Source of the DNA: Solimonas variicoloris DSM 15731 | GTDB lineage: Bacteria > Pseudomonadota > Gammaproteobacteria > Nevskiales > Nevskiaceae | DNA length: 64,000 nucleotides | Reading direction: 5' to 3' | Assembly (NCBI RefSeq): GCF_000382285.1 | Contig: NZ_KB907932.1 | Location: forward strand, 62,001-126,000 | In this document: piece by piece, positions 1 to 64,000 of the stretch | Layout: every line of letters starts with the position of its first letter | Numbering within the stretch: position 1 is the first letter of the stretch | Made by a program: the position numbers and the translations under genes | Notes under the pieces: generated by a model | Told to the model about the DNA's origin: nothing | The model's input: the letters and a program-made list of their open reading frames with translations, nothing else | Database searches by the model: none

Positions 1-473
1 TCGCGCGCCGCGTCGAAGCCCTCGTGCCGTTGCGCGTAGACCTGGAGCAGACGCCAGGTTTTGTCGTCAGCGCCGCCGGCGATGCCGAGATGGCGGCCAC
101 GAAGCTCCGCAAGATCGCGTATGCCGCTGCGCGCGGCGGCCACCAGACCGCCAAGCGCCTGCGGATGCGCCGCGAGCCGGTAGTCGCGTCCCTGCGCGCG
201 CTGCCGCGACACCCAGAACCAGTCGGCGAGCACGATGTCGGCCGCCCCGCCCTGCAGCGCCACGGTCGCAGCATCCGCCGACGCCACCGGCGCCAGTTGC
301 AGCGTGAAACCGTTGGCGGTGTCGAGTCCGGCCCGCTGCAGCCCGTCGAGCTCCCAGGCGACGGTGCCGAAGCCGAGAGCGGCGACACGCACGGGCTCGG
401 CGGCCGACGCCGCGCCGCTCAGCGCCATCGCCAGACCGGCAGCGCGGCCCAGCGCGCACAGCGCGCGCCGCAT
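1..473 (-). CDS. ABC-type substrate-binding protein, partial (C-terminus outside window)
   Basis: This reading frame starts at an ATG at 473 and runs off the left edge, so about 157 N-terminal residues are visible. An N-terminal signal peptide (hydrophobic stretch ending in GAASA about residue 24) is followed by VRVAALGFGTVAWELDGL. Later segments such as AADIVLADWFWVSRQRAQG and the 'dLaELRGRHLGIAG' turn are typical of periplasmic NitT/TauT-type (SsuA/THI5-like) binding proteins, which deliver a small ligand to an ABC importer. The ligand is unknown. The start lies four bases after the stop of the EthD-like gene, so the two are probably co-transcribed. Family assignment is inference from motif style; the permease and ATPase, if present, lie outside the window. 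Confidence 0.7.
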   Translation of the reverse strand, partial: MRRALCALGRAAGLAMALSGAASAAEPVRVAALGFGTVAWELDGLQRAGLDTANGFTLQLAPVASADAATVALQGGAADIVLADWFWVSRQRAQGRDYRLAAHPQALGGLVAAARSGIRDLAELRGRHLGIAGGADDKTWRLLQVYAQRHEGFDAAR

Positions 474-477
474 TGCC

Positions 478-795
478 TCAGGCCTCGACGACGATGGCGG
501 AAATCTGCAGTTGCGGCTGCAAATCGGTGTAGTTCGGCACATCGGCAAGCACGGCGGCACCAGCCGCCGCGAACGCCGCCTCGAAGTGCTCCACCGACGC
601 GAAATACAAATGCGCGGCGGCGACGAACGGGGCCTCGCCGCCACCGCCGCCAGCCAGCCCGCGATCGGCCTCGACGCGCAGCAGTCCATGCGGCGTCAGC
701 CGTTCGCGCACCAGCGCGATGTGACGCTGCGCGTAATAGACGTGGTCGAAACGGGCGCCGGCCTGGTTCGCATACAGCGCGGATACGCGGATCAT
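478..795 (-). CDS. EthD-like small protein
   Basis: A 105-residue protein starting MIRVSALYANQAGARFDHVYY. The pattern 'F..Yy..rHialvrerl...Gl' and the later 'aHLYFaSvehFeaAfa' match the EthD/dimeric alpha-beta barrel family. These are small ferredoxin-fold proteins, often accessory to oxidative catabolism, and EthD itself is needed for ETBE degradation in Rhodococcus. The start is supported by a strong Shine-Dalgarno, GGAGGAGAGAG, directly upstream. It is first in a two-gene unit with the binding protein at 1-473. A near-perfect palindrome lies about 115 bases upstream (909-923). The biochemical role in this organism cannot be deduced from sequence. Confidence 0.75.
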   Translation of the reverse strand: MIRVSALYANQAGARFDHVYYAQRHIALVRERLTPHGLLRVEADRGLAGGGGGEAPFVAAAHLYFASVEHFEAAFAAAGAAVLADVPNYTDLQPQLQISAIVVEA

Positions 796-908
796 CTCTC
801 TCCTCCGGTTCTTGTCGTGTGCCGCTTGTGAAAGCGGACGCGCAAGACCGGTGCCACCGATGAAGAGACGCGGAATCAGCGACTTGGCTGCGAATGCCTG
901 CGCTGTGC

Positions 909-923
909 GTGACACAGTGTCAC
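909..923. promoter_or_regulatory. palindrome, candidate operator upstream of the EthD-like unit
   Basis: GTGACAC-A-GTGTCAC is a perfect 7-1-7 inverted repeat. It overlaps the stop codon of the M48 peptidase gene and lies 114 bases upstream of the EthD-like start. Its size and symmetry suit a dimeric repressor or activator. No regulator gene is adjacent inside the window. Confidence 0.4.
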
Positions 924-1843
924 GTCGGCGGGACGCTCGGCGGCGGGCACAGGCGACGCAGGCGCGACTGCGGCGCCGGATGCGTGTCGCAACAGGCGCT
1001 GAGCCAGCGATCGGTGGCGATGGTCGCCGCCTCGCCGTAGAGCACGCACAAAGCCGCGTGTAGCGGCGCGGCACCGACCTGCGCGACCGCGAAGGCGTCG
1101 GCCTCATGCTCGAAGCGGCGCTGCTGCGCCGCCAGGACGCCGCGCGCGGCGAAGCCCAGCACCGGCAGGATCGCCAGCGTTGCCGGCGGCCAGATCCCGA
1201 TGCCGACCGCAACGAGCATCGCCGCGAACGGCACCGCGAGCAGCGCCAGCGCCACGCGACGGCGGCCGTGATGGTGCCGGTGCCCGTGCGCCAGCTCGTG
1301 CGCGACCACCGCGCGCAAACCGTCGCGGTCGAGCGCGTCGAGCAAGCCCTGCCAGAGAAAGACCTCGGTGCCGCCACGCACCGGCAATGCACGCGCGTTG
1401 CGGCGACCGCCGCCATCGTCGACGGCGATGAAGCGCGCGCCGGCGCAGCCGCAGCGGCGCGCAAGTGCGTCGAGCGCCGCCGCGGTATCCGCCGGCAAGG
1501 CGCGCCAGTGCTCGGCGCGGGGACGCAGCGGCCCGCGTGCCGGGGCACCGAACCGCCATCGCGGCAAACCCCACTGCACGAGCGCAAAGCCGGCGAGCGC
1601 GAGCGCCGCCCCCAGCCAGGGGTGCCATCCCGGCCCGTAGGCCAGGGCCGGCGCCAGCCAGGCCAGCGCCGCAGCACTGGCAAACCAGGCCTCGGCCCGC
1701 CAACGCTTGGCACGCCGCCGGTAGGTCGCCGCAATCGGCGCCGCGAGCGCGGCCTGCGCGCGCAACAGGCGCGACTCGCGCGCGTGCAGCGGCATGGCGA
1801 CGAGCACCGGCAGCAGCGCACAGATCAGCAGAGCGACGGTCAT
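920..1843 (-). CDS. M48-family membrane metallopeptidase
   Basis: A 307-residue protein. HELAH at residues 182-186 is the HExxH zinc site, and E245 in FEHEAD supplies the third-ligand ExxAD pattern of M48 (HtpX/Oma1-type) peptidases. Hydrophobic segments at about 3-18, 53-95 and 197-235 indicate an integral membrane protein with its catalytic domain near the membrane. M48 peptidases typically handle membrane protein quality control. I chose the ATG at 1843 because GGAG lies about 14 bases upstream and it gives an N-terminal membrane segment; the open frame continues further upstream without similarity. It lacks the usual HtpX N-terminus, so I give no symbol. Confidence 0.8.
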   Translation of the reverse strand: MTVALLICALLPVLVAMPLHARESRLLRAQAALAAPIAATYRRRAKRWRAEAWFASAAALAWLAPALAYGPGWHPWLGAALALAGFALVQWGLPRWRFGAPARGPLRPRAEHWRALPADTAAALDALARRCGCAGARFIAVDDGGGRRNARALPVRGGTEVFLWQGLLDALDRDGLRAVVAHELAHGHRHHHGRRRVALALLAVPFAAMLVAVGIGIWPPATLAILPVLGFAARGVLAAQQRRFEHEADAFAVAQVGAAPLHAALCVLYGEAATIATDRWLSACCDTHPAPQSRLRRLCPPPSVPPT

Positions 1844-2139
1844 CTCGGGCAGCCCGCTCCGGACGGAGGACGCGGCGAGCTTACGGCAATGCGCGCGGAC
1901 CACGAGTCCGCATCGGATCGCATGCCTCGGCACCGGCACAGCCGGCCGGATCGCCGCGACCTCGCCGCCGGCGTCGCTGCCGTCGGCGCCGGCACACGGA
2001 ACGAAGCCGGAAACGGCGGCGCGCCCGGGGCACGCCGGTGCCGGGCACGGCGCCGCAACGAGGGATAGCGCAAGGAAAGAAAACGGGAGGCAGGCATCGC
2101 ACACTGCCCGTCGCCGACCGCGCCGGAACGGCGCGGGGC

Positions 2140-2226
2140 TGGTGCCGAAGGTGGGACTCGAACCCACACGCTTTTAAGGGCGGCGGATTTTGAGTCCGCT
2201 GCGTCTACCGATTCCGCCACTTCGGC
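2140..2226 (-). tRNA. tRNA-Leu (anticodon CAA)
   Basis: An 87-nt cloverleaf with acceptor stem GCCGAAG/CTTCGGC, encoded CCA (tgg at 2140-2142) and a T-arm with GGTTCGAGTCC. The anticodon arm GCGGA-CTCAAAA-TCCGC gives anticodon CAA. The long variable arm marks a class II tRNA. Confidence 0.96.
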
Positions 2227-2308
2227 GCGGCCGGCGATTATAGGGGCGTCGCGGCGCCACGACCAATGCGCCGGCCATCGACATCGCTCGCCGGCGCCGG
2301 AAATAGGC

Positions 2309-2373
2309 GAGCCCCAGGGGGACTGGGGCTCGGGGGGTGACCGTCCGGCATCTTCAGGGGTGACCCCGGACGG
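2309..2373. repeat. two adjacent intergenic hairpins with a repeated GGGGTGACC
   Basis: The first hairpin has arms GAGCCCCA (2309-2316) and TGGGGCTC (2324-2331). The second has arms CCGTCCGG (2341-2348) and CCGGACGG (2366-2373). The motif GGGGTGACC occurs at about 2334 and again at 2357. No long T-run follows, so a plain terminator is not the best reading; it could be a small dispersed repeat. Confidence 0.45.
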
Positions 2374-2502
2374 TTGGGTCGAGCGCGCGAAGCGTCGATC
2401 CGGTATCGATACTAGGCCCGCACCGGCCGGCCTGCGGTCACCGACGCGCTCGCAATTGTTTCACTCGGTAACTTCCGCTCAGGAAGCGGCGCCCGAAAAC
2501 AC

Positions 2503-2526
2503 GAAAGCGGCCCGCAGGCCGCTTTC
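2503..2526 (-). terminator. terminator hairpin of the outer-membrane protein gene
   Basis: A perfect 10-bp stem, GAAAGCGGCC/GGCCGCTTTC, with loop CGCA starts 21 bases after the stop at 2548. On the minus strand it is followed by GTGTTTTC, a short T-run. Confidence 0.75.
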
Positions 2527-2547
2527 GCGCATCGCATCCGCGACGGA

Positions 2548-3303
2548 TCAGAGCTTGAAGTCGAGACGCACGCCGGCGTGGTAGCCGTAGGTGCGCGCTT
2601 CGCGCTCGGCATAGAACACCGTGCCGCCGCCGCCGATGCGGACGTCGGGCCAGCGGCTGTCCTGGCTCACGTAGACCGGCACTTCGAGATTCAGGCCGAA
2701 GCTCAGCGAGTCGAAGTCGACCTTGCCGTTGCTGTTCTCGAGGCGCAGGTGCGAATAGCCGATCGGCGCCGACACTTCGAGGAAACGGAACAGATTGCCG
2801 GTCGGCACGACGTAGAGACCGTACATCTGGTTGGTCTCGACCTTGCCCGAGGACTTGCCGTCCTCGTTCTTGATGCCGAACTGCGCTTCGATGCCGATCG
2901 ACGGCAGCAGACGCGTGCCGACGCGCAGGCGGTAGAAGTCGGAATCGAAGTCGTCGCCGCCGAGCGCGTTCTTGAGGCTGTCCTTCGACAGCGAAGTGCT
3001 CAGTGCCGCGTAGTCGATGCCGCCGTAGACGTAGATCGGATCGCGGTGCGGCGCGCTGGCGCTGTCGTCGCTGCCGCTGTCTTCGGATGCCGAGGTCTCG
3101 ACCGCTTCGCTGCCCGCGGCTTCGGCGCCGGCGGCGCTGCTGTCGGTGGCAAGCGGATCGGCAACGGCTTCAGCCGGCGCGGCGGCCTCGACCGGAGCCG
3201 CGCCTTCGTCGGCCGGTGCAGCCGATTCCTGCGCATAAGCCGGGACGATGAAACCTGCGGCCAGCAGCGCGGCGCCAACAGGCCAATAACGACGGTGCTT
3301 CAT
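2548..3303 (-). CDS. outer-membrane beta-barrel protein (OmpA-like barrel fold)
   Basis: A 251-residue protein with a signal peptide (cleavage near AYA-QE at about residue 24). Next comes a low-complexity Ala/Glu/Pro/Ser linker (about 26-85), then a barrel of about 165 residues starting DPIYVYGGIDYA. Alternating hydrophobic strands such as FYRLRVGTRLLPSIGIEAQFG and a C-terminal ...GVRLDFKL ending in aromatic-x-hydrophobic are typical of small 8-stranded porin-like barrels. No specific ligand is evident. It is monocistronic, with a terminator directly downstream. The acidic linker may sit at the periplasmic face. Family level only; substrate unknown. Confidence 0.75.
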   Translation of the reverse strand: MKHRRYWPVGAALLAAGFIVPAYAQESAAPADEGAAPVEAAAPAEAVADPLATDSSAAGAEAAGSEAVETSASEDSGSDDSASAPHRDPIYVYGGIDYAALSTSLSKDSLKNALGGDDFDSDFYRLRVGTRLLPSIGIEAQFGIKNEDGKSSGKVETNQMYGLYVVPTGNLFRFLEVSAPIGYSHLRLENSNGKVDFDSLSFGLNLEVPVYVSQDSRWPDVRIGGGGTVFYAEREARTYGYHAGVRLDFKL

Positions 3304-3526
3304 GAACTACCCCCTTCCCATTCCATGGCCCGGCTTTTCGCCGGTTCGTTTAATAGCGCTCGGAATGTTCGTCGATTTTCCCCCTCAAATCCAGTAAAGC
3401 GGCGGCCGCGGATGCGGCGCATGCAGGACGACCCGGCCGCCGGACGCACGCACGCTACGCAGACCGGACGAGCGCAATCGGCCGGCGCATTCTCTATAGT
3501 GCGGGCTTCATCCGCCGACCCTCCTC

Positions 3527-4126
3527 ATGTACGCCGAGACCCGCTACTGCAACGCCTGCGGCCACGAAATCGAGTTCCGCGTACCGGACGGCGATCATCT
3601 GCCGCGCCACGTCTGCCCGAACTGCGGGCACATCCAGTACCGCAACCCGAAAGTCATCGTCGGCGTCATTCCGGAAAACGCGGACGGCCGCGTGCTGATG
3701 TGCCGGCGCAACATCGAACCGCGGCTCGGCCTGTGGACCTTTCCGGCCGGTTTCATGGAACTCGGCGAAACCAGCGGCCAGGGCGCCGCGCGCGAGGCCA
3801 TGGAGGAAGCGCAGGCCGATGTCGAGATCGATGACCTGCTGATGGTCATCAACGTCCCGTACGTCAGTCAGGTCTACATGATCCATCGCGGCACGCTGCG
3901 CACCGAGCACTACGGCCCGACCTTCGAGAGCTCCGAGGTACGGCTGATGCGCGAGGACGAGATTCCCTGGGACGACATCGCCTTCCCGACGATCTGGCAC
4001 AGCCTCAAGCAGTTCTTCGCCGACCGCCGTGCCGGCGCCTACGCGACGCACAGCCTCGACCTCGCCTACCGTCCCAAGCCGCCGCAGCGTGCCGAAGTCG
4101 CCGGCGACGATCCGCTGACACCCTGA
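3527..4126 (+). CDS. Nudix hydrolase with N-terminal zinc ribbon
   Basis: A 199-residue protein. Cys8, Cys11, Cys30 and Cys33 (CNAC and CPNC) form a zinc ribbon. The Nudix box runs from Gly75 through Glu81 and REAMEE (89-94), so the metal-binding glutamates are present. The usual Gly near the box end is Gln96, a deviation also compatible with this zinc-ribbon group. It resembles the C-terminal part of NudC-like NADH pyrophosphatases but is shorter and lacks the large N-terminal domain. The substrate is therefore open: a nucleotide-sugar or dinucleotide diphosphate. A TATAGT (3495-3500) could be its -10 box. Confidence 0.85.
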   Translation: MYAETRYCNACGHEIEFRVPDGDHLPRHVCPNCGHIQYRNPKVIVGVIPENADGRVLMCRRNIEPRLGLWTFPAGFMELGETSGQGAAREAMEEAQADVEIDDLLMVINVPYVSQVYMIHRGTLRTEHYGPTFESSEVRLMREDEIPWDDIAFPTIWHSLKQFFADRRAGAYATHSLDLAYRPKPPQRAEVAGDDPLTP

Positions 4127-4241
4127 ACGCCGCGCGCTGCCCCCCAGAACGGGTATCCCCGTATGGGGAGCGGACAGTCTCGTCCCCGGCCGCCAAGCTG
4201 GCGGCGCCCGATCTGCGGGCCCACGCCTCCCGGGGAAAACC

Positions 4242-5384
4242 ATGCCACACACGATCCACTTCAAGCGGCCGCTGCGCGCGGCCGGCTTCGCCTTCACGCT
4301 GTTCGCCGGAACGCTGCTCGGCGCCTGCGGCGGCGGCGACAACCATGACGGCGGCGGTGGCGCCGCCGACGTCGGCACCGCCGATCTCAGCGCCGGCGGC
4401 GCCAAGGCCCAGGTCGGCACCTTCGCGCAAATGATCCAGGCGCTCGGCGCCCTCGATGCGCTGCAGCCGCCGGCTGCGGAAGCCGCGGCGCGGGCCCGTC
4501 CGCTCGCCAAGGCCGCACGCGTGCCTGCCAAGGCCAGCGAGGCCTGCCCCGACGGCGGCACCATCACGTCGAGCGGCCCGACCAGCAAGAACGTCGGCTC
4601 GCCGTTCACGAACCAGGCGATGTCGGTGAGCGGCGCGCAGGCCAGCGACTGCCGCTACCACGAGACCTACAGCGAGGACGGCACCGACGTCGATCTGACG
4701 CTGCTCGTCAACGGCAGCACCGAGGGCGGCAGCGTCGAGGACGGCGGCCAGTACGTGGAATACGCGCGCGTCGGCAGCAGCGCGCAGCCGTTCCGCTTCG
4801 ACTACCGGATCAAAACCGACAGCACGCAGCAGGGCTACAGCGTCAGCGCCGATCTCGATCTCGGCATCGGGGTCGACTACCGCGATGACTATCGCGAAGG
4901 CGCCAGCGACAACGAAGACCGCTTCGCGCTGGCGATGGACGGCGACTACACGGCCCGCGCGTCCGCCAACGGCCAGAGCGGCAGCAACAGCGGCGACTTC
5001 ACGTACTACATCGGCACGCACGATGCGCCGTTCACGGCGAAGTCCGACGCCGACGGCACCGTGATCGCCGGCCAGTACGGCTTTCGCATGACCGGTGTGC
5101 AGGCGCAGACCTGCCCGAGCGGCGCCGTCGACGTCGCCACCGAAACGCCGCTCGTCGACAGCGACGGCCAGATCGCCAGCCCGTTCGCCGGCGGCAAGCT
5201 GACGTTCGCCAGTGGCGGCAAGACCGCGAAGGTGACGTTCAACGCCGACGGCACCGTCACGGTCGACGGCTCGGACGGACAGAGCGAAACCTTCGACTAC
5301 GCGCAGGCGCTCGCCGCCGCGGCGCCCTGCGCCGGCTACGGCCTCGCCGGCCTGTACCTCGCCGCCGGCCTCGGCGCGCGCTGA
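4242..5384 (+). CDS. hypothetical lipoprotein
   Basis: A 380-residue protein whose signal sequence ends in the lipobox LLGAC, giving lipidation at Cys29, followed by a Gly/Asp-rich linker. The mature region is rich in Asp, Ser, Thr and Gly with repeating amphipathic strands (for example YSVSADLDLGIGVDY), suggesting a beta-sandwich or beta-helix-like fold. It has three to four scattered cysteines. I recognise no family. It stands alone, with a Nudix gene upstream and fdxA downstream. The C-terminal tail AGLYLAAGLGAR is hydrophobic. Probably an outer-membrane lipoprotein facing the periplasm or surface; function unknown. Confidence 0.7.
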   Translation: MPHTIHFKRPLRAAGFAFTLFAGTLLGACGGGDNHDGGGGAADVGTADLSAGGAKAQVGTFAQMIQALGALDALQPPAAEAAARARPLAKAARVPAKASEACPDGGTITSSGPTSKNVGSPFTNQAMSVSGAQASDCRYHETYSEDGTDVDLTLLVNGSTEGGSVEDGGQYVEYARVGSSAQPFRFDYRIKTDSTQQGYSVSADLDLGIGVDYRDDYREGASDNEDRFALAMDGDYTARASANGQSGSNSGDFTYYIGTHDAPFTAKSDADGTVIAGQYGFRMTGVQAQTCPSGAVDVATETPLVDSDGQIASPFAGGKLTFASGGKTAKVTFNADGTVTVDGSDGQSETFDYAQALAAAAPCAGYGLAGLYLAAGLGAR

Positions 5385-5395
5385 CGACGACGGCG

Positions 5396-5419
5396 GAACG
5401 GGGGACGCCTCCCCCGTTC
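5396..5419 (+). terminator. hairpin after the lipoprotein gene
   Basis: A 9-bp perfect stem, GAACGGGGG/CCCCCGTTC, with loop ACGCCT begins 12 bases after the stop. There is no clear T-run, so it is either a weak intrinsic terminator or an RNA-stabilising hairpin. Confidence 0.5.
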
Positions 5420-5494
5420 TGCCGACGTCGCGCCACGGCAATGGTTTAAACTATGCGCCCCGTAGAACCGACCGCTTCAAGCAGCGAGCGCATC

Positions 5495-5818
5495 ATGACC
5501 TTCGTCGTTACCGAGAACTGCATCAAGTGCAAGTACACCGACTGCGTGGAAGTCTGCCCGGTCGACTGCTTCCATGAAGGCCCGAACTTTCTCGTGATCG
5601 ATCCCGAAGAGTGTATCGACTGCACGCTGTGCGAGCCGGAGTGCCCGGCCAACGCGATCTTCGCGGAAGACGATCTGCCGGCGGATCAGGCCGACTTCAA
5701 GGCGCTCAATGCCGATCTCGCCAAGAAATGGCCGGTCATCACCGAGAAGAAGGACATGGCGCCGGATGCCAAGGAATGGGACGGCAAGCCGGGCAAGCGC
5801 GACCTGCTCGAAACCTGA
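5495..5818 (+). CDS. fdxA: 7Fe ferredoxin FdxA
   Basis: A 107-residue protein starting [20 protein letters not shown]. Cysteines at 9, 12, 17, 21 and 25 and the second cluster at 40, 43, 46 and 50 match the [3Fe-4S][4Fe-4S] ferredoxins of the Azotobacter FdI type. These are soluble low-potential electron carriers in the cytoplasm. I used the ATG at 5495 because the family N-terminus is MTFVVT; an in-frame ATG at 5453 would add 14 unrelated residues. TAAACT at 5447-5452 may be the -10 element. A strong terminator follows, so the gene is monocistronic. Confidence 0.93.
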
Positions 5819-5840
5819 GCACCGCTCGCGCGGTGCCCGA

Positions 5841-5878
5841 AGCGCGGCAGGCCGAGCAGCCTGCCGCGCTTTTCTTTT
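5841..5878 (+). terminator. rho-independent terminator of fdxA
   Basis: An 11-bp perfect stem, AGCGCGGCAGG/CCTGCCGCGCT, is followed by TTTCTTTT, a clear T-rich tail 20 bases after the fdxA stop. Confidence 0.9.
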
Positions 5879-5917
5879 GCCCGCCGCCCCGCCAGACGCG
5901 GCGCGCGCCGGCGCCGT

Positions 5918-8900
5918 TCAGACCTCGATCGGCTGCCAGCGCAGCGCCGGCTCGTCGAGCAGCGGCAGGTACAGCGCCGCGCGCACCGGCTGCGGTCCGT
6001 GGCGACGCAGCAGGTCGGCGTAGGTCTGCAGCTGGCGCTGATAGCGGCGCCGTTCCTCGGCGACGAAGGCGTCGAGTTCGCCGCCCTCGTGGCGGCTGGT
6101 CTTGAAGTCGACGATCCAGCGCACGCCGTCGGCGTCGATGAAGCTGCGGTCGATCACGAAACGCTGCGCGCGGCCGTCGAGCCAGGCCGTCAGCGCCCAT
6201 TCGCTGCGCGCCTCGCGATGGGCCGGATCGAACAGCCAGCGCCCGCGCGGATCGTCGAGCAGCGCCTGCAGCGCACGCTGCACGAGCTGCGCCGCGCCGC
6301 CCAGGCTCGCCGCCGGCACGCCGGCCTCGGCCAGCTCCTGCGGCAGACCGTGCGCGAGCGCCGCCAGCCGCACCGCGTCCCATTGCGCCAGATCGCCGGC
6401 GGCGAGCCGCTCGGCCCAGCGGTGGAAGACGACGCCGATCAGGCGCGCAACTTCACCGGCCCATTCGAAGGCCGGCGTCAGCGCCGGCACCGGCGCTTCA
6501 GCGGCGGACAGCGACCAGGCCGGCAACGGCGGCGCCTGCCAACCGGCGACGAGGCGGCGCAGCGGCGGCGGCGGCGCGGCCCCGAGGGCGTCGAACGTGG
6601 CCGCTGCGGCCGGCGCCGGTGGCGGTGCGCCGGCGGCCGCAGCGACGTAATCGGCGGCGACGGCCGGCCACAGCCGCGCCAGCAGGCTGCTCGGCGGCGG
6701 CGCCTTGGGCGCGCCGTCGGCATCGCGCGCGACGCTGCCGAGCAGATGCAGGCGGCGCCGCGCGCGCGTCGCCGCGACATACAGCAAGCGCCCGTCCTCG
6801 TGCAGCTGCTTGTCGGCGGCCAGGCTGCGGATATAGGCGTAGGTCGCATCGCTCTCGTCGCCGCGCGCGTGGATCGGCGCGAGCACCAGCTGCGCGCGTC
6901 CGTCGGCGTCGATGCGGCGATCGAAGACGATCGGCGGCGGCGTATCGCTGCGCGTCGTGCGGCCGAGGCCGGGCACGATCACGGTGTCGAACTCCAGGCC
7001 CTTGGACTTGTGGATCGTCATCAGGCTCAGGCGCCCGTCGGCGAGCGGATCGGGCGTCGCCTTGAGATTGGCGAGCGCCAGATCGAGCGCGTCGAGATCC
7101 GCCAGCGCCGGTCCCTGCGCGAGCGTTTCGAGCCGCGCGAAGAACTGCTGCGCATCGTTGAGATCGCGCGTCTCGCGCACCGCGGCCGGACCGCCGAGGG
7201 CGAGCCAGACGCCCTCGACCCAGCGCCGCAGGGGCTTGCGTCCCTGCTGCGCGAGCGCCGCCTCGAGCACGTCGAGCGCGCGGGCCAGCCGGCCGCGACC
7301 ATCGGCGCCGAGCCGCGCAAGGCGCTGCGGATCGCGCAGCGCCGTCAGCAGCGGCTGACGCGGCGGCACGCCGTCGGCGAGCGCATGAAGATCGGCGAGG
7401 CGCAGGCCGCACCACGGCGCGCGCAGGATCGCCAGCCAGGCGACGCGATCCATCGGCAGCAGCAGCGCGCGCGTCAGGGCACGCAAGTCTTCGATCACCG
7501 GACGGCTGGCGAGACTTTCGAGATCGACCGCCTGGTAGCGCAGCCCGGCCGCGCGCAGCGCCGGCATCAGCTCGTCGAGATGCGTGCGGCTGCGCACCAG
7601 CACGGCGATGCTGCCGTCGGCGTCGGCGGCGCGTGCCTCGCGCACCAGCTCGACGATGCGGCGGGCTTCGCTGCGCGCGTCGTCCTCGCCGGACGGCCCG
7701 GCGAACTGCGGATGGACGACGACCGCCGGGCCCACCTCGGCCGCGCGCGTCGCGGTCGCCGCGCTGTACGGCACGGCGCTGCGCCCGACGTCCTCGCGCG
7801 GCGGCAGCACCTGCGCGAACGCGGCGTTGACCCAGTCGACGAGGCCGGCGCGCGAGCGGAAGTTGCATTGCAGGCGCAGCGCTTCCAGCGGCAGCGCGGC
7901 GACGCCGTCGCGGCGCGCGCGCAGGTACAGGCCGACGTCGGCTTCGCGAAAACGGTAAATGCTCTGCATCGGATCGCCGACCACGAACAGCGTGCGGCCG
8001 TCGCCGTCCTGCCAGCCGGCGGTGAGCCGCGTCAGCAGGCGGTATTGCGTCGCCGAGGTGTCCTGGAATTCGTCGACCAGCAGATGATGGATGCGGTAAT
8101 CGAAGGCCAGCGCCAGATCGGTCGGGGCTTCGTCGCTGCCGAGCGCGGCGACCGCTTGCGCGGCGACTTCGGCAAAATCGACTGCGCCATGCGCCGCGAA
8201 CACGACACGCAGCTGCGCAGCGGCGAGCTTGAGCACGTCGAGCAGCGCCTGCAGTACCTCCCACTGCGCATCGTCGTAGGCCGGCGCCGGCAGGCTGCGC
8301 AAACGCTGCAGCAGGTCGAGCAGGCCGTCCTGCGCGGCGAGATCGGCGATCAGCTGCAGGTGCGCGTCGCGCGGCGGGCCGAGCTGCTCCTTCTCGGCCT
8401 TGCTCTTGCCGGCGGGGAAACCACAGCGCGCGTCGATCTTCTGCCGCCAGTCGCCATCCTTCTTCAGCACCAGCTCGACCAGCGCGAGCCAGCGCGGCAG
8501 CTGTGCCGGCGCGACCGGCGGCCATGTGCCGTCGCGCAGCGCGTGCAGCGCCAGCTCCGGCTGCGCGGCGTAGAGCTGCGACGAGGCGTGCGCGGCGGAG
8601 GCCAGCCAGATCTCGCGCTGTGGCGCGGCGATCGCCGCGTCGGCCGCGCCGAGCGCGGTGCGGACGATCGCCTCCAGCGCGGCTTCGAGTTCGACGCGCG
8701 CGGCGCGGCCGCCCTCGGTCGCGAAGTGCAGCCACTGATCACGGCGGCCGAGCAGCGCGACCAGCTGTTCCTCGAGCAGGCCGCTGCGGTTGTCGAAATG
8801 GCGCAGCACGCGCGCCAGCGGTTCGCGATACGGCGTCTCGGCCTCGAGCATCGCCAGCGTCGCGCGCGCCGCCTCGCGGTACAGCGGCTCGGCTTCGGCG

Positions 8901-9379
8901 GCGATCTGCACGCGGCCGCCGAAGCCGGCGGTCAACGGCATCTGTTGCGTGATGTGCATGCACAGCGCGTCGATCGTCATCACCCGCAGGCGCTGCGGAT
9001 TGTCCTCCAGCCGCCAGCCGCGCTGCCGCGAGCGCTCGAGTGCGGCGCGCGCCAGCCGCCAGGTCTGCGCGCGATGCGCGTCGTCCGGCTCGGCCATCGT
9101 CGCCGCGTCACGGATCGCGCGGAACACGCGCGCACGCATTTCCGCGGCGGCCTTGCGCGTGAAGGTGATCGCGACGACCTCTTCCGGCTCGTCGACGCCG
9201 GCCAGCAGCACCAGCAGGCGCTGCGTCAGCAGCTCGGTCTTGCCGGAGCCGGCCGGCGCCTGGACGATGAAGCTGGTCCGCGGGTCAAGCGCGCGGGCGC
9301 GCGCGGCGGCGTCGATCACGCCCATCGCGTCGCCCCCCGCAGCGCCTGCGCGCGCGTCGTCGTCACGCCCTGCCCCCAT
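5918..9379 (-). CDS. AddA/RecB-like UvrD-family helicase-nuclease
   Basis: A protein of about 1153 residues. Superfamily I helicase motifs appear in order: Walker A QAPAGSGKTELL near residue 40, motif Ia ITFTRKAAAEMRAR, motif II LLVDEFQDTSATQ, motif III GDPMQSIYRFREADV, motif V LMTIHKSKGLEFD and motif VI LLYVAATRARRRLHL. A C-terminal RecB-like nuclease shows IDADGVRWIVDFKTS followed by YQRQLQTYA, so the PD-(D/E)XK site looks intact. The family processes DNA double-strand ends for RecA loading. It starts 13 bases after its AddB-like partner, preceded by AGGAG; an inner ATG at 9325 is possible. It belongs to the gammaproteobacterial AddA-like group rather than classical RecB. Confidence 0.88.
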   Translation of the reverse strand: MGAGRDDDARAGAAGGDAMGVIDAAARARALDPRTSFIVQAPAGSGKTELLTQRLLVLLAGVDEPEEVVAITFTRKAAAEMRARVFRAIRDAATMAEPDDAHRAQTWRLARAALERSRQRGWRLEDNPQRLRVMTIDALCMHITQQMPLTAGFGGRVQIAAEAEPLYREAARATLAMLEAETPYREPLARVLRHFDNRSGLLEEQLVALLGRRDQWLHFATEGGRAARVELEAALEAIVRTALGAADAAIAAPQREIWLASAAHASSQLYAAQPELALHALRDGTWPPVAPAQLPRWLALVELVLKKDGDWRQKIDARCGFPAGKSKAEKEQLGPPRDAHLQLIADLAAQDGLLDLLQRLRSLPAPAYDDAQWEVLQALLDVLKLAAAQLRVVFAAHGAVDFAEVAAQAVAALGSDEAPTDLALAFDYRIHHLLVDEFQDTSATQYRLLTRLTAGWQDGDGRTLFVVGDPMQSIYRFREADVGLYLRARRDGVAALPLEALRLQCNFRSRAGLVDWVNAAFAQVLPPREDVGRSAVPYSAATATRAAEVGPAVVVHPQFAGPSGEDDARSEARRIVELVREARAADADGSIAVLVRSRTHLDELMPALRAAGLRYQAVDLESLASRPVIEDLRALTRALLLPMDRVAWLAILRAPWCGLRLADLHALADGVPPRQPLLTALRDPQRLARLGADGRGRLARALDVLEAALAQQGRKPLRRWVEGVWLALGGPAAVRETRDLNDAQQFFARLETLAQGPALADLDALDLALANLKATPDPLADGRLSLMTIHKSKGLEFDTVIVPGLGRTTRSDTPPPIVFDRRIDADGRAQLVLAPIHARGDESDATYAYIRSLAADKQLHEDGRLLYVAATRARRRLHLLGSVARDADGAPKAPPPSSLLARLWPAVAADYVAAAAGAPPPAPAAAATFDALGAAPPPPLRRLVAGWQAPPLPAWSLSAAEAPVPALTPAFEWAGEVARLIGVVFHRWAERLAAGDLAQWDAVRLAALAHGLPQELAEAGVPAASLGGAAQLVQRALQALLDDPRGRWLFDPAHREARSEWALTAWLDGRAQRFVIDRSFIDADGVRWIVDFKTSRHEGGELDAFVAEERRRYQRQLQTYADLLRRHGPQPVRAALYLPLLDEPALRWQPIEV

Positions 9380-9392
9380 GGATGCCGGCTCC

Positions 9393-12137
9393 TCATGTGG
9401 CGACCTCCTCGCCCTCGTCGAGCGAGACGTCCTCGCGGATGCGGCACAGCGCATGCAGACCGCAGTCGCGGCAGCTCTGGCGTGGATGCTTGGGCGCGAC
9501 CGCTGCCCAGCCGGCGCGGATCTCGCGAGCGAGCGTCGCCAGCTCGCCGCGCCACTGGCCGTGCAGCGCCGCCCAGCTCGCCGCTTCGCGCGTCGCCGGA
9601 TCGGCGGCGTAGTCGGCGATGCCCGCCGCGAAGCGCTCGTCGCAAGCGATGCCCTGCAGGCCGATGTCGCCGGCGGCGAGGCGCGCGAAGGCCAGCGCAC
9701 TGATGTCGGCTTCGGTCAGCGCGTAGAGCAGCAGCTGCGGATCCTCGGGCCGGCCGTCGGCCCACGGCGGCGTCTTGCGCGCGCCGGTCTTGTAGTCGAG
9801 CACGATGCGCCGGCCGTGCGCGTCGACGTCGACGCGGTCCGGCCGCAGGCGCAGGCGCAGACCTTCGAATTCGGTCGTGGCATCGGCGGCGACGCCCTCG
9901 CCGGCCTCGCCGTCGAGCGCGCGATTCTCGACGCTGAGCACGCGAAACGGCGCGCGCGCGCGTTCGACGTCGAGCCAGTCCCGGATCAGCGCCGTCAGGC
10001 GCTGCGCTTCGAGTGTGCGCAGCACCGGCCGCAGGCGCTGCGGCGCGCGGCGCTGCAGCTCGTCGAGCGCTGCGTCGACGGCGCTTGCAACCTGGGCGCC
10101 GACGCTCGCATCGTCGAGCGCGAGCAGCGCGCGCTGCTCGCGCCAGTCGCTCCACAGGTGTTCGAGCACGCGATGCACGAGCACGCCGCGATCGATCGCG
10201 GTGATGCCGTAGCCGGCCGCCTCGAGCGGTCGCGCACCGAGCCGATGCACGGCATAGCCGCGAAACGGGCAGCGCGCCTGATCGCCGAGCACACGGGTGC
10301 CACCGCCGAGCACCGCACCTTCGGCCGGCGGCGGCGCCTGCGCGTCGTTGAGCGTCTCGATGCGCGCCGCCGCGGCGCTGTCGCGCCAGGCCTGCGGCAG
10401 CGCCTCGACCGCCAGCGCCTCGACCGCCAGCGCCAGATCGGCCAGCAGCGGACTCGGCGCTTGTTCGCGACCGTCGCCGCTGCGCGCGTAGCTCAGAACC
10501 AGCTCGCCGCTGCGGCGCCGCCAGCCGTCGAGCTGCGCCTGCGCGTAGGCGAGCTCGCGCTGCGCCGAGGCGTGCGGCAAGCCGTGCCGGCGCTGCAGGC
10601 GGTGCGGAATGAACGGATGCGGCCGGCTCGCCGCCGGCCAGCGCTCGTCGTCGATGCCGCAGACCCACAGCGCGTCGAACGACAGGCCCTGCGCTTCGAG
10701 CACGCCCATCACCTGCAGGCGCACGTCGCCGGCCTGCGCCTGGAACAGCGTGCGCTCGGCCAGCTCGCGCAGCGCCGAGACCGCCGCCGACAGCGGAATG
10801 CGGCCGAGCACGCGATCGAGCGCGGCAAACTGCAGCAATACCTCGCGCCAGCGCGACAGCATCTGGAATTCTTCGCTGTCGAGCGGGCGGACGCCGGGCC
10901 AGCGCACGACGGCAAGCGCGGCGGTGAACAGCTCCGCCCACTCCGCCGGCGTCTGGCGGCGCGGCGGCAAGGCGGCGGCATACGCGCGCCAGTCCTCGCG
11001 CAGCGGCGCCGGCGCCAGCGGCAGCAGCGCCGCCAGATCGGCGTCGAGCCAGCCTTCGGCAGCGAGCGTCGCGTCGAACGCGGTGCGCTGCAGGCGTGCG
11101 GCCTCATCTCCCCAGTACGGTGATGCGAACAGCGTGCCGCGCGTCGCCGCGTCGCAGCCGAGCGCGGCGAGCTGCAGCAACTGCAGCGCCGCCTGCACCG
11201 GGCCGCATGCCGCCAGCGGCATGCCGAGCGTGAGGTCGTACGGACGCGCCACGCTGTGCGCGCCGGGCGCATCGAGCGAGGGGCACAGCTGCTCGTCGAA
11301 GATGCGCTGCACGGCGGCGCGGCGCGCGCCGATGTCGGGCACGATGACGGCGACGCGGCGCGGCGGCTCAGCCTGCAGCTGGGTCCGGGCCCAGGCCGCG
11401 GCAGCGCGCAGCTCCAGCTCCTCGTCGGCGGCCGCGACCAGACGCGGCGTCAGCGGCGCGCGCTCGTCGGCCAGCCGTGACAAGGTCACGCTACGCGCCG
11501 CGAGCGCCGCCAGCCAGTCGTCGAGGCGCGGCGTGGTCTCTTCGAAACCCGCCAGCACGATCGCGTCGGGCACGGCGAGCGCGCCATCGCGGACGTATCC
11601 GAGCAGCGCGCGGTCGAACAGCGCCGCGTCGATCACGCCGAGCCGTTCGAGGCGCCGCCGGTACGACTGCGCCCAGCCGTTGAAGCGCTCGACATCGGCG
11701 AAACCGCCGGCCTCCAGCGGCAGCGGCAGGCGGTACTCGTGGCATAGCGCCCAGGCTTCGGCGGCCAGCGCGGCGGCGTCGCCGGCGCGCAGCAGAGGCA
11801 AGGGTTCGCGGCTTTCGTCGATGCACAGGCGCCACAGCACGCGCGCCTCGGCGGCGGCGATGCACGGCGGCAGCGCCGCGCCGGCCAGTACGAGTGCCGG
11901 CCGCGCCTGCGTGTAAAGACGGTCGACGAAGGCGTCGAAGCCGAGGATCTGCGGCGTGTCCCAAACCGCGAAGCCGGCAGCGACGCGCCAGCGCGCGTGC
12001 GCCTCGTGCAGCGCCTGCGCTTGGCGGTGGCTGGCGCAGACCAGCACCGCGGCCGACGGCGCGGCCGCGGCGAGGCGGGCGTGCAGTTCGTCTGCCGGAC
12101 AGGCGGCCAGAGAGTCGAACATCGGCAGGATCGGCAT
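9393..12137 (-). CDS. AddB-like PD-(D/E)XK nuclease (TIGR03623-type DNA repair protein)
   Basis: A protein of about 914 residues. The N-terminal half resembles an inactivated superfamily I helicase: no Walker A is seen, although fragments such as LQVMGVLEAQGLSFDALWV (helicase motif V-like) persist. The C-terminal nuclease contains RIVLDYKTG followed by PQLLLYA. A cysteine set (Cys in ARCPFRGYA, then SCRDCGLHALC near the end) matches the 4Fe-4S staple of AddB-type nucleases. Length and layout fit TIGR03623, described as AddB-like. It is translated just ahead of the AddA-like helicase, so the two probably form one complex. The start is either the ATG at 12137 or the in-frame ATG at 12122; no clear ribosome site separates them. 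Confidence 0.83.
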   Translation of the reverse strand: MPILPMFDSLAACPADELHARLAAAAPSAAVLVCASHRQAQALHEAHARWRVAAGFAVWDTPQILGFDAFVDRLYTQARPALVLAGAALPPCIAAAEARVLWRLCIDESREPLPLLRAGDAAALAAEAWALCHEYRLPLPLEAGGFADVERFNGWAQSYRRRLERLGVIDAALFDRALLGYVRDGALAVPDAIVLAGFEETTPRLDDWLAALAARSVTLSRLADERAPLTPRLVAAADEELELRAAAAWARTQLQAEPPRRVAVIVPDIGARRAAVQRIFDEQLCPSLDAPGAHSVARPYDLTLGMPLAACGPVQAALQLLQLAALGCDAATRGTLFASPYWGDEAARLQRTAFDATLAAEGWLDADLAALLPLAPAPLREDWRAYAAALPPRRQTPAEWAELFTAALAVVRWPGVRPLDSEEFQMLSRWREVLLQFAALDRVLGRIPLSAAVSALRELAERTLFQAQAGDVRLQVMGVLEAQGLSFDALWVCGIDDERWPAASRPHPFIPHRLQRRHGLPHASAQRELAYAQAQLDGWRRRSGELVLSYARSGDGREQAPSPLLADLALAVEALAVEALPQAWRDSAAAARIETLNDAQAPPPAEGAVLGGGTRVLGDQARCPFRGYAVHRLGARPLEAAGYGITAIDRGVLVHRVLEHLWSDWREQRALLALDDASVGAQVASAVDAALDELQRRAPQRLRPVLRTLEAQRLTALIRDWLDVERARAPFRVLSVENRALDGEAGEGVAADATTEFEGLRLRLRPDRVDVDAHGRRIVLDYKTGARKTPPWADGRPEDPQLLLYALTEADISALAFARLAAGDIGLQGIACDERFAAGIADYAADPATREAASWAALHGQWRGELATLAREIRAGWAAVAPKHPRQSCRDCGLHALCRIREDVSLDEGEEVAT

Positions 12138-12220
12138 CGTGGGACTGGCGCGCAGTATGCCGGGCGCGAGGCTCGTATTCCGAGCCCGGACGCGCCGCGC
12201 CACGGCAGCGACGGAAGGAA

Positions 12221-12297
12221 TGGTCGGGGCGACTGGATTCGAACCAGCGACCCTCTGCTCCCAAAGCAGATGCGCTACCAGACTGCGCTACGCCCCG
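12221..12297 (-). tRNA. tRNA-Pro (anticodon TGG)
   Basis: A 77-nt cloverleaf with acceptor CGGGGCG/CGCCCCG, encoded CCA (tgg at 12221-12223) and T-arm GGTTCGAATCC. The anticodon loop TTTGGGA gives TGG. It lies 31 bases from tRNA-Lys on the same strand. Confidence 0.96.
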
Positions 12298-12327
12298 ACG
12301 GGCACTGCAGACACATCGCGGCGAGGA

Positions 12328-12403
12328 TGGTGGGTCGTGCTGGATTCGAACCAGCGACCAACTGGTTAAAAGCCAGCTGCTCTACCGACTGAGCTAACGA
12401 CCC
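12328..12403 (-). tRNA. tRNA-Lys (anticodon TTT)
   Basis: A 76-nt cloverleaf with acceptor GGGTCGT/ACGACCC and encoded CCA (tgg at 12328-12330). The anticodon loop CTTTTAA gives TTT. It is probably co-transcribed with the downstream tRNA-Pro. Confidence 0.96.
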
Positions 12404-12452
12404 GGCGACCGTCGATGCGTCATGAGGGCGCGCATGATAAACGAATGGCGCT

Positions 12453-13127
12453 CTAGCCGCGATAAGGCGTCGGGTCCGGCACGCCGGCCTCGGCGAAGCC
12501 GGCAGCGCGCAGCCGGCAGGAGTCGCAGCGGCCGCAGGCGCGGCCCTGCTCGTCGGCCTGGTAGCAGGACACGGTCAGCGCGTAGTCGACGCCGAGGCGC
12601 GTGCCTTCGCGAATGATGTCGGCCTTGCTCATCGTCAGCAGTGGCGCGTGGATCTTGAAGCGCGCGCCCTCGACACCGGCCTTGGTCGCGACATTGGCGA
12701 GCGCCTCGAAGGCCTCGATGAACGCCGGCCGGCAGTCCGGATAGCCGGAGTAGTCGACGGCGTTGACGCCGATGAACAGGTCCCGGACGCCGAGCACCTC
12801 GGCCCAGCCGAGCGCCAGCGACAGGAACAGGGTGTTGCGCGCCGGCACGTAGGTGACCGGAATGCCGTCGACCGGCGCTTCCGGCACGGCGATGTTGCGA
12901 TCAGTCAGCGCCGAACCACCGACTGCGTCGAGATTGACCTGCATCTGCTGCAGGCGCGCGGCGCCGAGCGCCGCGGCGACGCGTTGCGCCGCCGCCAGCT
13001 CGGCGACATGGCGCTGGCCGTACGACACGGCGAGCGCGTAGCACTCGTAGCCCTGGCGACGGGCGATCGCCAGCACGGTCGCCGAGTCGAGGCCTCCGGA
13101 CAGCAGGATGACGGCTTTCTTGCTCAT
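12453..13127 (-). CDS. queC: 7-cyano-7-deazaguanine synthase QueC
   Basis: A 224-residue protein. The PP-loop SGGLDSAT lies at residues 10-17 and binds ATP; the C-terminal cysteines of ACGRCDSC with an upstream Cys form the zinc site. QueC converts 7-carboxy-7-deazaguanine to preQ0 with ATP and ammonia, on the route to queuosine in tRNA. I chose ATG 13127 (MSKKAVILL) over a TTG four codons upstream because the family begins right before the PP-loop strand. queE, the preceding enzyme, lies 125 bases upstream on the same strand. Confidence 0.96.
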
Positions 13128-13252
13128 GCGTGATACCAAAAGTTCAGCGCGCGGCCGGCGGCGGTCGCGCGAACGAAAGCGAAAAGGATAGCCGCACGGG
13201 CGGCGCCCGGCGTCCGCAGCGGGGATAGCAAGATACGCACCAGATGCGGCCG

Positions 13253-13921
13253 CTAGCGGCCCGGCGCGTTACCCCACAGCACCTTGTGCAGCTGCATCTG
13301 GAAGCGGACCGGCAAGCGGTCGGCGACGATCCAGTCGGCAAGCTGCGTGGCGTCGAGCTGGCCCGCGCTCGGCGAGAACAGCACCGCGCAGCGCCCGGCG
13401 AGGCCGTGCTCGGCGACGCAGGCTTTGGCCCATTCGTAATCCTGGCGATCGCAGAGCACGAACTTGATCTCGTCGTGCGCTTGCAGCAGCGCCAGATTCT
13501 CCCAGCGGTTGCGTGCCACTTCCGCGGAGCCCGGGGTCTTGATGTCGAGCACGCGGATCACGCGCGGGTCAACGCCGGAGATGTCGATCGCGCCGCTGGT
13601 CTCCAGCGAAACGCGGTGGCCGGCATCGCACAGGCGCGTCAGCAGCGGCAGCGCGTTCTTCTGCGCCAGCGGCTCGCCGCCGGTGACGCAGACATGCCGG
13701 GCGCCGAGGCGCTGCACTTCGTCGACGATCGCATCGAGGCTCAGCCACTGGCCGCCGTGGAACGCATAGGCGGTGTCGCAGTACTGGCAGCGCAGCGGGC
13801 AGCCGGTCAGGCGCACGAATACCGTCGGCCAGCCGACCGACGAGGATTCGCCCTGCAGCGAAAGGAAGATCTCGGTGATCTTGAGACGAGGCGGCGTGGC
13901 CGGCGACGGCGTGAGGTCCAA
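13253..13921 (-). CDS. queE: 7-carboxy-7-deazaguanine synthase QueE
   Basis: A 222-residue radical SAM enzyme. Cys41, Cys45 and Cys48 in CPLRCQYC bind the 4Fe-4S cluster, and VTGGEPL is the SAM-binding GGE motif. QueE turns 6-carboxytetrahydropterin into 7-carboxy-7-deazaguanine for queuosine synthesis. The start appears to be TTG at 13921 with GGGAG five bases upstream; no ATG precedes the conserved [12 protein letters not shown]. It follows cpoB by 21 bases, so it may be read through from the tol-pal operon. Confidence 0.94.
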
Positions 13922-13942
13922 CGCAGCTCCCGCGCAGCCCGC

Positions 13943-14842
13943 TTACTTCTTGGCCGGCTCGAGGCGCTGCTGGGCCAGACGGGCGGCGTTCGAGTTCGGG
14001 TAGGTCTTGATCACGCGCTGCAGCGTGGCGCGCCCCTGCGCGTCCTGCCCGAGGTCCATCTGCACGAGGCCGGACTTGAGCAGCGCATCGGCGCTCTTGC
14101 CGCTCTGCGGAAAGCGCTGGCCGACGGCCTGGAAGGCCGCGAGCGCCGACTTGTAGTCGCGCTTCACGTAGTAGGCCTCGCCGCTCCAGTAGAGCGCATT
14201 GTCCGCGTAGCGGCCTTGCGGCCACTTCTCGAGCTGGGCACGGAAACCCTTGAGCGCGTCGTCGTACTTGCCGTTCTTGAGCTGGTCGAAGGCGGCGAGA
14301 TAGGCCGCTTCCTCATCCGGCGAAGGCGCGCTGCCCTGCGAAAGCGTGGTCGCTCCCGACGCCGTGACAGCAGGCGGCGGCGTGGCGACGGGAATGCTGG
14401 CGCTGCTTGCGGCAGCGCTGGCCGGTACCGCGACCGGCGCGGTCGCCGGTGCCGGCATCGTCGACGGCAGCGCCGGCGTCACGCCGGCCTCGCCACCGAC
14501 AACCGGTGCGGCAGCGCCACCGGCGGCCTCCAGACGCGCGAGGCGCGCCTCGAGATCGCGGCTGCGCTGCTGCGACTGATCGAAATCGTAGCGCAGCTTC
14601 TCGACGTCGCCGCGCAGCGAGCGCACGTCGTCGCGAAGATGCTGGTTCTGCTCGTCGGCGCCCGCGAGGTTGGCCGCGTCGAGCCGCCGCTGCAGCACGG
14701 CGACGCGGCCTTCCACGGCCTGCAGGCGCCGCTCCTCCGGAGACAGCACGTCCTTGCCGCCCGAGACGCTGCCGCCATAGTCGGACGCGCAAGCCGCGAG
14801 GCTGGCGACGATCGCGATGAGGGCAAGTCGGCTTGGGCGCAT
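13943..14842 (-). CDS. cpoB: Tol-Pal system coordinator CpoB (YbgF)
   Basis: A 299-residue exported protein. The signal sequence ends in SLAAC, so it may be lipidated at Cys18, unlike E. coli CpoB which is soluble. A coiled coil (about 38-110, rich in Leu/Arg/Glu heptads) gives trimerisation. An Ala/Pro/Val linker follows, then TPR repeats from about residue 175 (for example AYLAAFDQLKNGKYDDALKG). CpoB couples peptidoglycan synthesis by PBP1B to outer-membrane constriction driven by Tol. It lies directly downstream of pal in the usual order. Confidence 0.92.
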   Translation of the reverse strand: MRPSRLALIAIVASLAACASDYGGSVSGGKDVLSPEERRLQAVEGRVAVLQRRLDAANLAGADEQNQHLRDDVRSLRGDVEKLRYDFDQSQQRSRDLEARLARLEAAGGAAAPVVGGEAGVTPALPSTMPAPATAPVAVPASAAASSASIPVATPPPAVTASGATTLSQGSAPSPDEEAAYLAAFDQLKNGKYDDALKGFRAQLEKWPQGRYADNALYWSGEAYYVKRDYKSALAAFQAVGQRFPQSGKSADALLKSGLVQMDLGQDAQGRATLQRVIKTYPNSNAARLAQQRLEPAKK

Positions 14843-14877
14843 GAAGGCTGCTCCGGAGGTTGCGGCGGGTCAGGCGC

Positions 14878-15396
14878 TTACTGACGGATGATCTGCGCGC
14901 GGCGGTTCTGCGACCAGGCCGACTCTTCGTGGCCTTCCGCAACCGGACGCTCTTCACCGTAGCTGATCACCGAGATCTGCGCCGCCGTCACACCCTGGGC
15001 CGTCAGCGCATCCTTGACGGCATTGGCGCGGCGCTCGCCGAGGCCGATGTTGTACTCGCGGGTGCCGCGCTCGTCGGTATGGCCTTCGATGCGGACCTTG
15101 GCGACCGGGTTGGCGGTCAGATACTTGGCGTAGGCGCCGACGACCGAGGCGTATTCCGGCTTGATCGCGCTGGAATCGTAGTCGAAGTACACGAGGTTGT
15201 TGCTGAGCGCGCGCTCCGCAGCGGTGCGGGCATCTTCGTCGCCGAGCTGGGAGCCGGCGCCGGAGGTGTCGTTATAGGCCGAGCTCGGCGTCGACGGCGG
15301 CGGCGTGCTGGCCGTCTTGTCGCCCTTGGAGGCGCAAGCGCCGAGCGTGAGCATGGAAACAATCGTCAGCGACAACAGCAATTTATTCTTGATCAT
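14878..15396 (-). CDS. pal: peptidoglycan-associated lipoprotein Pal
   Basis: A 172-residue lipoprotein with lipobox TLGAC (Cys21) and a C-terminal OmpA-like domain. The segment EGHTDERGTREYNIGLGERR carries the Asp and Arg that bind the meso-diaminopimelate of peptidoglycan. Pal tethers the outer membrane to the wall and is mobilised by TolB and TolQRA during division. It has its own ribosome site GTAGGAG and sits 62 bases downstream of tolB. Confidence 0.97.
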   Translation of the reverse strand: MIKNKLLLSLTIVSMLTLGACASKGDKTASTPPPSTPSSAYNDTSGAGSQLGDEDARTAAERALSNNLVYFDYDSSAIKPEYASVVGAYAKYLTANPVAKVRIEGHTDERGTREYNIGLGERRANAVKDALTAQGVTAAQISVISYGEERPVAEGHEESAWSQNRRAQIIRQ

Positions 15397-15458
15397 CTTG
15401 AACTCCTACGACGGAGAACAACTTGGGTCGGGTGTTGAGAGAGGGGATTCTGGACAAC

Positions 15459-16754
15459 TTAACGCATCAAGGGGGACCACGAGGGCTCCTGGACATCGCC
15501 ACCGGCCTGCCTCATCGTCAGACGCACGCGTCCATCGACTGATACGGTTTCGAGCTGGCGTCCTCGGGGACCTTGCGACGAATAGATTACCACGGCGCCA
15601 CCCGGAGCGAACGACGGACCTTCATCGAGAGGGCCGCTGCTGAGGACGCGCACTGCCCCCGTGGCGAGATCCTGGATGGCGATCCGCTGACCGCCGTCGG
15701 TCGTCACGTACAGGATCGATTTGCCGTCCGGCGAATAGCTCGGACGCGAGTTCTGCGAACCCTGGAACGTGAGCCGCCGTGGCTCGCCGCCGTTGGCGCC
15801 GATCTCGTAGACCTGCGGCTTGCCGCCGCGGTCCGAGGTGAAGACGATCTTGCTGCCGTCCGGCGACCATGCCGGCTCGGTATCGATCGCGTAGTGGTCG
15901 GTGAGACGCTTGCGCTGCTTGGTCGCCAGATCCATGACGTAGACGTCCGGATTGATCTCGAACGACAGCACGAACGCCAGCTTGGTCCCGTCCGGCGACC
16001 ACGCCGGCGAGCCGTTGATGCCCTTCTCGCTGATCAGCTTCTGCACGCGGCCGGTTTCGGTCGAATACAGGTAGATCGCCGAGCGGCCGCGCTCGTAGCC
16101 GACCAGCGCGATCTGCTTGCGGTCCGGCGACCAGGACGGCGACATGATCGTTTCGCGCGAATTGATCGGGTACTGCGGGTTCTCGCCGTCGGAATCGGCG
16201 ATCACCAGCTGGTAGGTGCGCTGGAAGCCCAGCCCCTTGGCCGCCACGTAGGCAATCTTGGTGTTGAAGTAACCCGGGATGCCGAGCAGCTGCTCGTAGA
16301 TCTTGTCGGCGATCCAGTGCGCGGCATAGCGCGCCTGCGAGGCGCTCTTGATCGGATAGTCGTAGGCGATGACCTGCTTGCCGGACAGCGAGTCGAGCAG
16401 GAAGAAACGCACCACATAGCCGCCCCTGCCGTCCTCCCAGACCTTGCCGATCACGACGTTGTCGAAGCCCTGCGCGCGCCACGGTGCGGCATCGAACGAG
16501 GCCAGCTCGCTCGGCCGCTGGCGCATCTCGGCGCGCGGCATGGTGCGGAAACGGCCGCTGCGCGCCAGGTCGTTGTCGACCACCTGAGCGAGATCGGTCG
16601 GCAGGCCCGGCACCTGCGCGAACGGCACGATGGCGATCGGCAGCGCGCCGACGTCGCCGCCGGTGACGGTGATTTCGAGCTGGGCCCGGGCCGGTGCCGC
16701 CGCCAGTCCGCAGACGACGACGAGCAGGGCCAGAATGCGTTGATAGACGTTCAT
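15459..16754 (-). CDS. tolB: Tol-Pal system protein TolB
   Basis: A 431-residue periplasmic protein. The signal peptide ends at PARA about residue 24 and is followed by the TolB N-terminal alpha/beta domain (about 25-160). A six-bladed beta-propeller comes next, with repeated WSPDG/WSPDR motifs at about 207, 250, 295 and 340. TolB binds Pal and competes with peptidoglycan for it; its N-terminal strand contacts TolA. The gene follows tolA by 52 bases. Confidence 0.97.
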   Translation of the reverse strand: MNVYQRILALLVVVCGLAAAPARAQLEITVTGGDVGALPIAIVPFAQVPGLPTDLAQVVDNDLARSGRFRTMPRAEMRQRPSELASFDAAPWRAQGFDNVVIGKVWEDGRGGYVVRFFLLDSLSGKQVIAYDYPIKSASQARYAAHWIADKIYEQLLGIPGYFNTKIAYVAAKGLGFQRTYQLVIADSDGENPQYPINSRETIMSPSWSPDRKQIALVGYERGRSAIYLYSTETGRVQKLISEKGINGSPAWSPDGTKLAFVLSFEINPDVYVMDLATKQRKRLTDHYAIDTEPAWSPDGSKIVFTSDRGGKPQVYEIGANGGEPRRLTFQGSQNSRPSYSPDGKSILYVTTDGGQRIAIQDLATGAVRVLSSGPLDEGPSFAPGGAVVIYSSQGPRGRQLETVSVDGRVRLTMRQAGGDVQEPSWSPLMR

Positions 16755-16806
16755 AGACGCTGAAGGATGAGACGGGAGAATGAGCCCACGATGAACGGCA
16801 CCTGAC

Positions 16807-17762
16807 TCACTGGCAGCCGCTCGCCGACGGGCAGAAGTTGATCGTCACGTTCGGCACAAAAGCGCGCGGATCGGGCGGCAGCGGCATCGGGCTGGCCTTG
16901 AGCACCGCCGCCTCGACCGAGCGGTCGAGCGGCGCACTGCCGCAGCTCGACACCACGCGAGCGTTCTGCACTTCGCCGTTGCTCGCCAATTGCATCGCCA
17001 CCACGCAGCGGAAGCTGTCCGGCGACGCCGGCGGGCGGATCCAGAACTTGCGGATGCGCGCGGCCATCACCTGCCCCCAATCGGCCTGCGCCTGCTGGAT
17101 GCGGCCCTGGACTTCGGCGGCCATCGCCGCCTCCATTTCTTCCTTGCGGCGCTTGGCCTCGGCCGCCTCGCGCTCGCGCTTCTGGCGTTCGAGTTCCTGG
17201 CGTTCGGCCTCGGCCTGGCGCTTGAGCTCGGCCTCGGCTTCCTTGCGGCGCTGCTCTTCCTGGCGCTTCTGCTCGGCCTCTTCCTGCTTCTTGCGCAGCT
17301 CGTCCTGACGCTGCTTCTCGGCCTCGGCCTTCTTCTGCAGCTGATCCTGGCGCTTGCGCTCGGCCTCGGCCTTCAGCTCGGCTTCCTTCTGCTTGCGCTG
17401 CTCGGCCTCGACGCGCTTGCGCTCGTCGTCCTGCTGCGCCTTCTTCTGCCGCTCGACGTCCGCCTGCTTGGCCTTTTCCTGCTCCTGCTGGCGGGCAAGG
17501 GCCTGCTGCTGGCGCGCCTGCTCCTGCTGCTGTTCGAGCGCTTCCTGCTGCTTCTGCTGCTCGAGCTGGCGCTGCCGCTCGATCTCCTGCTGGCGGCGGA
17601 CCTGCTCGGCGCGCGCCTCGCGCGGGTCCTGCGCGATCAGCACGGCTTCGATCGGCGGCGGCGCCTGGATCTTGCGATGGAAGATCGCGCCGGCGAACAG
17701 CAGTGCGAACAAAACGAGATGCAGCGCCAGCGCTGCAATCAGATAGCGACGCTCGAAGATCA

Positions 17763-17763
<1 letters not shown>
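16807..17763 (-). CDS. tolA: Tol-Pal system protein TolA
   Basis: A 318-residue protein with a single N-terminal membrane helix (about 8-29). A long helical linker extremely rich in Gln, Lys, Glu, Arg and Ala follows (about 50-215). The C-terminal TonB-like domain holds VQGRIQQAQADWGQVMAARI and the disulfide-type cysteines (FRCVVAMQL and SSCGSAPL). TolA spans the periplasm and transmits proton-motive force from TolQR to TolB/Pal. Its start codon overlaps the tolR stop. The linker DNA is repetitive and prone to length change. Confidence 0.95.
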
Positions 17764-18206
<443 letters not shown>

Positions 18207-18207
18207 C

Positions 18208-18888
18208 TCAGTGCTTCCCGCCGCGCAGGCCGCGCTCGATGATGCCGGTCAGCTCGTCGGCGAAGACCTGGAAGCGGGTGTCGAGCTTCTCGACGCCGCG
18301 CGTGAAGAAGTTGTAGGCGATGACCGCCGGGATCGCCGCGAACAGGCCCATCGCCGTGGCGATCAGCGCCTCGGCGATGCCCGGCGCGACGGTGGCGAGC
18401 GACGCCTGCTTGACGTTACCGATCGAAATGAAGGCGCTCATGATGCCCCACACCGTGCCGAACAGGCCGACGTAGGGGCTGGTCGAGCCGATCGTGGCCA
18501 GCGTCGCCAGCCCGCCTTCGAGTTTTTCCAGTTCGCGGGTCTGCGTCACGCGCATCTGCCGCTGCACGGCGGCGAGGACGTCGTCCGGATCGGCCCGCCC
18601 GGTCGTCTGCTGGCGGGCGAATTCCTCGTAGCCCGCCTTGAAGATCGCCGCGCTGCCGCGGGTGTCGTCGTCGCGGCGCACCGCCTCGTAGAGATCGGCG
18701 AGATTGCCGCCGCTCCAGAAGCGCTCTTCGAACTGGCTGGCCTCCTTGACGGTCCGCGACAGCAGCGCGCGCTTGCCGAGGATCACCGCCCAGGACAACA
18801 CCGAGGCGACGACGAGCAACAGCAGCACGATCTGCGCGAGCGCACTGGCCTGCAGGATCAGGTGGGTCAGCGAGAGATTGGCATTCAT
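18208..18888 (-). CDS. tolQ: Tol-Pal system protein TolQ
   Basis: A 226-residue MotA/TolQ/ExbB-family protein with three membrane helices (about 14-36, 133-155 and 168-190). The conserved LATIGSTSPYVGLFGTVWGI and the Thr/Ala-rich helix ALIATAMGLFAAIPAV line the proton channel. TolQ forms the pentameric ring of the Tol motor in the inner membrane. It heads tolQ-tolR-tolA and lies 75 bases after ybgC. Confidence 0.97.
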   Translation of the reverse strand: MNANLSLTHLILQASALAQIVLLLLVVASVLSWAVILGKRALLSRTVKEASQFEERFWSGGNLADLYEAVRRDDDTRGSAAIFKAGYEEFARQQTTGRADPDDVLAAVQRQMRVTQTRELEKLEGGLATLATIGSTSPYVGLFGTVWGIMSAFISIGNVKQASLATVAPGIAEALIATAMGLFAAIPAVIAYNFFTRGVEKLDTRFQVFADELTGIIERGLRGGKH

Positions 18889-18963
18889 GGAAAGCGTATG
18901 GCCTGGAAAGCGGATACGGAAAATAGCGGGCGAACCTTAACATTCCCCGTCTGGCAGATCATG

Positions 18964-19403
18964 TCATCCGATGCCGTTGGGCTGGATTTCCGCAGCGTCA
19001 CGCCAGCGCGCGATCGCCTGCTCCAGCGGCTCGGGCAGCGGCGCCGGCCGGAAATCGGCACTGCCGACGCAGCCGATGCGCACACGGGCACGCGCCAGCA
19101 GGGTCGGCTCGCCGGTCCGGAACAGGGACTGCTCGAAAATGATGCTGGCACGGCGGATCTGCTGGACCTCGGTACGGATTTCCAGCGCGTCGTCGAGCCG
19201 CGCCGGGGCGCGGAAGTCGATCTCCAGATTGGCGACCGTGAAGGCGATGCCGAGATCGCGCATCAGCCGCTCCTGGCCGAGACCGAGCGCGCGCAGCCAT
19301 TCGGTGCGGGCGCGCTCGAAGAAGCGCAGGTAGTTGGCATGGTAGACCACGCCGCTGGCGTCGGTGTCCTCGTAGTAGACCCGCAGCGGCAAAACGAAGC
19401 GGC

Positions 19404-19407
<4 letters not shown>
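18964..19407 (-). CDS. ybgC: acyl-CoA thioesterase YbgC, Tol-Pal associated
   Basis: A 147-residue hot-dog thioesterase. The motif [18 protein letters not shown] carries the catalytic Asp16. YbgC hydrolyses acyl-CoA or acyl-ACP thioesters at the cytoplasmic membrane and is usually the first gene of the tol-pal cluster. Its ATG overlaps the ruvB stop (ATGA, 19404-19407), which links the ruv and tol groups in one transcript. Confidence 0.95.
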
Positions 19408-20435
<1,028 letters not shown>

Positions 20436-20451
20436 CTGCAAAACCTCGCAG

Positions 20452-20487
20452 CGTCATTGCGAGGAGCGCAGCGACGAAGCAATGACG
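20452..20487. repeat. REP-like palindrome of the 'CEERSDEA' class
   Basis: Arms CGTCATTGC (20452-20460) and GCAATGACG (20479-20487) flank GAGGAGCGCAGCGACGAA. Read through in one frame it gives [10 protein letters not shown], a peptide seen in many mis-annotated proteins because this palindrome is dispersed in many bacterial genomes. Here it sits inside the ruvA-ruvB spacer and could fold in the mRNA. Confidence 0.8.
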
Positions 20488-20499
20488 GGATTGCCACGC

Positions 20500-21087
20500 T
20501 CATTTCACGGCGCGCTTGAGCGCCTCCTGGATGATCTGCTCGGTCGTCATGCCGTCCTTATACACGGCATCGGTGAAGCGCTGGATCTCGGCCGGCTTGT
20601 AGCCGAGCGCGGCGAGCGCGCTCTTGGCCTCGCCGAGCGCCGAGGCGTCGGTAGCGAGCCGCACGCCGGGCACGGCTTCGCCTTCGGCACCGGCCTTGTC
20701 GCGCATCTCGACGACCAGGCGCTCGGCGGTCTTGCGGCCGACGCCGGGCAGCTTGGTGAGCCGCGCGACGTCGCCAGCGCGCACCGTGTTCCAGAAGTCC
20801 TCGACGCTGACGCCGGACAGCACGGTCAGCGCCAGCTTGGGACCGACACCGGAAATCTTGATCAGCTCGCGGAACAGGTTCTTCTCGGTACTGCTCGCGA
20901 ACCCGAACAGCAGGTGCGCGTCCTCACGCACCGTCAGATGCGTCTGCAGGCTGACGGTCTCGCCGAGCGCCGGCAGCTTGTAGAAGGTCGACATCGGCGC
21001 TTCGATCTCGTAGCCGACGCCGCCGACGTCGACCAGCAGCAGCGGCGGCTGCTTGAGCACCAGCTTGCCGGTGATGCGGCCGATCAT
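20500..21087 (-). CDS. ruvA: Holliday junction DNA-binding protein RuvA
   Basis: A 195-residue protein. The N-terminal OB fold begins MIGRITGKL, and helix-hairpin-helix motifs follow as ISGVGPKLAL and LPGVGRKTAE. The C-terminal domain III (about 148-195) contacts RuvB. RuvA tetramers recognise four-way junctions. The start overlaps the ruvC stop (ATGA at 21084-21087). Confidence 0.97.
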   Translation of the reverse strand: MIGRITGKLVLKQPPLLLVDVGGVGYEIEAPMSTFYKLPALGETVSLQTHLTVREDAHLLFGFASSTEKNLFRELIKISGVGPKLALTVLSGVSVEDFWNTVRAGDVARLTKLPGVGRKTAERLVVEMRDKAGAEGEAVPGVRLATDASALGEAKSALAALGYKPAEIQRFTDAVYKDGMTTEQIIQEALKRAVK

Positions 21088-21608
21088 GCGCGGCTCCAGC
21101 TGCGGCTGCGCGCGCCGACGACCAGGCCGGTGCGCTCGCGCATGCCGCGCACCTGGGCGTGCGTGAGCGCGATCGCCAGCGCGTCGGAAGCGTCGACCGC
21201 CATGCGGCCCTGCAGGTTCAGCAGCACTTTCACCATATGTTGCACCTGCAGTTTCTCGGCGCGGCCGCTGCCGGTCAGCGCCTGCTTGACCTGGGCGGGC
21301 GCGTATTCGGCGACATCGAGCCCGACCTGCGCCAGCGCGCAGAGCGCCACGCCGCGCGCCTGCCCGAGCACCAGCGCGGTCTGCACGTTCTTGTTGACGA
21401 ACACTTCCTCGATCGCCGCTTCCGCCGGAGCGAACTCGGCGAGCAGCGCGCCGAGCTCGCGCTGGATCTGCAGCAGCCGCTGCGGCATCGTGCCGGCGGC
21501 GGTGCTGATGCGGCCGGCGGCGATCATGCAGGCGCGGCCGCGGTCCGCTTCGATGATGCCGTAGCCCGTATGCCGCGAGCCGGGATCGATGCCGATGATG
21601 CGGATCAT
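21084..21608 (-). CDS. ruvC: crossover junction endodeoxyribonuclease RuvC
   Basis: A 174-residue nuclease. Acidic catalytic residues sit in IIGIDPGSRHTGYG (Asp8), AAIEEVFVNKN and VDASDALAIALTHA. RuvC cuts Holliday junctions held by RuvAB. I used ATG 21608 because the conserved IIGIDPG follows at once; the frame extends upstream without similarity. It is the first gene of the ruv-tol run and lies 143 bases after yebC. Confidence 0.96.
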   Translation of the reverse strand: MIRIIGIDPGSRHTGYGIIEADRGRACMIAAGRISTAAGTMPQRLLQIQRELGALLAEFAPAEAAIEEVFVNKNVQTALVLGQARGVALCALAQVGLDVAEYAPAQVKQALTGSGRAEKLQVQHMVKVLLNLQGRMAVDASDALAIALTHAQVRGMRERTGLVVGARSRSWSRA

Positions 21609-21751
21609 GCCGGCGGTCCGCCGCGGCGCGAGCGCGACGCGCGGTCGCGCGCCTGCCGTCCCGCCTCCCGCCAAAGTCCGTCGAGCACCCTCGCTCTCCC
21701 CGTCGCCTGCATGGCGGCGCCCGTCGCCGGGCTCGCCCCGACCGCCCCGGA

Positions 21752-22471
21752 TCAGCCGAGGTCGGCGTTCGAATAGACCTTCTGCACGTCGTCGAGGTCT
21801 TCGAGCATGTCGATCAGCTTCTGCACCGACTCGCGCGCCTCGCCGGCGACGTCGACCATGGTGCCCGGGCGCAGCGTGACGTCGGCCTGAACCGGCTTGA
21901 GGCCCTTGGCCTCCAGCGCCTGCTTGACCGCCTCGAAGCTGTCCGTCGCGCAGAGCACTTCGGTCCAGCCCTCCTCGCTGAGGACGTCGTCGGCGCCCGC
22001 TTCGAGCGCCGCCTCGAGGATCTTCTCCTCGAGCGCGGCGTCGCCGCCGGTCTCGAAGAAGATCTGGCCGACGCGCGCGAACATATACGCCACCGCGCCG
22101 GACGTGCCGAGATTGCCGCCGTGCTTCGAGAAAGCGTGGCGGACCTCGGCGACGGTGCGGACCGGGTTGTCGGTCATGCAGTCGACGATGATCGCGACGC
22201 CGCCCGGGCCGTAGCCCTCGTAGCGGATCTCCTCGAAGTGATCGCTGCCGCCCTCGCCGGTGCCGCGCTTGATCGCGCGCTCGGCGGTGTCCTTCGTCAT
22301 GTTGGCGGCGAAGGCCTTGTCGAGGACCAGGCGCAGACGCGCGTTGGTCTTCGGATCGCCGCCGCCGGCACGCGCGGCGACCGTGATCTCGCGGATGAAC
22401 TTCGTGAACAGCTTGCCGCGCTTGGCGTCTTCGACACCCTTGCGCGCGGCAATACTCGGACCTCGACCCAT
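21752..22471 (-). CDS. yebC: YebC/PmpR family protein
   Basis: A 239-residue protein starting [20 protein letters not shown]. Conserved segments [36 protein letters not shown] and the [14 protein letters not shown] block are family hallmarks. YebC-family proteins were described as transcription regulators and more recently as translation factors acting on proline-rich stalls. The MGRGPSI start instead of MAGHSKW points to Xanthomonadaceae-like relatives. It commonly neighbours ruvC, as here. Confidence 0.93.
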
Positions 22472-22505
22472 ATACCCTCGTCTGCCCGGCAACCCAGGCG
22501 CGATC

Positions 22506-23108
22506 TTAGAACGTCAGTGCGATGCCGCCATAGAGGCCGGTGTCGAGCGTCACGTCGTGGCCATGTTCGACGCCGAACTTGACGTTGCGGGCGCCGACAT
22601 AGACCGCCGCATTGCGGTTCAGCTCGTAGCTCAGCACCACGCCGATGTCGCGATAATCGTCGATGTCGCCGAAGCTGACCACGCTCGGCGCATAGTACGC
22701 ATAGCCGCCGAGACCGAGGCGCTCATAGCCCGGCAGGCGCGCGTCGAAACGGACGCCCGGCGCGATCGCGCCGCCATTGTCGCCGTCGCCGCCGACGTAG
22801 ACGCCGCGCAGGCCGGCGCCGACGGTCAGATCGAGATCGCGCAGGCCGGCGTCGCCGCTGACCAAGAAGCCCGCGTGCACGGCGTAGCTGTTGTCGCCGT
22901 TGTCACGGTGCTGCAGATAGCCGAGGTCGTACTGGCCCTGGGCGCCGCCGATCAGGCGCGACAGCGGACCGGTCAGGCCGAAGCGGAACGAATCGTTCGA
23001 CAGGCCGAAATCGACCGTCTCGGCCTGGGCGGCGCCCGCCGCCAGGACCAGGCCGGCGGCGGAAATGCGGGCAAGCCGGCGAAACAACCGCGATACCGGG
23101 AACATCAT
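22506..23108 (-). CDS. YfaZ-family outer-membrane protein
   Basis: A 200-residue protein with a signal peptide (cleavage near AQA-ET about residue 29) and a small beta-barrel. The order of strands, from [19 protein letters not shown] through [20 protein letters not shown] to the end ...YGGIALTF, resembles the YfaZ family of unknown function. The C-terminal Phe suits BAM recognition. It stands between yebC and lpdA on the same strand with short gaps, and no ligand is evident. Confidence 0.75.
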
Positions 23109-23151
23109 GTCCGGAGAACTCCTGAAAGTGTGAGGTCGGAGAAACGCGAAC

Positions 23152-23175
23152 GGCGCCCCGCTCGCGCGGGGCGCC
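23152..23175 (-). terminator. terminator hairpin of lpdA
   Basis: A perfect 10-bp stem, GGCGCCCCGC/GCGGGGCGCC, with loop TCGC starts 10 bases after the lpdA stop on the minus strand. The T-run after it is weak. Confidence 0.65.
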
Positions 23176-23184
23176 GCCGGCCGT

Positions 23185-24630
23185 TTACTTCTTGGCCTTG
23201 TTGACCGCGTGGATCGCGCGGCCGTCGACCGAAAGCACGGCCTCGTGGAAGTTCTCCGACAGCGTCGGATGACCGTGCATGGTCAGCGCGATGTCCTCGC
23301 AGGTGGCCGCGAACTCGAGCGCCAGCACCGCCTCGGCGAGCAGCTCCGAGACGTACGGACCGACCATGTGCACACCGAGAATGCGATCGGTCTTGGCGTC
23401 GGCGATGATCTTGATCGTGCCCTGCGCCGCTTCCATGGCCTTGGCGCGGCCGTTGGCGGCGAACGGGCCGGTGCCGATCTTGACCTCGTAGCCCTTGGCC
23501 TTGGCCTGCTCTTCCGACAGGCCGGTCCAGGCGATCTCCGGGGCGGTATAGACCACGCTCGGGATCGCGTTGTAATTCACTTGGGTGTGCTCGCCGTGCA
23601 GCTGCTCGGCCAGCGCCACGCCTTCTTCGATGGCCTTGTGTGCGAGCATCGCGCCGCCGATCACGTCGCCGATCGCGTAGATGCCCGGAACGTTGGTCTT
23701 GTAGTTGGCGTCGACCTTGACGAAGCCGCGCTCGTCGAACGCCACGCCGATTTCCTTGGCGTTGAGACCGTCGGTGTTCGGACGGCGGCCGACGGCGACG
23801 ATCAGCTTGTCGAAGACTTCCGTCTTCTTCTCGCCGCCCATCTCGTACTCGACCTCGACCGCCTTGGTCTTGGTGCCGGTGACCTTGGCGGTGCTGACCT
23901 TGGCGCCGAGGCGGATGTCGAGACCCTGCTTGGTCAGGTGACGCATCGCTTCCTTGGCGATCTGCGCATCGACCATCGGCAGGAAGTTCGGCAGCGCTTC
24001 GAGAATGACGGTCTTGGCGCCGAGGCGGCTCCAGACGCTGCCGAGCTCGACGCCGATCACGCCGGCACCGATGATGCCCAGACGCTGCGGCACTTCAGTG
24101 AAGTCGAGCGCGCCCCAGGAATCGACGATCGACTCGTTGTCGAACGGCGCGATCTTGAGGTTCACCGGCGACGAGCCGGTGGCGATGACGATGGTCTTGG
24201 CCGACAGAACCTGCTTCTCACCCTTGTGCGAGGTGAACTCGACCTTGCCGTCGCCGAGCAGCTTGCCGAAGCCTTCGAGGCCGGTGACCTTGTTGGCGGC
24301 GAACAGCTGCTTGATGCCGCCGGTGAGGCCACGCGAGACCGCGGTCTTGCGCGCCTGCATCTTGGCGAGATCGAGCTTCAGCTCGCCGACGCCGATGCCA
24401 TGCGCCGCCGCCTCATGCTGCATGCGGTGCCACAGCTCCGACGACTCGAGCAAGGCCTTGGAGGGGATGCAGCCGGCGTTGAGGCAGGTGCCACCGAACG
24501 CGGCGGTATTGTCCTTGTTGAGCCACGCGTCGATGCAGGCGGTCTTGAAGCCGAGCTGCGCGGCGCGGATGGCGGCCGGGTAGCCGGCGGGGCCACCGCC
24601 GACGACCACGACGTCGTATTGGTCAGTCAT
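23185..24630 (-). CDS. lpdA: dihydrolipoyl dehydrogenase (E3)
   Basis: A 481-residue flavoprotein. FAD-binding GGGPAGYPAA lies near the start, the redox disulfide is in GGTCLNAGCIPSKAL, an NAD-binding GAGVIGVELGS follows, and the C-terminal interface has HGHPTLSENFHEAV with the catalytic His-Glu pair. It reoxidises lipoyl groups of 2-oxoacid dehydrogenases and makes NADH. It belongs functionally with sucA and sucB but is separated from them here by about 3.2 kb carrying a pseudogene, a hydrolase and a regulator. Confidence 0.96.
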   Translation of the reverse strand: MTDQYDVVVVGGGPAGYPAAIRAAQLGFKTACIDAWLNKDNTAAFGGTCLNAGCIPSKALLESSELWHRMQHEAAAHGIGVGELKLDLAKMQARKTAVSRGLTGGIKQLFAANKVTGLEGFGKLLGDGKVEFTSHKGEKQVLSAKTIVIATGSSPVNLKIAPFDNESIVDSWGALDFTEVPQRLGIIGAGVIGVELGSVWSRLGAKTVILEALPNFLPMVDAQIAKEAMRHLTKQGLDIRLGAKVSTAKVTGTKTKAVEVEYEMGGEKKTEVFDKLIVAVGRRPNTDGLNAKEIGVAFDERGFVKVDANYKTNVPGIYAIGDVIGGAMLAHKAIEEGVALAEQLHGEHTQVNYNAIPSVVYTAPEIAWTGLSEEQAKAKGYEVKIGTGPFAANGRAKAMEAAQGTIKIIADAKTDRILGVHMVGPYVSELLAEAVLALEFAATCEDIALTMHGHPTLSENFHEAVLSVDGRAIHAVNKAKK

Positions 24631-25044
24631 GATGCTCCTTCTCTGTTTGCGCGCATTTTAGCCCCGGCGGTCCGTCATCGCACGGCATTCGCTACAACTT
24701 TCGCATGCGCGTCGGCGGCGGTCCGGCGCGGATGCGCAAACGCCCGGTCTGCCGCGCCGCCCCGCAGGGTCGTGATCGCTCCGTGAATCCGCTTGCCGGG
24801 CGGGCACCGACGCTGCGCGACGCCGTTCTCGCGCGGCGCGAACTCAGCCTGCCGGATGCCGGGCCGGACCTCCTGCGCAGGCGGTGCCCGCGCGATCTCC
24901 GGCAGCGGTTGCGCCAGCTCGTGCTGCGCCGCGTCGCACGGCCGGCGGCTCCGCCGCTGCGCGTTGCGCTGCCGCAGTACCTGTGGCGCTAATTCCACAA
25001 ACTGCCGAACGGCAGCGACCCGAAGCGCATCACGCGCGCCGAAC

Positions 25045-25622
25045 AGCACCGGCTTCGACCGCATCCTGCTCGGCGCGATGCGCCGGGCGCGCGGCACCCT
25101 CGCCGCCGGCTGCGGCGCCGGCCATTCATCGCAGGGGCGGGCCGCCGCGGGCGTGCCGGACGTCTGGGTCGTGGATGCGACGCCGCACCTGCTGCAGCAC
25201 GCGGCGCGGCAGCTGCCGCAGCCGCGCTTCGTGCAGGGGCCTCGCCGAGCGCACTGAACGGGCCAATGCGAGTGTCGACGGCGTCGCCGCGTGCTTCTGG
25301 TTCCACGCGCTGCCGCCGCGCTCGCCGAGGCGCGGCGCCGGCTGCAGACGGCTAAGCGGCTGGACGGCTGGACGGCTGGCGATCGTCGAGCCGACGCCGG
25401 AACAGTTGGTCGCCCCGCCGTACGCGCTGTGGCGGGCGCGGCGGGCGCGGACCCTACTTTTGGGGGCCGGCGCGCTTCGTCAACGAGCGGTTGCTCCGCG
25501 CCGGGCATCGCTCCGACGTGCCGGCCTGGCTCGCCGCCACCGGCTGCACGCGGGTCGAGGAGCGCGCCCTGTTTCCGACGCGCCTGATCGTCGCCGCGCG
25601 GCGCGGCCGACGGCGGCGCCGT
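25045..25622 (+). pseudogene. decayed SAM-dependent methyltransferase
   Basis: Fragments of one class I methyltransferase lie in order but in changing frames. In order they are: TGFDRILLGAMRRARGTL with AAGCGAGHSSQ (SAM motif I) to about 25245; ASVDGVAACFWFHAL to about 25315; ALAEARRRLQTAKR to 25359; LAIVEPTPEQL with APPYALWRARRART to about 25455; and FWGPARFVNERLLRAGH with LIVAARRG to the end. At least four frameshifts are needed. One is explained exactly by two extra copies of GGCTGGAC (25358-25373): removing 16 bases restores AKRLAIVEP. The N-terminus is not identifiable. The stretch 24631-25044 upstream has no recognisable gene and may be part of the same remnant. The target molecule is unknown. 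Confidence 0.75.
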
Positions 25623-26495
25623 TCAGGCCGCGCGGGTCGCGGCCATCACCGCGTCGGCGGCGGCGAGCGCATTGCTGCCGCTGCGCTCGTAGCTTTCGCG
25701 CCAGAGCCGGTAGGTCTGCAGCTCGCCCTGCTGCCAGGGATGGAAGCCCGGCTTGAAGTACGCGAGGTAATGACGCATCAGCCGCGGATACAGGCCGCCG
25801 GGACCGTACAGCCACCACAGCCCCCGCGCCCAGACGCCGAAGCCGTTGCGGACGCCGTCGACCTTGAACATGTGGCGCATGATCGCGAAGACGTGCAGCG
25901 GAAACGTCAGCGAGACCTGCAGCATGCTGAGCACGCGCGTGAAGTAACCGCCGCGCGCGACTTTCTGGAAGACGTCGAAGGCGACCGCCTTGTGCTCGAT
26001 CTCCTCGACCGCGTGCCAGGCGTACATCGCCCGCACACGCGGATCGGCGTCGTCGAACATGCCGGTCGAGAAGAAACCATGCGCCATCAGCGCCGTCATG
26101 TGCTCGGCCGCGGCGGTCTGGCCAAGCGTGTAAACCTTGGGCAGACGCCGGCGGAAGACGTCGAACATGATCTGCCGCTGCCGCGCCAGCACCTCGTCGA
26201 CCGCGATGCCCTGCGACTTCAGGTGTTCATTGAACGCGGTGTGCACGACGCCATGCTGGCCTTCCTGGTACATGAAGTCCTTGACCGCCGCACGCAGCTG
26301 CGGGTCGTCGATGCCGTCACGGTAGTCGCGCACGCAGGCGATGAAGAACTTCTCGCCTTCCGGGAACAGCAGCGACATCGCATCGAAGAAACGGGTGCGG
26401 AACGGGTCGCCGCCGAACCACCAGCGCGGCAGGTCCTGCCACGCGAACTCCGGTCCCTTGCGCGGCACGATCGCCTGCGGGCTGCCTCCGTCCAT
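25623..26495 (-). CDS. metal-dependent hydrolase (PF10118 family)
   Basis: A 290-residue helical protein. The Glu/His pattern, YQEGQHGVVHTAFNEHL then AWHAVEEIEHKAVAFDVF, looks like a ferritin-like di-metal site, as in the COG3687/PF10118 'predicted metal-dependent hydrolase' group; the reaction of this family is not established. The conserved WWFGGDPFRTRFFDAMSLLF follows the N-terminus. ATG 26495 has AGGAG seven bases upstream. An AraC-type gene lies just upstream on the same strand, a pairing I associate with hydrocarbon- and steroid-degrading relatives. A palindrome at 26560-26576 sits in its leader. Confidence 0.78.
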   Translation of the reverse strand: MDGGSPQAIVPRKGPEFAWQDLPRWWFGGDPFRTRFFDAMSLLFPEGEKFFIACVRDYRDGIDDPQLRAAVKDFMYQEGQHGVVHTAFNEHLKSQGIAVDEVLARQRQIMFDVFRRRLPKVYTLGQTAAAEHMTALMAHGFFSTGMFDDADPRVRAMYAWHAVEEIEHKAVAFDVFQKVARGGYFTRVLSMLQVSLTFPLHVFAIMRHMFKVDGVRNGFGVWARGLWWLYGPGGLYPRLMRHYLAYFKPGFHPWQQGELQTYRLWRESYERSGSNALAAADAVMAATRAA

Positions 26496-26559
26496 CTTCG
26501 GTCTCCTCGTTCTGCGCCGATGGCCGAACTGTAGGCAGCGACGCCCGCCGCGCCTATGA

Positions 26560-26576
26560 CAGGTGGCGACCACCTG
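26560..26576. promoter_or_regulatory. inverted repeat upstream of the metal-dependent hydrolase
   Basis: CAGGTGG-CGA-CCACCTG is a perfect 7-3-7 palindrome 65 bases upstream of the hydrolase start. A related TTTGGCGACA follows at about 26584. It is a candidate site for the AraC-type regulator encoded next door; no binding data exist. Confidence 0.35.
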
Positions 26577-26666
26577 GGAACTTTTGGCGACAGCGCGGCC
26601 TGTACCTTAAGCCAGTCGCGAACCCGAACGCCGCTGCATGCGCCCGCCCGCCGGCCGCGCCAGGCA

Positions 26667-27698
26667 CTAACGGCCGCGCAGACGGTAGCGGCTCGGCGTC
26701 ACGCCGGCCCAGCGCGTGAACGCGCGCGTGAAGCTGCGCCGGTCCGAGAAACCCAGGCGCTCGCTGATCGTTTCGAGATCGAGCCGCGCATCGTCGAGAT
26801 CGCGCAGCGCCAGCCGGTAGCGCACGCGGTCCTGCAGCTCGCCGTAGACCTCGCCCTCCTCGCGCAGCCGACGCTGCAGCGTGCGCTCGTGCAACGCCAG
26901 CCGGCGCGCCATTTGCGCGATACCGAGCCCGAGCAGATGCGGCTCGCGCTCGAACTGCGCTTCGACCGCCGCGATCAGACCGCTGCGCCGCGGCAGGCGT
27001 GCGAGACGCTGCTCGACGCGCGCCTCGGCCTGGCCGTGCAGGGCCGGGAAGCCGCCATCGAGCGGCACGTCGAGCTGGGCACGCGGCAGCTCGATCGCGT
27101 TGCACGACTGCGCGAACGCCACCGGAATGCGGAAGTGGCTTTCATACGCCGCCGCGTAGGCCGGCGCCGGATAGCGGAAGCGCAGGCGGCTGAAGCGTTC
27201 GACGTCGCCGTGCAGCATGCGTCCGAAGCGGGCGATCGCGGCAAAGATCGATTCGATGAAGTAGATCGCGGCGGCCCCGCCATCGCGCGGCTCGCCGGCG
27301 CCGCGCAGCGTCAGCCGCGCGATATCGCCATCCTCCTCGAGGCGCACGTCGATCAGCGGATTGATCAGCGTGCGCACCCAGTCGAACACGCGCACCGCGT
27401 CGCGCAGCGTCGGGCTGGTCGCCAGGAAGGTGCCGATGTCCGGCAGATAGTCGAACGCGAAGGTTTCGCCGAGCACGAACGGAAAGTGCTGGCTGCGCGC
27501 GCGCGCGACGCAGGCGACCATCGCCTGTTCGAGCCGCGGGCGGCTGACCGTCGCGTCCTCGAGATGGATCAGGTCGGTCTCGATGCCGAGTTCGTCGAAC
27601 ACCGGCTGGATGTTGAAGCCGCACAGCGCCGCTGCCTTCACCCAGTTCGGCAGGGTGATGAACGGAATCGGTTCCTCGTGCAGCGGCGCGCGGTTCAT
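26667..27698 (-). CDS. AraC-family transcriptional regulator
   Basis: A 343-residue protein. The N-terminal two-thirds resemble the Arabinose_bd (PF12625) sensor domain of OruR/ArgR-like regulators, with blocks such as FDYLPDIGTFLATSPTLRDA and FRYPAPAY. The C-terminal double helix-turn-helix has LHERTLQRRLREEG and the signature SERLGFSDRRSFTRAFTRW. Such proteins usually sense a small ligand and activate nearby catabolic genes, here most likely the hydrolase downstream. The ATG at 27698 begins MNRAPLHEEP. The ligand is unknown. Confidence 0.85.
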   Translation of the reverse strand: MNRAPLHEEPIPFITLPNWVKAAALCGFNIQPVFDELGIETDLIHLEDATVSRPRLEQAMVACVARARSQHFPFVLGETFAFDYLPDIGTFLATSPTLRDAVRVFDWVRTLINPLIDVRLEEDGDIARLTLRGAGEPRDGGAAAIYFIESIFAAIARFGRMLHGDVERFSRLRFRYPAPAYAAAYESHFRIPVAFAQSCNAIELPRAQLDVPLDGGFPALHGQAEARVEQRLARLPRRSGLIAAVEAQFEREPHLLGLGIAQMARRLALHERTLQRRLREEGEVYGELQDRVRYRLALRDLDDARLDLETISERLGFSDRRSFTRAFTRWAGVTPSRYRLRGR

Positions 27699-27757
27699 GG
27701 CCCTGCAGTATGCCGGAGCGGCGTCCGCCGGCGGACCGGCGGCGGGCGGCCGAAACG

Positions 27758-27786
27758 CATCGGGCCCGCGTCCGGCGGGCCCGATG
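27758..27786 (-). terminator. terminator hairpin of sucB
   Basis: A perfect 12-bp stem, CATCGGGCCCGC/GCGGGCCCGATG, with loop GTCCG lies 77 bases after the sucB stop. On the minus strand CGTTTCGG follows. It probably also insulates the regulator gene downstream. Confidence 0.65.
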
Positions 27787-27862
27787 GGGTGACAGCGAGA
27801 GTGCCCTGCGCTGCCGGCAGCCGTCGCGCACGACGGCATGCCGGCCGCAGGGCGCGGTCGCG

Positions 27863-29092
27863 TTACAGCTGCAGCAGCAGCTTGGCCGGATCCTCGAGGC
27901 ACTCCTTGATCGTGCGCAGCGCCAGCACGGCTTCCTTGCCGTCGATGATGCGGTGATCGTAGGACATCGCCAGGTACATCATCGGGCGGATGACGATCTC
28001 GCCGTTGACGACGACCGGGCGCTCGGTGATGCCGTGCATGCCGAGGATCGCCGACTGCGGTGGGTTCAGGATCGGCGTCGACATCATCGAGCCGAAGATG
28101 CCGCCGTTGGTGATCGAGAACGTGCCGCCGGTGAGGTCTTCCATCGTCAGCTTGTTGGCCTTGGCGCGCACGCCGAAGTCGACAATGGCCTTCTCGATGC
28201 CGGCCAGCGACAGCTGATCGGCATCACGCAGGATCGGCACCACCAGACCGCGCTCCGACGAGACGGCGATGCCGATGTCGTAGTAGCCGTGATAGATGAT
28301 GTCGTTGCCGTCGATCGACGCATTGACGACCGGGAACTTCTTCAGCGCCTCGACCGCCGCGCGCACGAAGAAGCTCATGAAGCCGAGCTTGACGCCGTGC
28401 GCCTTCTCGAACTCGGTCTTGTACTTGGCGCGCAGATCCATCACGGCCTTCAGATCGACCTCGTTGAAGGTCGTCAGCATCGCCGTCGTGTTCTTGGCTT
28501 CGAGCAGGCGCTCGGCGATGCGCGCGCGGATGCGCGTCATCGGCACGCGCTGCTCTTCGCGGGCGCCGAGCACCTTCGGCGCGGCCGGGGCCGGCGCGGC
28601 AGCGGGCTTGGCGGCCGGGGCCGCGGCCTTCGGCGCGGCGGCGTAGGCCTTGACGTCCTCGACCGTCAGGCGGCCGCCCTTGCCGGTGCCGGTGATCTGG
28701 TTGGCCGACAGGCCCAGCTCGGAGAGCAGCTTGCGCACGGCCGGGCTCTGGCCGTCTTCCGACGACATCGCCGCTTCGCTCGCCACCGCCTTGGTCGGCG
28801 CCGATTCGTTCTTGGCTGCCTCGCTCTTGGCTTCCGCCTTCGGCGCCGCCGCGGCGCCTTCCTCGAGAATGCCGAGGATGTCGCCGGCCTGCACCGTGGC
28901 GCCGGCCTCGATGCGGATCTCCTTGATCACGCCATCAGCCGTCGCCGGCACTTCGAGCATGACCTTGTCCGTCTCGAGGTCGAGCAGATTCTGCTCGCGC
29001 GACACGGCGTCGCCGGCCTTGACGTGCCAGCCGGCAACGGTCGCCGAAGAGACCGATTCCGGGAGATTGGGGACTTTGATTTCGATGGCCAT
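27863..29092 (-). CDS. sucB: 2-oxoglutarate dehydrogenase E2, dihydrolipoyl succinyltransferase
   Basis: A 409-residue protein. One lipoyl domain carries Lys43 in [12 protein letters not shown] peripheral-subunit-binding domain (about 115-155, [19 protein letters not shown]) follows an Ala/Pro linker. The catalytic core ends with [14 protein letters not shown], holding the active-site His and Asp. It transfers succinyl groups to CoA in the TCA cycle. It lies 91 bases downstream of sucA across a strong hairpin. Confidence 0.97.
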
Positions 29093-29136
29093 TATTTGGG
29101 GGTTCCTGTCCGTTTTCTTCTAACTGTCTGGTGGTA

Positions 29137-29164
29137 CGCGGAGCCGGCTTGCGCCGGCTCCGCG
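29137..29164. repeat. hairpin in the sucA-sucB spacer
   Basis: A perfect 12-bp inverted repeat, CGCGGAGCCGGC/GCCGGCTCCGCG, with loop TTGC lies 20 bases after the sucA stop. There is no T-run, and sucB lies just beyond it. It may protect the upstream sucA mRNA or attenuate read-through. Confidence 0.6.
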
Positions 29165-29183
29165 CTGCCCTCGCGGGCCTTCG

Positions 29184-32036
29184 TCAAATCCGCTTGCCGC
29201 CGGTCAGCGCTTCCTGCACGACCTCGGCCTGCTCCTTCTGGTGGACCTTCAGGTAGCCGACCGCGGTGGTCGAAGCGCCCTTGCGCGTCGAGTACAGCAG
29301 CTGATGCTGCGGCTGCAGGTACGCGGCGAGGCGGTGCTTGATCTGGTACCAGGCGCCCTGGTTCTCCGGCTCTTCCTGGCACCAGACGATGTCCTTGGCG
29401 TTCGGGTAGCTGGCCAGCACCTGCTCGTAGCCGGCGCGCGGGAACGGATAGAGCTGTTCGATGCGCACCAGCGCGACGTTGTCGAGCTTGTCCTTCTGGC
29501 GCGCCTGGAGCAGGTCGAAGTAGACCTTGCCCGAGCAGAACACGATGCGGGTCACCTTCTGCGCGTCGAGCGCCTCGACTTCCGGGATCACGGTCTGGAA
29601 ACCGCCCTTGGTCAGATCGTCGAGCGTCGACACCGACAGCGGGTGGCGCAGCAGCGACTTCGGCGTCGCCACGATCAGCGGCAGGCGCAGCGAGCGCTTC
29701 ATCTGGCGACGCAGCATGTGGAACATCTGCGCCGGCGTCGACGGCACGCAGACCTGCTGGTTGTTCTCGGCGCAGAGCTGCAGGTAGCGCTCGATACGCG
29801 CCGACGAGTGCTCCGGACCCTGGCCCTCGTAGCCGTGCGGCAGGAACACCGTCAGGCCGCAGAGGCGACCCCACTTGGCCTGGCCCGAGGAGATGAACTG
29901 GTCGAACAGCACCTGCGCGCCGTTGGCGAAGTCGCCGAACTGCGCTTCCCAGATCACCAGCGAATCCGGATCGGTCGTCGAGTAGCCGTACTCGAAGCCG
30001 AGCACGCCCTCTTCCGACAGCAGCGTGTCGTTGACGACGAAGCCGTACTTGTCATCGACGAGGTGGCGCAGCGGCGTGTAGCGCTGGCCGTTCTTGTAGT
30101 CGTGGATCGTCGCGTGACGGTGGAAGAAGGTGCCGCGGCGCGCGTCCTGGCCGCACAGGCGGACGTGGAAGCCGTCCTTGATCAGCGAGGCGTAGGCCAT
30201 GGTCTCGGCGAAGCCCCAGTCCATCGGCAGGTCGCCAGCCGCCATCTTGGCGCGGTCTTCCCAGATCTTGATGACGCGCGGATGCAGCGTGAAGCCTTCC
30301 GGCGTCTTCAGCAGCTGCTCGGACAGCGCCTGCAGCGACTTCTGGGTGATCGTCGTGTCGACCGGGCTGTCCCAGGTACCTTCCTTGTACTTGGCCCAGT
30401 TGACGGTGTGCTTGTTGCCGACCAGGCCCAGCGTCACGCGCGCCGGGTTCTCGCCCTTGTCGAGGCCTTCGCGGTATTCCTTGACCAGGGTCTCGGCGTC
30501 GCCCTTGGCGATGGTGCCTTCTTCCTCGAGCTTCTTGGCGTACAGCGTCAGCGTCGTCGGCTGCTTCTTGATGACTTCGTACATCACCGGGCTGGTGACG
30601 CTCGGCTCGTCGGCCTCGTTGTGGCCGAGGCGGCGGTAGCAGCAGATGTCGACGATGACGTCCTTGTGGAACTCGTTGCGGAAGTCCATCGCCAGGCGCG
30701 TCACGAAGGTCACCGCCTCCGGATCGTCACCGTTGACGTGGAACACCGGCGCCTCGAGCATCTTGGCGAGGTCCGTGCAGTAGCGCGAGGTGCGCGCTTC
30801 CTTGCGGCGCTGCGCCTCGATCGGGTCCGGCGTGGTGAAGCCGATCTGGTTGTTGACGATGATGTGCATCGTGCCGCCGGTCGCGTAGCCCTTCGACTGC
30901 GACAGCTGCAGCGTCTCCATCACCACGCCCTGACCGGCGAAGGCGGCGTCGCCGTGGATCAGCACCGGCACGATCTTCTGGCCGGCCTCGTCGCTGCGCC
31001 GCGTCTGGCGGGCCTTGACCGAGCCTTCGACGACCGGATTGACGATCTCCAGGTGCGAAGGATTGAAGGCCAGCACCAGATGCACGCGCTTGCCGTCGAC
31101 TTCGACGTCGGTCGAGAAACCCATGTGGTACTTGACGTCGCCGGCGCGCGACAGCGCCTCGACCGAGTACTTGCCCTCGAATTCGGCGAACAGATCCTTC
31201 GGCGACTTGCCGAGGGTATTGATCAGCACGTTGAGGCGGCCGCGGTGGGCCATGCCGATGACGATCTCCTCGACGTCGCGCGCCGCGCAGGCGCGCAGGA
31301 TCTCGTCCATCGCCGGGATCAGCGAGTCGCCGCCTTCCAGCGAGAAGCGCTTCTGGCCGACGTACTTGTTGTGCAGGTAGCGTTCGAGACCTTCGGCGGC
31401 GACCAGCTGCTTGAGCACGTCGCGCTTGCGTTCGATGCCGATCTTCGGCTGGAACGCGACCGATTCGAGGCGCTTCTGGATCCAGCGCTTCTCGGAGGTC
31501 TCGGTCAGGTACATGTACTCGGCACCGATGGTGTCCGTGTACACGCTCTTGAGGATGCGGATGATCTCCTTGAGCGGCAGGCGGTCGGCACTGGCCGCCA
31601 GCGTGCCGGTATTGAAGACCGTCTCCATGTCCTCGGCGCCGAGGCCGTGGAAGGCCGGATCGAGATCCGGAATGATGTCGGCCGGCGCGAGACCGAGGGG
31701 GTCGAGCTTGGCGGCCTGATGGCCGCGCACGCGGTAGTAGTTGATCAGGCGCAGCACGCCGGCCTGTTTCTCGGCGGCCTTGGCGTCGAAGCCGGCTTCG
31801 GCCGCAACCACGCGGCGCGGCTCGCGCGCCAGGCGTTCGAAGCGCGCGATCACCTCGCTGTGCGGCGTCTCGCGCGGCGCGCTCTGATCCTGGATCAGGC
31901 GGAAGTACGCCCGCCAGCTCGGATCCACCGATTCCGGGTCTTCGAGGAACTGCTCGTAGAACGCTTCGACGTAGGGCGCGTTGGCCCCATTGATCGAAGA
32001 CGACTCAATGAAGTTCTGGTACTTGCTGGTCGCCAT
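29184..32036 (-). CDS. sucA: 2-oxoglutarate dehydrogenase E1
   Basis: A 950-residue thiamine diphosphate enzyme of the usual length. It starts MATSKYQNFIESSSINGANA. The N-terminal segment YVEAFYEQFLEDPESVDPSW binds the E2 core. GMAHRGRLNVL, the GDAAFAGQGVVMETLQLSQ cofactor region and the later LLPHGYEGQGPEHSSARIER-like block (here FLPHGYEGQGPEHSSA) are conserved. It decarboxylates 2-oxoglutarate and passes the succinyl group to SucB. It is first in sucA-sucB; galU ends 96 bases upstream. Confidence 0.97.
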   Translation of the reverse strand: MATSKYQNFIESSSINGANAPYVEAFYEQFLEDPESVDPSWRAYFRLIQDQSAPRETPHSEVIARFERLAREPRRVVAAEAGFDAKAAEKQAGVLRLINYYRVRGHQAAKLDPLGLAPADIIPDLDPAFHGLGAEDMETVFNTGTLAASADRLPLKEIIRILKSVYTDTIGAEYMYLTETSEKRWIQKRLESVAFQPKIGIERKRDVLKQLVAAEGLERYLHNKYVGQKRFSLEGGDSLIPAMDEILRACAARDVEEIVIGMAHRGRLNVLINTLGKSPKDLFAEFEGKYSVEALSRAGDVKYHMGFSTDVEVDGKRVHLVLAFNPSHLEIVNPVVEGSVKARQTRRSDEAGQKIVPVLIHGDAAFAGQGVVMETLQLSQSKGYATGGTMHIIVNNQIGFTTPDPIEAQRRKEARTSRYCTDLAKMLEAPVFHVNGDDPEAVTFVTRLAMDFRNEFHKDVIVDICCYRRLGHNEADEPSVTSPVMYEVIKKQPTTLTLYAKKLEEEGTIAKGDAETLVKEYREGLDKGENPARVTLGLVGNKHTVNWAKYKEGTWDSPVDTTITQKSLQALSEQLLKTPEGFTLHPRVIKIWEDRAKMAAGDLPMDWGFAETMAYASLIKDGFHVRLCGQDARRGTFFHRHATIHDYKNGQRYTPLRHLVDDKYGFVVNDTLLSEEGVLGFEYGYSTTDPDSLVIWEAQFGDFANGAQVLFDQFISSGQAKWGRLCGLTVFLPHGYEGQGPEHSSARIERYLQLCAENNQQVCVPSTPAQMFHMLRRQMKRSLRLPLIVATPKSLLRHPLSVSTLDDLTKGGFQTVIPEVEALDAQKVTRIVFCSGKVYFDLLQARQKDKLDNVALVRIEQLYPFPRAGYEQVLASYPNAKDIVWCQEEPENQGAWYQIKHRLAAYLQPQHQLLYSTRKGASTTAVGYLKVHQKEQAEVVQEALTGGKRI

Positions 32037-32132
32037 GTCTGTTACTGCTCTCGTCTGTGTGTTCGTGTCACCCCGGCGTCCCCAAGCTTGGGCGGCTTCC
32101 CCATCGAGTCGTGTGTGGATTCGCCGCCGGTG

Positions 32133-33038
32133 CTACGCCTTGGCCCTTTTCTTGTCCTGTTCGTGCCAGCCGGCGGTGAGTTCGCTCAGGTAGGCGCGGA
32201 AATCGTCGGCCAGTTCCGGATGCTTGAGGCCGAATTCGACGTTGGCGCGCAGATAGCCGAGCTTCGAACCGCAGTCGTGGCGCACGCCTTCGAATTCGTA
32301 GGCGAGCACGGTCTGCTCGTTGAGCATCAGGCTGATCGCGTCGGTCAGCTGGATTTCGCCACCGGCGCCGCGCTGCGTGCGCTCCAGCAGCTTGAAGATG
32401 CGCGGCGTCAGGATGTAGCGGCCGACCACGGCGAGATTGCTCGGCGCGTTCTCCGGCTTGGGCTTCTCGACCATCTTGCGGATCTCGGACAGACCCGGGC
32501 CGATCGGCTGCACGTCGACGATGCCGTAGCTCGACACGTCCGCCTGCGGCACGCGCTGGGTCGCCAGCACGCTGGTGCCGTACTGCTGGTAGACGCGGTG
32601 CATCTGCGACAGGCAGGGCTGCAGGCGGCCGTCGATGAGGTCGTCGGCGAGGATCACGTAGAAGTCCTCGTCGCCGACCGCCGGCCAGGCCTGCAGCACG
32701 GCGTGGCCGAGGCCGAGCGCCTCGGCCTGGCGGATGTAGATGCAGGTGACGCCCGGCGGCACGATGTCCTGCACGGTCTCGAGCAGCTTGTTCTTGCCGC
32801 GGGCGGCGAGCTCGGCTTCGAGTTCATAGGCCTTGTCGAAGTGATCCATGATGGAATTCTTCGAACGGCCGGTGATGAAGATCAGCTCCTGGGCGCCGGC
32901 GCTGATCGCTTCCTGGACCGCATACTGGATCAGCGGCTTGTCGACGACCGGCAGCATTTCCTTGGCGCTGGCCTTGGTGGCCGGCAGGAAGCGGGTGCCG
33001 AGACCGGCGACCGGGAAGACCGCTTTGCGAATGCGCAT
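32133..33038 (-). CDS. galU: UTP-glucose-1-phosphate uridylyltransferase
   Basis: A 301-residue nucleotidyltransferase. The N-terminal AGLGTRFLPATKASAKEMLP contains the UTP-binding and catalytic Lys/Arg residues, followed by VVDKPLIQYAVQEA. It makes UDP-glucose for cell-surface polysaccharides. It lies between the MaoC-like gene and sucA on the same strand with 25- and 96-base gaps, and a separate promoter is not obvious. Confidence 0.95.
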   Translation of the reverse strand: MRIRKAVFPVAGLGTRFLPATKASAKEMLPVVDKPLIQYAVQEAISAGAQELIFITGRSKNSIMDHFDKAYELEAELAARGKNKLLETVQDIVPPGVTCIYIRQAEALGLGHAVLQAWPAVGDEDFYVILADDLIDGRLQPCLSQMHRVYQQYGTSVLATQRVPQADVSSYGIVDVQPIGPGLSEIRKMVEKPKPENAPSNLAVVGRYILTPRIFKLLERTQRGAGGEIQLTDAISLMLNEQTVLAYEFEGVRHDCGSKLGYLRANVEFGLKHPELADDFRAYLSELTAGWHEQDKKRAKA

Positions 33039-33063
33039 GAGAGCTCCTTTAAGCCTGACGATT

Positions 33064-33930
33064 TTAGCGCAGTAGGCCGGTCAAATGGACCTTGTCCGAG
33101 TTGCGCGCCAGCAGCGCGAATTCGATACCGTTCCCGCTGCCGTGCTCGCCGATGCCGTGGGCGAACTTCAGCGCCGCCCGGCCCGGCAGGAACAGCGGCT
33201 GGCGGAACTGCACGTCGAGCAGCTGCGGCTCGCCTTCGAGGTGATCGGCGAGCAGCGCCGTGCAGTGCGCTGCCGACCACATGCCATGGGCGATGTGACG
33301 CTTGAAGCCGAACAGCCGGGCCGGCAGCGGCGCGAGATGAATCGGGTTGAAGTCCTTGCCGACCTTGGCGTAGCGGCGGCCGATGTCAGCCGGCGCGTCG
33401 ACGGCGATGTAGTCCGACAGGCTGGCCGGCAGCGGCGCCGGCTTGGCGGCCGGCTTCTTCGGCCCCGGGGTGCGGTAGAGCGTGGTCATCACCTCGTTCC
33501 AGACCTCGGCGCCGTCGACCGTGACGCTGGAGACGATGTCGAACTCCAGGCCCTGGCGCACTTCGCGCGCCTCGCCGAGGCGCACGTCGAAATCGTAGCT
33601 CTCGCCGGTGCCGAGGCCGCGCACCTGCTCGATGCGGTTGCGCACGTGCACGAGGCCGAGCAGCGGCAGCGGGAACTGCGGCTGCGTCATCAGGTGCAGG
33701 TGCAGGGCCGCGGCCATCACGTGCGGGAAGGTGATCGGCAGCGTGTGGCTGTCGGCGAAGCCGCAGACCTGGCGGTAGTCGGACAGCTGCTGCGCCGAGA
33801 CGCGCACGCCCTTGACCTGCACGCCGTACTGCGGAATGCGCGGCTTGCCCTTGGGCCGGCGCAGCACGGTGGTCGCCGCCTTCAGATAGAGGCCTTCCGC
33901 CGAGGGCAGCCGGGCGAGCGTCGCGTTCAT
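33064..33930 (-). CDS. MaoC-type acyl dehydratase/hydratase
   Basis: A 288-residue double hot-dog protein. The hydratase-2 motif appears as KVGKDFNPIHLAPLPA with catalytic Asp and His, followed by HIAHGMW. The N-terminal half (to about residue 165) looks like a non-catalytic hot-dog. Members hydrate enoyl-CoA or related thioesters in fatty-acid, polyhydroxyalkanoate or aromatic pathways; the exact substrate is unknown. ATG 33930 has AAGGGGAT upstream. It follows ccmI by 71 bases and precedes galU. Confidence 0.83.
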   Translation of the reverse strand: MNATLARLPSAEGLYLKAATTVLRRPKGKPRIPQYGVQVKGVRVSAQQLSDYRQVCGFADSHTLPITFPHVMAAALHLHLMTQPQFPLPLLGLVHVRNRIEQVRGLGTGESYDFDVRLGEAREVRQGLEFDIVSSVTVDGAEVWNEVMTTLYRTPGPKKPAAKPAPLPASLSDYIAVDAPADIGRRYAKVGKDFNPIHLAPLPARLFGFKRHIAHGMWSAAHCTALLADHLEGEPQLLDVQFRQPLFLPGRAALKFAHGIGEHGSGNGIEFALLARNSDKVHLTGLLR

Positions 33931-34001
33931 CAAAATCCCCTTGTTTTTCAATTCAATGCTGTTGGTTCGATGCGCCGGCCGCAAGCTTCGCAGGATGCCA
34001 C

Positions 34002-35222
34002 TCAGGGCACTTGCCGGTCGATCACCAGTTCGAGCGGTGAGCCGGCCTCGGCGCGGCTGGCAGGATGGCTGCCCTCGAGATCGCCGGACAGCGCCTGCGC
34101 GCCAGCGCCGCTCGTCAGGCGGGCCGTGACCACCCAGCGCTCGAAGGCCGACAGCTTCATCGCCGGCATCATCGCCTGGCTGTCGTCGAGCGTGACGCTC
34201 AGCGGCAGCTGCGGCGACGCGATGCGCTGCACCGCCAGCGGCATCGGCGGGCCGTTCTCGGCCTTGGCGAACACCATCAGCGTCATGCCCGGCTTGAGCT
34301 GCGCGCGCAGCGCGTCGGCGAGGCGCACGTGCACTGTCAGCTGCACGCCGGACGGCGCGGCCGCCGGTTTCGGCGGCAGGGTCTGGCCGGTCTTGGCGGC
34401 GAGCGCCGGCAGCTGCTGGTCGAGGATCGCGGCCAGATCTTCCGGCGGCGACAGCTCGCGCAGCTTGAGCCAGTGCGCGTAGGCCGCCGCCGCGTCGTCG
34501 GCCTGCAGCGCGGCGAGGCCGGCGTACCAGAGCGCCTCGACGTTGCCCGGATCGAGCGTCAGCGCCTGCTCGAACAGCGGGCGCGCCGGGCGCAGATCGC
34601 GCTGCGGATTGGCCATGCCCTGCGCCGCGCCGGCCGCGATCAGCCACTCGGCCTGCGGCTGGGCGACGCTGAGGGCGTTGGCGCGGCTGTAGGCCTGCGC
34701 CGCGTCGGAGTAGCGCTGCAGCACCAGATAGGCGCGGCCGAGCATCGCCCAGCCCTGCGCGTCGTCCGGCGCCGACTTCAGGCGTCGCTCGAGCTGCCCG
34801 ACCATGCCGTCGATCATCTGCTGCTCGGCGGCCTGCGGATCGCGCTGCGCCAGCTCGATCAGCGCCCGCGTCCGCCAGCTGCCTTCGAGCCAGTAGCCGA
34901 GGCCGGCCAAGGCGCCGAGCAGCAGCACCAGCGCGAGCGCCAGACCGCGCCGCCGCGGCGCCGACTCGCCGGCCTCGGCGGCGGCGGCGGCGTCATCGAG
35001 CAGGCGCGCGCCGGCCTCGTCGCGCAGCTGCTGCGCCGATTCGGCGTCGAGCGTGCCGGCGGCGACGTCGGCGTCGATCTCGGCGACGCGCGTTTCGTAG
35101 GCGATCACATTGGCGCGCTTGCGGCGCAGCGTGGCGGCGGTCGCCCGCGCCCACAGCGGCCGGGTCAGCCACAGCCCGGCGGCCACGGCGATGGCCGCCA
35201 TCACGACGATGAGCAGGGTCAC
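34002..35222 (-). CDS. ccmI: cytochrome c biogenesis protein CcmI
   Basis: A 406-residue protein. Two membrane helices (about 1-19 and 95-115) flank a cytoplasmic, coiled-coil-like loop. TPR repeats occupy about 130-285 (DDAQGWAMLGRAYLVLQRYS), and a beta-rich C-terminal domain carries the 'LTVHVRLADALRAQL' and 'LSVTLDD' segments of CcmI. It binds apocytochrome c and delivers it to CcmF/H. The start is GTG at 35222, overlapping the ccmH stop as GTGA. Confidence 0.9.
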   Translation of the reverse strand: MTLLIVVMAAIAVAAGLWLTRPLWARATAATLRRKRANVIAYETRVAEIDADVAAGTLDAESAQQLRDEAGARLLDDAAAAAEAGESAPRRRGLALALVLLLGALAGLGYWLEGSWRTRALIELAQRDPQAAEQQMIDGMVGQLERRLKSAPDDAQGWAMLGRAYLVLQRYSDAAQAYSRANALSVAQPQAEWLIAAGAAQGMANPQRDLRPARPLFEQALTLDPGNVEALWYAGLAALQADDAAAAYAHWLKLRELSPPEDLAAILDQQLPALAAKTGQTLPPKPAAAPSGVQLTVHVRLADALRAQLKPGMTLMVFAKAENGPPMPLAVQRIASPQLPLSVTLDDSQAMMPAMKLSAFERWVVTARLTSGAGAQALSGDLEGSHPASRAEAGSPLELVIDRQVP

Positions 35223-35722
35223 GAACGGTTTTCCGGTGGTCGGCGCGCGTCGTCGCCCGCCTCGTCGGCGAGCACCTGGCGCAGCGCGGCGGCGTCGACC
35301 GCGGTCGCGGCCGGCGCGGCGCGGCGGGCGCGCACGAAGCGCAGCGCGACCGCGAGCGCGATCAGCAGCACGACAAACGGCCCGCCCCACAGCAGCCAGG
35401 TCTTGGCCTTGAACGGCGGCCGGTACAGCACGAAGTCGCCGTAGCGGTCGGTCAGGTAACGCTTGATCTCGGCATCGCTGCGGCCGGCGCGGATCTGCGT
35501 CTCGACCTGCTGACGCAGGTCGGCGGCGAGCGGCGCGTTGGAATCGGCGATCGTCTGGTTCTGGCAGACCAGACAGCGCAGTTCGTTGATCAGCGTCTGG
35601 TAGCGCGCCTGCTGCTCGGCGTCGAGCTCGGCAGCGCGCAGCGGCGCGCCGGGCAGCGCCAGCAGCAGGCCGGCGAGCAGCGCCAGCGGCGCAAACCGGG
35701 ATTTCAGCGTTCCGCGCTTCAC
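35219..35722 (-). CDS. ccmH: cytochrome c biogenesis protein CcmH
   Basis: A 167-residue protein. A signal/anchor sequence ends near LRAAE. The redox motif LRCLVCQN holds Cys50 and Cys53, and a C-terminal membrane helix lies at about 107-127. CcmH keeps the CXXCH haem site of apocytochrome reduced. The start is GTG at 35722, overlapping the ccmG stop. The short Ala-rich cytoplasmic tail is followed at once by ccmI, so the E. coli CcmH fusion is split here into two genes. Confidence 0.94.
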   Translation of the reverse strand: MKRGTLKSRFAPLALLAGLLLALPGAPLRAAELDAEQQARYQTLINELRCLVCQNQTIADSNAPLAADLRQQVETQIRAGRSDAEIKRYLTDRYGDFVLYRPPFKAKTWLLWGGPFVVLLIALAVALRFVRARRAAPAATAVDAAALRQVLADEAGDDARRPPENRS

Positions 35723-36243
35723 GGCTTGGCTCCCTGCAGCAGCGGCGCGACGCGCTCGCGCCAGACCGCTTCCGATAGCGGACCGATCTGCTTGTAGACG
35801 ATGGTCCCCGCCGTATCGAGCACGAAGGTCTCCGGCGCGCCGTAGACGCCCCAGTCGAGGCCCATCGCGCCCTGCGGATCGGCGATCACGGTGCGGTACG
35901 GATTGCCGTGCCGGGCCAGCCAGTCGGCGCCGTCGGCGTCGGTGTCCTTGTAGTCGACGCCGACGATCTCGACGCCCTGCGCCGCCAGCTGCATCAGGAA
36001 CGGATGCTCGACGCGGCAGGCCGCGCACCAGCTGGCGAAGAAATTGACGAGCACCGGCCGGCCCTGGAGGTCGGCGAGCGTGTAGGTCTGCTGCGGCGCC
36101 CCAAGCACCGCCAGCGAGAACGCCGGCGCCGGCTTGCCGATCAGCGGGCTCGGCACTTCGCGCGGATCGTGGCGCAGGCCGATCGCGAACAGCACGACCA
36201 GGCCGATCAGGACCAGCGCGGGAACCAGATAGCGCAGGCGCAT
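35719..36243 (-). CDS. ccmG: thiol:disulfide interchange protein CcmG (DsbE)
   Basis: A 174-residue thioredoxin-fold protein with an N-terminal membrane anchor (about 5-22). The active site WCAAC has Cys73 and Cys76; most DsbE proteins have WCxxC with varied middle residues. The cis-Pro region is GAPETFVLD. It reduces apocytochrome c in the periplasm. Its ATG overlaps the ccmF stop (TGATG). Confidence 0.95.
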   Translation of the reverse strand: MRLRYLVPALVLIGLVVLFAIGLRHDPREVPSPLIGKPAPAFSLAVLGAPQQTYTLADLQGRPVLVNFFASWCAACRVEHPFLMQLAAQGVEIVGVDYKDTDADGADWLARHGNPYRTVIADPQGAMGLDWGVYGAPETFVLDTAGTIVYKQIGPLSEAVWRERVAPLLQGAKP

Positions 36244-38225
36244 CAGGCGAGCGCCTCGGCGCGCACGGCGGCGGTCTCGCGCGCCTGCGCGAGCCGGTAG
36301 CGGCGGTCGGACGCGGCGATCAGGCCGCCGAGCGCCATGATGAAGCCGCCCCACCAGACCAGACGCATCATCGGCTTGTAGTACAGGCGCAGCGCCCAGT
36401 CGCCGTCGGCCCGGGCCTTGTCGATCGGCTCGCCGAGCGCGACGTAGAGATCGCGCAGCGCGTTGTGGTCGACGGCCGACTCGGTCATGACCTGACCGCT
36501 GGCGCGATAGCGGCGCTTCTCTGGCTCGAGTTCGGCGAGCACGCGGCCGCCGTGCGAGACCTCGACGCGGCCGTGGTCGGCGTCGTAGTTCGGGCCGGCG
36601 CGGCCTTCGACGCCGTCGAAGCGGAACGCGTAGCCGGACAGCTCGGCGGCCTGTCCCGGGCCGAGGCGCACGTCCTTCTCGACGCTGTAGAGGCTGACGA
36701 AGCTGACGCCGAGCACCCAGATGCCGAGCCCGGCGTGGGCCAGCGTCATGCCCCAGACCGCGCGCGGCACCTGCAGCAGGCCCTGCACGCGATCGCGCTT
36801 GGCGAGCACGCGGCGTCCGATCTCCTGCGCCGCCGTCAGCAGCACCCAGATCGCGAGCATGCCGCCGGCGATCGCCGCCAGCAGCGTGCGATGGCCGAGC
36901 GCCCACGGCAGCGCCAGACCGGCGACGACGGCGAGCGCCGCCGGCACGCGCACGCGCTTCCAGACCTCGGCCGGCTTGGCACGCTTCCAGCCGACCGCCG
37001 CCGCCAGACCGACGAGCACCGCCAGCGGCGCGGTCAGCGGCAGGAACACGGCATTGAAGTACGGCGGTCCGACCGAAACCTTGCCGAGGTTCAGCGCCTC
37101 GGCGAGCAGCGGATAGAGCGTGCCGAGCAGCACCGCGAACGCGGCGACGACGAGGAACACATTGTTGAGCAGCAGCAGGCCTTCGCGCGAGAACAGCGCG
37201 AAGTCGGCGACCGAGACGAAGCGCGGCGCGCGCCATGCGTACAGCGTGAAGGCGATGCCGAGCACGATCGCCAGGAACGTCAGGATGAACACGCCGCGCG
37301 CCGGATCGGTGGCGAAGGCGTGCACCGACACCAGCACGCCGGAACGCACGAGGAAGGTGCCGAGCAGCGACAGCGCGAACGCCAGGATCGCCAGCAGCAC
37401 GGTCCAGGCCTTGAGCTGGCCGCGCTTCTCGGTGACCGCCAGCGAATGGATCAGCGCCGTGCCGACCAGCCAGGGCATGAACGAGGCGTTCTCGACCGGG
37501 TCCCAGAACCACCAGCCGCCCCAGCCGAGCTCGTTGTAGGCCCACCACGAGCCGAGCGTGATGCCGCAGGTCAGGAACAGCCAGGCGGTCGTCGTCCACG
37601 GCCGCGTCCAGCGCGCCCAGGCGGCGTCAAGCCGGCCCGAGATCAGCGCCGCGAGCGCGAACGCGAACGCCACCGAGAAGCCGACGTAGCCCATGTAGAG
37701 CATCGGCGGATGGATGACCAGGCCGGGATCCTGCAACAGCGGGTTCAGGTCGCGGCCGTCCGCCGGCACCGGAAAGCTGCGCTCGAAGGGATTCGAGGTC
37801 AGCAGAATGAACAGCAGAAAGCCGACGCCGACCGCGCCGAGCACCGCCAGCGTGGTCGCCGCCAGATCCGGCGGCAGGCGGCGGTTGAAGACCGACACCG
37901 CCGCCGCCCAGCCGCTCAGCATCAGCACCCACAGCAGCATCGAGCCCTCGTGCGCGCCCCAGACCGCGCTGACCCGGTAGGCCAGCGGCAGCTCGGAATG
38001 ACTGTTGGCGGCGACGTAGGCGACCGACCAGTCGCGCGTCACGAAAGCCCAGGTCAGGCACAGGTACGCGAACAGGATCAGCAGGAACTGCGTCTGCGCC
38101 GCCGAGCTGGCGACCGCCATCAGGCGGCGGTCGCGGCGCCACACACCGAGCGCCGGCAGCGCGACCTGCAGCAGCGCCACGAGCAGGGCCGCGACCAGCG
38201 CGAAGTGACCGAGTTCCGGAATCAT
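36243..38225 (-). CDS. ccmF: haem lyase subunit CcmF
   Basis: A 660-residue polytopic membrane protein. The WWD haem-handling motif is WGGWWFWDPVENASFMPW, near residue 235. Conserved stretches such as WGAHEGSMLLWVL and the periplasmic histidine regions are present. CcmF with CcmH and CcmI ligates haem from holo-CcmE to apocytochrome c. Full family length. Confidence 0.97.
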   Translation of the reverse strand: MIPELGHFALVAALLVALLQVALPALGVWRRDRRLMAVASSAAQTQFLLILFAYLCLTWAFVTRDWSVAYVAANSHSELPLAYRVSAVWGAHEGSMLLWVLMLSGWAAAVSVFNRRLPPDLAATTLAVLGAVGVGFLLFILLTSNPFERSFPVPADGRDLNPLLQDPGLVIHPPMLYMGYVGFSVAFAFALAALISGRLDAAWARWTRPWTTTAWLFLTCGITLGSWWAYNELGWGGWWFWDPVENASFMPWLVGTALIHSLAVTEKRGQLKAWTVLLAILAFALSLLGTFLVRSGVLVSVHAFATDPARGVFILTFLAIVLGIAFTLYAWRAPRFVSVADFALFSREGLLLLNNVFLVVAAFAVLLGTLYPLLAEALNLGKVSVGPPYFNAVFLPLTAPLAVLVGLAAAVGWKRAKPAEVWKRVRVPAALAVVAGLALPWALGHRTLLAAIAGGMLAIWVLLTAAQEIGRRVLAKRDRVQGLLQVPRAVWGMTLAHAGLGIWVLGVSFVSLYSVEKDVRLGPGQAAELSGYAFRFDGVEGRAGPNYDADHGRVEVSHGGRVLAELEPEKRRYRASGQVMTESAVDHNALRDLYVALGEPIDKARADGDWALRLYYKPMMRLVWWGGFIMALGGLIAASDRRYRLAQARETAAVRAEALA

Positions 38226-38244
38226 GCGGGCCTCTGCGGATCGT

Positions 38245-38709
38245 TCAGCTGGCGGCCTGCATGACCGACTTGAACGGTGCGCAGGAATGCTGGCCGTCGG
38301 CGGTCTTCAGCGATTTCGCCAGTTCCGGCGGCATGTAGTTCTCGTCGTGCTTGGCGAGCACCTCGTCGGCGACGAACACGCCGTCCTTCATCTGCCCGGT
38401 GGCGACGATGCCCTGCCCCTCGCGGAACAGGTCCGGCAGGATGCCGTCGTAGCGCACCGGCAGCGACTTCTCGCAGTCGGCGAGCATGAACTCGACGTTC
38501 AGGCCCTCGCCGCGCTTGAGACTGCCGACGGTGACGAGACCGCCGAGGCGCAGCCGCGCGTTGTCGGCGACCTTGTGCTCGACGATGTCGGTCGGCGTGT
38601 AGAAATACATCATGTTCTTGCGGAAGGCCGTGAAGCCGAACACCGCCGCGAGCGCGAGGCCCGCGACCAGCGCGGCCACCGCCGCCATGCGTTTCTGCCG
38701 TTTGGTCAT
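38245..38709 (-). CDS. ccmE: haem chaperone CcmE
   Basis: A 154-residue protein with one N-terminal membrane helix (about 8-28) and an OB-fold. His121 in VLAKHDENYMPPE is the covalent haem ligand, and Tyr125 is the axial one. GILPDLFREGQG is the family signature. It carries haem from CcmABCD to CcmF. I used ATG 38709, which overlaps the ccmD stop. The C-terminal tail has an extra Cys (HSCAPF) that is not usual. Confidence 0.95.
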   Translation of the reverse strand: MTKRQKRMAAVAALVAGLALAAVFGFTAFRKNMMYFYTPTDIVEHKVADNARLRLGGLVTVGSLKRGEGLNVEFMLADCEKSLPVRYDGILPDLFREGQGIVATGQMKDGVFVADEVLAKHDENYMPPELAKSLKTADGQHSCAPFKSVMQAAS

Positions 38710-38852
38710 TCGTCGTCGAGCAGCGTCTCGAGGATCGCGCGGCGGCGCAGCCGCGGCGCGATCAGGTTCCACAGGTAAATGCCGGCGGCGATGCCGAAGC
38801 TGCCCCAGACATACAGCGCATACCCGCCCATCTTCCAGAACTCAGGAGACAC
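38706..38852 (-). CDS. ccmD: haem exporter protein CcmD
   Basis: A 48-residue protein with one membrane helix. From GTG at 38852 it reads (V/M)SPEFWKMGGYALYVWGSF, the classic CcmD start, then a helix and a basic LRRRAIL tail. CcmD stabilises the CcmC-CcmE complex and haem release. It overlaps the ccmC stop by 11 bases and the ccmE start by four. An internal ATG at 38831 would remove the conserved EFW segment, so the GTG is preferred. Confidence 0.9.
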   Translation of the reverse strand: MSPEFWKMGGYALYVWGSFGIAAGIYLWNLIAPRLRRRAILETLLDDE

Positions 38853-39603
38853 GCGCGCCTCCGCCAAGTTCCGTCGCCAGCTCGCGCACCCAGCGCGTGT
38901 TGCGCTCGCGCAGCAGCAGCTCGTTCTGGGCGCGGCGCAGGATCGCGTGCGCGCAGAGGCAGTAGGTCGCCAGCAGGCCGGCGTAGAGCGGACGCGCCAT
39001 GTCGGCGCTGATCGCCGGCCGGCCGAACTTCAGCACCGTCGAGCCCTGATGCAGGCTGTTCCACCACTCCACCGAGAAATGCACGATCGGCACGTTGACC
39101 AGGCCGACGATCGCCAGCAGCGCGCAGGCGCGGGCGCCGGCGCGGGCGTCGTCGAAGGCCGCGTGGAGACCGATCACGCCGCAATAAAGGAACAGCAGCA
39201 CCAGCTCCGAGGTCAGGCGCGCGTCCCAGACCCAGTACGCGCCCCACATCGGCTTGCCCCAGAGCATGCCGGTGACCAGCGCCAGCGCCGTGAAGCTGGC
39301 GCCGACCGGCGCCGTCGCGACCATCACCGCCTCGGCCAGTTTCATCCGCCAGATCAGCGCGACCGCGCCGGCAACCGCCATCAGCACATAGAGCGACAGC
39401 GACACGGCGGCGGCCGGCACGTGGACGTAAATGATGCGGAACGCGTCTTTCTGCTGGTAATCCGGCGGCGCCAGCACCAGGCCCGCATACCAGCCGTAGG
39501 CCAGCAGCAGCAGGCCGAAACCGCCCAGCCACGGCGCGAGCCGTCCGGCGAAGCGGTAGAAGCTCGGCGGCGAGCCGAGGCGGTGGAACCACGTCCAGTT
39601 CAT
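38842..39603 (-). CDS. ccmC: haem transporter subunit CcmC
   Basis: A 253-residue protein with six membrane helices. The WWD motif is WGKPMWGAYWVWDARLTS, and periplasmic haem-ligand histidines are seen in VHVPAA and HFSVEWWNSLHQG. CcmC attaches haem to CcmE. It follows ccmB by 18 bases and overlaps ccmD. Confidence 0.97.
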   Translation of the reverse strand: MNWTWFHRLGSPPSFYRFAGRLAPWLGGFGLLLLAYGWYAGLVLAPPDYQQKDAFRIIYVHVPAAAVSLSLYVLMAVAGAVALIWRMKLAEAVMVATAPVGASFTALALVTGMLWGKPMWGAYWVWDARLTSELVLLFLYCGVIGLHAAFDDARAGARACALLAIVGLVNVPIVHFSVEWWNSLHQGSTVLKFGRPAISADMARPLYAGLLATYCLCAHAILRRAQNELLLRERNTRWVRELATELGGGARVS

Positions 39604-39621
39604 GGGCCGGAATGTCCGGAG

Positions 39622-40287
39622 CTATTCGAAGGCATTGCGCAGCGCCGCGGCGGCGAGCCAGGGCAGGAGGGTCAGCGTCAACGTCAAAATGGCGGCCAGG
39701 AAGTATAGCGGAGCCCCTGCATCGAGACCCTGCTGGGCAGCCCGCACGCTGCCGGCGCCGAAGATCACGACCGGCACGATCAGCGGCAGTACCAGCACCG
39801 GCAGCAGCGCGCCACCGCGCGGCAAGCCCACCGTCAGCGCCGCGACGAAGCCGCCGATGAAGCTCAGGCACGGCGTACCGAGCGCCAGGCCCAGCACCAG
39901 CGGGCCGAGATGCGGCGGCGCCAGGCCGAGCATCAGGCCCAGCGGCGCCGCCAGCAGCACGATCGGCAGACCGCTCAGCAGCCAGTGCGCCAGGCCCTTC
40001 ACGAACACCGCGAAGCTCAGCGCCGTGCGGCTGACGAGCAGCTGTTCGAGCGTGCCGTCTTCCTGATCGGTGCGATACAGGCGTTCCAGCGACAGCAGCG
40101 CCGCCAGCAGCGCGCCGACCCAGAGCACCGCCGGCGCGAACGCGGCGAGCTGCGGATCGTTGGGCTTGGTGCCGAAGCTGAACACGGTGACGACGATGAC
40201 GAAGAACAGCGGCGGCATCAGCCACTCGGCCTTGGCGCGCGCCGCCAGCCGCAGCTCGCGCGCGAAGATCGCGGCCAGCGCCTTCAC
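39622..40287 (-). CDS. ccmB: haem exporter permease CcmB
   Basis: A 221-residue protein with six membrane helices, starting VKALAAIFARELRLAAR. Conserved stretches include the EDGTLEQLLVS loop and the LPRGGALLPVLVLPL helix. It forms the ABC-type CcmAB unit needed to release haem-CcmE from CcmC. The start is GTG at 40287, overlapping the ccmA stop as GTGA. Confidence 0.94.
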   Translation of the reverse strand: MKALAAIFARELRLAARAKAEWLMPPLFFVIVVTVFSFGTKPNDPQLAAFAPAVLWVGALLAALLSLERLYRTDQEDGTLEQLLVSRTALSFAVFVKGLAHWLLSGLPIVLLAAPLGLMLGLAPPHLGPLVLGLALGTPCLSFIGGFVAALTVGLPRGGALLPVLVLPLIVPVVIFGAGSVRAAQQGLDAGAPLYFLAAILTLTLTLLPWLAAAALRNAFE

Positions 40288-40868
40288 AGGATCAGCTCGC
40301 GCGCCGCCAGCGGCGCCGGCAGCGTCTGGTGGCTGGTCATCAGCACCGCCCCGCCCTGCGCCAGATGCGCCTGCGTCAGCGCCGCGAACAGGGCGAGACC
40401 GCCGGCGTCGAGACCGTCGAGCGGCTCGTCGAGCAGCCAGACCGGTCGCGGCTGCAGCAGCAGACGGGCCAGCGCGCTGCGCCGCTTCTGTCCGGCCGAC
40501 AGGCTGCGGCAGGCGCGGCGGCGCGCGCGCGCCGGCAGTTCGACGCCGGCCAGCGCAGCGTCGATGCCGTCCGGCGACGCGCCGTTGATGCCGCACCAAA
40601 AGCGCAGGTTGTCGATCGCGCTGAGCTGCAGGTTGAGGCCGTTGCGATGGCCGAGCCAGTGCAGGCCGGCGGCCTCGTCGGCGAGCCGGCACCGGCCCGC
40701 CGCCGGCCGGCGCAGACCGGCCAGGGTCTCCAGCAGCGAGGTCTTGCCGATGCCGTTGGCGCCGCGCAGATGCAGCAGCTCGCCGGCCGCCAGACGCAGG
40801 TCGAAATCGCGCAGCAGCGCGCGGTCACCGCGCTGGATCGTCAGTTGGTCGGCGCTCAGCAGGGGCAC
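40284..40868 (-). CDS. ccmA: haem exporter ATPase CcmA
   Basis: A 194-residue ABC ATPase. Walker A is GANGIGKT (36-43), the signature is LSAGQKRR and Walker B is VWLLDEPLDGLD. It powers CcmAB in cytochrome c maturation. It is the first gene of ccmABCDEFGHI. The 190-base gap to the divergent ubiM-like gene should carry both promoters. Confidence 0.95.
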   Translation of the reverse strand: MPLLSADQLTIQRGDRALLRDFDLRLAAGELLHLRGANGIGKTSLLETLAGLRRPAAGRCRLADEAAGLHWLGHRNGLNLQLSAIDNLRFWCGINGASPDGIDAALAGVELPARARRRACRSLSAGQKRRSALARLLLQPRPVWLLDEPLDGLDAGGLALFAALTQAHLAQGGAVLMTSHQTLPAPLAARELIL

Positions 40869-41058
40869 GCGAGGATCGTCGGCTGCGGTGGCGGCGGATG
40901 GCGCCCGGCCGCGCCACCCTGTTCGGGGAAAAGGGCGCCTAGTGTACGGGAACGCCCGGCGCGACCGGCGCGCATCTTTGCGGGTAGCCGAAGCCGGCCG
41001 CCGTGTCCTTGATCGCGATCAGTTCCCGGCACCCGGCGCCTGCCTAAGGTGGCCGGCC

Positions 41059-42267
41059 ATGAACGACCAGCCGAGCGCAGTCCACGATCTCATCATCATC
41101 GGTGCCGGCCCGGCCGGACTGGCGCTGGCGCGCGCGCTCGGCGCCGACCCGCTCAGTGTCGCCATCGTCGATCCGACGCCGCGCGAGGTGCTCGCCGACG
41201 CGCCGTTCGACGGCCGCGAGATCGCACTGAGCGCGGACTCGGTCGCGCGGCTGCGCGACTACGGCATCTGGCCGCACCTCGCGGACGACGACATCTCGCG
41301 CCTGCGCGACGCGCGCGTGCGCGACGGCGGCACGCGCAGCGCACTGCATCTGCAGGCCGACGGCGCCGGCGAGCTCGGCTGGCTGGTGCCGAACCACCGC
41401 CTGCGCCAGGCCAGCTACGCGAGCCTCGCCGACGCCGAGCGCCTGAGCTGGTACAGCGCCCGCGTCACCGCGCTGCAGACCGCGCCCGGCCACGCCGAAG
41501 TCCGGCTCGACGACGGCCGCCGGCTGCGCGCGCGGCTGGTGGTAGCCGCCGACAGCCGTTTCTCCGAGACGCGGCGGGCGATGGGCATCGCCGCGCGCAT
41601 GCGCGACTTCGGCAAGAGCATGCTGGTCTGCCGCCTCGAGCACGAGCGGCCGCACTGCCAGACCGCCGAGGAATGGTTCGTCTACGGCGCGACCCTCGCG
41701 CTGCTGCCGCTGAACGGATCGCGCAGTTCGCTGGTGCTGACCCAGCCGCATCGCCAGATCGCCGCGCTGGCGCAGGCCGAAGCCGAGGATTTCGCGGCGC
41801 GCATCGGCGACTGGACCGGCCACCACCTCGGCCGCCTGAGCCTCGCCAGCAGCCGCCACGTCTATCCGCTGGTCGCGGTCTGGGCCGAGCAGTTCTGCAA
41901 GGAACGCTACGCCCTGATCGGCGACGCCGCGGTCGGCATGCATCCGGTCACCGCGCACGGCTACAACCTCGGCCTGCGCAGCGTGGCGGCGCTCGCCAAC
42001 GCCGTGCGCGCGGCGCAGCGGCGCGGCGCCGACATCGGCGCGCTGCCGCTGCTGCGCGGCTACGAGGCCGAGCACCGGCGCGCGGCGCGGCCGCTGTACG
42101 AGCTGACCAACGCGCTCGTCGGCCTCTATACCGACGAGCGGCTGCCGGCGCGTCTGGCGCGCCGCGCCGCGCTGCAGCTGACCGAGCACCTGCCACCGCT
42201 CAAGCGCCTGATCGTCGCCCCGCTGCGCCGCCACGGCGACCGCCGGCCGGACGCCGTGGCGGGCTAG
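41059..42267 (+). CDS. ubiM: UbiM-like FAD monooxygenase, ubiquinone C5 hydroxylation
   Basis: A 402-residue flavoprotein of the UbiH/UbiI/UbiM group. FAD-binding motifs are [13 protein letters not shown] near the start, [12 protein letters not shown] and [16 protein letters not shown]. The stretch [17 protein letters not shown] with [16 protein letters not shown] matches my recollection of UbiM, the 5-demethoxyubiquinol hydroxylase first described in Neisseria-like proteobacteria. ATG 41059 has AAGGTGG upstream. It is divergent from ccmA and 101 bases ahead of folD. Distinguishing UbiM from UbiH/I needs a tree. Confidence 0.7.
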
Positions 42268-42335
42268 CCGGTCCGCGGAACCGCCGCGGGGACGCGCGCC
42301 AGCGTGCCGGTCGCACCGGCGGGGCGCGCTTTTCC

Positions 42336-42341
42336 TACAAT
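42336..42341 (+). promoter_or_regulatory. candidate -10 box of folD
   Basis: TACAAT lies 28 bases upstream of the folD ATG in an otherwise GC-rich gap. No good -35 hexamer is visible. Confidence 0.35.
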
Positions 42342-42368
42342 ACGCGCCCCGCCGAGACCCGAATCCCC

Positions 42369-43235
42369 ATGAGCGCCCAACTGATCGACGGCAAGGCCGT
42401 CGCCGCCGCCATCCACGAACGTGTCCGCAGCGCGATCGCCGCGCGCGTCGCCGCCGGCCGCCGCCGGCCGGCGCTGGCCACGGTCCTGGTCGGCGCCGAC
42501 CCGGCCTCGGAGATCTACGTGCGCAACAAGCGCCTGACCTGCGAGAAGGTCGGCGTGCGCTCGGTGCCGATGCACTTCGACGCGACGATCAGCGAGGCCG
42601 AACTGCTCGGCGCGATCGACCGCCTCAACGCCGACGACGACATCGACGGCATCCTCGTGCAGCTGCCGCTGCCGTCGCAGCTCGACGCCACGCGCGTCAC
42701 CGAGCGCATCCGCGCCGACAAGGACGTCGACGGCTTCCACCCGTACAACATCGGCCGCCTCGCGCAGCGCCTGCCGGCGCTGCGGCCGTGCACGCCGTTC
42801 GGCGTGATGGAGCTGCTGCGCTCGACCGGCGAGACCTTCAAGGGCAAGCGCGCCGTCGTCGTCGGCGCCAGCAACCACGTCGGCCGGCCGATGATGCTGG
42901 AGCTGATGCTGGCCGGCGCCACCGCGACCTGCTGCCACCGCTTCACCGTCGACGTCGCCGGCGAAGTCGCGCGCGCCGACATCCTGGTCGCCGCGGTCGG
43001 CAAGCCGGGCCTGGTCAAGGGCGCGTGGATCAAGCCCGGCGCGACGGTCATCGACGTCGGCATCAACCGCCTCGCCGACGGCAAGATCGTCGGCGACGTC
43101 GAATTCGAGGCCGCCCGCGAGCGCGCCGCCTGGATCACGCCGGTGCCGGGCGGCGTCGGCCCGATGACGGTGGCGATGCTGATGCACAACACCCTCGCCG
43201 CCTGCGCGGCGCGCGAGGGCCACGCGGTCGACTGA
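42369..43235 (+). CDS. folD: bifunctional methylenetetrahydrofolate dehydrogenase/cyclohydrolase
   Basis: A 288-residue protein of the usual length. The substrate-binding YVRNK supplies catalytic Lys, and the block [10 protein letters not shown] precedes [19 protein letters not shown]-binding [13 protein letters not shown] follows, and the end has [17 protein letters not shown]. The usual Ser in GxSxxVG is present as 'GASNHVG'. It interconverts methylene- and formyl-tetrahydrofolate. It is the last plus-strand gene before the flagellar cluster and converges on fliD. Confidence 0.97.
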
Positions 43236-43327
43236 GTCCGGAGCAAGCGCACCGCGTGCCCCGCCCGTTCGCCGCCACGCCGCATCGGCGGCAGCCGGCA
43301 ACGCACATCGAACCGCGCGGCGGACGC

Positions 43328-44674
43328 TCAGCCGGACGCGGATGAGGACGAGGAACTCAGCTTCGACAGCGCGCTGAGCTGCTGGCTCAGATAACTGCTG
43401 GTGCTCTGCATGCTGGCGAGCAGCGCATCGAGCGAGGTGTATTGCTGGCGGTAGCGGGCCTCGACCTTGACCATGCGCGCGTCGAGACCGTCGAGCTGAT
43501 CGGAAATCGTGTCGAGCCGCGCCTGCAGCGCGTCGTTGCGCGCCTCGACCTGGCCGTCGTCGCCGACGATCTTCTCGATCGCCGCGTCGAGCCGCGTCGC
43601 GTAACCGCCGTCGCCGGCAAACAGTTTCTGCACGGCGGCGCTGTCGTCGGCGAGCGCGTCCGAGAGCTTCTCGCTGTCCACTTCCAGCGTGCCGTCGGCC
43701 TTGGCGGTGATGCCGATCTGCGCCAGATACTGGTAGCTGCCGTTCGATGCGCCGGCGCCGGCGAGAATGCCGCGCAGCGTGCCCGCCGCGCCGCGCACCA
43801 TGGCGTCGCCGTTGAGCACCGCGGCGGTCTTGGTACCGGCGTCGTATCGGGTCAGCGAGGCCATCGTGCCGATCGCCGCGTTGTAGGCGTTGACAAAGCT
43901 CTGCACGGTCTTGGCCGCGGCGTCGGTATCGAGGGCGACGTCGAGCGACAGCGTGGTGCCCGGCTCGGCCTTCTGCAGCTTGAGCGTGACGCCGTCGATG
44001 GCGTCGCTGACGCTGTTCGACGCCGAGTAGACGTCGTAGCCGTCGATGCGCACGTGCGCATCCTGCGCGGCCTGCTGTTCGGTGAAGCCGAGCAGCGACG
44101 AGGACACGGTGATGGCGTTGGCGGCGCCGGTTTCGTTGCTGCTCAGCACCAGGCGCGTGCCGCCGCTCTCGCTGATCAGCGTCGCCGTCACGCCGGTGTT
44201 GTCGGTGGCCTTGTTGATCGCATTCTTGAGATCGACGAGCGTGTTCTGCGTATCGCCGAGCGTGACCTTGAAGCTCTTGCCGGCGACGCCGATCGTCACC
44301 TCGCCCGCCCCCAGCGTAGCGTCGGCGCCGGCGAACGCCGAGCTGGCCAGCTTGTGCGATTTGGCGAGGCTCTGCACCTCGACCTGGTAATTGCCGCGCG
44401 TCGCCGTGCTGCTCGTCGAGACGCCGAGAATGTCGGTATCGGACGAGGTCGCCGACAGCGTCATCAGCTCGCCACCGGACTTCAGCGCGGCGAGCTTGGT
44501 CTGCAGCGTCGACAGCACCGACTTGAAGGTACCGACTGCCGACAGCTGCGTATTGAATACGCTCCGCTTGGTCGTCAGGCGCGTCTCGGTCGGACTGCGC
44601 TCGGCGCTGACCAGCTTGGTGATCAGCGACTCGATGTCGAGCCCGGAGCCGACGCCGGCGGAAGTAATGCCCAT
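43328..44674 (-). CDS. fliD: flagellar filament cap protein FliD
   Basis: A 448-residue protein starting MGITSAGVGSGLDIESLITK, the FliD N-terminal signature. It has D0/D1 heptads at both ends and a variable middle (about 100-250). The C-terminal coiled coil begins near ARMVKVEARYRQQYTSLDALLA and ends in a poly-Ser tail. FliD caps the growing filament and folds flagellin. ATG 44674 has GGAGAGACTGAGG upstream. It is the last gene of fliC-flaG-fliD. Confidence 0.96.
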   Translation of the reverse strand: MGITSAGVGSGLDIESLITKLVSAERSPTETRLTTKRSVFNTQLSAVGTFKSVLSTLQTKLAALKSGGELMTLSATSSDTDILGVSTSSTATRGNYQVEVQSLAKSHKLASSAFAGADATLGAGEVTIGVAGKSFKVTLGDTQNTLVDLKNAINKATDNTGVTATLISESGGTRLVLSSNETGAANAITVSSSLLGFTEQQAAQDAHVRIDGYDVYSASNSVSDAIDGVTLKLQKAEPGTTLSLDVALDTDAAAKTVQSFVNAYNAAIGTMASLTRYDAGTKTAAVLNGDAMVRGAAGTLRGILAGAGASNGSYQYLAQIGITAKADGTLEVDSEKLSDALADDSAAVQKLFAGDGGYATRLDAAIEKIVGDDGQVEARNDALQARLDTISDQLDGLDARMVKVEARYRQQYTSLDALLASMQSTSSYLSQQLSALSKLSSSSSSASG

Positions 44675-44687
44675 CCTCAGTCTCTCC

Positions 44688-45029
44688 TCATGCCTCGGCC
44701 TGCAGCAGGCCGCCGTTGCCACCCTTCATCAGCCGCGCCAGGCGCAGCACTTCCTCGCCCGGAATCTGCCGCAGCACGGTGCCGTCCCGGCGATCGACGA
44801 CTTCGACGATAACGCGATTCAGCTCGCGGTCGACGCGGTAGGTCAGATCGACACCGGCGCCGGCCAGCGTGTCACGCACCTCGCCGAGCGCCTGCCGCAG
44901 TTCGTCGGCGTCGACCGCGCGCCCGCCCGCAGCGTCGGCCGACGTCTGCTCGCGCGCGACGGAAACGCCGAAACGGCCGCTGCCAGCCGGCGCGGCCACC
45001 GCTTCGATTGCCTTGATCGTGTCGCTCAT
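44688..45029 (-). CDS. flaG: FlaG family protein
   Basis: A 113-residue protein. The C-terminal half matches FlaG: LTYRVDRELNRVIVEVVDRR then TVLRQIPGEEVLRLARLM. FlaG influences filament length in several bacteria. It lies between fliC and fliD, the usual place. The start may be ATG 45029 or the GTG one codon earlier. Confidence 0.92.
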   Translation of the reverse strand: MSDTIKAIEAVAAPAGSGRFGVSVAREQTSADAAGGRAVDADELRQALGEVRDTLAGAGVDLTYRVDRELNRVIVEVVDRRDGTVLRQIPGEEVLRLARLMKGGNGGLLQAEA

Positions 45030-45123
45030 CACCGGATGCTCCGGTCATGGCCCGCTTCGAACCACGCTGGCCGCGCGTCCTCCGCCGGGCCCGTTCGTCA
45101 CGCCGCGAATCCGTTCGCGAGGC

Positions 45124-45152
45124 GGCCCTCCGGCGCATCGCGCCGGAGGGCC
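45124..45152 (-). terminator. hairpin after the flagellin gene
   Basis: A perfect 13-bp stem, GGCCCTCCGGCGC/GCGCCGGAGGGCC, with loop ATC begins 17 bases after the fliC stop on the minus strand. It lacks a T-run. It could stop most transcripts after fliC or stabilise its 3' end, leaving little read-through to flaG-fliD. Confidence 0.65.
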
Positions 45153-45168
45153 TCACCCCGGAACCGCC

Positions 45169-46323
45169 TCAGCCCTTGAGCAGGCTGAGAACGTTCTGCG
45201 GCACCGAGTTGGCCTGCGCCAGCATCGAGGTGCCGGCCTGCTGCAGGATCTGCGAGCGCGTCATGTTCGCCGTTTCGACCGCGAAGTCGGCGTCCTGGAT
45301 GCGCGAGCGGGCGGACGACAGGTTCTCCGACGTGGTCGCGAGGTTGGACACCACCGACTCGAAGCGGTTCTGCACCGCGCCGAGCGTGGCGCGCGCCGAG
45401 TTGATCTGCGACAGCGCGCTGTCGGCCTGCTGGATCGCCAGCGAAGCGCCCGAGAACGAGCTGAGGTCCAGCGAGGTCAGGCCGGTCGTGGTGGCCGCCG
45501 TCGCCGAGCCGTCGCCGCCGGCGACGTTGAAGCCGGTGGCGGTGCCGTCGTCGGTGCCGGTGACGGCGATGTCGGCGGCCGAGCTGAGGACGATGCGGCC
45601 GGTGGCGCTGTCGAACGCGGCGTTGACGCCGGTGGTCGTCGCGTAGTTGTTGATCGCATCGACGACCTGGCCGACGCGCTGCTGCGAGGTGCCCGCGGCG
45701 CCGATGCTGGCGCCGACGTCGACGCCGTTGATGACCAGCGCGCCGGCGCCGACCGCGCCGAGCGCGGAGATGCCGGAGACCGCGCTCGACTGGCCCGAGG
45801 CGGAGGTCACCGACCCGAGCGCCGCCGTGTTGGCGTCGACCAGGCCCGAGACGGTGATCGTCTCGCCGGCGTTGGCGCCGACCTGGAACACCGACGAGGT
45901 GAAGCTGCCGTCGATCAGCGCGACGCCGTTGAACTTGGTCTGGTTGGCGACGCGGTCGATTTCCTGCAGCAGCTGCGTGGCTTCGGTCTGCAGCGCGGCG
46001 CGGTCGGTCGAGGAATTGGTGGCGTTGGCCGACTGCACGGCCAGCTCGCGCACGCGCTGCAGCGAGTCGGAGATCGAGCTCAGCGCGCCGTCGGCGGTCT
46101 GCGCCAGCGAGATGCCGTCGTTGGCATTGCGCTGCGCCTGATTGATGCCGGTGATCTGGCTGGAGAAGCGGCTCGAGATCGCCAGGCCCGCGGCATCGTC
46201 CTTCGCGCTGTTGATGCGCAGGCCCGACGACAGGCGCTGGATCGAGGTGGCCAGTGACGACTGCGACGACTGCAGATTGCGCTGCGCGTTCAGCGACATC
46301 ACGTTGGTATTAATGCCTTGCAT
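45169..46323 (-). CDS. fliC: flagellin FliC
   Basis: A 384-residue flagellin. The N-terminal D0/D1 helix INTNVMSLNAQRNL and the run QRLSSGLRINSAKDDAAGLA are hallmarks, and the C-terminus ends NSVPQNVLSLLKG. The variable surface domain (about 140-285) is rich in Ala, Gly, Ser and Thr. It is exported by the flagellar type III system and forms the filament. It has its own sigma-28 promoter at 46427-46453. Only one flagellin gene is in the window. Confidence 0.97.
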   Translation of the reverse strand: MQGINTNVMSLNAQRNLQSSQSSLATSIQRLSSGLRINSAKDDAAGLAISSRFSSQITGINQAQRNANDGISLAQTADGALSSISDSLQRVRELAVQSANATNSSTDRAALQTEATQLLQEIDRVANQTKFNGVALIDGSFTSSVFQVGANAGETITVSGLVDANTAALGSVTSASGQSSAVSGISALGAVGAGALVINGVDVGASIGAAGTSQQRVGQVVDAINNYATTTGVNAAFDSATGRIVLSSAADIAVTGTDDGTATGFNVAGGDGSATAATTTGLTSLDLSSFSGASLAIQQADSALSQINSARATLGAVQNRFESVVSNLATTSENLSSARSRIQDADFAVETANMTRSQILQQAGTSMLAQANSVPQNVLSLLKG

Positions 46324-46890
46324 GAATGCACTCCTGATGAGGAAGGGTTGAAGTCCGGGCCGACGGCCACTGCGGCTTTCGGTCCTGCCTCAGCAGATCC
46401 GCGAGCGGATTGCCGTTGCTGATCCCTTATCGGGCTACGCCGCGCAAACTTGAGCGCATTCTTCGATGGGCGACGAGCGGCGATGCGGCGTCGATGAACG
46501 GCGTCGCGTCGGCTTGCACGGTGGCATGGCGCTTTCCGGCGTCGGGCGCAGCGTCGCGCTCGCCGCAGCGCGCCGCCCTGCCGCCGCCTGCGCGCCGAGG
46601 CGCGGCCCGCGCGCCGGTCCGGCTCTCGGCGACCAGAGGCGGCAGAACCCAGGACCTGCGGCAAGAACGGGCTCTTGCCGGCGCCGGACGGCGGCGCAGA
46701 CGCCGACGAACGCCACGGCATGAGGCGATAAAATGCGGTTCCACCGCATGTTCCACGCGTCCGGCAAGAGACCGTTGCGGGCCTGTTTCTTCGCCGTCTA
46801 TCTTCTTCGTTGCGGTACCGGCCCGGTCCGCGCGTAATCTAGATGGTGTCCGGCGAACCGCCGCTCGCACTTTCAGTGGGGGAACTCACC
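46324..46890. other. divergent intergenic region between fliC and the fimbrial operon
   Basis: This stretch of 567 bases holds the fliC leader and its sigma-28 promoter. For the plus-strand fimbrial operon a possible -10 (TAATCT, 46835-46840) has a TTGCGG 19 bases upstream, which is too wide for confidence. Open frames here show no family features. The leader contains small inverted repeats such as ATCCGC-GAG-CGGAT. Confidence 0.5.
46427..46453 (-). promoter_or_regulatory. sigma-28 (FliA) promoter of fliC
   Basis: On the minus strand TCAAGTTT-N11-CCCGATAA matches the FliA consensus TAAAGTTT-N11-GCCGATAA at 14 of 16 positions with exact spacing. It lies about 104 bases upstream of the fliC ATG. 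Confidence 0.88.
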
Positions 46891-47385
46891 ATGTCTCTGA
46901 AGAATGTCCGCGTCATCGTGCCTGTGCTGCTGGCCGCCGTCGCCCTGCCGCAAGTCGCGATCGCCGCCACCGCCAGCAGCACGCTCACCGTCAACGCGCT
47001 GGTCCTCAACATCTGCTCGGTCGCGCCGGCGACGCTGAGCTTCGGCAACGTCACGGGTTCCGGCGACACCGACGCCACCGCCAGCATCCTGGTCACCTGC
47101 ACGCTCAACACGCCGTACGCCGTCGCGCTCGATCAGGGCGCCAACGGCAGCACCGTGACCACGCGGCAGATGAAGGCGACGCTCGGCACCGACCTGCTCG
47201 GCTACAGCCTCTACCGTGACAGCGGCCGCACCCAGAACTGGGGCACGACGGCTGGCACCGACACCGTCGACGGCACCGGCTCGGGCCTGACGCAGACGCT
47301 GACCGTCTATGGCCGCGTACCGGCCTCGCTCGCCTCGCCGAGCGGCACCTACAGCGACACCGTCAACATCACCGTCAACTACTGA
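46891..47385 (+). CDS. spore-coat-U domain fimbrial subunit
   Basis: A 164-residue secreted protein. The signal peptide ends near AIAAT (about residue 26). The SCPU domain has the conserved CSVAPATLSFGNVTGSG start and TVYGRVPASLASPSGTYSDT end, closing in ITVNY. Two cysteines probably form a disulfide. Such proteins are pilins of archaic chaperone-usher fimbriae used in adhesion or biofilm. It is first in a four-gene operon with chaperone, usher and a second subunit, and GGGGGA precedes the ATG. Confidence 0.9.
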   Translation: MSLKNVRVIVPVLLAAVALPQVAIAATASSTLTVNALVLNICSVAPATLSFGNVTGSGDTDATASILVTCTLNTPYAVALDQGANGSTVTTRQMKATLGTDLLGYSLYRDSGRTQNWGTTAGTDTVDGTGSGLTQTLTVYGRVPASLASPSGTYSDTVNITVNY

Positions 47386-47390
47386 GCGCC

Positions 47391-48116
47391 ATGCGCCTCG
47401 CGCTGCTGCGCCGGTTCGGTGTCATCGCGGCGCTGCTGATCGCCGCCCCGCTACGGGCGGCGCCGGGCGGCATCGCCGTCAGCCCGCTGCGCCTCGACAT
47501 GGCCGCGGCGCGGCCGACCGCGGCGCTGACCGCCGCCAACAGCGACGCCGCGGCGCACCGCTTCCAGATCGAGCTGCTGCGCTGGACGCAGCCGGGTGGT
47601 CGGGATCATTACGAAGCGACCGACGCGCTCATCGCCAACCCGCCGCTGTTCGAGCTGGCGCCGGGCGCGCAGCAGGTGGTGCGCGTCGGCCTGCTCGACG
47701 TACCGGCGGGCAGCGATGAGCAGGCCTTCCGCCTCTACCTGACCGAGATCCCGCGCGCCAGCGAGCCGCCGGCGAGCCAGCTGAACTTCATGCTGCGGCT
47801 CGGCGTGCCGCTGTTCGTCGCGCCGCAGGGCGCGGTGCGGCGCAGCTGGCGCTGGAGCGCGCGACTCGACGGCCAGACCTACGTGCTGCGCGCCGACAAC
47901 GACGGCAACGTGCACCAGCGCCGTGCCGGCCTGCGTCTGTTCGATGCCGATCGCCAGATCGAGATCGGCCACGACGCCGGCTTCCGCGACGTACTGCCGG
48001 GCGCCTACTCGGAATGGCGCTTCGCCGCCGCGCCACCGCTCGCCCGCCGCCTGCGCATCTCGGCGACGACCGACGCCGGCGCCGATGACAGCACGATCCC
48101 GCTCGCGACGCCGTAA
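47391..48116 (+). CDS. periplasmic fimbrial chaperone
   Basis: A 241-residue PapD-like chaperone. The signal peptide ends at LRAAP. The first Ig domain has GIAVSPLRLDM and the conserved ALIANPPLFELAPGAQQVVRV, and the second domain begins near residue 150. It caps the open Ig fold of SCPU subunits and carries them to the usher. It starts five bases after the subunit gene and overlaps the usher start by 32 bases. Confidence 0.9.
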   Translation: MRLALLRRFGVIAALLIAAPLRAAPGGIAVSPLRLDMAAARPTAALTAANSDAAAHRFQIELLRWTQPGGRDHYEATDALIANPPLFELAPGAQQVVRVGLLDVPAGSDEQAFRLYLTEIPRASEPPASQLNFMLRLGVPLFVAPQGAVRRSWRWSARLDGQTYVLRADNDGNVHQRRAGLRLFDADRQIEIGHDAGFRDVLPGAYSEWRFAAAPPLARRLRISATTDAGADDSTIPLATP

Positions 48117-50427
48117 GCTCCCCAGCCTCGCGCTCGCGCTGGCGCTGCCATGCGTGAGCGGCACGGCCGTCGCCGGCAACGGCTGGTTCACCGATCGCTG
48201 CCCGGATCGCGCCGAGATCTTTCCGCCGACGCCGCAACGCCTGCTGCTGCACGTGCTGCGCGATCCGCGCGACGACGGCGAGGATCTGCTGCTGCTGCGC
48301 CTGCCCGACGGCCAGCTGTACGCGCCGAAACGCCTGTTCGAATTCATCGGCATCGCCGCGCCGGAGCCGCCGCTGCGGCGCGGCGACGAAGCCTGGTACC
48401 GGCTCGATGCCGTCGACGGACTGCGCTACGCCGTCAACGCCTGCGAGCAGACGCTGTCGGTCGACGCCAGCCCGCTGCGCGCGCGCGACGTGCGTCGCCT
48501 GCTGCCGGAGCGGCAGACGCGCTTCGCGCATTCCGAGCCGGGAGGCTACGCGCAGGCCGACCTGCAGTACCTGCATGCGCGCGGCCATGACACGGTTTCA
48601 GGCCTGCTCGACGCCGGCCTGTTCGGCCCGTACGGGCTCGCCGGCAACACGCTGCTCTACGACGGCGAGCGCGCGGTGCGACTCGATACCAGCTGGACCG
48701 TCGACGACCCGCTGCATCTGCGCCGGCTGCGCCTCGGCGACGGCATCACGCGCGGCGGCGCGTTCGGCCGCGCACTGCGCTTCGCCGGCGCGCAGTGGGG
48801 CACGGACTTCAGCCTGCAGCCGGACATCGTCACCTTCCCGCTGCCCGGCGTCACCGCCAGCGCAGCGCTGCCGAGCGCCGTCGACGTCTACGTCGACGGC
48901 ACGCTGCGCGCACACCAGGACGTCGACGCCGGACCGTTCCAGCTCGAGCGCATTCCGGTCATCACCGGCGGTGGCCAGATCCAGCTGGTCGTCACCGATC
49001 TGCTCGGCCGCAGTTCGGTCTACCGCTACGACTTCTACGCGTCCCAGCAGCTGCTGCGCGCCGGGCTCGACGATTACACCGTCGAGGCCGGCAGCGAGCG
49101 GCGTGATTACGGCCGCGAGTCGCTGCACTACGGCGATGCCTTCGCGGCCGGCACCTGGCGGCGCGGTCTCAGCGACTGGCTGACCGGCGAGCTGCACGCC
49201 GAGGCCAGCGCCGACCGTCAGGTCTACGGCGCCGGCGCCGCCTATCTGCTGCCGTACCTCGGCGTGCTCGGCGGCGGTCTGGCCTTCGGCAGCGGCGACA
49301 GCCACGGCCTCGAGCTCAGCGCCGGCCTCGAGCGCAACACGCCGGCCTGGAGCTACGGCGCCTCGTACACGCGCACGCCGCGCAGCCTGCGCCGCGTCGG
49401 CGAGATCGAGCCGGCCTCGCTGCAGCGCACGGTCGTGCGCGGCAGCCGGCAGCTCGCCGGCCTCGGCTCGCTGAGCCTCGCCTGGCTCGAAGACCGCGGC
49501 CCCGACGGCACCCGGCTGCGCGGGTTCAGCTTCGGCGGCAATGCACGCCTCTGGCACCAGGGTGCGCTGGCCGTCGGCGGCTTCGCCGATGTCAGCGACC
49601 ATCAGCGCAGCAGCCTGTACGCGAACCTCAGCTGGACTTTCGGCCGCACGCTGAGCGGCGGCGCCAGCTGGCAGCGCAACGACGGCGATGATGTCGAACG
49701 TGTCTCGGTGCAGCGCGCGCGGCTCGAATCGATCGGCTGGGACGCGGGCGCCTACGTCGAGCATGGCGCGAGCACGCGCGTCGGCGGCAGCGCCGCGCTG
49801 ACCGATCCGCGCGCGATCGTGCGTACCGACGTCGAGCGCGACGCCGATGGCAGCGCCGTCCGCGTCGGGCTGCGCAGCGGCGTCGTCGGACTCGGTCCCG
49901 ACTGGTTCTGGACCCGGCCGACCAGCGGCCCGTTCGCGGTCGTCGAAACCGGCGGCGCCGAAGCGGTGCGCATCTACGACGAAAACCGTCTGGCCGGCAC
50001 GACCGGCGCCGACGGCCGCCTGCTGGTGCCCGACCTGCGCCCGTACGAGCCGCGCCGCATCGCCATCGCCGACAGCGATTTCGCGATCGACGCGCGCCTC
50101 GACGAAACCGCGCGGCGCATCGAAGCGCCCGGCTACGGCGGGATCCGCGTGCGCCTCGGCGCGCCGGCCGCCGCCGCGCGGCGGATCCGCCTGCGCCTCG
50201 CCGACGGCCGCCCGCCGCCGCCGGGCAGCGACGTCGCCGCCGCCGGCCTGGCGCCGCGCTTCACCGGCCGCGGCGGCGAGCTGCTGCTCGACGGCCGGCC
50301 CGGAAACTATGCCCTCGACGTGCGCTGGCACGACGGGCAATGTTCAGCCCGTGCCGCGCTGCGCGCCGAGGATCGCCTCAGCGACGCGCCACTCGATGTC
50401 CCCTGCACCGTCCGGCCCCTGCCATGA
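48085..50427 (+). CDS. outer-membrane fimbrial usher
   Basis: A protein of about 780 residues with an Arg-rich N-terminus then a signal helix (SLALALALPCVSGTAVA). The usher barrel (about 130-660) shows VDVYVDGTLRAHQDVDAGPF and GGGQIQLVVTDLLGR, the plug-region signature of ushers. C-terminal periplasmic domains end near a Cys-containing segment. It exports and orders fimbrial subunits. ATG 48085 gives a signal peptide and overlaps the chaperone gene; the upstream frame is a shadow. The C-terminal half ends just at the next gene's ATGA. Confidence 0.88.
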   Translation: MTARSRSRRRKLPSLALALALPCVSGTAVAGNGWFTDRCPDRAEIFPPTPQRLLLHVLRDPRDDGEDLLLLRLPDGQLYAPKRLFEFIGIAAPEPPLRRGDEAWYRLDAVDGLRYAVNACEQTLSVDASPLRARDVRRLLPERQTRFAHSEPGGYAQADLQYLHARGHDTVSGLLDAGLFGPYGLAGNTLLYDGERAVRLDTSWTVDDPLHLRRLRLGDGITRGGAFGRALRFAGAQWGTDFSLQPDIVTFPLPGVTASAALPSAVDVYVDGTLRAHQDVDAGPFQLERIPVITGGGQIQLVVTDLLGRSSVYRYDFYASQQLLRAGLDDYTVEAGSERRDYGRESLHYGDAFAAGTWRRGLSDWLTGELHAEASADRQVYGAGAAYLLPYLGVLGGGLAFGSGDSHGLELSAGLERNTPAWSYGASYTRTPRSLRRVGEIEPASLQRTVVRGSRQLAGLGSLSLAWLEDRGPDGTRLRGFSFGGNARLWHQGALAVGGFADVSDHQRSSLYANLSWTFGRTLSGGASWQRNDGDDVERVSVQRARLESIGWDAGAYVEHGASTRVGGSAALTDPRAIVRTDVERDADGSAVRVGLRSGVVGLGPDWFWTRPTSGPFAVVETGGAEAVRIYDENRLAGTTGADGRLLVPDLRPYEPRRIAIADSDFAIDARLDETARRIEAPGYGGIRVRLGAPAAAARRIRLRLADGRPPPPGSDVAAAGLAPRFTGRGGELLLDGRPGNYALDVRWHDGQCSARAALRAEDRLSDAPLDVPCTVRPLP

Positions 50428-50894
50428 AACTGCGCACCTGCCTGCTGGCCATACCGCTCTGCCTCGCCTGCCGGCCGGCGCTGGCCTTGCTCGAAAGCTG
50501 CTCGGCTTCGACCAGCGCCGTGTCGTTCGGCAACTACAGTCCGTTCTCCAGCGTCGATCTCGACACGACCGGCACCGTGACGGTGACCTGCACCGCGTTG
50601 CTCAGCATCGCGGTCAACTACACGATCAAGCTCGGCCCCGGTGTCAGCGGCAGCTTCAATCCGCGCCGCCTGTCGACCGGCCCGTATACGCTGAACTACA
50701 ACCTCTATACGAACAGCACGCGCACGAGCGTCTGGGGCGACGGCACCGGCAGCACGCAGACGGTCAGCGACGGCTACGCGCTGGGCCTGCTGATCGTGAC
50801 GCGCAACTACACCGTCTACGGCCGCCTGCCGGCGCGACAGAACGCCGCGTCGGGCGTCTACAGCGACACGGTGGTCGTCACCGTCGAATACTAA
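50424..50894 (+). CDS. second spore-coat-U subunit, likely tip or adhesin
   Basis: A 156-residue secreted protein with signal peptide ending at ALA. It shares the SCPU pattern with the first subunit: CSASTSAVSFGNYSPFSS at the start, YTVYGRLPARQNAASGVYSDT and a terminal VTVEY. Its ATG overlaps the usher stop (ATGA), so it is translationally coupled. In archaic chaperone-usher systems the gene after the usher often codes for the tip subunit; that role is inference. Confidence 0.83.
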   Translation: MKLRTCLLAIPLCLACRPALALLESCSASTSAVSFGNYSPFSSVDLDTTGTVTVTCTALLSIAVNYTIKLGPGVSGSFNPRRLSTGPYTLNYNLYTNSTRTSVWGDGTGSTQTVSDGYALGLLIVTRNYTVYGRLPARQNAASGVYSDTVVVTVEY

Positions 50895-50930
50895 AAAGCG
50901 CGCACGGCGGGCGGACGCCGCCGTGCGCGC
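50893..50930 (-). terminator. terminator between two convergent operons
   Basis: A 13-bp perfect stem, GCGCGCACGGCGG/CCGCCGTGCGCGC, with a seven-base loop occupies 50898-50930. On the minus strand it is followed by TTTTTAG, a T-run suited to end the lipoprotein operon. The stem can also act for the fimbrial operon, though its plus side lacks T residues. Confidence 0.8.
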
Positions 50931-50938
50931 CGGGGCGC

Positions 50939-51712
50939 TCAGCGGCAGAACAGATCGGCCTCGTCGCTGTCGGCGACGCGCAGCAGCTCGAGCAGTCCGC
51001 TGAAATGCTCGCGGGCCGGCGTATCCGGCCGCGCGCCGAGCATCAGGCCCGTCGCGTCGCGCGACAGCAGCGGCGCGCCGGCGGCCTTGGCGAAGCCGGC
51101 GACCGCCTTGCAGTCGAGCTCGACGCGCACGTTCTGGCCGTCGGCGGCCACGTACAGATTCGTCCAGTCGCCGCGGCCGTCGAGCGGCAGCAGCAGACGC
51201 TTGTCCTGCGCCGGGAACTCGACGACCACGCTGTCGACGCTGGCCTCGACGTTGAACACCGCGCTGCCGAGCGACAGCACCGTCTGCAGGGCGTCGCCGG
51301 CGGCCGGCTTGAAGCGCAGGTGGATCGCGAACACGTCGCCGATCGGCGTGTTCGCGAACACCGAGTTGTCGGCCGTACGCAGCTGCGCCGGCGCGGTCTC
51401 GCCGTCGGCGTTGAGCTGGATGATCTGGCCGCCGGTGTCGGCGCTGTCGCCGCGCACGAGGTCGCGCGTGGCGAGCGGCTGCAGGCCGGCGTCCTCGAGC
51501 ACGAGGTCGTTGCCGTACGGCGCGTTGTCGTTGACGCAGAGCGCGGCGACGTCGGTGCAGGCGCGCGTCTGCATGGTCCAGAAGCCGAGCGTGTGGCCAT
51601 CGACCGGCATGACCTCGACCGGGACGTCGCGGTCGACCACCTTGTGCTCCGTCTCGGTACAGGCGGCCAGCGGCGCGGCGAGCGCCAGCAGCGGCATCAG
51701 CAGTTTCTTCAT
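50939..51712 (-). CDS. lipoprotein with possible LamG/concanavalin-like domain
   Basis: A 257-residue lipoprotein with lipobox PLAAC (Cys18). The mature part has many beta strands, such as VFAIHLRFKPAAGDALQTVL and DWTNLYVAADGQNVRVELDC. This is the alternation seen in LamG/concanavalin-like sandwiches, which bind sugars or proteins; the fold is inferred and not certain. It contains at least four Cys besides the lipid site. It is translationally coupled to the large NAGPA-phosphoesterase gene (ATGA overlap at 51709-51712), so the two likely act together at the cell surface. Confidence 0.6.
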   Translation of the reverse strand: MKKLLMPLLALAAPLAACTETEHKVVDRDVPVEVMPVDGHTLGFWTMQTRACTDVAALCVNDNAPYGNDLVLEDAGLQPLATRDLVRGDSADTGGQIIQLNADGETAPAQLRTADNSVFANTPIGDVFAIHLRFKPAAGDALQTVLSLGSAVFNVEASVDSVVVEFPAQDKRLLLPLDGRGDWTNLYVAADGQNVRVELDCKAVAGFAKAAGAPLLSRDATGLMLGARPDTPAREHFSGLLELLRVADSDEADLFCR

Positions 51713-54700
51713 GGGCGTTCTTCCGTTCGGTGCGCGGCGGCCGCGCGCGGCTGCAGCACGATGTCGTCGACCACCTGACCGTCGAGGGTCTTGGTCAGTA
51801 CGTGCATCTGCGCGCCGCGGATCGACAGCGTCGTGTAGGTGTTGAGGTTGTCGTCGAACAGCACGTCGGCGAGACGGGCGATGCCGGTGCCGTTGCTGTC
51901 GTAGTACTTGGCCGAATCCGAACCGGCGATCAGGTAGGTCGCGCCACCGGCGCGCGGCGAGCCGCCCGCGAGCGGCACCGAGCGCGAGTACATGTGGTCG
52001 TGGCCGCTGATGACCAGATCGATGCCGGCGGCGTCGACGACCGGTGGAATGTAGGCGGCCGAACGCCCGTTGCCCGAGGCCGGATTGCCGTTGTACGGCG
52101 GCCGGTGCAGCATCAGGATCTTCCAGGTCTTGCCGCTCGCCTTCATGTCGGCTTCGAGCCAGGCCATCATCGCCTGCCAGTCCGCTTCGTCCGGCGGCTC
52201 GCTGCTGAGCACGGCGATGTGCGCGTTGCCGTAGTCGAAGCTGTAGTTGGCGCGGTCGTACGGCGCCACGCTGCTGCCCTGCGCATACGGCAGCGGGAAC
52301 AGCGAAGCGAACTTCACGGCGCCCTCGTTGAGGACCTCGTGGTTGCCTTCCGCCGGCACCAGCAGCTTCGACGCCAGCTGACCCTCGCCCTGCATCGCGT
52401 CGAAGAACAGACGCACCAGACGGTAGTCGGTGATGTCGTCGGTGAAGTCGCCGACGTGCAGGATCAGCTCGCCACCCGGCAGCTGCGCCTGCATCTTGCG
52501 GTACAGCTCGCGGACCAGGCCGTTGCCGTTGAAGATGTTTTCGTCGGACAGCGTCTGCGTGTCGCCGAACAGGAAGATGTCGACCGCGTCGTCGCCATCA
52601 TCGGTGCGCAGCGAATAGGTCGGGCTCATCTGCAGCGTGCCGTCGCCGACGCTGTAGTAGTACGTCGTGCCCGGCTGCAGGCCGCTGAGCTGGGCGTGAT
52701 GCACGCGCACCGCGCCGGATTCGGTGCCGTAGAAGAACGGCACGATCTCCGAGTAGCCCTGCGCGCTGCGCGACAGTGCGCCGCTGGTGCCGTAGTGGAC
52801 GAGCGAGGCCTGCGCGCCGAGCGAGGTGAACCAGGTGACGTTGACCACCGACGGATCACCGGTCGGCGTCAGGAACGCATGGCGCGGCGCGTAATCGAGG
52901 CGCTCGACCAGCGCCAGCACCTTGCTCATCAGCGACGAGCCGCTGCCGTCGTAGGCGCGGAAGATCAGCTCCTGGGTCGCGCTCGCCGCCGGCAGATCGA
53001 CCTTGAGCAGACCCTGCGCGTCGGTGCTGCCGAGCGGCTTCACGTTGCCGACCGTATCGGTCGCGCTGTTGTAGACCAGCGACTCGACGCTGACGCCCGG
53101 GGCCGGACGGCCGTCGCCGCCGACCACCAGCAGATCCGCGGCCTGACCGCCGACGCCCCAGTTGGTCATCAGCACATAACGCCCGCCGACCGGCTTGCGG
53201 ATCACCGGATGGTAGTAGGTCTGGCCATCGAGTTCGCCGCCGACCGTCACCGAGATGTCGGTGTTCTGGATGTAGTCCTTGACCTTCAGGCGCAGCGTCG
53301 CCAGCGTCTGCGTGGACGCCGCGAAGCCGCTGAAGCTGCCGCTCCAGGTGCCGTTGCCGGCGACCACACCGCCCGGCGCCAGATCGCCCGGAATCACTTC
53401 CATGCTGGCCTTGGTCGCGTCGTAGCCGAGGCGCAGGTTCAGCGTGCCGAAGTGCGCGCCGCCCTCGACGCGGATCGGCAGATCGAAGCTGCCGCCCGGG
53501 TAGAACGTGACGTTGCTGCTGTCGACGTAGATGCGCGACGCGCCGGTGACGACGTTGAACAGCAGGTCGCCGGCCGAGACGTTGCCGTTGATGTCATGCA
53601 CGCGGTAATCGACGCGGTGCCAGCCGTCGGCGAGGTTCTGCGTCTGGTAGTCGAGGCGGTCGCGGCCGTTGCCGACGACCTGGGCGCTGACGTCCTGGCC
53701 GTCGAGCTGCAGCTCGAAGTCCTGGAAGTCGACGCCGGACGCATCGTTGAGCTGCAGGCTGATCTTCGGCGCGGCGTTGTCGACGGTCGTGCCGCTGGCC
53801 GGCGTCACCGTCACGCCCGGCCCCTGCAGGTCGGTGTTGTCGCTGTAGACGGCGGTGAAGTTGTCGAGCAGCACATGCGAGTCGATGCGCTCGGCCGTCT
53901 TCAGCACCAGGAAGCGGAACGGCTGCGAGAAGCGCAGCGGCTCGCGGAAGCCTTCCGGGATCTGCGCTTTCATGAAGTGCCAGCCGCGCTCGGGCAGCGG
54001 CTCGCCGTCGTTGTTGTAGTTGATCGTGACCTGCTTGTTGTCGGCATCGACGAGCAGGCCGCGCACCCACCAGACCTTGCCGGCCAGCTCGTCCGGAATG
54101 TAGACGTTGACGCCGAGGTACTTCGGATAGCCCGGCAGCGTCTTGGTCTTCGACGGATCGGTCAGATACGCGCCGAACGTGCCCGGCTGCTTCGGATCGG
54201 TCTCCCAGCTCAGCTGCATCGAATAGCGCCCGGCGAACACCGGCTCGCCGACCTTCTCGATGCTGACCTTCTTGTGGCGGGCGCCGGAGGCGGCATAGAG
54301 GCTGGTGTCGCCTTCGAAGTCTTCCATCACCACCGGCGGCACGCCGATGTCGACCTGCACCGAGGCAGACTGCTCGCCGACGCTGACCGTCACCGTGCAG
54401 CGACGGCCCTGCACGAAGCCGGCGGTCAGCACGCCGCTCGCCGCGTCGAGCGAACAGTCGGCCGGATTGTCGACGCTGTAGTGCAGGATGCTGTTGTCGT
54501 AGGTCACCGCGCGGCCGCCGCTGCTCAGCACCGGCTGCAGCTGCAGCGAGGCGCCGCCGTCGAGCGTGTAGACGCTGCGCGCGAAGCTGATCGCGTCGAT
54601 CTGCGAGATCACGCGCACGCGGGCGACGCCCTTCTTGTCGCCGGCGCGCACCACGACGTAGCCCTGCGCGTCACCACTGGCGGCGCGGAAGGCGCCGGTG

Positions 54701-56262
54701 ACCGGATCGATCAGGCCGAGCGCCGCATCGCTGAGGCCGTACTCGACCGGCAGGCCGTCGCGCTCCCACTGCCCGGCGTCGAAGCCGACGCCGCGGAAGC
54801 GGCGGTAGGTCGAACCGGCGAGCAGCGTCAGCTCGCGCGGATAGACGGCGACACCATTGGCCGACGGCGCGTGCTGCGGATCGATCGTCAGCGCCCACTT
54901 GGTCGCAACCACGCGTTCCGCGCCGTCCGACGGCGTGTTGAGCAGATGCGTGTAGCGCTCGCCCGGAAAGCGGCTGACCAGCGTCGTCGAGCCGCCGCCA
55001 TCGAAGTTCACCGCCTTGACCGCGCCGTAGGCGCGCATCAGCTGGCCGAGCTTGGTCCGCGAGATGCCGTCGCCGGTCGAGCCGACCGGCTTGTCGGCGA
55101 TCAGGAAGAAGGCGCTGCCGTCGGCGCGGATGCCGAAGGCGGTGCGGCTGCTGATCTCGTTCTCGTCGGCGTCGGCCGCCAGTTCGCCGTTGTCGACCAG
55201 CAGGCCGCGGCCGAAGCCGGCGCCGAGCGCATAGCGCACCGTAGACCAGTTCGCATCGTCGGTCTCGTAGCGCAGCGCGATCTGGCTGCCGGCCGGGATC
55301 GCGGCGGCGCCGACGATCAGCGCGTGGCCGGCCGGAATCACATAGCTGGCGTCGCCCTGCACCTGGCCGACGACCTCGCCGGAGAACGGCGCGAACTGCA
55401 CGCTGTTGCTGCCGTCCTTGCGCGCGATGACGGTGACGCCGTTGGCCTGCGGCCGCACCAGCACGCCGGTCTTGCCGCTGAGGTCGATCGTGCCGCGGTA
55501 GTTCTCGGCCGTGTAGACGGCGACCGGCGAGCTGCCGCGCGAGAACGACACGTTCTTCTGCTGCGAAGCGTCGTAGCGGTAGACGCTGCCGACTTCGCTC
55601 GCGTACTCGCCGGCGACGTAGAGCTTGAGCGTGAAGCTCGGCACCTGATCGAGAATGTCGACGCGGCCGTCGTCATAGACCACCACCGCCTCTTCATTGC
55701 GGTCGCTGAAACCCGTGTAGGTGACGCCGCCGGTCTTGATCAGGCCGACGTTCCAGCCGTTGACCATGTCGTAAGGATCAGCGTTGACCGCCAGCACGAT
55801 GTTCTGGCCGGCGTCGATCGCGCGGTCGGCCGAGCGCGTCGTGCGCTCCATCGTGAACTGCCCGCCGGAGCGCTGCACCGGCACCATCGCCAGGCCGGCG
55901 CCGGGCTTGAAGTCGGCGACGATCAGCGCTTCGTTGCGGGTGTGATTGAGCTTGCCTTCAGTGATGCTCAGCGCGTCGTTGACCTGATACTTCTGCAGGT
56001 CGCTGATGACGGTCGGCTCCGGCTCCTTGCTGGTCGTGCCTTCGACCACCGTCGCGACCGGCGCCTCGAACTGCGAATCCGCGTCGGCCGGCGCGGCGAT
56101 GACGTTGGCGACGAAGTTCTCGCCGGCCGACTGGTCGTCGACATAGCGGACGGCATGATCGCGGTACGTGGTCTCGGTGTCCTTGTTGCAGGCACTGAGC
56201 CATCCGCACAGCAAGAGAGATCCGCAAGCGATCCTTGTTATCGCTACCAAACGACGTGACAT
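51709..56262 (-). CDS. surface lipoprotein: NAGPA glycosidase, cohesin-like and metallophosphoesterase modules
   Basis: A 1517-residue lipoprotein (lipobox LSAC, Cys25, Asn at +2). Modules in order: NAGPA-type phosphodiester glycosidase (about 100-460, hallmark FDGGGST at 420-426); Ig/BIG2-like domains (470-640); a carbohydrate-binding-like sandwich from MEDFEGDTSLYAA (645-805); an Ig-like domain (815-905); a cohesin-like module (908-1010, YPGGSFDLPIRVEGGAHFG); a carboxypeptidase-regulatory-like repeat (1040-1115); a purple-acid-phosphatase fibronectin domain (1120-1222); and metallophosphoesterase (1228-1490). Metal ligands are D1234, D1272, N1307-H1308, H1386, H1421 and H1423, all present, though motif I is GDTQ rather than DxH. 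NAGPA enzymes split sugar-1-phosphodiesters. A two-step removal of a sugar then its phosphate from a surface polymer is inference. The upstream 218 bases to flgL hold nothing I recognise. Confidence 0.85.
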   Translation of the reverse strand: MSRRLVAITRIACGSLLLCGWLSACNKDTETTYRDHAVRYVDDQSAGENFVANVIAAPADADSQFEAPVATVVEGTTSKEPEPTVISDLQKYQVNDALSITEGKLNHTRNEALIVADFKPGAGLAMVPVQRSGGQFTMERTTRSADRAIDAGQNIVLAVNADPYDMVNGWNVGLIKTGGVTYTGFSDRNEEAVVVYDDGRVDILDQVPSFTLKLYVAGEYASEVGSVYRYDASQQKNVSFSRGSSPVAVYTAENYRGTIDLSGKTGVLVRPQANGVTVIARKDGSNSVQFAPFSGEVVGQVQGDASYVIPAGHALIVGAAAIPAGSQIALRYETDDANWSTVRYALGAGFGRGLLVDNGELAADADENEISSRTAFGIRADGSAFFLIADKPVGSTGDGISRTKLGQLMRAYGAVKAVNFDGGGSTTLVSRFPGERYTHLLNTPSDGAERVVATKWALTIDPQHAPSANGVAVYPRELTLLAGSTYRRFRGVGFDAGQWERDGLPVEYGLSDAALGLIDPVTGAFRAASGDAQGYVVVRAGDKKGVARVRVISQIDAISFARSVYTLDGGASLQLQPVLSSGGRAVTYDNSILHYSVDNPADCSLDAASGVLTAGFVQGRRCTVTVSVGEQSASVQVDIGVPPVVMEDFEGDTSLYAASGARHKKVSIEKVGEPVFAGRYSMQLSWETDPKQPGTFGAYLTDPSKTKTLPGYPKYLGVNVYIPDELAGKVWWVRGLLVDADNKQVTINYNNDGEPLPERGWHFMKAQIPEGFREPLRFSQPFRFLVLKTAERIDSHVLLDNFTAVYSDNTDLQGPGVTVTPASGTTVDNAAPKISLQLNDASGVDFQDFELQLDGQDVSAQVVGNGRDRLDYQTQNLADGWHRVDYRVHDINGNVSAGDLLFNVVTGASRIYVDSSNVTFYPGGSFDLPIRVEGGAHFGTLNLRLGYDATKASMEVIPGDLAPGGVVAGNGTWSGSFSGFAASTQTLATLRLKVKDYIQNTDISVTVGGELDGQTYYHPVIRKPVGGRYVLMTNWGVGGQAADLLVVGGDGRPAPGVSVESLVYNSATDTVGNVKPLGSTDAQGLLKVDLPAASATQELIFRAYDGSGSSLMSKVLALVERLDYAPRHAFLTPTGDPSVVNVTWFTSLGAQASLVHYGTSGALSRSAQGYSEIVPFFYGTESGAVRVHHAQLSGLQPGTTYYYSVGDGTLQMSPTYSLRTDDGDDAVDIFLFGDTQTLSDENIFNGNGLVRELYRKMQAQLPGGELILHVGDFTDDITDYRLVRLFFDAMQGEGQLASKLLVPAEGNHEVLNEGAVKFASLFPLPYAQGSSVAPYDRANYSFDYGNAHIAVLSSEPPDEADWQAMMAWLEADMKASGKTWKILMLHRPPYNGNPASGNGRSAAYIPPVVDAAGIDLVISGHDHMYSRSVPLAGGSPRAGGATYLIAGSDSAKYYDSNGTGIARLADVLFDDNLNTYTTLSIRGAQMHVLTKTLDGQVVDDIVLQPRAAAAHRTEERP

Positions 56263-56480
56263 GTGAGCCCCTGACTGGTGTTCCGGCGGTGGCGACGTGC
56301 ACAGCCGCAGCGCCGCGCGCCGACCATCGAGGCGGCGGTGCGGCAACGGTTGCGTCGCGCGGCACTACGGCATGCGCGCGAACATCGCGGGGCGCAAGGT
56401 AAGCGGGGGCTGTTTCAGCTTCGTGGCGAAGCCGTGAAAGCGCGACCGGCGCGCATGAAGATCCGGTCAGGCACGCGACA

Positions 56481-57677
56481 TCAACGCAGGTAGTCGAACA
56501 GCGACAGACCCTGGACCTTGGTGTAGACCTGCTGCGCGGCTTCCAGCGTCGTCATCTGCAGCTGCAGGCGCGCGATCGCGTCGGCGTAGTCGAGGTCGCG
56601 CAGATCGGAGGCGGCGCTGGTGGCGTGCTCGCCGACCGCGGCGGACACGTCGAGCGCGTCGTCGATCGCATTGAGACGGATGCCGATGCCGGAGCGCACG
56701 TCGCCGAAGTGATCCTCGGCGCCCTGCAGCGCCGTCAGGCCTTGCTGCAGCGCCGTCTGGATCTGCGCGCGCTGCGCCTCGCTGTCCTGCGGCTGGGCAA
56801 CGAGCGTGGCGAGACCGTCGACCAGCGCGAACACGTCCTGCGTCGTCGACGGCCCGAGCGTGAACTGATCGCCGGCCGCCGGCGTGCCGCTGAAGCCCAG
56901 CGTCGTGCCGCGAAAGCCGATCGACGCACCGTCGGCATAGCTGCCGCTTTGCAGCACCGCGCCGCCGCCGTCGACGATTTCGTAGTGGCCGGCGTCGCTG
57001 AAGCGCAGCGTGTACGAGCCGCCGTCCCAGGCCGCGGCGTCGCTGACGCTGGCCTTCGTCAGTGCCGCGCTGCCGGTATTGCCGGCCGCGGCGCTGACCG
57101 CGAAGCGGCCGTTGCCGGTCTTCAGGCCCATGAAGACCGCATCGCCCGGATCGTTCTGGGCGACATAGCGCGTGCTGCCGATCTGCGCGCTGACCGTGGT
57201 CTGGTCGCCGGCGTAATCGGCGCTGCTGCCGTTCCAGCTGAACGGCAGCCCGGCGTCGTCGGCGCCGCCGAACAGGTAGCGGCCCTGCCCGTCGCTGGTA
57301 TTGGCCAGCGCCAGCAGCTGGTCGCGGATGCTGACCAGTTCCTTGGCGATCGCCTGCCGCGAGCTGTCGGACTGCGACGCGGTGTTGGCCTGCACGACCA
57401 GCTCGCGCACGTGCTGCAGCAGGCCGATGCCGCTGGCGAGGCTGTCTTCGCCGAGCTGCAGGCGCGCCTGCGCGCTCTGCGCCGCCTGCGTGTACTGCTG
57501 ATTCTGCGCGAGCAGCTGATCGTAGTTCTGCGCCGCCGCCCAGCCGGCCGGATCGTCGGCGGCGGTGCGCCACTTCTGGTTGGCGCTGAGCTGTGTCTGG
57601 GTCCTGGCCAGCGCGTTCTGCTGGCGCTGCATCTCGGCAACGCCCTGCTGGTAGTGCCACGCGGTCGAGATTCTCAT
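56481..57677 (-). CDS. flgL: flagellar hook-filament junction protein FlgL
   Basis: A 398-residue protein starting MRISTAWHYQQGVAEMQRQQ. Flagellin-like helices at both ends include TAADDPAGWAAAQNYDQLLAQ, GRYLFGGADD and the C-terminal LQLQMTTLEAAQQVYTKV. With FlgK it joins the hook to the filament. It follows flgK by 14 bases. The next gene on this strand is the NAGPA lipoprotein, not fliC. Confidence 0.95.
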   Translation of the reverse strand: MRISTAWHYQQGVAEMQRQQNALARTQTQLSANQKWRTAADDPAGWAAAQNYDQLLAQNQQYTQAAQSAQARLQLGEDSLASGIGLLQHVRELVVQANTASQSDSSRQAIAKELVSIRDQLLALANTSDGQGRYLFGGADDAGLPFSWNGSSADYAGDQTTVSAQIGSTRYVAQNDPGDAVFMGLKTGNGRFAVSAAAGNTGSAALTKASVSDAAAWDGGSYTLRFSDAGHYEIVDGGGAVLQSGSYADGASIGFRGTTLGFSGTPAAGDQFTLGPSTTQDVFALVDGLATLVAQPQDSEAQRAQIQTALQQGLTALQGAEDHFGDVRSGIGIRLNAIDDALDVSAAVGEHATSAASDLRDLDYADAIARLQLQMTTLEAAQQVYTKVQGLSLFDYLR

Positions 57678-57691
57678 GCCGGTTCTCCGCC

Positions 57692-59560
57692 TCAGCCGCG
57701 CGCCGCCTGCAGCAGCGCCTGGAAGGTTTCGTTGGCGGTGGCGATCACCTGCGCCGCCGCCTGGTAGGCCTGCTGGAAGCGGATCAGGTCCGCCGCTTCC
57801 TCGTCGAGATTGACGCCCGACACCGACTCGCGCGCGGCCTGGGCCTGCGTCTGCACCGCGCTCTGCGCATCGAGCGCGAGGCTCGCCTGCTGGGCGGCGG
57901 TCGCCGCGCGCGTGGTCAGCGCCGACTGCGCCGCGTTCAGCGAGTCCATGCCGAACAAGGCCCGGCCGCCGAGCGCGGCGAGCGCCTGCGCGTTGCGGTT
58001 GTCGCTGCTGTTGGCGCCGGTCTGCTGCACCGAAAAGCTGTCGCCCGCCGCCAGCGTACCGCTTGGCGTCAGCGACCAGCCGTTGACGCTGATCGCGCTG
58101 CCGGCGCTGTACGCATAGCTGCCGCTGCCGTTGATCTGATAGGTGTTGGCGTCGATGAAGCGGATCGTCACCGGATCGGTCAGCGCCGCATTCGACGCGT
58201 CGCTGACCGCGATCGCGCCGAGCCCGGCGCTGTTGCCGCTCGCCGCGCTGGCGCTGACGGCGCTGGCCGCGGCGATGCGGCTCGGATCGCCGGTCGTCAG
58301 CGCCAGCTGCGCGGCGGCATCGGCGGTCGGCTGCACGAGAAACTTGTCGCCGGCCTGCGCGCTGCCGCTGACGGTGATCGCGACGCCGCCGAGCCGCAGC
58401 GGATCGGCGGCACTGCCGCTGCCGCTCAGCGCCACGCTGGCGCCGCTGCGCGCGTCGGTCGCAGTCCAGGCGCTGCCGTCGAACTTCAGCACGTAATCGG
58501 AGGTGCCGAGCTGGCCGGCGTCGGCGATCGCGACCGAGAGGCCGGCATTGCCGGCGTTGGCGCTGGCCGGCAGCGCCTTGCCCGACGGCATCGTCAGCAG
58601 ATCGCTGCCGCGATTGCCGTCGAGATCGACGCCGGCCGCGTTCTGCGCGTTGACCGCCTGCGCGAAACCGGCGGCGAGCCGGCCGAGTTCGTTGCGCGTC
58701 GGATCGATCAGCTCGCGCCGCGTATCGAGCAGGCCGCCGATCGTGCCGCCGCTGAGCTGCGCGGTGACCGGCTGGCCGTTGTAGGTGACGTCGAGCCGGC
58801 CGCTGCCGTAGGCGTCGGCCGCGGTGCCCAGCGCCGTCGCCTTGCTGCCGAGCACCAGCGCCTGGCCGCTGGCGACGTAGACGTTGAGGCTGCCGTCGTC
58901 CTGCGTCACCGTCGAGATGCCGACGCGGCTGGCGATCTTCTGCACCAGCGCGTCGCGCTGGTCGAGCAGGTCGTTCGGCGGCTGGCCGCCGTACTGCGCC
59001 TGGGCGTTGACGATCTGTTCGTTGAGCTTGGCCAGCGCGCTGCCGTAGTCGTTGATCTCGGCGACCGTCGACTGCAGCGACTGGTTGACCTGCGCGTCCA
59101 TCGTGTCGAGCTGCGATTGCAGCGTCGAGAAGCGATCGACGACGCTCTGCGCCGCGCCGAGCACGGCCTGCCGCGCCGCGCCGGACGCCGGCGTCGACGC
59201 CAGCTGGCTGGCGGCGCTGAAGAACGATTGCAGCGGCGTCGCCAGGCTGGTGCCGCTGTCCGACAGCAGCGTGTCGATCTGCGCGGCATAGCTGTTGTAG
59301 GCCTCGATGCGCGCATAGGCCGAGTTGCTGGTTTGCAGCCGCGCGCTGACCAGCGCGTCGGTAATGCGCTGCACCGACTGCACGCTGACGCCGGAGCCGA
59401 CATAACCGCTGCCGGAGCCCGAGCCAAGTCGCGAGACCAGATCGACGCGCTGGCGCGAATAGCCTTCGGTATTGGCATTGGCGATGTTGTGGCTGGTCGT
59501 GTTCAGCGCCGTGCGGTAGGCCAGCAGCGCCGACACGCCGGTCGAAAGCAGATCGCTCAT
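57692..59560 (-). CDS. flgK: flagellar hook-filament junction protein FlgK
   Basis: A 622-residue protein. The N-terminus SDLLSTGVSALLAYRTALNT with NIANANTEGYSRQRV is the rod/hook-family motif, and the C-terminus has GVNLDEEAADLIRFQQAYQA. The middle (about 330-520) is an Ala/Gly/Ser-rich insertion with repeated Ig-like segments. It is placed before flgL in the usual order, 10 bases after flgJ. Confidence 0.96.
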   Translation of the reverse strand: MSDLLSTGVSALLAYRTALNTTSHNIANANTEGYSRQRVDLVSRLGSGSGSGYVGSGVSVQSVQRITDALVSARLQTSNSAYARIEAYNSYAAQIDTLLSDSGTSLATPLQSFFSAASQLASTPASGAARQAVLGAAQSVVDRFSTLQSQLDTMDAQVNQSLQSTVAEINDYGSALAKLNEQIVNAQAQYGGQPPNDLLDQRDALVQKIASRVGISTVTQDDGSLNVYVASGQALVLGSKATALGTAADAYGSGRLDVTYNGQPVTAQLSGGTIGGLLDTRRELIDPTRNELGRLAAGFAQAVNAQNAAGVDLDGNRGSDLLTMPSGKALPASANAGNAGLSVAIADAGQLGTSDYVLKFDGSAWTATDARSGASVALSGSGSAADPLRLGGVAITVSGSAQAGDKFLVQPTADAAAQLALTTGDPSRIAAASAVSASAASGNSAGLGAIAVSDASNAALTDPVTIRFIDANTYQINGSGSYAYSAGSAISVNGWSLTPSGTLAAGDSFSVQQTGANSSDNRNAQALAALGGRALFGMDSLNAAQSALTTRAATAAQQASLALDAQSAVQTQAQAARESVSGVNLDEEAADLIRFQQAYQAAAQVIATANETFQALLQAARG

Positions 59561-59570
59561 CGGCGGCTCC

Positions 59571-60524
59571 TCAGGCGCTCAGCGTGTCGCCGGCGTCGCC
59601 GAGCGCGAGCTGCATCGCCGGCCCGTTGGCGATGCGCAGGATCTTGCTGGCGTAGGCCGGATCGGTCGCATAGCCGGCCTGCTGCAGGCCATGCACGAAG
59701 CTGGCGGCGCTGCCGCCGTGGCGCAGCGCCTGGGCGTAACGCGGATTGGACTTGAGGAAATCAACATAGTTGTCGAAGGCCTCGCCGGCCGAGGCGTAGG
59801 CGCGAAAATCCGCGCGCTGGCGCTGCGCCTGGCCGTCCACGTATTCGGTCGTCGTCGTGCGCACTTCGTCCCCCTCCCAGCGCTTATCGGCCTTGATGCC
59901 GAAAAAGTTGAATGTCGGCTGCCCGTCGGCGCCGCGCAGCGCGTGCCGGCCCCAACCGGTCTCGAGTGCAGCCTGGGCGATCAGCACGCGCGCCGGCACG
60001 CCCAGCTCGCGCGCGGCGCGCTCGGCGTGCGGGCGGATCGCCTGCACGAAGGCGCTGCGCGCGTCGCTGCCGCTGGCGCTGGCCGCCCGCGTGGCGCTGG
60101 CGCCGGCGGCCGCGGCGGCTTCGGCTGGCGCGGCGCCGGCGGCCGCGGCGGCTTCGGCTGGCGCGGCGCTGGTCACCGGCGTCGAGGACAGCGCGCCGTC
60201 CGGCCGCGCATTGGCGGCCGCAGCCGCGTCGCCGCCGCGCAGCTGGCGCACCAGCAGATCGGCCAGGCCCAGCCCTTTGCCAGACGACAGGTGCACGGCC
60301 ATCTGCTGGTCGAACAGGTCCTGATAGAAATCGGTCTGGCCGCCGCCGGTCAGCGGATCGCCGGGCAAAGCCGCACGCGCACTCTTGAGCATCTGCTGCG
60401 TGAGCAGCGCCTCGAACTGCTGCGCGGCCTTGCGCACTGCCCCTTCGTCATTGGCGCGCGCGCCGCGGCGCAGGGCGTTGAACTGGCCGAAGTCGGTGAT
60501 GCTGTCGGTGGGACGGGCGCTCAT
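59571..60524 (-). CDS. flgJ: rod-cap muramidase FlgJ
   Basis: A 317-residue protein. The rod-binding domain (about 30-95) has AAQQFEALLTQQMLKSAR, and the C-terminal glucosaminidase/muramidase (about 165-315) has LIAQAALETGWGRHAL with catalytic Glu. FlgJ clears peptidoglycan for the rod. The two domains are joined by an Ala/Glu/Pro linker containing an exact 11-residue duplication. ATG 60524 begins MSARPTDSI. A 745-base gap separates it from flgI. Confidence 0.95.
   Translation of the reverse strand: MSARPTDSITDFGQFNALRRGARANDEGAVRKAAQQFEALLTQQMLKSARAALPGDPLTGGGQTDFYQDLFDQQMAVHLSSGKGLGLADLLVRQLRGGDAAAAANARPDGALSSTPVTSAAPAEAAAAAGAAPAEAAAAAGASATRAASASGSDARSAFVQAIRPHAERAARELGVPARVLIAQAALETGWGRHALRGADGQPTFNFFGIKADKRWEGDEVRTTTTEYVDGQAQRQRADFRAYASAGEAFDNYVDFLKSNPRYAQALRHGGSAASFVHGLQQAGYATDPAYASKILRIANGPAMQLALGDAGDTLSA
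60102..60167. repeat. exact 33-bp tandem duplication within flgJ
   Basis: Two identical, in-frame 33-base units (60102-60134 and 60135-60167) code for the repeated APAEAAAAAGA of the FlgJ linker. It is a likely site of length variation. Confidence 0.95.
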
Positions 60525-61269
60525 GCGGCGACTCCGCATTGCGGCTCAATCACAGCCGGGCGGCACATCAAGGTCGTCGCTCGATCGAGCCTTTTATTTC
60601 GCGCTGGCGCGCGCCTCACTTTTCTTTGCTTGTGCAAAGAAAAGTAAGCAAAAGAAAGCACACCCCTGGGGCCGCACTTCGCTACGCGAAGTGCCCTGCG
60701 CTGCTCACGTGCTCGGGACCGTCGCCGACGCGGCATCCGTGCCGCGGCGGCGACTTGGCCGGCCGTCCTGGCCGGCCATTCCCTGCGCGCGCTGCGCTGC
60801 TCGGTGCGGCCCAAGGGGACCCGTACGGCAAAGGCAAAGGCAACGGCAACGGCAACGGCAACGGCAGAGCTTCGCGGCAAGGACGCTTTGCTGTTCGCCT
60901 TTGGGTCCCCTTTGCGGAGCGCCGAGAAGCGCAGCCGGTCCGGGGCTGTCCGGCGCTGACTGTTTGAGCGGTGCGCAGCACCGCGAGTTTCAGCGACGGC
61001 CGGACCGGCGAGCATCGCAGGGAACCCGAGCGCAGCGAGGGCGCGTAAGCCAGGGGTGTGTTTCTTTTGCTTACTTTTCTTTGCACAAGCAAAGAAAAGT
61101 AAGGCGCCGACAGGCGAAATCAAACGTAGGGATCGAGCACCCAGCGCCGCAGAACGAGCCGTGACCGCATTGCCATCAGCAGATCCGACGCAGCACGATG
61201 CCGGCCGCGCCGCGGACATGACCCGCGTGCAGGCCCGGAACGCACCGCATGGCCGGATCGCCGCCATCA
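60525..61269. other. long intergenic region between flgJ and flgI
   Basis: A 745-base gap in an otherwise tight operon. Its centre is the 484-bp inverted-repeat element at 60617-61100. Several open frames cross it, but they are low-complexity, differ from neighbours in composition and show no family. The flanks (60525-60616 and 61101-61269) hold nothing I recognise. Confidence 0.7.
60617..61100. mobile_element. non-coding element with 52-bp terminal inverted repeats
   Basis: The ends are near-identical inverted repeats of 52 and 51 bases (60617-60668 and 61050-61100, one indel). Each terminus is itself a hairpin with arms ACTTTTCTTTGC/GCAAAGAAAAGT. Inside are a second inverted pair, AAGGGGACCC (60813-60822) and GGGTCCCCTT (60903-60912), and a hexamer array, GGCAAA x2 then GGCAAC x4 (60827-60862). 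No transposase is encoded. The terminal sequence read as protein gives FFACAKKSKQKK, which I recall from spurious proteins in Xanthomonadales genomes, suggesting a dispersed non-autonomous element. Mobility is inference. Confidence 0.65.
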
Positions 61270-62409
61270 TCAGATCACCACCAGCTCCGCCCGCAGCGCG
61301 CCCGCTTCCTTCAGCGCCTCCAGGATCGCGACCAGATCGCCCGGCGCGGCGCCGACCTGATTCACCGCCTTGACCAGATCGTCGAGGCTGACGCCGGCGT
61401 CGAACACGAACATGCGGCCGGCGCCGTCCTGCGTCACCTCGATCTGCGAGCGTGGCACGACCACGGTCTGGCCTTCGCTGAACGCACCCGGCTGGCTGAC
61501 CTGCGGCTTCTCCGAGATCGTCACCGCCAGCGAGCCGTGCGCGACCGCCGCCGGCATCACGCGCACGCCGCTGCCGATGACGACCGTGCCGGTGCGCGAG
61601 TTGATGACCACGCGCGCCGCCGCCTCGCCCGGCGCCACCTCGATGTTCTCGAGCACCGACAGGAAAGCGACGCGCTGGCTGGGATCGGCCGGCGCGGCGA
61701 CGCTGACCGTCACCGCGTCCTGGGCCCTGGCGAATTCGCCGCCGAGCACGGCGTTGATGCTCTTGGCCATGTGTGCGGCGGTGGTGAAATCCGGAGCATG
61801 GAGGTTGAAGCGCAACTCCGGCGCGACGGCGAAACTGCTGGCGACGACGCGCTCGACCTGCGCCCCATTCGGGATGCGGCCGGCGCTCGGCACGTTGATG
61901 GTGACGCGCGAGCCGTCCTTGCCGGAAACGCCGAGGCCGCCGACGACGACATTGCCCTGCGCGATCGCGTAGACCTGGCCGTCGGCGCCCTTCAGCGGCG
62001 TCATCAGCAGCGCGCCGCCGCGCAGCGAGCCGGCGTTGCCGAGCGAGGACACGGTGACGTCGATCTGCTGGCCCGGCTTGGCGAACGCCGGCAGCTCGGC
62101 GCTGACGGCGACGGCGGCGACGTTCTTGAGCTGCGGATTGACGTTGCTCGGCACGGTGATGCCGAGCTGGGCGAGCATCGACTTCAGGCTCTGCGTCGTG
62201 AACGGCGCCTGCGTGGTCTGGTCACCGGTGCCGTCGAGGCCGACAACCAGGCCATAACCGATCAGCGGATTGCTGCGCACGCCTTCGACCGCCGCCAGAT
62301 CCTTGACGCGCTCGGCGCGGGCCGGATCCGGCACCAGCAGCAGCACGCCGAGCAGCAGGCGGGCCACGCGCAGCAGGCGTTGATGGCGGCGGACGAGCAG
62401 GAAGCGCAT
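61270..62409 (-). CDS. flgI: flagellar P-ring protein FlgI
   Basis: A 379-residue periplasmic protein. The signal peptide ends near [10 protein letters not shown]. Conserved blocks are [40 protein letters not shown] and the end ELVVI. FlgI forms the P ring in peptidoglycan. I used ATG 62409 (MRFLLVRRH), which gives the signal sequence. It follows flgH by 19 bases. Confidence 0.97.
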
Positions 62410-62428
62410 GGCGGTCTCCGGACGATCG

Positions 62429-63103
62429 CTAGAACGGGAACAGCACCGAATTGAAGAAACGCGCCAGCCAGCCCATCGCGTTGGCGTCGGCGACCGCGCC
62501 GCTGCCGGCATAACGGATGCGCGCGTTGGCGACGCGGTCCGAGCTGACCGTGTTGCCGGCGCCGATGTCGACCGGCCGCACGATGCCCTCGAGGGTGACG
62601 CGCTCGGTGCCCTGATTCAGCGACAGCTGCTTCTCGCCGCGCACGAGCAGATTGCCGTTCGGCAGCACGCGCGTGACGACGACCGTGACCGAGCCCGACA
62701 GCGTGTTCGACTGCGTCGATGCGCCGCCGCCGGCGAACGACTGATCCGAGCCCAGATCGAAGCCGAGCACGCCGGTGCCGTTGACGCTCAGCGGCCGGCC
62801 GAACAGCGTCGGGTTGACGATGCTGTCGCTGGTCTTCTTCGCCGTGCTGGTGTTGGCTTTCTTCTCGGCGCTGGTCTTCTCGACCAGCTGCACCGTCAGC
62901 AGATCGCCGACGCGGCGCGCCTTCTGATCCTCGAACAGGCTGATGCCGGCGCCGGCGGCGTAGATCGCCCCCTCGCTCGCCGGCGGCGGCGCGGCGGCGG
63001 CCTCGGGCGGCACCTCGAGCGGCTCGCGCGACGGCGCGCCGGCGCAGGCCGCGAGCAGGAGCGGCAGCAACAGCGATGCGTAGCGGCGCGTCACGGCGTT
63101 CAC
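62429..63103 (-). CDS. flgH: flagellar L-ring lipoprotein FlgH
   Basis: A 224-residue lipoprotein with lipobox LLAAC (Cys20). Conserved blocks are [37 protein letters not shown] and the ending FFNSVLFPF. It builds the L ring in the outer membrane. The start is GTG at 63103, overlapping the flgG stop as GTGA. Confidence 0.96.
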
Positions 63104-63885
63104 AGGTTCTGGGTGACGAACTGCAGCATCTGATCGGTGGTCGCGATCGCCTTCGAGTTCATCTCGTAGGCACGCTGCGTCTCGATCATGTTGACCATCT
63201 CCTCGACGACGTTGACGTTCGAGGCTTCCAGCGAACCCTGCACCAGCGAGCCGAAGCCGCTCTGCGACGGCGCGCCGGTCTGCGGCGAACCGCTGGCGGC
63301 GGTTTCGGTGTAGAGGTTCTCGCCCTTCGGCTGCAGGCCGGCCGGATTGATGAAGTCGGCGGTCAGCAGCTGGCCGACCTGCTGCGGCTGCGCGTCACCG
63401 CTGACCTGCACCGAGACGATGCCGTCGGCGCTGATCGAGATGCTCTGCGCGCCGGTCGGGATCTGGATGCCCGGCTGAATCGGATAGCCGCTGGCGGTGA
63501 CGAGCTGGCCCTGGTTGTCGAGCTTGAGGCTGCCGTCGCGCGTATAGGCGAGCGTGCCGTCCGGCATCTGCACCTGGAGAAAGCCGCGGCCGTTGATGGC
63601 GACGTCGAGGGCGTTGCCGGTCTGCGACAGATTGCCCTGCGTGAAGCTCTTCTCGGTGGCGACCACGCGCACGCCGGTGCCGAGCATCTCGCCGGTCGGC
63701 GCCTGCGTCTGCTGCGAGGTCTGGGCGCCCGGCTGGCGCACCGTCTGGTACAGCAGATCCTCGAACGCGGCCCGGCCTTTCTTGAAGCCGGTCGTGTTGA
63801 CGTTGGCGAGATTGTTGGACACGACGCTCATGCGCGTCTGCTGCGCATCGAGTCCGGTCTTGGCGACCCACAGGGCCTGGTTCAT
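63100..63885 (-). CDS. flgG: flagellar distal rod protein FlgG
   Basis: A 261-residue protein. The N-terminus [16 protein letters not shown] with [16 protein letters not shown] is the rod-protein signature, and the C-terminus has [17 protein letters not shown]. It forms the distal rod. ATG 63885 follows a gap of at least 115 bases to the window edge (63886-64000), which holds no recognised gene; flgF should lie beyond. Confidence 0.97.
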
Positions 63886-64000
63886 GGCTGAGCTCCGACG
63901 GAATTTCGTCTGCTGTCACCGGCTCTACAAGTTCCGGACCAGCGCCGCGCGTGCCGGAAAGCCGGCGCGGCGCGCGGAAAACGCAAAGTGGATAGCGGAG

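Follow-up and report, generated by a model that had tools for sequence, protein, structure and literature searches.

The window analysed here, a stretch of 64,000 nucleotides from a Solimonas variicoloris genome that is very close to Solimonas flava, carries on its minus strand (56262-51709) a gene, P0001, for a 1517-residue lipoprotein. The first-pass annotation had placed at 51709..56262 a single lipoprotein of this length containing two enzyme domains, and both its coordinates and its domains are borne out, the strand being minus and the Pfam matches to each domain lying above curated cut-offs. The plus strand is also open antisense to this gene (frame 51730-56259, 1509 aa), and codon scoring favours the minus-strand frame over it. 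The stop codon of P0001 is overlapped by the start codon of P0002 (ATGA), which encodes a second lipoprotein; a lectin-like fold is suspected for this small protein, and no relative of it was found in the plasmid collection. A terminator-like hairpin directly after P0002 is weak evidence when taken alone, given that two such sites were found in the whole stretch against 2.2 expected by shuffling. The features are as follows.

51709..56262, minus strand: P0001, comprising an NAGPA domain, binding/Ig-like modules and a PAP-like phosphoesterase (ORF, Pfam, codon score)
56188..56262, minus strand: signal peptide with lipobox-like LSAC, Cys25 then Asn (sequence)
54868..56007, minus strand: NAGPA-type glycosidase region, residues 86-465, Pfam core 299-457 (Pfam and alignment)
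54346..54867, minus strand: linker/Ig-like region, residues 466-639 (aligns with the Metabacillus homologue; no Pfam family)
53818..54345, minus strand: shared module, residues 640-815 (sequence matches to other proteins)
53551..53811, minus strand: Ig-like (CopC/Big_13, below cut-off), residues 818-904 (Pfam)
53197..53550, minus strand: residues 905-1022, likely site of the module first annotated as cohesin-like (no Pfam support)
52603..52887, minus strand: Pur_ac_phosph_N domain, residues 1126-1220 (Pfam)
51988..52578, minus strand: Metallophos domain, residues 1229-1425 (Pfam, alignments)
50939..51712, minus strand: P0002, second lipoprotein, 257 aa (ORF, Pfam)
50897..50931, minus strand: terminator-like hairpin, 14 pairs, directly after P0002 (hairpin search)

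The N-terminus of P0001 reads MSRRLVAITRIACGSLLLCGWLSAC-N, and its LSAC motif with Cys25 is read as a lipoprotein signal under the lipobox rule. The protein may then be displayed on the surface of the outer membrane, though a lipoprotein signal cannot tell one membrane face from the other.

Judged by sequence, P0001 is a member of the NAGPA/DUF2233 phosphodiester glycosidase family: PF09992 matches residues 299-457 at 86.2 bits (curated cut-off 25; E 3.8e-24), and the FDGGGST hallmark picked out at first pass is indeed present, at residues 420-426. The domain keeps R373, D390, DGGGS, N442-x-P-S-D, E449 and R450, the DGGGS core being accompanied by other residues invariant among ten aligned NAGPA members. 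The mammalian uncovering enzyme and BACOVA_00430 (DUF2233) belong to the same sequence family and have the same DGGGS core; at full length, neither is known to have a phosphatase domain. Relative to its Metabacillus homologue, P0001 has about 100 extra residues between the N-terminal NAD motif and the NAGPA core. The motif itself reads NADP in place of NADF, while the common DGR is replaced by DKP both here and in S. flava, two substitutions that count against the tandem chemistry considered below. They also lend some colour to the proposal that catalysis is confined to one half, P0001 being an anchored phosphatase whose NAGPA domain has turned into a binding domain, as does the long branch of P0001 (2.55) in the NAGPA tree. 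Against this stand the retained R373, DGGGS, N-x-PSD and ER residues, and the fact that DGR, found in 12 of 17 aligned DGGGS/DSGGS-type rows, is common rather than universal (it was not taken as family-defining): EGR, EGT and DGE each occur in one of these rows, and of 32 NAGPA loci on viral contigs three likewise have DKPG. Loss of glycosidase activity is judged improbable. To our knowledge, few bacterial PF09992 members have a known substrate.

The C-terminal half is a purple-acid-phosphatase-like (PAP-like) phosphoesterase, matched above curated cut-offs by both PF16656 (67 bits) and PF00149 (49 bits); the Pur_ac_phosph_N match covers residues 1126-1220 (E 2.9e-18) and the Metallophos match residues 1229-1425 (E 1.3e-12). 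All five calcineurin-like metallophosphoesterase motifs are present (GDTQ, GDFTD, GNHE, H1386 and GHDH), with motif residues D1234, D1272, D1275, N1307, H1308, H1386, H1421 and H1423, which are invariant across P0001 and two Bacillota homologues, together with Q1236. Plant purple acid phosphatases and a phytase match P0001 by sequence across both PAP-N and Metallophos, but P0001 differs from the plant enzymes in having DxQ as motif I and Asp for the Tyr of GDxxY. The Tyr in question is the metal ligand that gives purple acid phosphatases their colour; it is present in 24 of 42 aligned rows, Asp taking its place in five, including all four NAGPA-fused rows. Because GDFTD lacks this ligand, the half is here called PAP-like rather than a PAP. 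Two structure predictions (mean pLDDT 46.8 and 45.1) are too weak for active-site geometry; fold searches with these low-confidence models bring NAGPA/DUF2233 and PAP structures out first, in agreement with the sequence.

Between the two halves, sugar-binding-like and cohesin-like modules had been proposed. The former claim survives in part: residues 640-815 do form a shared domain, common to Metabacillus, Streptomyces and a Paenibacillus GHL10 protein, but beyond these it is matched by spirochaete FlaA alone, and weakly. A glycan-binding jelly roll is suspected. The cohesin-like module is not supported: Pfam gave no cohesin family or PF00963 match anywhere in P0001 up to E 1, and alignment of residues 905-1022 with the Bacillota homologues is poor, at 19% and 17%.

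The best single reading of this architecture, to which we give a probability of roughly 45%, is of an envelope-anchored degradative enzyme that would remove first a sugar and then a phosphate. A lipid anchor would hold the protein on the outer membrane while the middle modules bound glycan; the NAGPA domain would cleave off the sugar of a sugar-1-phosphodiester, and from the phosphomonoester that remains the C-terminal binuclear metallophosphoesterase would free inorganic phosphate. Possible substrates are sugar-1-phosphate polymers and decorated glycans of a teichoic-acid- or capsule-like kind, and the cell would gain both sugar and phosphate. Counting against such a tandem, the halves may act on separate bonds. 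A rival reading has them work in parallel on one polymer with no handover of product: NAGPA would trim side-chain sugars, while the phosphoesterase would cut phosphodiesters of the backbone, in the way PhoD attacks teichoic acid. Several observations favour this: PMC11488536 cites PhoD, predicts teichoic-acid-like, DNA or lipid-head-group targets and describes ShfP-dependent glycerol; the DxQ and GDxxD motifs of P0001 depart from classical PAP; and the Pseudobutyrivibrio homologue weakly matches PhoD_N, below cut-off. In the PDB, however, the sequences nearest to the phosphoesterase half are those of purple acid phosphatases and a phytase, and parallel action is considered rather unlikely. Improbable, too, is a nucleotide-sugar scavenger, in which NAGPA would split UDP-GlcNAc into GlcNAc and UDP and the phosphoesterase would take phosphate off UDP or UMP; hydrolysis of UDP-GlcNAc by the uncovering enzyme is recorded in PMC12024695, but this scheme leaves the large middle modules unexplained.

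Proteins of the same layout exist elsewhere. Metabacillus dongyingensis WP_243551320 and Pseudobutyrivibrio xylanivorans WP_151625912 ('phosphodiester glycosidase family protein') have NAGPA, PAP-N and Metallophos in P0001's order, the former aligning co-linearly with residues 342-1503 at 26%; they differ from it in belonging to Bacillota and keeping DGR, and the latter also in adding choline-binding repeats. In PMC11488536 (2024), NAGPA fusions are stated for the ShfP/YvnB radiation of extracellular calcineurin-like phosphoesterases, whose secreted members have Ig and, by a figure legend, Pur_ac_phosph_N-type FN3 domains, like those of P0001, and the domain combination printed for the NAGPA-fused branch is that of P0001. 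According to the same paper B. subtilis ShfP departs from P0001 in lacking NAGPA; it carries a lamin-tail domain together with seven Ig domains and works in sporulating cells. The initial statement that no described proteobacterial system of this kind was known therefore holds, as far as searched, for this proteobacterium only, and P0001 is a rare further case of a known fusion, not a new kind of enzyme. Within Pseudomonadota the layout is rare: the order has it in 2 of its 85 genomes, and no further full-length match came from samples of 369 and 398. PF09992 itself is widespread, being found in 40 of 249 sampled Pseudomonadota genomes; for Bacillota and Actinomycetota the view of how frequent the layout is extends to the plasmid collection. 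Two Bacteroides NAGPA genes adjoin genes for SusD, a TonB receptor and BACON carbohydrate-binding proteins, a glycan-use setting that speaks for the degradative reading. Carriage as phage cargo was rejected: among 50,697 phage records eight match one half or the other and none both, the PAP-like profile found none of 32 viral-contig NAGPA frames at 1e-3, and further scans of viral contigs gave zero relatives.

A second kind of fusion is seen in Actinomycetota, where Streptomyces clavuligerus WP_003959332 and a Nonomuraea relative align with residues 325-815 of P0001 from NAGPA across the intermediate region to the end of the shared middle module, and then continue into Metallophos. Their phosphoesterase differs in being Rv0805-like, with no PAP-N match, and is not matched by the PAP-like profile. 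That separate phyla have NAGPA joined to phosphoesterases of two dissimilar kinds gives the tandem chemistry indirect support. The two types may have been joined to NAGPA independently, though this is not secure, as they share the DxQ and GDxxD motifs and a BLASTP stretch (25 bits, E 0.039). On a single origin of the PAP fusion the two trees disagree: in the phosphoesterase tree the four NAGPA-fused rows are supported at 82/63; in the NAGPA tree the PAP-fused rows are not grouped and need three changes, an absence of grouping that counts against the tandem model. The family's native phosphatases were ruled out as the source of the phosphoesterase, since their 17 rows form a separate clade (100/100) with GDxxY in all 17 and DHx in motif I in 16. 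A recent transfer from Bacillota was likewise ruled out, since the gene's GC is host-like (68% in a window of 70% GC), it scores high on host codon usage and its branch is long (1.6); an old transfer from that phylum could have occurred.

The P0001/P0002 pair occupies the gap between flgL and fliC, adjoining a pilus-like operon, and flgL lies 218 bp from P0001 in the same direction with no intervening terminator-like site. This setting, with the weak likeness of the 640-815 module to spirochaete FlaA, might suggest a flagellum- or pilus-linked factor editing phosphoglycan on the filament, an explanation that seems very remote: in relatives this gap is nearly empty or occupied by other genes, as an insertion site would be, no flagellar genes are annotated near the Metabacillus, Pseudobutyrivibrio and Streptomyces homologues in the stretches seen, and no FliA-type promoter was found near the start of P0001. 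Sigma-70 sites numbered zero against 0.4 expected. Nor is there a Pho-box-like site upstream near the gene start; phosphate scavenging would fit with such a site, and its absence counts against the tandem model.

A wider and more tentative proposal is that NAGPA plus phosphoesterase may constitute a two-step unit that arose by more than one fusion, with a PAP-like partner in Bacillota and an Rv0805-like one in Actinomycetota, and that would release sugar and phosphate from sugar-1-phosphodiesters, one Solimonas lineage having acquired such a unit as an outer-membrane lipoprotein with a small lipoprotein partner. No description of such a phosphoglycan-use system in Gram-negative bacteria was found. 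What the fusion offers is a named product relation, in that the phosphoesterase half should act on the phosphomonoester which the NAGPA half leaves behind, and finding two different-looking phosphoesterases on the same NAGPA-plus-middle-module unit makes such coupling more believable than would one fusion. The Solimonas gene provides an environmental Gram-negative setting in which this coupling may be tested.

The gene for P0001, the 1517-residue lipoprotein, lies on the minus strand from 56262 to 51709. Opposite it, on the plus strand, an antisense frame is open too, over 1509 codons (long open antisense frames are possible at 70% GC), and codon scoring with the neighbouring flagellar genes as training set preferred the minus frame at this locus. 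The first-pass annotation had read a glycosidase and a phosphoesterase in the one protein, and this is borne out at the level of domains by three Pfam matches above cut-off; the cohesin-like module that it also claimed finds no counterpart, there being no cohesin in the Pfam list up to E 1. An NCBIfam scan of P0001 yielded zero families above cut-off. The domains of P0001 are as follows.

Residues 299-457: NAGPA, PF09992, E 3.8e-24, above cut-off
Residues 640-815 (53818-54345): middle module
Residues 818-904: CopC and Big_13, both below cut-off
Residues 1126-1220: Pur_ac_phosph_N (PAP-N), PF16656, E 2.9e-18, above cut-off
Residues 1229-1425: Metallophos, PF00149, E 1.3e-12, above cut-off

Compared with PDB sequences, the N-terminal part retrieves DUF2233 and NAGPA chains, and the C-terminal part purple acid phosphatases, including wheat phytase. 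AlphaFold2 was run twice, on thin alignments of 19 and 8 rows, and reached mean pLDDT values of 46.8 and 45.1; with these low-pLDDT models Foldseek placed BACOVA_00430 and NAGPA chains on top for one, and purple acid phosphatases for the other.

In the phosphoesterase half the motifs are GD1234TQ, GD1272FTD1275, GN1307H1308E, H1386 and GH1421DH1423. A PAP-like profile matched 51 frames, from which 42 rows were kept once eight named loci (duplicates, short or weak) and rows below 50 bits had been dropped. The GDxxY tyrosine is present in 24 of these rows and is replaced by Asp in five (a Priestia protein and four fused rows, i.e. proteins having both NAGPA and a PAP-like phosphoesterase), while 17 have DxQ in motif I. 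The domain has a PAP-like build and is not expected to be purple. In a tree built from these rows, one branch (82/63) sets off the four fused rows, which join with two Bacillota rows (93/93), apart from 17 family-native enzymes; the Solimonas branch is long.

The NAGPA half is of the DGGGS type, which is not the case for the 29 other PF09992 loci read (out of 40 other matches in the phylum sample), and it retains N160 and D162 of the NAD motif, R373, D390, DGGGS 421-425, N442, PSD and E449-R450. Its NAD motif reads NADP, most other rows of the type having an aromatic residue after the Asp. Among 17 DGGGS/DSGGS-type rows DGR occurs in 12, EGR, EGT and DGE in one each, and DKP in two, both from Solimonas. 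This variant weakens the case for activity of the half without removing it, since DKPG recurs in viral loci and vertebrate uncovering enzymes have DGQ. The viral occurrences are three (L136, L148 and L149, in the frames holding position 2501) among 32 IMG/VR loci with NAGPA relatives from one scan. The PAP-fused rows do not come out as a group in the NAGPA tree, whose resolution is poor.

Within the family, 21 of 58 genomes match P0001, at full length only in its own genome and in the relative G038 and elsewhere by the phosphatase half alone. With a three-row profile (A1), 35 of 85 genomes of the order sample match at 1e-5, full length again being confined to these two. At 1e-10 the P0001 query matches in 28 of 369 genomes of the class sample and A1 in 13 of 398 of the phylum sample, in both cases at full length only in the window's genome, although weak matches may be missed in these two scans because at most two candidates were scored per genome; the samples overlap. 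Of 249 phylum genomes, 40 carry PF09992 itself, with 41 matches in all, in open frames of 245-532 aa with P0001 as the sole exception.

The fusion does occur in other phyla. Among 72,556 plasmid records 24 match P0001, and two, from Metabacillus dongyingensis (26% over P0001 342-1503) and Pseudobutyrivibrio xylanivorans, span both halves and show the P0001 order of NAGPA, PAP-N and Metallophos. In Streptomyces clavuligerus, WP_003959332 aligns with residues 325-815 of P0001, from NAGPA through the middle module, but unlike P0001 continues with a Metallophos domain that has no PAP-N before it. The best-matching solved structures for this Metallophos domain are Rv0805 and another phosphohydrolase, presumably GpdQ. 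A Nonomuraea record encodes a related protein, with 56% identity across residues 90-1153 of WP_003959332, and neither protein was matched by the PAP-like profile at 1e-5. One old fusion, followed by phosphoesterase replacement or deep divergence inside it, is conceivable, since the P0001 and Streptomyces phosphoesterases have in common a 25-bit BLASTP stretch (E 0.039) and DxQ- and GDxxD-type motifs (DAQ and GDLVD in WP_003959332). The last metal motif of the Streptomyces fusion (L087:3077-6706) seems unusual, AHVGVFH as against GHxH. In Bacteroides finegoldii, two NAGPA genes of a plasmid locus (L090:2833-6760) are neighbours of genes for SusD, a TonB receptor and BACON, a setting that points to a part for NAGPA in the use of glycans.

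The middle module is common to the two lines tested, Metabacillus and Streptomyces, and is found also in a Paenibacillus GHL10 protein. Its profile (A8) has a weak match to the FlaA proteins of the spirochaete flagellar sheath (E 7e-5 to PDB 10pl), and PF04620 was matched in two of four members, the window's own not among them. Though weakly FlaA-like, the module occurs in secreted enzymes outside flagellar loci.

The P0001 gene and that of a second lipoprotein, P0002, form a pair lying between flgL and a pilus-type operon.

46323-56481: gap between flgL and fliC
46843-50894, plus strand: pilus-like gene set that converges on the NAGPA pair and that we take to be chaperone-usher, its subunits spore-coat-U-like
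51712-50939: P0002, 257 aa, start overlapping the P0001 stop codon
50931-50897: terminator-like hairpin of 14 pairs, after P0002

P0002 is a lipoprotein by the lipobox rule; its lectin-like fold is a guess, since the Pfam match reaches 12.4 bits against a cut-off of 27.6. It is present in two of 58 family genomes (the window's and G038), and plasmid records gave no relatives at E 0.01. G038 has a second short match to its last 20 residues about 190 bp past the gene (L102, G038:C2:320334-320393), which may be a trace of duplication. Read-through from the flagellar genes into P0001 is possible, since no terminator-like site was found in the 218 bp separating it from flgL.

Solimonas flava DSM 18980 is a very close relative of the window's genome, and its version of P0001 is 98% identical. 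All 11 genomes of the genus have flgL and fliC, nine on one contig. The gap between them is 0.3 kb in G037, 2.6 kb in G041, 5.6-8.2 kb in G045, G040, G042, G044 and G043 (in the last, both genes were matched in pieces), and largest with the pair, at 10.2 kb and 11.1 kb in the window and G038, the only genomes with the pair in the gap. One genome has the gap nearly empty; elsewhere it holds pilus-like operons or other genes. A pilus-type gene set in G045 and G040, presumably a chaperone-usher operon, runs on the opposite strand in the direction of flgL, its end 4 bp away from the flgL stop. Since gap content and length differ across the genus, the site is a variable one, to which the pair was apparently added in the S. 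flava lineage.

According to PMC11488536, ShfP, on which glycerol release is reported to depend, belongs to a vast radiation of calcineurin-like phosphoesterases at the surface; a figure legend lists FN3 domains of the Pur_ac_phosph_N type for them, and fusions to NAGPA may occur among them. Given these fusions and the Bacillota homologues, the novelty first attached to the correctly read domain layout was overstated. Other articles suggest a conflict role for large Bacillota proteins with NAGPA and a TelC-type domain (PMC12419801), predict NAGPA-like phage depolymerases (PMC9862828) and report hydrolysis of UDP-GlcNAc by the uncovering enzyme (PMC12024695). Searches of the open-licence literature found no paper that deals with this gene of Solimonas or with the tandem reaction, in which the NAGPA half would take off a sugar and the phosphoesterase half then the phosphate.

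Such a tandem mechanism is a fair hypothesis for P0001. Two phosphoesterases of different appearance, PAP-like and Rv0805-like, are found joined to NAGPA, and this, with the common middle module, gives the best indirect indication that its reaction and theirs belong together, an argument from four proteins in addition to the Solimonas ones.
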